A stretch of 20,118 bases of DNA from a virus, in IMG/VR virus record IMGVR_UViG_3300017951_000182, positions 1 to 20,118 of that record; one strand, 5' to 3'. Positions 1 through 20,118 of this stretch are shown piece after piece; within the stretch, counting starts at the first letter, position 1, and each line of letters starts with the position of its first letter. The notes under the pieces are model-generated. The model was not told the DNA's origin and made no database searches. It saw nothing but the letters and a program-made list of their open reading frames with translations. The translations under genes were made by a program, and so were the position numbers.

Positions 1-648
1 GTCACCTTCACCAGGTTTCTGTTGCTCGTCACCCTGCATTTCATCTACAGGATTACCTTCATCGCTTTGCTGAACCTGAACTTCTTGAGTTTCTTCCTCT
101 ACCTCTTTCTGTTCTTTAGTCCATTCGTAGATAGCTTTGGCGAGTTCAACTGCTTCGTCAAAGGTCTCAAGATTTTCTGTACGTTCAACCCACACCTGCT
201 CCTCAGCAGTGAAAGGAATCATAGCGAAGGGACCAATCTTGACGTGAAGATTGATACGGTCAATCAGATTATATTCTTTGGCGAGGTCAGCATCTTTAGT
301 GCCAAAGAAATCTTTCTCAACCAGTTCAGAATAACCAGCACTGAAATAACGAGCAAGACCACGAAACTTACGCTTCATCATCTTCTCAATGCGAGCATCC
401 TCAACAACATTCAAATAAGACTTAGGAAAATCAACCACACCAGTCCACTCAGTAGGAGTGAAGAGAGCATGACCCACTTCGTGAGACACAAGCATGTCAT
501 ACACATCTTGAGTAGAGTCCCAGTTAGGCAGAGTCAGAATACGATCCTCCACGTCGAAGGATGCGGTAGGCACGTTGCGGTGCTCTACGACAAGGTTCTC
601 AGTGGCAAGCAGGCGGGCGATAGCACCGTCAATTTCTTTGGTATTCAT
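1..648 (-). CDS. Zinc metallopeptidase-like protein, N-terminal 216 residues (partial)
   Basis: The reading frame opens at an ATG (648..646) and stays open to the window edge, so the C-terminus is missing. Residues 56-60 are HEVGH, an HEXXH zinc-binding and catalytic motif. About 23 residues later comes NVVEDARIEKMM (80-91), whose Glu is a good candidate third metal ligand. From about residue 177 the protein becomes a low-complexity Glu/Gln-rich linker, as if joining a second domain beyond the window. T4-like cyanophages commonly carry a large 'peptidase' near gp46, and this matches that type; I infer an accompanying C-terminal domain but cannot see it. No good Shine-Dalgarno sequence precedes the ATG. 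It lies just downstream of the gp46 terminator, so it may have its own promoter or depend on read-through. Substrate and role are unknown. Confidence 0.75.
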   Translation of the reverse strand, partial: MNTKEIDGAIARLLATENLVVEHRNVPTASFDVEDRILTLPNWDSTQDVYDMLVSHEVGHALFTPTEWTGVVDFPKSYLNVVEDARIEKMMKRKFRGLARYFSAGYSELVEKDFFGTKDADLAKEYNLIDRINLHVKIGPFAMIPFTAEEQVWVERTENLETFDEAVELAKAIYEWTKEQKEVEEETQEVQVQQSDEGNPVDEMQGDEQQKPGEGD

Positions 649-680
649 GCGGTTCGTTTCGTATGAATGTAATATGACAC

Positions 681-707
681 AAAAAAAGGAGGGTAGCAAC
701 CCCCCTT
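681..707 (-). terminator. Rho-independent terminator after gp46
   Basis: Read on the minus strand, an 8-bp stem (AAGGGGGG with CCCTCCTT, one G-U pair) closes a six-base loop and is followed by a run of T. The 5' arm overlaps the gp46 TAA stop codon, so it should end the gp55-gp47-gp46 transcript and separate it from the metallopeptidase gene. Confidence 0.85.
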
Positions 708-2436
708 AGACCACTTCATTAACTGTCTCCTTGAGGACAGAGAAGTTTTTAATTTTCTCAGCAGTGAGTGTTCTCTCAAACTTATCGTTCATCTGTTCTT
801 TGTGACTGATAACAAATACGTTTGTGTTGTCATCAAAGTTGCGGAGTATCCAACCTAGATCACCCGTACCCATACTATCTAGAGACCCATCAAAGATTTC
901 ATCTAGAATGAGGAGGTTAGTATCCACACTATTCTTAAGTTTAGCGACAGAACGCCAAGTAAGCAACAGAGCGATATCAATACGAGCTTTCTCTCCTTCG
1001 CTGAAGGATTCGTAAGAAAAAGTGTCCCTGAATCTAGATTTAATAGTCTCCTCAAAGTTTTCATCCAGTGTAAAGTTTACATAGAAGTCAAGGGATTGTA
1101 GATACTGATTGATGAGTTTATTCATCGTAGGCAAATACTTCTTAATGATTCTGGTTTTGATACCATTGTCTTTTAGTAGTACACCAGCAGCGGTCATACA
1201 TTCCTTTTCTATTTTAACCTGTACTAGGTTCTCCTTAAGGTTTTCGTAATCTTTCTTAAGAGATTCTAACTTCTCATGTGCCTCACCCTTGCTGTTCTTA
1301 GTGTTCTGTAGATTTCTAATCTCGCTTTCCAATCTCTCGATGGAGCGTTTATTCAACTCAATCTCTTTCTTGTTTGTTTGTAGGTCAGCATTGACTTGCT
1401 GCTGCAATGTCACAAGAGATTGTAGTTCAGTCTCCTTCTCCTCCTCAATTGATATTTGTTGTATCAGTTGTTCCAATCCCGACGATAGTTTATCTACAGA
1501 CTGGTTAAGTTTGAAGAGTTCGTTAGACCTAATTGTCTCTTCAATACTTTGAGTACAGGTGGGACAAGTATCATTGTCATTGAAGAACTTGACATTCTTT
1601 TGTGTCTGTTCAATCTTACCTTCAAACTTACCACGCATTGAGTTAAGTTTTTTTAGATTAGATTTATCAAACGCGACTTTTTGAATGTTGTCAGTTACTT
1701 GGCACAGGTCATCAATCAACAGATTTTTTGTAGATGTGAGTTCAATATGTCTAGAGACATTTGTATTGAGGAACTCAGTCTTGTCAAAGATAAGTTTGTC
1801 CGCTTCATCTTCTAACTGTTTGATGAACTTCTCACCCATACCAATCTTCTCCAGTGTGGATTCAGATTCATATCCAAGGTCTTTTACACGATCACTGGTG
1901 AGTTTGTATTGTTCCTTGAGTTTATTATTCATCACTGAGAAGATTTGAATATCAAGAATGTCCTCAATAATCTCACGACGTTGTGCCAGAGGCAGACGCA
2001 TGAATGGAACAAAGGTAGAAGAACCAAGCACCACAATCTGTGTGAATGACTTGTAGTTCATCTTCAGGATGTTCTGCTCTAGTTGCTTCTGGTAATCCAC
2101 AGCACTAGAAGATTGGTCTAACATCTCTCCGTTCTGATAAATCTCAAAGATGTTTGGTTTAATACCGCGAACAATCTTAAATTGATTTTTACCAATAGAG
2201 AACTCAATCTCAGTTCTACAGTCTGTAATGTTAATGCTGTTAGGTAGCATCGGTTTATTAATCTTACGGAATGGTTTCCCGAAGAGTGAAAAAGTCAACG
2301 CATCTAGGATGGTTGACTTGCCTGCTCCGTTTTGTCCGACGATAAGTGTAGTTTTGTTATTGGTAAGGTTTACTTCAGTCCATTGTGCGCCAGTAGAAAG
2401 GAAGTTCTTCCAGCGAATTTTCTCAAAACAAATCAT
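706..2436 (-). CDS. 46: gp46, recombination endonuclease subunit (Rad50/SbcC-like)
   Basis: ATPase subunit of the gp46/gp47 complex, the phage version of Rad50/Mre11. In T4 it resects DNA ends for recombination-dependent replication and helps degrade host DNA. The 576 residues show the full SMC-type layout: Walker A GQNGAGKST at 34-42, a long coiled coil at about 170-410 interrupted by the CPTC zinc hook at 291-294, the ABC signature FSEGEKARIDIA at 478-489, Walker B with LLILDEIFDGSLD near 508-520, and an H-loop ISHKEQM near 543-549. Length is close to T4 gp46 (about 560). Its ATG overlaps the stop of the upstream DUF3110-like gene as ATGA, implying translational coupling. A terminator follows directly. 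No key residue is missing. Confidence 0.96.
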   Translation of the reverse strand: MICFEKIRWKNFLSTGAQWTEVNLTNNKTTLIVGQNGAGKSTILDALTFSLFGKPFRKINKPMLPNSINITDCRTEIEFSIGKNQFKIVRGIKPNIFEIYQNGEMLDQSSSAVDYQKQLEQNILKMNYKSFTQIVVLGSSTFVPFMRLPLAQRREIIEDILDIQIFSVMNNKLKEQYKLTSDRVKDLGYESESTLEKIGMGEKFIKQLEDEADKLIFDKTEFLNTNVSRHIELTSTKNLLIDDLCQVTDNIQKVAFDKSNLKKLNSMRGKFEGKIEQTQKNVKFFNDNDTCPTCTQSIEETIRSNELFKLNQSVDKLSSGLEQLIQQISIEEEKETELQSLVTLQQQVNADLQTNKKEIELNKRSIERLESEIRNLQNTKNSKGEAHEKLESLKKDYENLKENLVQVKIEKECMTAAGVLLKDNGIKTRIIKKYLPTMNKLINQYLQSLDFYVNFTLDENFEETIKSRFRDTFSYESFSEGEKARIDIALLLTWRSVAKLKNSVDTNLLILDEIFDGSLDSMGTGDLGWILRNFDDNTNVFVISHKEQMNDKFERTLTAEKIKNFSVLKETVNEVV

Positions 2437-2702
2437 AGGTCATCTTCAATGGGTGGTACGAGCAGGTCATCTTTGGTTATTATAGCATACTTCTGCTCCT
2501 TCTGCTCGCAGATCTTAATAAAATTTGTGCCGTCTATCTCAAAAATTTGAAGAGGTGGGTATTCCTTGACACCTGCTTCCAACATATAGTAGTAACGTTC
2601 AGCATCTTCCTCTTGTTCGAAAACAGGGATTACATAATCTCCATCTTCATCAAAGATAGAATACACACCCTCTTCTTTATCTTCCAGCGTAATGATATAC
2701 AT
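2433..2702 (-). CDS. DUF3110-like small protein between gp47 and gp46
   Basis: An 89-residue acidic protein. The pattern EEGVYSIFDEDGDYVIPVFE, then an EEDAERYYYMLEA segment, then a Cys (residue 66) followed by YAIIT, resembles DUF3110, a short family known mainly from cyanobacteria whose function is not established. I recognise it by pattern only, without a database match. Its ATG overlaps the gp47 stop as TAATG and its own stop overlaps the gp46 start as ATGA, so it is translated as the middle cistron of a coupled gp47-x-gp46 trio. That placement suggests a function tied to the nuclease complex, perhaps a stoichiometric partner, but this is inference. No signal peptide or membrane segment is visible. 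Confidence 0.8.
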   Translation of the reverse strand: MYIITLEDKEEGVYSIFDEDGDYVIPVFEQEEDAERYYYMLEAGVKEYPPLQIFEIDGTNFIKICEQKEQKYAIITKDDLLVPPIEDDL

Positions 2703-3742
2703 TAGACGACTTCTAGACTTTCAATATATAGGTTTCGCATAAGATTTTTGAGCATAGTTTTGTCTACGGATACTTCGACCTCATCAATATATTCATTGAG
2801 AAGTGTTGCAGTATCTTTGACTTCAAGGTCTGCATCATCAATCGTATCATCCTCTACAAGTGTTTCTAGAATTTTGATATCGTGTGCTCCTGCTTTCTGG
2901 AGACCATCAATCAAAACTTCAAACTGAGCGTAGTTTGTTTTGTGCTCTACGATAACTTTAACAAAACAATCTTTGTATTCATCAAAGTAATACTGACATT
3001 TCTCAGCATCATTGTAATAGAGTTTTTTGAATATCACAAATGGATTTTTGTGATACTTAAGTTTTTGTGTAGGTGGGTCGAAGGTATGAAACCCTCTAGC
3101 ATCATCACAATCATTCCAGAACATCTGATAAGGATTACCTAGATACTGAATGTTTCCTTTCTTAGACTTGTGATGGAAGTGACCTGAGAATACTTTGTCA
3201 AACTTAGAGAAGAGTGATGGGTCCATACCATGATCCATCTTCATGCCAGGAGTAACTTCAAACCCATTCAGTTCTAGATGTCCCATAGCAACCTTAGCAG
3301 GTGTCTCGTCAATAAACTCCATGGTCTGATTTAGATTACCTGCGTTAATCCAGGGGATAAGAGCAATGGGTGTGTCTTCTACAATTACTGTGGTAGGTTC
3401 ATTATATACAATAATGTTATTATAGTCACATAGAAGCAAATCTGGAGAGTTAACTTCATTTGTGTTTTTGTAATAGGTATCATGGTTTCCCAATATCATA
3501 TGTAGGGTGATACCCATATCCTGTAGCACATCGAAATATTTTTTCTTGACGCGCTGTAGTACATTGAAGTCTACTGATTTACGATTATCAAATGTATCAC
3601 CTAGGTCAATCACGGTGGTGATGTTGTTCTTTTCTAAATATGGAAAGAATACATTTTTATAAAACTTTTCAAAATAATTCCAAAATACACCAGAACCTTT
3701 ACGTCCATCTAGGTGTTGATCAGTGATGAGAGCGATAGTCAT
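2702..3742 (-). CDS. 47: gp47, recombination endonuclease subunit (Mre11/SbcD-like)
   Basis: Metallophosphoesterase nuclease subunit that pairs with gp46. Its 346 residues carry the calcineurin-like motifs in order: D8-x-H10 in ITDQHLDG, LGDTFDNR (47-54), GNHD (85-88), GHLELNG (154-160) and GHFHH (187-191). These are the metal-binding and catalytic positions of Mre11 nucleases, and length matches T4 gp47 (about 340). The stop is fused to the start of the next gene as TAATG. The ATG overlaps, as CATG, the start codon of the plus-strand gene to its right, so any promoter or ribosome-binding site for gp47 must lie inside that opposite-strand gene. I see no strong one there, which makes read-through from the gp55 promoter the simplest source of transcript. 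Confidence 0.96.
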   Translation of the reverse strand: MTIALITDQHLDGRKGSGVFWNYFEKFYKNVFFPYLEKNNITTVIDLGDTFDNRKSVDFNVLQRVKKKYFDVLQDMGITLHMILGNHDTYYKNTNEVNSPDLLLCDYNNIIVYNEPTTVIVEDTPIALIPWINAGNLNQTMEFIDETPAKVAMGHLELNGFEVTPGMKMDHGMDPSLFSKFDKVFSGHFHHKSKKGNIQYLGNPYQMFWNDCDDARGFHTFDPPTQKLKYHKNPFVIFKKLYYNDAEKCQYYFDEYKDCFVKVIVEHKTNYAQFEVLIDGLQKAGAHDIKILETLVEDDTIDDADLEVKDTATLLNEYIDEVEVSVDKTMLKNLMRNLYIESLEVV

Positions 3743-4271
3743 GTTTAATCAGATTAAAGAAAATTTAGATATAATTTATCAATCTATGAAACAGATTGAT
3801 TTAAGTGAAGAAGTAATACCAAATGTTAACGTAGAAGATTTTGCTCCTTTGTGTGTAGAGTTGTACAAACCAAGAAGTTATTATACTCCCAATTTTAAAA
3901 TGGTACACATAAAAAATTATCTGACGGGTGAGATTAAAAAAAATTTAATATTGAATAATGATGTTATAAAGTTATTTGAAAATAAAGATATCTATAATGT
4001 ATATTATTTTAGAGTATGGGGTGATGTACAACCTCATAAAGATCCTACTGGGTATGAATTAAACTATCCATCAACATCTTACGGTTCTATCCTAATTCCA
4101 ATTGATGTTCCAAAAAATTTAGATACATTTTATAATGGAATTAATGTTTCTATAGAGGAAGGAGATTTGTTAAATTGGGATGTTGTAAATTGTATTCACT
4201 CATGGAAATTTAAATACACAAAAAATTATTTTAATATACTACATATAAATTTTAACGATTTTCCATTCTAA
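3741..4271 (+). CDS. Plus-strand AT-rich gene, possible 2OG-Fe(II) oxygenase-like protein
   Basis: The only credible plus-strand gene in the window: 176 residues from the ATG at 3741, with an in-frame ATG at 3723 also possible. I prefer 3741 because it just clears the gp47 coding region; neither start has a convincing Shine-Dalgarno sequence. The fold cue is H99-K-D101 in WGDVQPHKDP, then YGSILIPIDVP (114-124), then GDLLNWDVVNCIHSW with H153. This is an HxD...H spacing as in 2-oxoglutarate/Fe(II) oxygenases, with a cupin-like strand pattern. The expected basic residue about ten positions after the distal His is not clear, so the assignment is tentative. Sampled lines are about 25% GC against roughly 38-40% in neighbours, which suggests separate acquisition. 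Its 3' end overlaps the gp55 end by 20 bases tail-to-tail. Confidence 0.7.
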   Translation: MFNQIKENLDIIYQSMKQIDLSEEVIPNVNVEDFAPLCVELYKPRSYYTPNFKMVHIKNYLTGEIKKNLILNNDVIKLFENKDIYNVYYFRVWGDVQPHKDPTGYELNYPSTSYGSILIPIDVPKNLDTFYNGINVSIEEGDLLNWDVVNCIHSWKFKYTKNYFNILHINFNDFPF

Positions 4272-4749
4272 CTTCAATGTTTTCTTTGATAGAAGTCATG
4301 TCTGAATAACTATGATTCATACCAGACATATCACCATCAAATTTATCTGTGTGCATTAAATGTTCATGACCACTCTTTTCTACAATTTTAGTTTTAATAT
4401 CTAACTGACGTTTTTCTTTTGAAATGCGTCTCAAAAAAGCATACCAGATAATTTGAGTAAAATAAGCAAAAGGATTTTTTGATTTATCTGGATTAAAATT
4501 AGCAATGTATTGCACACAGTTTTCAATACCATCAGAAATCATTTCTTCTCTGAACATATAGTTCACGAAGTTAGGTTTGTATGAAAGGTGTGTAGCAATC
4601 TTCAAAAAACATTCGCCAATATAATTTGGGATACGAGGTTTTGGTTTACCTTGCTCCTCTGCCTCTTGAACTTTATTTTTGTATACGATTAGAGCTTCAA
4701 GGAACTCTTTATTGTTGACGTAATACTCTTTGCTTTTTGCTTTTGCCAT
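4252..4749 (-). CDS. 55: gp55, sigma factor for late transcription
   Basis: Phage sigma factor that, with the clamp and co-activator, directs host RNA polymerase to late promoters. The diagnostic stretch is residues 63-115: NYMFREEMISDGIENCVQ, then NFNPDKSKNPFAYFTQIIWY, then FLRRISKEKRQ, which corresponds to sigma region 2 and is highly conserved in T4-like gp55. At 165 residues it is slightly shorter than T4 gp55 (about 185). A near-consensus sigma70 promoter lies 30-60 bases upstream, consistent with expression before the late genes it activates. The NATAAATA promoters elsewhere in this window are its expected targets. The ATG has no clear Shine-Dalgarno sequence. Its 3' end overlaps the plus-strand gene. 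Confidence 0.93.
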   Translation of the reverse strand: MAKAKSKEYYVNNKEFLEALIVYKNKVQEAEEQGKPKPRIPNYIGECFLKIATHLSYKPNFVNYMFREEMISDGIENCVQYIANFNPDKSKNPFAYFTQIIWYAFLRRISKEKRQLDIKTKIVEKSGHEHLMHTDKFDGDMSGMNHSYSDMTSIKENIEVRMENR

Positions 4750-4780
4750 GTGCCATTGCTGGTATGCTTGTTGTCTCTAT

Positions 4781-4809
4781 ACTATAACAGAGTGTAGAGC
4801 ATCTGTCAA
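4781..4809 (-). promoter_or_regulatory. Sigma70-type promoter for gp55
   Basis: On the minus strand, TTGACA (4809..4804) and TATAGT (4786..4781) are separated by exactly 17 bases. That is a perfect -35 box and a -10 box with one mismatch. Initiation is expected near 4774, leaving a short leader before the gp55 ATG at 4749. Confidence 0.85.
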
Positions 4810-4820
4810 GGGGCTTGACA
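4804..4820. promoter_or_regulatory. Perfect inverted repeat covering two divergent -35 boxes
   Basis: TGTCAAG and CTTGACA arms of 7 bp flank a GGG centre. Each arm contains a TTGACA -35 box, one for each strand. The geometry would let one bound protein block or couple both promoters, or it may simply reflect two back-to-back -35 boxes. Confidence 0.7.
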
Positions 4821-4843
4821 AACCTCAGAAACTACACTAGAAT
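4815..4843 (+). promoter_or_regulatory. Divergent plus-strand sigma70-type promoter
   Basis: TTGACA (4815-4820), 17 bases, then TAGAAT (4838-4843), which differs from the consensus -10 box at one position. Initiation near 4850 would transcribe antisense to the genes at 4882-6785. I see no coding sequence of more than a few codons at the start of that transcript, so its product would be an antisense or non-coding RNA. Confidence 0.5.
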
Positions 4844-4863
4844 AAGTATGTCCGAGAGATAAA

Positions 4864-4902
4864 GAACTATAAGCTTTAAAGCTAGGACTTCTTATAGAGT
4901 TC
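4864..4902 (-). terminator. Possible weak terminator at the end of the 147-residue gene
   Basis: Minus-strand arms GAACTCTATAAG and CTTATAGTTC pair over 10 bp with a two-base bulge, around a 17-base loop, followed by TTTAT. The stem is AT-rich and spans the TAG stop codon. It separates the uvsW unit from the gp55 promoter, but the weak stem makes function uncertain. Confidence 0.35.
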
Positions 4903-5325
4903 TTCTAGGAGTTGTTTCATTGCTTCTACAGAACCTAGATACCCTTTTTCGCTCAGGTCAGGTAGAAATTGGCGGGCACCACTGTCGCCATAAGTTCCCA
5001 TATCAATTTTTGTATTGTCAGGTATATTGGTAGGTGCAGATTTATTTTCTACAGTGTTAATGTAAAAGTTTTTTATATTCTCATCCAGTTCAGACATAGT
5101 TAATACATCTTCTAGACTGATAAAAAAGAAATCATCATAAGAAGCATATATCCAATCTCTTAATACAAATCCTTCTATGTTCTGGCGACCTTTCTTTTGC
5201 TGCATAGGTTCAACAACCATAGGGTCTTGAAGAGTTAGTAGTCCTTCTTCAGTAGCATAAGAAACTTGAGATACTAACTCTTCCCCTGTCTTCAGTTTTA
5301 TAACTGCGTAAAATGGTTCTTCCAT
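4882..5325 (-). CDS. Conserved hypothetical protein after UvsW
   Basis: A 147-residue soluble acidic protein of a type I associate with T4-like cyanophages, without a named function. The first 90 residues (AVIKLKTGEELVSQV, then LLTLQDPMVVEP, then DFFFISLEDVLTMSELDE) look like a small beta-barrel with an LKTGEE opening reminiscent of Sm/Hfq-like folds. That resemblance is my inference from strand pattern alone. The C-terminal third is more polar, ending in a helix (SVEAMKQLLEELYKKS). The ATG overlaps the uvsW stop as TAATG, so it is coupled to uvsW translation. It is the last gene before the gp55 control region. Confidence 0.85.
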   Translation of the reverse strand: MEEPFYAVIKLKTGEELVSQVSYATEEGLLTLQDPMVVEPMQQKKGRQNIEGFVLRDWIYASYDDFFFISLEDVLTMSELDENIKNFYINTVENKSAPTNIPDNTKIDMGTYGDSGARQFLPDLSEKGYLGSVEAMKQLLEELYKKS

Positions 5326-6785
5326 TATGTCAATTTAATCTTAATGATTTCATAGTTAAAGTTCTCCTCTTGATAGATCTTTAAACGTTCGTAGAGATGA
5401 CGAAGTGTATAATTTTCTCTGCCTTTAGTAGAGATATTATCAGATATATCATATAGTGTTGCTATCGCTTTGCCGTCGCCTTTTCTAAGGACTCGACCAA
5501 TTGATTGTAAATTTCTAACCCTGGACTTGGAAGGACTGGCGAAGATGATGTTATGTAGTCTCTTGATGTTAATGCCAGTAGAGAATGTTCCATAAGAAGC
5601 AACGATAACGGCATTGTCTTCTTTCTCTGCAATTTCCCTAACCTCTTCTCTGTCTTCAGTATCAGTAGCACCAGATACAAAGAATACTTTGCGCTCAGGG
5701 TCTACACTATTATTTATCATTTCGTATAATGGTTCCCCATGCTTCTCCACATAGTTGAATAACACAAGGGTATTACCATCTAGATTGTTAACTAAATTTT
5801 TAATAAGATTGTTCCTCTTTTGATGAGAAACAATGTACTCCATCTCTTCATGATAGTCATTGAAGTATTGATACTCATGACGGAGAACTAGACATTTAAT
5901 TCTGAGGTTAGATAGATATCCTTTTTGAATTAGATCATCAGTGCGAGTTACTTTCTCACAGTGTCCAAACAATCCTTCTAGCACCCACTTGTGTGTCTTA
6001 CTACCATCTAGTGTTCCAGTAAATCCAAAACGATACTTAGCATTGTGTAGTTTAGTCATCAGACCAGTGAGGGACTTTGCCTTAAACAGGTGTGCCTCAT
6101 CACCAATTACACAATCAAAGTCATCAAAGTATAGTTTTGGAAACTTGTAGAGTGATTGCCAAGTAGAAATAATAATATCTTTTTTTGTGTTCTTGTCCTT
6201 ACCAGAATATATCTGATGCATATGGTCGTCAGCATTCCAACCATAATCTTTGAAGTCCTTCACCATCTGCTCTACAAGAGATGTGGTAGGCACAATAATT
6301 AGAATCTTAGAACCACTTTCATAATACCAACGCACAAGAGAATAAATCATCAGAGACTTACCGGAACCTGTTGGAGATACAAACAGACCGCGATTGTTCT
6401 TGATAGCTTTATACACTGTGTCATACTGATAGTCTCTAGGTTTGACCTTAGAGATATCTTTCATAAATCCTTTGATACCGCGAGCAGTAGCATCGTTCGT
6501 CTCTACTACATCGCCGTAATATTTGTTGTTAACATACTCAATATCATATGACCTCTTCTCAGCAAAGTCTTGTATCTGAGATAAGAGACCACAATATATC
6601 TCACCTGTACCGGGGGAGTACAGGCGGATAGTTCCATCCCAGTGTCGATACCTAGGATTGCGTCTTAGAAACTTTGCCTCAGGAAGTTCAAATGTAAAGT
6701 AGTCTGATAGTTCCTGATGGACGTGTGGTTCACCTATTACTTTGAAGTAAACCTCGTTCTTTTTCTGAATGGTGATGACAGACAT
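5325..6785 (-). CDS. uvsW: UvsW, superfamily 2 recombination helicase
   Basis: DNA/RNA helicase that in T4 unwinds R-loops and branched DNA, helping switch from origin-dependent to recombination-dependent replication. The 486 residues show an N-terminal domain (1-105), PRDYQ (116-120), Walker A SPTGSGKS (137-144), DEAH (229-232), TGT (256-258), a motif V-like VASYGTFSTGINI (395-407) and motif VI QSIGRVLRKG (427-436). Length fits T4 UvsW (about 500). Start and stop are fused with neighbours as TAATG on both sides, so UvsY, UvsW and the 147-residue protein should be translated from one message. Confidence 0.95.
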   Translation of the reverse strand: MSVITIQKKNEVYFKVIGEPHVHQELSDYFTFELPEAKFLRRNPRYRHWDGTIRLYSPGTGEIYCGLLSQIQDFAEKRSYDIEYVNNKYYGDVVETNDATARGIKGFMKDISKVKPRDYQYDTVYKAIKNNRGLFVSPTGSGKSLMIYSLVRWYYESGSKILIIVPTTSLVEQMVKDFKDYGWNADDHMHQIYSGKDKNTKKDIIISTWQSLYKFPKLYFDDFDCVIGDEAHLFKAKSLTGLMTKLHNAKYRFGFTGTLDGSKTHKWVLEGLFGHCEKVTRTDDLIQKGYLSNLRIKCLVLRHEYQYFNDYHEEMEYIVSHQKRNNLIKNLVNNLDGNTLVLFNYVEKHGEPLYEMINNSVDPERKVFFVSGATDTEDREEVREIAEKEDNAVIVASYGTFSTGINIKRLHNIIFASPSKSRVRNLQSIGRVLRKGDGKAIATLYDISDNISTKGRENYTLRHLYERLKIYQEENFNYEIIKIKLT

Positions 6786-7261
6786 TATAACCCATTAGTA
6801 AATTTCTCCCATTCAATTGCGTTCTTTACCAGGTAGTTTCGCTGGGTGATCATCTTCATTACATTATCAAGATAATTAAGCATCACATCGATTAACTTAA
6901 TTTTGCTTTCTATGTCCAGAATATCTTTATCTGAATCTAGATATACCCTCATCTTTTCAGAAGTCTTAATGCTGGCACCAAATGGTTTCTCAGCATATAC
7001 TTTTGCGTCTGCCTCCCCTCCGTAATACTCTCGCTTCTCTCTGATGAGTTTTCTAAATTCAAATTCCAGCGACACCTTCATTAATGAAAGATCGCTATGA
7101 TGGTTTAAGTATTTATTGTGTTGAAAAGGAGTGTCTAACGAGATAACACTTAGGTTCTCAGAGTATACTCCGTCTTTAATATCAAAATCAATTTGACTAT
7201 CCTTCCTCCATTCTTCTTTAATGTGATCAAATAATTTAGCAAGTTTTTCAATTCGGGTCAT
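6785..7261 (-). CDS. uvsY: UvsY, recombination mediator
   Basis: Loads the UvsX recombinase onto gp32-coated single-stranded DNA in T4. Recognised from REKREYYGGEADAKVY, EKPFGASIKTSEKMRVYLDS, DKDILDIESKI and QRNYLVKNAIEWEKF, which follow the T4 UvsY pattern of an RxxYY-G segment, a basic loop, a SADKD-like motif and a C-terminal helix. I chose the ATG at 7261 (158 residues, beginning MTRIEKLAKL) over a GTG at 7282, because T4 UvsY is about 137 residues and the ATG keeps the overlap with the upstream gene to 14 bases. Its stop is fused to the uvsW start as TAATG. UvsW and UvsY are also adjacent in T4. Confidence 0.92.
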   Translation of the reverse strand: MTRIEKLAKLFDHIKEEWRKDSQIDFDIKDGVYSENLSVISLDTPFQHNKYLNHHSDLSLMKVSLEFEFRKLIREKREYYGGEADAKVYAEKPFGASIKTSEKMRVYLDSDKDILDIESKIKLIDVMLNYLDNVMKMITQRNYLVKNAIEWEKFTNGL

Positions 7262-7760
7262 ATACGTTAAAGCTATTATCACGGAAACTCATTTGGGCAT
7301 ACTTGAACGATGCCTGTGCTGTAACAACACTCTCTTCTCCTATTGTAGCATCAAATTGAATTTGAGACAAGGAGAACGGGAACATGTATCTAAAATCTGC
7401 TACAAGGTTTGCATTAAAATTTGACGTAAGGATTGTAAGTTGTGCGCTTGAAAGATACAGTGGCGCTGTATTTTCAGACTGTCCGTTGTTTCGTATCCAA
7501 TTAAATATCTCAGCATAGTTATGCATATCTTCATCAATAATAAAGGTAGCTTGTAAGTCCCCATAACTTACACCACCCCCACCTATAATAGGAAAAGATC
7601 TAAATCTAGTTGGAACATCAGTAAATGGAACTGAAATGTCAGGAAAATTAACTGCTTGGCAAAAGAACTCTGTGTCTGGAAAAATTTCAAAGTTCATTTT
7701 AAATCCCTGTGGGGATAAAAAATTCCTGTTTCTTGGTTGTTCTTTATACCAATCAGACAT
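7248..7760 (-). CDS. Tail-tube-fold virion structural protein
   Basis: A 170-residue protein. The order of its segments (NFLSPQGFKMNFEIFPDTEF, FFCQAVNFPDISVPFTDVPT, then FIIDEDMHNYAEIFNWI, ending FPFSLSQIQFDATIGEESVV and ASFKYAQMSF) parallels the tail-tube beta-barrel seen in the gp19 protein of this same window: a tube-face N-terminus, a central Asp/Glu plus Trp helix, and a closing strand pair. It is therefore probably a tube, tube-initiator or tail-completion component. Relatives may be listed as gp3, gp54 or simply structural protein, and I cannot choose between them. It overlaps the oxygenase stop by 8 bases and the uvsY start by 14, so it is expressed with recombination genes rather than with the main tail cluster. 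Confidence 0.75.
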   Translation of the reverse strand: MSDWYKEQPRNRNFLSPQGFKMNFEIFPDTEFFCQAVNFPDISVPFTDVPTRFRSFPIIGGGGVSYGDLQATFIIDEDMHNYAEIFNWIRNNGQSENTAPLYLSSAQLTILTSNFNANLVADFRYMFPFSLSQIQFDATIGEESVVTAQASFKYAQMSFRDNSFNVYDPN

Positions 7761-8358
7761 TTGTTGTACCTATAAATTTAAATGCTATCGTAAATCTGTA
7801 CGCTGGACCTATACCCGTTGCTGGAGTTGCCATATGTGGAATTCTGGAATCAAATATTGCAACACGACCTGGTTTAAATTCTATCGCTTTTACGATATCC
7901 TCTCCAGAAGAATTGTATAATAATGTTGAACCTCCCCAGTTAGATTTCCACTCTATATTTGCATAATATAAAAATGTTTTAGGTACATGATTTTGTTTTC
8001 TACCCATGTAATCCATGTGGATATTATAGATATCGCTTTTTATACCTAAATTTACATATGCTGATTGTATATTGGAAGACATATCTAGAAAAGGTGAAAA
8101 TATATTTCTCCTCCTTTCGTCAAGTAATCCAGATAAAACTATATCATCATCCGTTAGTTCAGAAACTAATCTATCTTGTGGATTATTTTGTACATCTTGC
8201 CGACTTTGATTTCCCAAATAGTATGAACGTTTCATACACATCATGTAAATCAAATTAATTTCGTTATAGTTAAAACAGTCGTCTAATATAATTATATTAC
8301 TGCTTCCAAATACATCATCTTCATAATTTAGTTTCTGGATTTTGGGAGATATAGTCAT
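7753..8358 (-). CDS. 2OG-Fe(II) oxygenase (prolyl-4-hydroxylase-like)
   Basis: A 201-residue protein from the ATG at 8358. Motifs read clearly: H114-M-D116 in IYNIHMDYMG, a WGGSTLLYNSSGED turn, FKPGRVAIFDSRIPHM with distal H175, and YRFTIAFKF with R188. H-x-D, His and Arg are the iron and 2-oxoglutarate ligands of this family. Cyanophages often carry several such enzymes, with substrates that are mostly unknown. Earlier in-frame starts (ATG at 8376 and 8382, TTG at 8403) are possible but would deepen the overlap with the preceding small ORF. Sampled GC is about 27%, lower than the capsid genes. It is coupled by an 8-base overlap to the tail-tube-like gene. Confidence 0.88.
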   Translation of the reverse strand: MTISPKIQKLNYEDDVFGSSNIIILDDCFNYNEINLIYMMCMKRSYYLGNQSRQDVQNNPQDRLVSELTDDDIVLSGLLDERRRNIFSPFLDMSSNIQSAYVNLGIKSDIYNIHMDYMGRKQNHVPKTFLYYANIEWKSNWGGSTLLYNSSGEDIVKAIEFKPGRVAIFDSRIPHMATPATGIGPAYRFTIAFKFIGTTNV

Positions 8359-8473
8359 GCCAATAAAAATTTTCATCTTCATACAGAGGACATGGTTCCT
8401 CAAAGAGGATGTCCATTTTGTATTTAGTTACCCTGCCCAGCAGTTCTATAAATTCTTTATCTTGAATACTCAT
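8321..8473 (-). CDS. Small hypothetical ORF (50 residues) overlapping the oxygenase start
   Basis: Starts MSIQDKEFIELLGRVTKYKM and ends in an acidic, aromatic tail (CPLYEDENFYWHDYISQN). It overlaps the previous 49-residue ORF by 17 bases and the oxygenase start by 38 bases, in different frames. I do not recognise it. The amphipathic N-terminal helix and nested overlaps typical of phage gene strings favour a real gene, but no strong ribosome-binding site is visible and the overlap with the oxygenase is long. Confidence 0.5.
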   Translation of the reverse strand: MSIQDKEFIELLGRVTKYKMDILFEEPCPLYEDENFYWHDYISQNPETKL

Positions 8474-8606
8474 CTATTTTGTCGAGAATTCTGTTTAATT
8501 CGTAGTGTGCTCCGTCATGCCACTCACCACCTTTATTAATATGTGTTCCATTATAAAGTTCATTCTTACATTTCAAAACAAAGTTTTTAATCTCGTCTCT
8601 AGTCAT
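8457..8606 (-). CDS. Small hypothetical ORF (49 residues) after gp23
   Basis: Begins MTRDEIKNFVLKCKNELYNG and continues THINKGGEWHDGAHYELNRI, ending DKIDEYSR. The composition is protein-like: an amphipathic N-terminal helix, a Gly/His/Trp turn and a closing helix. It is the first gene after the gp23 terminator, so it should head the transcript for the oxygenase, tail-tube-like, UvsY and UvsW genes. No convincing promoter or strong Shine-Dalgarno sequence was found in the 45 bases between. Function unknown. Confidence 0.6.
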   Translation of the reverse strand: MTRDEIKNFVLKCKNELYNGTHINKGGEWHDGAHYELNRILDKIDEYSR

Positions 8607-8649
8607 AGTATTTCTAGGCACAAGCACTTAAGCAATTACAACTATGTAT

Positions 8650-8676
8650 AAAAAAAGGACCCCCTTGCGGGAGTCC
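8650..8676 (-). terminator. Rho-independent terminator after gp23
   Basis: On the minus strand GGACTCCC and GGGGGTCC form an 8-bp stem (one G-U pair) capped by a GCAA tetraloop of the stable GNRA type and followed by seven T. It lies about 25 bases after the gp23 stop and closes the late capsid operon. Confidence 0.93.
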
Positions 8677-8699
8677 TGTGTCGGTTTATGAACAAGATA

Positions 8700-10178
8700 T
8701 CACATGAGGTTCTTGATAGTAACTCTTCTGTAATACTGGTTACGGTTTGCAGTGAGATCTCCTTGGTCAGGATCACCATTTGCCTTAGTAACGAATGGGT
8801 TCGCAACCATGCCGTAGCGGGTCTTGAACGCAATCTTGGGCTGGAAGGTGTTAGGATCGATGCTGCGTAGTTGCTGGAGGGGAACATATGGGCAGTAGAA
8901 TAGACCTGCGTCATATGCATTAGAACCCTTATAACCCATTACATAGTAGTGGGTGTCAGCGATGTTAGCAGAATATGGGTCAATGTAGACAGCAATGCGT
9001 CCGTTCATTGTACCAACTCTGAGGTTACCGGTATCGTCAACTTCGCCAATACCAGGACCACCTGCACCGTTTAGACCTGAGGAATAGTCAAGAACACCTG
9101 CCATTGCCATTGCGGAAGCAACGTCAGCAGAAGTGATCATGAAGTTACCCTTGCCTCTACGGGTCTCTTGTGCGATAGCGTTAGCGTCACGCTCCATCTG
9201 GAACATTAGACCCTTCCACTTCTCAACAGACCAACGTCCGTTGGAGTCAACGTCTAGGTCGAATAGACCAGCGGCAGCAACGTTGTTCTGTGCGCCAGGC
9301 TTAGCGATGGTATAAACTGTACGAACAACTTCACGGTTGATTTCAGCAAGAATCTCGCTGGAAAGAAGGTTCGAAAGTTCTCCCTCTGCATCAAGACCAT
9401 GAATTGCTCTGAGGTCTTGTGCTAGTTCTAGAGTGTACTCTGCTTTGAGTGCTCTGGTTCTTGCGAACACAGAAGTCTTCTCAATGCTGAATGACATCTC
9501 GTTGAATAGAGTTCCTGCTGCTCCTAGAGTCTCAGCAACGTCTCTTTCAATTCCACGAACTCCAGATGCTCCACCCTCGTAAGAACCACCGTCGTTGAGT
9601 AGACCAGGGTTTGCTTCTAGGTTGCCAGCTTGTTGTGACTGAACAGTTCCTAGTGGTGATAGGTTATCGCCACCGGCACCTGTGTAATCAATGTTGTAGT
9701 CTGCAATTCCATTAGTCTCTGAAGAAGGAGATGTAGCAGAGAAGTTAGGATCAGGTTCGTTGAAGAGTGCTTCAGGACCACCGCGTAGGGTAGAACCTTG
9801 CTCCTGATACTGTGACTTCATTGCGAAGATTAGTCCAGTAGGACCGTTCATGGGCTGAACGCCACAGATGTCATATGCCATTAGGTTAGGCATTGAACGT
9901 CTGATTAGTCCAATTAGAATTGGGTCGAAACCAGCAAGTCCGCCTGTTTCAGGAGTAGCTGCTAGTCCGCCACCGGATAATGCTCCTCCGGTTGCATCTA
10001 AACCACCAACAGTGTTGGGGGCTTCTGTTAACATGCCACGCTCTTGCGCGATCATGTTTGCTGTGTTCTCTAGTAGTTGAGCGGTTACTGCTTTCTTATG
10101 CTTATCTTGAATAGACTCGCCTTCGTTAAGAACAGGTGCCCACTTATTTACTAGAGCTCTTGGGGTTGTGTCCAACAT
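8700..10178 (-). CDS. 23: gp23, major capsid protein
   Basis: A 492-residue precursor of the hexameric capsid subunit. Features include the N-terminal MLDTTPRALVNKWAPVLNEG helix, SMPNLMAYDICGVQPMNGPT (the conserved domain just after the propeptide), and GPTGLIFAMKSQY, followed by a long HK97-like shell domain; length is near T4 gp23 (521). LTE at residues 50-52 followed by Ala matches the (L/I)xE consensus cut by the T4 prohead protease, predicting removal of the first 52 residues. It follows gp22 by 35 bases without a late promoter in the gap, so it is probably read from the gp22 promoter. A weak GAG lies about 7 bases before the ATG, and a strong terminator follows. Confidence 0.96.
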   Translation of the reverse strand: MLDTTPRALVNKWAPVLNEGESIQDKHKKAVTAQLLENTANMIAQERGMLTEAPNTVGGLDATGGALSGGGLAATPETGGLAGFDPILIGLIRRSMPNLMAYDICGVQPMNGPTGLIFAMKSQYQEQGSTLRGGPEALFNEPDPNFSATSPSSETNGIADYNIDYTGAGGDNLSPLGTVQSQQAGNLEANPGLLNDGGSYEGGASGVRGIERDVAETLGAAGTLFNEMSFSIEKTSVFARTRALKAEYTLELAQDLRAIHGLDAEGELSNLLSSEILAEINREVVRTVYTIAKPGAQNNVAAAGLFDLDVDSNGRWSVEKWKGLMFQMERDANAIAQETRRGKGNFMITSADVASAMAMAGVLDYSSGLNGAGGPGIGEVDDTGNLRVGTMNGRIAVYIDPYSANIADTHYYVMGYKGSNAYDAGLFYCPYVPLQQLRSIDPNTFQPKIAFKTRYGMVANPFVTKANGDPDQGDLTANRNQYYRRVTIKNLM

Positions 10179-10213
10179 TTTTTTAGCTCTGTGTTAAAGT
10201 GTACTGTTAAAAA

Positions 10214-11380
10214 TTACGAATTCCAGTTACGAAGAACTCTTACGGTTGCCGCCATTGCTGGTGACATCTCCTCAGTGATTTCTACTGGATTTTCATCAAC
10301 TGTAGACTTGACTGCCTCGGTCTTAAAATAAGACTCGCGGATAGTGGTGAGTTTCTTTGTGTAATCCTCTGTGGATTTGAAATCTACACCCTCAGCAAGT
10401 GCTGCTAGTTTTTCTTTCTGAGTATCAGCTAGACCTTCTGAAACTTGGTTCAGAATTACGACGCTTTTTACCTCAGAGAGTTGCTTACTAATTTCAATAT
10501 TGCTCTTAACTTGCTCGTTAAGGCGGTCTTCCATTTCACGAATAGTTTCAGCCATTCCTTCTACGACATCAATTTTGTCGTCTGGAATATTGACGTGGTT
10601 CGCACTTAATACATTAAGGAAACCGGAAATAAGTTCCTCATTAAGTTCGTTTTTGATACCACGATCAATCGCTACTTGGTTTTCTTCCAACCAGCGGTTA
10701 ATAGCGTAGTTCACTGTGCCATCAACTTCCTCGCTAATTTCTGCCTTAGCAGTCGATACTTGCTTATCAAGTTCAGTGGCAAAGTGTTCTACAAGCTTGT
10801 CGTACTCTTCAGAAATCTTAGCTTTAACTGCTGCTTCGAAGATGGTTTCAATCTTCTCTTTGTACTCTTCAGTTAATTCTAGACCTTCTGTGAGTGCTTT
10901 TACATCATCAGATACATCAAATCCTTCGAACGATGGTTTGATTGGATATGTTACCGCAGGACCTACAGATGTAGCATATGCTACTTCAGCACCGACAGTA
11001 GGAGCGGGGTCAGGGTGATGATTACCATGACGCTGTTGTGGGTCGCCAGATACTTGGGAAACAGGAGCGGCCGCTTTGGCACCAGGATTCTCTTCTCCAT
11101 CTTCATCATTACTGTGAAGTGGTGCGGATGTACTTCCACCTAAATCTGTAACTGACTGTGTTCCTGGTACAACGTCGGTTCCCACTGTTGGAGCGGGGTC
11201 ACCGGACATTTTATTGCGCTGCTGGGGATCACCCGAAACAGCGGATGGGTCCGAACCAGAACCAGGAATTACGTCTGCCTTCACAGTTGGAGCGGGTTCC
11301 GCTGTCATTGTTGGCATACTTTCCATCAAATTGTTCTGAGTTACAAACTCACCAAACTTTTCGTTTAACATATCTGACAT
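10214..11380 (-). CDS. 22: gp22, prohead core scaffolding protein
   Basis: The 388-residue main scaffold around which the prohead assembles; in T4 it is degraded by gp21 during maturation. The assignment rests on position between the protease and capsid genes and on a highly charged, coiled-coil-rich C-terminal half (about 160-340, for example EIETIF-type helices and NEQVKSNIEISKQLSEVKSV). It is longer than T4 gp22 (about 270). The extra length is an N-terminal Pro/Gly-rich region with near-repeats: PAPTV units at about 29, 62 and 125, and SGDPQQR at 49-55 and 111-117. LTEG at 163-166 and LTEE at 169-172 could be protease sites. GAGGG precedes the ATG and a late promoter lies 40 bases upstream. 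Confidence 0.9.
   Translation of the reverse strand: MSDMLNEKFGEFVTQNNLMESMPTMTAEPAPTVKADVIPGSGSDPSAVSGDPQQRNKMSGDPAPTVGTDVVPGTQSVTDLGGSTSAPLHSNDEDGEENPGAKAAAPVSQVSGDPQQRHGNHHPDPAPTVGAEVAYATSVGPAVTYPIKPSFEGFDVSDDVKALTEGLELTEEYKEKIETIFEAAVKAKISEEYDKLVEHFATELDKQVSTAKAEISEEVDGTVNYAINRWLEENQVAIDRGIKNELNEELISGFLNVLSANHVNIPDDKIDVVEGMAETIREMEDRLNEQVKSNIEISKQLSEVKSVVILNQVSEGLADTQKEKLAALAEGVDFKSTEDYTKKLTTIRESYFKTEAVKSTVDENPVEITEEMSPAMAATVRVLRNWNS
10970..11299 (-). repeat. Imperfect repeats in the gp22 N-terminal region
   Basis: Codons 28-137 of gp22 encode three copies of an (E/D)PAPTV-x2-(D/E)V unit (residues 28-41, 61-74, 124-137) and two copies of SGDPQQR (49-55, 111-117). The corresponding DNA also repeats (for example the cccactgttggagcggggtc type segment), suggesting growth by internal duplication. 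Confidence 0.75.
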
Positions 11381-11419
11381 CTGAGTTTCCCTCTTAACTT
11401 TGATATTTAGTGCTGTAGT

Positions 11420-11427
11420 TATTTATT
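11420..11427 (-). promoter_or_regulatory. Late promoter (AATAAATA) for gp22-gp23
   Basis: Minus-strand AATAAATA lies 39 bases before the gp22 ATG and overlaps the TAA stop of gp21. It matches the T4-type late -10 element TATAAATA at 7 of 8 positions and sits in the same place as the other late elements in this window. Confidence 0.75.
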
Positions 11428-12082
11428 AAATTAATTTGTTTGAGACATACGCCTCAAACGCTTTCACAATGCGCTCTTGGAGCTCATGTGATGGAGCAGT
11501 ATCTATGCTGCGCTTCATTTCTGAAATGTGGCGTTCCTTTAGGATGCCACCTTCCCATACCCATTCTTTACCTTCCATGATTCCATTAACAAATGCATCA
11601 GGAGCGGAAGGATCTGCTACAATATCAGCAGCAGTAGCGAGCATAAAATCGTCACGAACATAATTAGCACCATTCTTTTCTTCTAGGGAACCCATACCTC
11701 GGGAGGAAACTCCTAGCTTCACACCTTCATTAATTAGATTCTTTGCCAATGCACCTTGTGGCATTGACTCTAGAATTTTTGCTTTACCAATAAAATTATT
11801 TCCCTCTTTTCTTAGGGATGTAATTTTATGTGAGATAAGATGTAAGTTGATAGTTGGACCATCAGGGTGTCCCAGTTCTCCAACTGCTCTACCAGACTTT
11901 ACATACTCTTCGTTATATCTACCAACTTCTCTTTCTAGAACTGATAGTGGATAGACTCTACCATTACGATTTTTAATCTCGGACTGAAGAAATACTCCTT
12001 CAATATACAGATTCTTTTTGCCATCAGACTCTTCAGTGAGAATCTGAACGTGTTCAAAATTTCCTTCTGTAATTAGTTTCAT
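11426..12082 (-). CDS. 21: gp21, prohead core protease
   Basis: Serine protease of the herpesvirus-assemblin/T4 gp21 type that matures the prohead by cleaving scaffold and capsid precursors after (L/I)xE. In its 218 residues the conserved GELGHPDGP (68-76) supplies the catalytic His (H72), and LGVSSRGMG (123-131) supplies the nucleophile Ser (S126 or S127). IKNRNGRVYPLSVLEREV (36-53) is a typical family segment. Length matches T4 gp21 (212). The ATG overlaps the preceding stop as ATGA, so it is coupled to the small prohead core gene. Confidence 0.95.
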   Translation of the reverse strand: MKLITEGNFEHVQILTEESDGKKNLYIEGVFLQSEIKNRNGRVYPLSVLEREVGRYNEEYVKSGRAVGELGHPDGPTINLHLISHKITSLRKEGNNFIGKAKILESMPQGALAKNLINEGVKLGVSSRGMGSLEEKNGANYVRDDFMLATAADIVADPSAPDAFVNGIMEGKEWVWEGGILKERHISEMKRSIDTAPSHELQERIVKAFEAYVSNKLI

Positions 12083-12273
12083 TCTTCTGGTTCCTCTGTG
12101 GTATTATCCATAATCTCGTCATACATTGTTTGAGCAACTACTTGTTTGTAGGTGTCAATAACTTCTGACGATTTAGCAAGCATCACATCATTGAGAAGGT
12201 CAATAGCAGTTGCACGGTCGCCATTTGAAATGGCATCCACTGCCTTCTCTAGAGATTGATTAGTATCAGACAT
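12079..12273 (-). CDS. Small prohead core protein, gp67/gp68-like
   Basis: A 64-residue helical acidic protein. The pattern LEKAVDAISNGDRATAIDLL, then DVMLAKSSEVIDTYKQVVAQ, resembles the short helical repeat of T4-type prohead core proteins: a helix ending in NGD, then A...L...ML..K......K..VA. Position between the portal gene (20) and protease gene (21) is where T4 keeps 67 and 68. I cannot decide which of the two it replaces; it is shorter than gp68 (141) and near gp67 (80). A late promoter lies 22 bases upstream and its TGA overlaps the gp21 start. Confidence 0.7.
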   Translation of the reverse strand: MSDTNQSLEKAVDAISNGDRATAIDLLNDVMLAKSSEVIDTYKQVVAQTMYDEIMDNTTEEPEE

Positions 12274-12295
12274 AACTATAATTGGTTAGCAATAT

Positions 12296-12303
12296 TATTT
12301 ATT
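12296..12303 (-). promoter_or_regulatory. Late promoter (AATAAATA) for the small core protein and gp21
   Basis: Minus-strand AATAAATA, 22 bases before the ATG at 12273 and overlapping the gp20 TAA stop codon. It belongs to the same NATAAATA series as the elements before gp18, gp20 and gp22. Confidence 0.7.
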
Positions 12304-14014
12304 TAGACGAAGAACTTGGTTTAGACGCTGGAGGTTTAGGCGCAGCCTTCATTTTCTTCATCTCACGCTCATGGTCTGCAGCAGCAATCTCTTGCTCCCT
12401 TTCATGATCGTCAGCATCTGCTTGTGCTTCCAACTCTGGAGCAAAAGCATCATTCTGTCTATCCATCATATCGAATGTATTAATATCAGCAGGTGACATA
12501 GCAAGACCAAGATTAATCTCAGCGTTCATTTGCTTATCAATCTCCTTATATTCTTTCTCACTTTGTTGGAGAACGTTTTTACGAATCCATTCAATAGAAA
12601 CGTACTTGCCAACAAACGGATCAAACTGTGTGGCAATTTGAATTCTTTGTAAGTTAAGTTCTGCTTCTTTGAGTTCGTTGAAGTGATTGTCGAATAGAAA
12701 ATCATATTGAATATGTTCCTTCATCTCCTCCCAATCATCGGGAGTAATAACACGCTTAAGAACTAGTTGCGTCTTCAACATATCATTGAAGATTTCGCCA
12801 AACCTCTTGCGGAGACGACCAATAAACTTAGTGAACTTCAGTTCATCTCTAAGTACCTCAGTTGTTTTACCAAGATTAAATCCTTTGTTGTCGTCAGTTA
12901 AACGTGAAGGTGGTAGGTTAAGTGAGTTGTAAAGTTTCTTCTTGAAATACTCAAGGTCTTTAAGTTCACCAAGATTTTGACCACCTGGTAGTACAGAGAT
13001 TTCAGTTCCTCTACCACCCTCACGACGAGGAAGCCAGAAGTCTTCAAGCATACTCATATGCTTTTTGTCATCTCTAATCTCACCAGTGTTTGCATCATAA
13101 ACTAATTTATTACGATAGCGGTTCATCACATCTCTAAGGTATTGCTCTGCTTTTACCTTAGGTAGATTACCAACATCAATGTAAAAAATTCTTCTTTCTG
13201 GTGCGCGTGATAAACGATAGATAACAATCGCATCCTCAATCATACGCAACTGATTATGTACTTTGATTGCCTTATGCAGGAAACTAAGAGTCATTTTCTT
13301 AGTCATATCTTGCAGTCCAGAACCGCAATATGTAATAGCATCTGCTGCAATCCTCACACCTTGACTAATACCATAGTCAGAGGTTCCAGTTACTGCAGGT
13401 AGATTGCCACCAAAACCTTTAGGATTATAGACATAGTAATCAATGTACTCACCCCAGTCATACTCCAAAGCACTGCCTTGGATAGTGTGTTTTGTTTGCT
13501 CATCTTTGCCAATCTTCTGTCTAACTTTTTTAATTTTAAGAGGATCAATCTGTCTTAGTTCAGTGATACCCTTAGTTGGATTAGCAAGATCTACAACTTT
13601 GTGATAATATAAACGACCATCAATATACCATTGCCTAATAATATTGTGTGCATTTAAATCAAAATTAAGGAGTTTAAGAATGTATTCAAACTCATCTCTA
13701 ATTTTTCTTTTTAATGTTGCCCCCGCTTGTAAATTTGATAACTCAATTTCTACAGGTGCATCTTTAGCATCAGTAACTAAAAATTCATTTACAATTTCAT
13801 CTACAGAAGAATCAATCTCTGGATGCAACGCCATAGCACGATAGCGTTTAATTAAATCAAATTCATTTCTGGCATTACCACCTTCAACATCAACATATGT
13901 ACCAAAATAACCACCGGCTACGGTGGTTACGTCTTCATTAGAAGACGGCGGAACTGGAGATTGACCCTTCAGCTCCGCCGGATTGTTGATGAGAAATCCA
14001 AATAATTTACTCAT
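12299..14014 (-). CDS. 20: gp20, portal vertex protein
   Basis: A 571-residue portal subunit; twelve copies form the DNA gate and nucleate prohead assembly. Conserved segments include IYRLSRAPERRIFYIDVGNL (265-284) and EDFWLPRREGGRGTEISVLP (324-343), both hallmarks of T4-like gp20 and often used as cyanophage markers, plus KKLYNSLNLPPSRL (359-372). It is somewhat longer than T4 gp20 (524), the excess being a charged C-terminal tail of DHERE-type repeats ending in Lys/Pro/Ser-rich residues. A consensus late promoter precedes it. No clear Shine-Dalgarno sequence is seen before the ATG. Confidence 0.97.
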   Translation of the reverse strand: MSKLFGFLINNPAELKGQSPVPPSSNEDVTTVAGGYFGTYVDVEGGNARNEFDLIKRYRAMALHPEIDSSVDEIVNEFLVTDAKDAPVEIELSNLQAGATLKRKIRDEFEYILKLLNFDLNAHNIIRQWYIDGRLYYHKVVDLANPTKGITELRQIDPLKIKKVRQKIGKDEQTKHTIQGSALEYDWGEYIDYYVYNPKGFGGNLPAVTGTSDYGISQGVRIAADAITYCGSGLQDMTKKMTLSFLHKAIKVHNQLRMIEDAIVIYRLSRAPERRIFYIDVGNLPKVKAEQYLRDVMNRYRNKLVYDANTGEIRDDKKHMSMLEDFWLPRREGGRGTEISVLPGGQNLGELKDLEYFKKKLYNSLNLPPSRLTDDNKGFNLGKTTEVLRDELKFTKFIGRLRKRFGEIFNDMLKTQLVLKRVITPDDWEEMKEHIQYDFLFDNHFNELKEAELNLQRIQIATQFDPFVGKYVSIEWIRKNVLQQSEKEYKEIDKQMNAEINLGLAMSPADINTFDMMDRQNDAFAPELEAQADADDHEREQEIAAADHEREMKKMKAAPKPPASKPSSSSK

Positions 14015-14043
14015 AACATAAGGTCTATAACTGTGCTATGACC

Positions 14044-14051
14044 TATTTATA
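14044..14051 (-). promoter_or_regulatory. Late promoter (TATAAATA) for gp20
   Basis: Exact T4 late consensus TATAAATA on the minus strand, 29 bases before the gp20 ATG and just after the gp19 stop. This is the cleanest late element in the window. Confidence 0.88.
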
Positions 14052-14059
14052 GAAGTAAA

Positions 14060-14668
14060 TTAGTTAGTTACTCCAGGGTTGTTACTTGCACCTTCTCTAC
14101 CACCTGCGGCAGCCTGCCAGTAGGAATACTGGAACTCAACTGTAAATTCTTCAATCTGGTCATTGCTATCATAAGCAAGATCGATTTGAGAAACTGAAGT
14201 TGGGAAAGCGTACTTAAGTTCGTATGCTCTGATGATTCTACCGTTAGTACCTGCACCCGTTACATCTGTTTCTTGTCCTCTTTCCAACTGGTTGACGACA
14301 ACATCAACTGAATACTTATCATCTCCAGCAAGGTTAGGAAGATCCGCACCATTAAAGTTATGGTTGTTAATTGCATTCAACCATGCTTCAAAGTATGCTC
14401 TACTCTTCATGTCCTTATCAGCAAAGAATGTAGCAGACCATGTATCGAAGGTTCTATCACCTGCGATTTTAATTGTTCTACCACGGAAAGGAACTTCAAT
14501 AACACCCAAGTTGGAACCTGGTAGTGCTGCTGACTTACATAGAAGGTCAGTTAGTTTCTTATCTTCTGCACTCAATCCCACAAATTCTGGGAATGGAATG
14601 CTCACACTGAACAGATTTGGTTTTACACCTTGTCCAATCTTTGTGATAAATGAACTCATTGATGCCAT
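14060..14668 (-). CDS. 19: gp19, tail tube protein
   Basis: A 202-residue subunit of the inner tail tube through which DNA passes. The block IKIAGDRTFDTWSATF (66-81) corresponds to the INVAGDRTFDDW block of T4 gp19, followed by a helix with FEAWLNAINNH and a C-terminal AYELKYAFPTSVSQIDLAYD strand pair. It is longer than T4 gp19 (163). It sits 40 bases after the sheath gene with a strong AGAGG ribosome-binding site 8 bases before the ATG and no NATAAATA in the gap, so it is probably read from the gp18 promoter, giving sheath and tube in one message. Confidence 0.95.
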   Translation of the reverse strand: MASMSSFITKIGQGVKPNLFSVSIPFPEFVGLSAEDKKLTDLLCKSAALPGSNLGVIEVPFRGRTIKIAGDRTFDTWSATFFADKDMKSRAYFEAWLNAINNHNFNGADLPNLAGDDKYSVDVVVNQLERGQETDVTGAGTNGRIIRAYELKYAFPTSVSQIDLAYDSNDQIEEFTVEFQYSYWQAAAGGREGASNNPGVTN

Positions 14669-14708
14669 GTTTTTTTACCTCTTTTTTTGTTGTTTGGAAA
14701 AATAATTA

Positions 14709-16853
14709 TCACTGACCAACTACTTCAGAGAATGATACTCCGGTTCTTGTAGCAGTTAATGTAACTGTAATAAAGTTAACAGAGCGTACTGGTTGCAGAT
14801 AAATATCCGCAACAAACTCGTTACGATCAATAACTGATGGGGTGTTATTAGAATCGTCACAAACAACAAAGAAATCTGTTAGTCCTCTATCTGCTTGAAT
14901 TTCAGAAAGGTAGGAATTAACAGCACCAGAAAAACTTGCTCTTGTAAGAGAATCATTTTGTTCAAATAATACTCCCTGGGAAAGAGCGTCAACTCGCCTC
15001 TCGATATTGAGGAACAAACGACGAACGTTAATTCTATCGAATGCTGATGGTGAAGCAAGTGCTGTCTTGTCACCAAACAGCGTAATACCACTACCACGAA
15101 GAGATACGATAGGATTGATTCTTTCAGAATATAGGTCGTCTCTATCGGATTTATTTGGGTTATATGCTAACTTAATTGCATTTCTTAGTGAACCTCTGTT
15201 CAATCCTGCAGGTGAATACCAGTCAGCAAGTGCAGCGGATGTTGAAACGCATAGTCCAGCAACGTCTCCGTTGCAAGGCACATAACGGAACACGTCATTA
15301 AAACGGTCATAAAGATACTTATAACCAGAATCAAATACTGCGTATGATGTGGATGCTAGGTTAGCAAAATAATTAAGAGTATTAGTCTTAGCAGCTGCTG
15401 CTGATAGTGGAGTATCGCCATTAAGTTGATTTCCTTTATGTGGGGAAACAAACGCTACACAATCTTTTCTTTCGGTAGCAATACTAATTGCAGTTCCCGC
15501 TTTAGCAAGTGAATCTGACTCATCATCACCTGAACCACCCATAAGAATGAAGTCTAGATCAAACTCGTCAAAAGTTCTAAAAATTTCTAGAGCATCATTT
15601 GGATATGCATAATTAGCATCCGAACCACTTGAGAGGTCAAATTGCTTAACTGCTAAACGCTTGAGAGCACCAGAAGCTGCTGAAACATCAAGATCAGCAG
15701 TATCCCAAGCGCCGCCAGCACCAAATGCATCGCCCGAAAATGGTAATGCTGCTAGAACAATATTTGCTGAAGACTGGTTGACTAGTGTGCGGTAGTATGT
15801 GTTTGCACCTTGTGGTGACTTACCACCTGTAAGTTTAGATAGATACTGGAATGATTCTAAAATAGTTCCTGTTGTTGAATCAATAACAGCAATGTGGAAC
15901 TCATCCTCGCTAAATCCTAAAGTAGCGCCCTGCTCGGATGTTCCGGGACGGGGACCAATATCATTTAATTTAAATACAAAACTTCCTACAGTTACTGTAG
16001 CGTTTCTATACCAGTCGCTAACTGCAGTTACTGGGTTTGTGTCATCAACTACAGTTACTGTGAGGTCGAATGTAACAGGAGTTCCTGTTGAACCACCACC
16101 ACCTAAATCTGAATCCGTAACTGCAATCACTTCACCATCAACGTATCCAAGACCACCAGTAAAAGAAGTGACTGTAACTACACCACTTGCTACATCAAAT
16201 GCTAGTGTCGCGTCAGATGTTGAACTACCACCAGAAAGAGTAACTGTGTATGAATTATCACCAAGATCTGTAGTACCAACTAGATTGCTTACGGCACCAC
16301 TTGCAACAACTCCAGTATCGGGAATGTCAATCTCGTCTGTGGTTACGATAGCACCACCAGATGTATTAATAACTTGTCCAGTTAGAGTAGCAGGATCCCA
16401 TGAATATAGTGTTGCTGTCTTACCACTCACAAATGTTAGTACTGTTCCATCAGCAACAACACCAGGTGCTTGAGTAAAAGTTACGTTCTGGTCGTATCCT
16501 CTATCAACAGCAACAACCTCTAGGTCATTACCCCAACTACCTACTGATGCTGCAGTAACAAGATTACTATCAGTGGCAGCTGCCGCTGCAGCATCAGCAA
16601 CTCTGGTTACCGCTAAACGTCCACCGTATGAAAGGAATTCGGATGCTACAAACCAATCTTCTGCAATCTCATCAATTGGTCCACCAAAAGTATCGACTAA
16701 TTCTTTTTGTGAATTGATAGCAACAACTTCATCAACTGGTCCTTTTTGGAAGGCTGCAGCAATTGCTCCTCTAAGAGCCTGAGAACCCACAATAGTTGCA
16801 TTTGTGAGATCGCGCTCTCTGATAATTACTCCAGGCGAGACTTGACTAGCCAT
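14709..16853 (-). CDS. 18: gp18, contractile tail sheath protein
   Basis: A 714-residue sheath subunit. The N-terminal SPGVIIRERDLT, QALRGAIAAAFQKGPVDEVV and LSYGGRLAVTRVA segments, and the C-terminal domain with INPIVSLRGSGITLFGDKTA, FDRINVRRLFLNIER and VNFITVTLTATRTGVSF, are typical of T4-like sheaths and form the conserved contractile core. Compared with T4 gp18 (659) it carries an unusual Thr/Val/Gly-rich beta segment at about 125-280. A GGAGAG ribosome-binding site lies 7 bases before the ATG, and a late promoter 36 bases upstream. Confidence 0.96.
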   Translation of the reverse strand: MASQVSPGVIIRERDLTNATIVGSQALRGAIAAAFQKGPVDEVVAINSQKELVDTFGGPIDEIAEDWFVASEFLSYGGRLAVTRVADAAAAAATDSNLVTAASVGSWGNDLEVVAVDRGYDQNVTFTQAPGVVADGTVLTFVSGKTATLYSWDPATLTGQVINTSGGAIVTTDEIDIPDTGVVASGAVSNLVGTTDLGDNSYTVTLSGGSSTSDATLAFDVASGVVTVTSFTGGLGYVDGEVIAVTDSDLGGGGSTGTPVTFDLTVTVVDDTNPVTAVSDWYRNATVTVGSFVFKLNDIGPRPGTSEQGATLGFSEDEFHIAVIDSTTGTILESFQYLSKLTGGKSPQGANTYYRTLVNQSSANIVLAALPFSGDAFGAGGAWDTADLDVSAASGALKRLAVKQFDLSSGSDANYAYPNDALEIFRTFDEFDLDFILMGGSGDDESDSLAKAGTAISIATERKDCVAFVSPHKGNQLNGDTPLSAAAAKTNTLNYFANLASTSYAVFDSGYKYLYDRFNDVFRYVPCNGDVAGLCVSTSAALADWYSPAGLNRGSLRNAIKLAYNPNKSDRDDLYSERINPIVSLRGSGITLFGDKTALASPSAFDRINVRRLFLNIERRVDALSQGVLFEQNDSLTRASFSGAVNSYLSEIQADRGLTDFFVVCDDSNNTPSVIDRNEFVADIYLQPVRSVNFITVTLTATRTGVSFSEVVGQ
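16029..16480 (-). other. Low-complexity beta-rich insertion within gp18
   Basis: Codons about 125-275 of gp18 encode a Thr/Val/Gly/Ser-rich segment with few charged residues, including GGLGYVDGEVIAVTDSDLGG. Motifs of this GxGYxxGdxixVxdsdLGG kind occur in other marine phage structural proteins. It probably forms a surface-exposed domain on the sheath; boundaries are approximate. Confidence 0.55.
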
Positions 16854-16889
16854 GTGATACTCTCCGTGACATCCAAATTTATCTAGAAT

Positions 16890-16897
16890 TATTTATT
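16890..16897 (-). promoter_or_regulatory. Late promoter (AATAAATA) for gp18-gp19
   Basis: Minus-strand AATAAATA in the 48-base gap between gp17 and gp18, 36 bases before the gp18 ATG. It matches the T4 late consensus at 7 of 8 positions. Confidence 0.75.
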
Positions 16898-16901
16898 AAA
16901 A

Positions 16902-18551
16902 TCAGTAGTTCCACATGTAGCTAACTTCTTCCTGAGAATCTCCATATGCCCAGAGGTCTCCATCCCCATCCATAAAAGTATCGTCACCTAATCCATCATC
17001 AATAAATCCAAATGGTGCCATGTCTTGTTCGATTTGATTACGTTGCTCCTCGTAGATTCTACGACGAACATCTTGGTCGGTCATCTCTTTAAAGTAATCC
17101 TGCATTACCAACCAGGCAAACAGAACCATACACATAACTAGGTCATCATGATAACCTTCGTCTGCTTCAAATGATTGTTTCTTTTGTATAAATGTAGTGA
17201 GTTCAGATAAAATATCATAATCTTCGAAGAGTAATTTATCTTCTTCAACAATTGCTTTAAGATTAGCGCATCCCTGTTTCTTTACAGTGATACTCATCTT
17301 GACACCTAGTTGTGTTTTGTTTCCTGAGAATCCTTGTCCCACGATTTGACCTGCCCTACCGCGCATGGCACACATAAGAACATTAGGATATTCAAGATCG
17401 TAGTTGAGAGTTGCAGCAATACTATCACCAATGTCATTTACTTCTACCAGGATATACGGCATGTTATATTCTTTAGCAACCTGGAATATAACACTTGGGA
17501 ATAGTACAGGTTTAATTGTGTTGTTTCTATATTTTGCTACGATACGATATGGCATCGTAGTGATATCATATACAATAAAAGCGGAGTAGTCTCCACCAAT
17601 GCCTCTTGCGACATCAACTGTGATAATGTATTCGTGACCTTTCTGTGCTTTTTCATATACATCAAGTCCTGCGTTACTTTTGATTGGTTCTGTAAATGTA
17701 AGTGCCTGAAGTTTAGCCGCTGAGATTAGCGTATCAACTGAACCCAAGAAGTTACATTCAAATTCTTGTGTGAACTGACGCTCGGATGTGTTCGCAATAG
17801 TTTGTGCTTTCCAATCAGCATCTCTACCAGGAACCTGAGACCAATGCACTTCATTATTAACGTAATCACTCTTACCTTGAACGGAGTTCTGCCACATCTT
17901 ATAGAAGTGGTTCATACCATAAGGCGTTGAAATAATGATAACCTTCGTTGATTTACCTGAGGTAATCGTAGGATACACAGAAGAAAAGAACTCTTCTGCA
18001 ATATGATTTGGAACGAACGCAAATTCGTCTAGGAATAGAATGTTGAATGACATCCCTCGGACGGCAGATGCTGATGTGGAAGCAGCAAGAATCTTGGAAC
18101 CATTCTCAAGTTCCATACTACCTTTGTTCCACGCAACAACACCCTGCTGCATCCACTTAGGTAAGTTTTCATATCCTAACTGAAGGCGACCCAATAGGTC
18201 TCTCGCAGTAGATGCCTTGTTTGCTAGGATACCAATATTAACGTTATCGTTAAAAATAGCATAGTATAAAAGATAAGAAACCACTGTGGTAGATTTACCA
18301 GTCTGTCTAGGAAGCTTGGCAATGTTAAATCTATTTTCGTGGAAGTCTTTAATTAATTTCTCTTGAAAGTCCCACATCTTGAATGGGATAATACCCTCAT
18401 CAAGAGAAATAATTTTCATATAATTTTTGGTAAAGTAGATTGGATCTGCTTTACATTTTAAATATTCACTTACTTGTTCTTTAGTAAATTCAATATCAAC
18501 CCCAACTTTTTTGAGGTTAGGGTTGCCTAAGTATAAATCTTTACCACTCAT
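16902..18551 (-). CDS. 17: gp17, large terminase subunit
   Basis: A 549-residue packaging motor ATPase and headful nuclease. ATPase: Walker A PRQTGKST (81-88), Walker B ILFLDEF (171-177) and the coupling motif STPYG (208-212). RNase H-like nuclease: D313 in VDVARGIGGDYS, E370 in ILVEVND, and D469/D470 in YHDDLVM, so all expected acidic residues are present. It is slightly shorter than T4 gp17 (610). The C-terminal tail is very acidic (DDGLGDDTFMDGDGD). The start overlaps the upstream 88-residue gene by 11 bases, so the two are probably translationally coupled. No recognisable small terminase (gp16) precedes it in this window. Confidence 0.97.
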   Translation of the reverse strand: MSGKDLYLGNPNLKKVGVDIEFTKEQVSEYLKCKADPIYFTKNYMKIISLDEGIIPFKMWDFQEKLIKDFHENRFNIAKLPRQTGKSTTVVSYLLYYAIFNDNVNIGILANKASTARDLLGRLQLGYENLPKWMQQGVVAWNKGSMELENGSKILAASTSASAVRGMSFNILFLDEFAFVPNHIAEEFFSSVYPTITSGKSTKVIIISTPYGMNHFYKMWQNSVQGKSDYVNNEVHWSQVPGRDADWKAQTIANTSERQFTQEFECNFLGSVDTLISAAKLQALTFTEPIKSNAGLDVYEKAQKGHEYIITVDVARGIGGDYSAFIVYDITTMPYRIVAKYRNNTIKPVLFPSVIFQVAKEYNMPYILVEVNDIGDSIAATLNYDLEYPNVLMCAMRGRAGQIVGQGFSGNKTQLGVKMSITVKKQGCANLKAIVEEDKLLFEDYDILSELTTFIQKKQSFEADEGYHDDLVMCMVLFAWLVMQDYFKEMTDQDVRRRIYEEQRNQIEQDMAPFGFIDDGLGDDTFMDGDGDLWAYGDSQEEVSYMWNY

Positions 18552-18807
18552 TCGCTCTATCTAGATCTTCATTATATCTGTCAAGAATATTTAGACGTGC
18601 GTCCCAGGTGTCTCCACCATCACTACCCTTTACAGGATTGATACAAGTGTCATCACCAAGCTTATTACACACCAAGCCAGCAAGATCCAACTCATTTCCT
18701 TTATTCCCAGTACCAGACCAGTAGTGTTGTCCGTTTATCCAAACAGCACCGCACTTTGGACATTCCTTCCTGTCAAGTTTCAGGTCGGACATTTCCTTAT
18801 CTGGCAT
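18541..18807 (-). CDS. Small Cys-containing conserved phage protein before gp17
   Basis: An 88-residue protein with CPKCGAVWINGQHYWSGTG (19-37) and a later CNKLGDDTC, a four-cysteine arrangement that could bind one zinc ion as a ribbon. It resembles small unnamed proteins found beside gp17 in cyanophages. It lies where T4 has gp16 but is about half that length and shows no similarity I can recognise, so a terminase-partner role is only a positional inference. The ATG at 18807 has GGGA about 9 bases upstream. A second in-frame ATG at 18792 is possible. A late promoter lies 26 bases before the start. Confidence 0.82.
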   Translation of the reverse strand: MPDKEMSDLKLDRKECPKCGAVWINGQHYWSGTGNKGNELDLAGLVCNKLGDDTCINPVKGSDGGDTWDARLNILDRYNEDLDRANEW

Positions 18808-18833
18808 GGTACTATTCCCAATTGTATAATTTG

Positions 18834-18841
18834 TATTTATC
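18834..18841 (-). promoter_or_regulatory. Late promoter (GATAAATA) for the 88-residue gene and gp17
   Basis: Minus-strand GATAAATA in the 87-base gap after petE, 26 bases before the ATG at 18807. It differs from the T4 late consensus only at the first base, which varies across this window. Confidence 0.72.
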
Positions 18842-18894
18842 CTAGCACATTATTTTTGTATAGTGCTGTACTTAATTATACTTTTAGGTTTGTG

Positions 18895-19218
18895 TCAAGA
18901 AACGTGAACAGTTCCAATCATACCGGCACCTTTATGTGGTCCGCACCAGTATGTGTAATCCCCTGCTTCAGCAAAGGTAACATCAAATTCTTCGCCGGGC
19001 ATCATAGCAAGACCTTCGTGTGAAATCTCTGGATGGTCCTCCACAACTACGTTATGAGGAGGAAGCATATTATTAACAAAATGAACTGACTCCCCAGCAG
19101 CAATAGAAACTTCAGCAGGTTCAAACACAAGATTACCATCGTAACCCATTTGAACGTCAACAGCCCATGCAGGAAGTGCAAAAAATAGTGAAGCAAGTAG
19201 TCCTAAAAGAAACTTCAT
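18895..19218 (-). CDS. petE: Plastocyanin
   Basis: Small blue copper protein that carries electrons from cytochrome b6f to photosystem I in the thylakoid lumen. The 107-residue precursor has a Sec-type signal peptide with a hydrophobic core (LLGLLASLFFALPAWA), cleavage expected after A19. All four copper ligands are present: H55 in PPHNVVVED, then C92, H95 and M100 in WCGPHKGAGM, with the standard C-x2-H-x4-M spacing. This is a host-derived auxiliary metabolic gene of the kind known in cyanomyoviruses; its likely role is to keep photosynthetic electron flow going during infection. There is no clear Shine-Dalgarno sequence or strong promoter directly upstream. It sits between structural genes, so it may be carried on a late transcript. 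Confidence 0.96.
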   Translation of the reverse strand: MKFLLGLLASLFFALPAWAVDVQMGYDGNLVFEPAEVSIAAGESVHFVNNMLPPHNVVVEDHPEISHEGLAMMPGEEFDVTFAEAGDYTYWCGPHKGAGMIGTVHVS

Positions 19219-19249
19219 TTGTCTTAATATATCTACATTATGTATGTTG

Positions 19250-19452
19250 TTACCACTCCATTCTTACATTATTGTAACGAGGATTTGTTTTGACTTCCTC
19301 ACTTACCATTTCCCCTAATTCATCAGCACATTTACACCATCGCCTTCTCGCTTCCGGTGCTCCTAATGCTTTTTTCGCCACAAAGTCTCCCACTCATACC
19401 AAAGTTGGGAACACTCCGCAGATTTTTTATTGAGATGCGGTTCAAGATACAC
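19250..19452 (-). CDS. Small gene apparently requiring a -1 frameshift (67 residues if fused)
   Basis: Two short frames fit together. Frame A starts at GTG 19452, overlapping the previous stop as TAGTG, and reads VYLEPHLNKKSAECSQLWYE, then WETLWRKK, before a TAG at 19365..19363. Frame B continues one base back with ALGAPEARRRWCKCADELGE, then MVSEEVKTNPRYNNVRMEW, to a TAA at 19252..19250. The switch falls exactly on A AAA AAG in the zero frame. The fused product (28 + 39 residues) reads as one helical, Trp/Cys-containing protein. Alternatives: an independent frame-B ORF starting at GTG 19381 with GGGAG as its ribosome-binding site, or a one-base error in the A6 run. I do not recognise the protein. 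Confidence 0.6.
19369..19375 (-). promoter_or_regulatory. Slippery heptamer A AAA AAG, candidate -1 frameshift site
   Basis: In frame A the codons read CGA AAA AAG, giving the zero-frame phase A AAA AAG used in E. coli dnaX frameshifting. A GGGAG at 19391..19387 lies 11 bases upstream, close to the spacing of the stimulatory Shine-Dalgarno-like element in dnaX. Downstream, CACC and GGTG can pair around a long loop, only a weak structure. Confidence 0.5.
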
Positions 19453-19733
19453 TAGCAATTCCAGGCTCGTAGTGATTTATTAATTCTAGAATCCTTATCA
19501 TTAGCAGTCTTCTTGCTAGTAAGTTTCTTCTTCATTCCTTTCATTCTAGCGCAGAAGGATGCCCTCCTGGGATTTCCAACCTTCTTGCTTGGTGCTTTAA
19601 GGTCTGATCCTGGATTCTCCTTTTCATAAGACTTTCGTCCTTTTTCGTTAAGTCCTCCGGACTTATTTTGTCCTTCTTTTCTGGTCCAGGCTGATTCGTT
19701 GAGCTCATTCCTGAATTGCTTAAACGACTTCAT
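19452..19733 (-). CDS. Small basic conserved phage protein
   Basis: A 93-residue Lys/Arg/Ser-rich protein: MKSFKQFRNELNESAWTRKE, then GGLNEKGRKSYEKENPGSDL, KAPSKKVGNPRRASFCARMK and SRINKSLRAWNC. The strongly patterned GLNEKGRKSYE...GNPRR.SFCARM core is one I associate with a conserved cyanophage and marine-phage family of unknown function (possibly DUF6321; I am not certain of the number). Its basic nature would suit nucleic-acid or capsid contact, but this is inference. GAGG sits 8 bases before the ATG. Its TAG stop overlaps the GTG of the next small gene, and its first base is shared with a TATAAATA element. Confidence 0.85.
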   Translation of the reverse strand: MKSFKQFRNELNESAWTRKEGQNKSGGLNEKGRKSYEKENPGSDLKAPSKKVGNPRRASFCARMKGMKKKLTSKKTANDKDSRINKSLRAWNC

Positions 19734-19740
19734 ATTTATA
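19733..19740 (-). promoter_or_regulatory. TATAAATA at the gene junction (possible late promoter)
   Basis: An exact T4 late consensus on the minus strand whose TAA is the stop codon of the structural gene and whose last A is the first base of the next ATG. Initiation would fall inside the 93-residue gene, so as a promoter it could serve only the genes after it (frameshift ORF, petE). It may be a chance product of stop-plus-start codons. Confidence 0.4.
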
Positions 19741-20118
19741 CCTCGTTATCTACAAGTATAATATCAAAGATTGCTCCACCACCTACACCATTTTGAGATA
19801 GACCTTTTATTTCTATATCTGTTTTCTCTTCAAATCTTAAAGGAACTGGATAGTCATAGTTGAACCCAGAAGCAAATACTCCAAACTGACCTTTAACATT
19901 AAATGCTCCACCAAAAGGTCTTGCATACAATCTAAACAGAGCATCATTGTTAGCATCAATAGAACCTTGAAGTTTCATCAAATATCCTGTCTTGCCAGCA
20001 GGGATCGTATATAAGGACATCAAAGTTTGACCAGCACCAGCAATAATTACTGCTACATCATTGACACCATTTTTAATTCTAATTTCATCATCATTAGTTG
20101 TGCCAGTATTTGGAGTAA
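19736..20118 (-). CDS. Virion structural protein, C-terminal 126 residues (partial)
   Basis: The frame is open to the right window edge, well beyond the first internal ATG at 20020, so this is the end of a longer gene. The visible part includes NDDEIRIKNGVNDVAVIIAG, MSLYTIPAGKTGYLMKLQGS, RLYARPFGGAFNVKGQFGVF and VPLRFEEKTDIEIKGLSQNG, ending in ILVDNEV. Alternating beta strands with Gly/Asn turns and the phrase 'YTIPAGKTGYL' are typical of jelly-roll-like domains in phage fibre, neck or capsid decoration proteins. I infer a structural protein and cannot name it. It is read in the same direction as, and just ahead of, the 93-residue gene. Confidence 0.65.
   Translation of the reverse strand, partial: TPNTGTTNDDEIRIKNGVNDVAVIIAGAGQTLMSLYTIPAGKTGYLMKLQGSIDANNDALFRLYARPFGGAFNVKGQFGVFASGFNYDYPVPLRFEEKTDIEIKGLSQNGVGGGAIFDIILVDNEV

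Follow-up and report, generated by a model that had tools for sequence, protein, structure and literature searches.

A conserved promoter pointing away from gp55 overlaps the gp55 promoter in T4-like cyanophages

Introduction

Upstream of gp55, the gene for the late-transcription sigma factor, a T4-like cyanophage fragment carries two near-consensus host-type promoters that face outward, one serving gp55 and the other pointing antisense into the neighbouring genes. What does the second promoter do at this locus, and could its position bear on the timing of late gene activation? The lambda PR/PRM pair consists of overlapping divergent sigma70 promoters. The switch of plasmid pLS20 has the same layout (PMC4207663). 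In E. coli, steric exclusion at opposed promoters is documented, with competition if one direction of a bidirectional promoter is strongly active and none if both are weak (PMC12825309). Cyanophages possess middle genes in the absence of MotA and AsiA (PMC2984593, PMC5780444), both of which were reported to be missing from cyanomyoviruses (PMC2984593).

Results

Two outward-facing promoters share the gap upstream of gp55

We analyzed a 20,118-nt stretch of viral DNA, hereafter the window (IMG/VR record IMGVR_UViG_3300017951_000182, positions 1-20,118), which is a fragment of a T4-like cyanophage. The minus-strand genes run in the order uvsW, PHROG_471, gp55 and then gp47/gp46, and the 132-bp gap upstream of gp55 holds both promoters, back-to-back and 5 bp apart (Table 1). 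Reading the sequence confirmed the core of a preliminary description of this locus, namely TTGACA, a 17-nt spacer and a near-consensus -10 on both strands in divergent orientation, a perfect 7-bp inverted repeat with a 3-base centre formed from the two -35 boxes, and expected starts that each fall 7 nt past the respective -10. With near-consensus -35 and -10 boxes at a spacing within 16-18 nt, both are host-sigma70-type promoters by sequence. HMM searches verified that the gene served by the minus promoter is gp55 (PHROG_234); the plus promoter, described as antisense to the uvsW unit, does point that way (uvsW, PHROG_16), with the amendment that PHROG_471 lies directly beneath it, before uvsW.

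Table 1 Features of the window discussed in the text.
Feature	Position	Strand	Details
182-aa ORF	3723-4271	+	No PHROG match; between gp47 and gp55, opposite to neighbours' direction
gp55, late-transcription sigma factor	4252-4749	-	HMM PHROG_234, E=9.6e-68; ~25-nt leader from minus promoter
gp55 promoter	4781-4809	-	TTGACA 4809-4804, 17 nt, TATAGT 4786-4781; TG before -10; predicted start 4774 (A)
Inverted repeat TGTCAAG-GGG-CTTGACA	4804-4820		Two -35 boxes; perfect 7-bp arms, 3-bp centre
Antisense (plus) promoter, probably of the start-site-motif class	4815-4843	+	TTGACA 4815-4820, 17 nt, TAGAAT 4838-4843; predicted start 4850 (G)
Start-site motif, about -6 to +12	4844-4861	+	Diverged form AAGTATGTCCGAGAGATA of family consensus AACTCTGTNAGGGTTNAA
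PHROG_471, annotated 'methylamine utilization'	4882-5325	-	HMM; antisense to plus promoter, first under plus transcript
uvsW helicase	5325-6785	-	HMM PHROG_16, E=7.6e-130; farther on antisense path, after PHROG_471
petE, phage-carried plastocyanin gene	18895-19218	-	PHROG_515

The two promoters are the sole sites matching 11 of the 12 hexamer positions among the 49 sigma70-like sites of the window, where 61 such sites were expected. Simulating the window 300 times with a first-order Markov model gave on average 0.89 sites with at least 11 of 12 matches, so that a single one is not rare by chance, and two or more arose with a probability of 0.22. A back-to-back pair was obtained in none of the 300 simulations, and the analytic expectation is about 3e-4 pairs per 20 kb. 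An Rfam scan over positions 3500-7500 returned nothing near threshold. In S-PM2 and S-H9-2, the place of the window's 182-aa plus-strand ORF is taken by a short ORF on the minus strand.

The plus promoter is conserved at gp55 loci

We collected 80 IMG/VR loci with gp55 relatives; dropping distant or out-of-register ones left 69, which were dereplicated to 36. The loci left out of the 36-locus alignment were L059, where the element is visible by eye, and seven distant ones, L067, L072 and L075-L079. At these seven, the most distant T4-like loci, the arrangement was not seen by eye, and it is therefore not universal among T4-like phages. Every one of the 36 dereplicated loci carries the plus promoter, with TTGACA and a TAnnnT -10 and always pointing away from gp55, and the spacer measures 17 nt in 35 of them and 18 nt in one. 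The search thus covered loss of the plus -10 or the palindrome in relatives that keep the gp55 promoter, and found the plus promoter retained throughout; it appears not to be an accident. The arrangement was also found in S-SKS1, which is classed outside Kyanoviridae. Motif promoters of Syn9 and S-PM2 lie on the minus strand, at 123733-123705 and 84474-84446, respectively.

Conservation extends past the -10 box. The bases that follow it are usually AACTCTGTNAGGGTTNA, spanning roughly -6 to +12, and this start-site motif, typically AACTCTGTNAGGGTT, is usually present at gp55-locus plus promoters. Mean pairwise identity across the 36 loci was 0.84 for the -10, 0.55 for the spacer and 0.71 for the 16 bases after the -10, compared with 0.30-0.33 in the gp55-side flank and 0.35-0.40 farther downstream; the value of 1.00 for the -35 is partly by construction, since an exact TTGACA was the anchor of each row, and means that every locus had one. 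The motif has drifted both in the window (AAGTATGTCCGAGAGATA) and in the relatives closest to it (AAGCTTGTCGGGAAAAGATA in L007). The window copy AAGTATGTCCGAGAGA has diverged from AACTCTGTNAGGGTT, L007 and L009 bridge the two, and its position and -35/-10 boxes fit the class.

Promoter overlap, rather than the palindrome, is the conserved feature

A gp55-side partner promoter lies within 14 bp of the plus promoter at 40 of 41 loci, with a score of 9-12 (hexamer matches plus bonus). Across the 41 loci, the -35 hexamers of the two promoters are mostly 2-7 bp apart, are 14 bp apart in one and coincide in seven, where a single 7-mer, TTGTCAA/TTGACAA, is the -35 for both directions. In Syn9, covered by a second, separate scan, the promoters interpenetrate, each -35 lying within the spacer of the other. 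These comparisons indicate that the conserved feature is promoter overlap, and that the palindrome is probably a by-product of two -35 boxes meeting. The proposal that RNA polymerase can hardly occupy both promoters at once accordingly gains from an overlap conserved at the loci compared, as judged by anatomy. The companion proposal, that the palindrome is the operator of a single regulator, is not supported: its centre varies in length and it vanishes in seven of the 41 loci. As for the suggested toggle of late gene timing, the overlap and the antisense orientation survive as conserved, the palindrome does not, and the likely control point moves to the start-site motif of the plus promoter, where the co-varying signal described below is located.

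Measured against known systems, the locus resembles lambda PR/PRM and the pLS20 switch in its outward-facing promoters, overlapping polymerase footprints (by anatomy), adjoining key regulatory gene and scope for competition. Unlike in those systems, one arm here is geneless and antisense, neither arm has a regulator gene, the spacing within the central inverted repeat varies among relatives, and a dedicated operator between the promoters was not found. Mutually exclusive binding of opposed polymerases is shared with bacterial bidirectional promoters (Warman et al., PMC12825309). Those, however, share a -10 and have starts about 10-23 bp apart, whereas here the -10 boxes are 51 bp apart, the starts are about 77 bp apart, and it is the -35 ends that meet or coincide.

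The plus promoter is probably one of a class with copies elsewhere in cyanophage genomes

BLAST with the element located additional copies at other places in several cyanophages. We scanned six complete genomes with a profile that combined the -10 with the start-site motif and excluded the -35, which gave 20 hits above cut-off versus seven with the reversed profile. Each genome has two or three strong copies, every one of them preceded at exactly 17 nt by TTGACA or by a variant with one mismatch. One copy per genome is at gp55, pointing away from it, and the others precede short sense ORFs, as exemplified by those upstream of a tRNA cluster (S-H9-2), a thyX/phoH region (S-CAM9) and nblA (S-SCSM1). 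The pattern TTGACA-N17-TAnnnT-nAnnnTG matched 33 sites in 18 phage records versus two for its reverse, and the few of the 33 that lack the rest of the motif are probably chance. The usual copy number is 1-4 per genome; in the complete records of P-SSM2 and S-SSM7, no copy besides the gp55 one was found.

The loci examined hold at least 218 distinct sites, at least 152 of them at gp55. Among the matches listed, the longer open frame is antisense at 147 of the 149 assessable gp55-locus sites, and 45 of the 64 non-gp55 sites are followed by a sense ORF that is 50 aa or longer. Among the genes behind the non-gp55 copies are members of a RusA-like resolvase family, of the GIY-YIG-like PHROG_447 and of several unknown families. 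The TTGACA-17-TATAAT form is that of early host sigma70-like promoters of cyanophages (PMC2984593), and, unlike most of these, members of the class carry the start-site motif; a genome has 17-33 strong sigma70-like sites, of which just a few bear it. From the sigma70 form and the small-ORF and nuclease genes behind the copies, the class is probably early. An exact scan for the window-type motif within its clade found it at gp55 loci only; a close variant, AAGTCTGTCCGAG, stands ahead of a sense ORF in L646 and is also present in L621, both non-gp55 sites on contigs that do not include their gp55 copies.

The start-site motif is matched within genomes

The motif differs among phages and agrees between unlinked copies of one phage. 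AACACTG is the form in Syn9, S-H35, S-H38 and S-MS29, and shared genome-specific variants are AACAATG in ACG-2014d, ATCTCTG in S-SCSM1, ACCTTTG in S-SKS1, AAGCTTG in the L007 phage and the GACTCTGTTGGGGGTC form in G015; P-RSM1 is a partial exception (AACACTG versus AACTCTG). Comparing gp55 with non-gp55 copies over 18 nt in 19 genomes, including the relative L007, we obtained a mean score of 13.4 within genomes versus 8.3 (sd 0.55) when copies were re-dealt (p=2e-4, the lowest value that 5,000 shuffles allow, in a permutation that ignores phylogeny). One S-SKS1 copy in this test was assigned to gp55 by a weak match. Matching of the 17-nt spacer was weaker (0.45 versus 0.38, p=0.002, again ignoring phylogeny), an outcome that speaks against the element having simply been copied as a unit. 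Moreover, the matching covers bases upstream of the predicted +1, and recognition is therefore at least partly of DNA. Such agreement implies that one trans-acting factor may read the motif within each genome, and suggests that one viral regulator could couple early transcription to the time at which late genes are activated.

We considered dyad symmetry and a host origin for the motif, and found support for neither. The consensus shows partial symmetry (0.63 at centre +7) without co-variation of its halves (p=0.32), and we therefore make no dimer claim; a dimeric repressor is one option, and activation is equally compatible. A one-genome-per-species scan returned at least 118 partial-pattern sites, three with the full motif among the matches listed. 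These three are in bins, with no gp55 detected on the retrieved stretch, and most of the remaining partial-pattern matches listed represent an unrelated promoter of Ruminococcus type. A recurrent TTGACA-N17-TATAATAACTCTGTTAYGTCTGTAAG-like element occurs in Ruminococcus and in other Clostridia of the gut (L454, L462, L478, L518 and similar loci) and is apparently unrelated to the phage class. A limited literature search on these phages found no report of the start-site motif.

A possible timer for late-sigma synthesis

Drawing on the class, its conservation, orientation and overlap, and the within-genome matching, all of which are read from sequence, we tentatively favor, at somewhat less than even confidence, a model in which the gp55 promoter faces competition from a strong antisense promoter until the class is shut off by a start-site factor. 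The plus promoter would be the gp55-locus member of a cyanophage host-sigma70 class whose motif is read by a phage-encoded factor. Host-type RNA polymerase would fire it once phage DNA enters, antisense to PHROG471 and uvsW, an early use that we infer from its near-consensus form. Its occupancy would keep polymerase off the overlapping gp55 promoter and so hold gp55 initiation down, and antisense firing would also oppose read-through from the uvsW unit. Binding of the factor at the motif would then close the class and free the gp55 promoter at the same moment, so that late-sigma synthesis would be timed by early-promoter shut-off. In this model we infer transcription from the plus promoter, a factor that is phage-encoded and a repressor, an occlusion that is strong enough, and the timing; the lack of competition between weakly active directions of E. 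coli bidirectional promoters would, by analogy, count against occlusion. If the model is true, the overlap beside the late sigma gene makes an early-to-late timer. Published Syn9 start-site data may already show part of this arrangement.

A broader version, which we regard as possible though rather doubtful, is that in marine T4-like cyanophages the missing MotA/AsiA switch is replaced by a factor that reads the genome-specific motif, with shut-off of the antisense promoter freeing gp55. A conserved, testable element beside gp55, together with a motif apparently read in trans, would offer a handle on middle and late timing in phages that lack MotA and AsiA.

Alternative roles of the plus promoter

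Somewhat less probable still is that a cis-antisense RNA made from the plus promoter regulates the PHROG471/uvsW(/uvsY) mRNA, the overlap of the two promoters being incidental to compact packing. PHROG471 lies antisense at nearly all of the listed gp55-locus sites, where a sense ORF is usually absent, and the window's plus strand has no terminator-like site from 4850 to 6400. S-PM2 provides a precedent for antisense transcription in a T4-like cyanophage with CfrI (PMC2984593, PMC5931967), which is an expressed RNA, whereas the transcript here is predicted; the CfrI locus is psbA/homing endonuclease, unlike the gp55 locus, and CfrI has not been described as a member of a promoter class with multiple copies. 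However, conservation is poor beyond the motif, the first 141 nt of the predicted antisense leader in the window show no more folding than shuffled sequences (z -0.23), and an antisense RNA alone leaves the match of the motif with copies elsewhere unexplained.

We consider it unlikely that the class is middle rather than early and that the factor is an activator or RNA-polymerase modifier, which would help gp55 from a position about 80-90 bp ahead of the gp55 start. Within-genome matching is compatible with any kind of reader of the motif, and cyanophages have middle genes without MotA/AsiA, as cited above, but near-consensus -35 and -10 boxes should need no activator, and the gp55 promoter is near-consensus too.

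Promoter-driven replication origins are known in T4. Priming of replication by the antisense transcript, as an R-loop origin, would suit a geneless promoter that points toward uvsW and has few copies per genome; this is quite improbable given that non-gp55 copies are mostly followed by genes and that a weak test in six genomes showed no GC-skew change at the sites. Least probable by far is a leftover promoter that came with the gp55 -35 box, for although one is easily gained from back-to-back TTGACA and sigma70-like sites are common in AT-rich DNA, this one is kept with its -10, and usually its motif, at all 36 dereplicated loci, matches unlinked copies and belongs to a pair rarely expected by chance.

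Other arrangements of the promoter class

At another locus, in the marine contigs L359, L373, L389 and L196, the class stands back-to-back opposite a small ORF (MTMTPEQLLENF...), a second antisense arrangement, and an ATAAATA late-promoter-like box precedes this ORF. In L110, L115, L148 and S-CAM9 (141596; L243), the -35 TTGACA of the non-gp55 copy forms the loop of a hairpin that, with a T run behind it, resembles an intrinsic terminator, so that terminator and promoter appear fused. In L110, L115 and S-CAM9 141596, a late-promoter-like box, TATAAATA, follows the start-site motif, resembling tandem early and late promoters.
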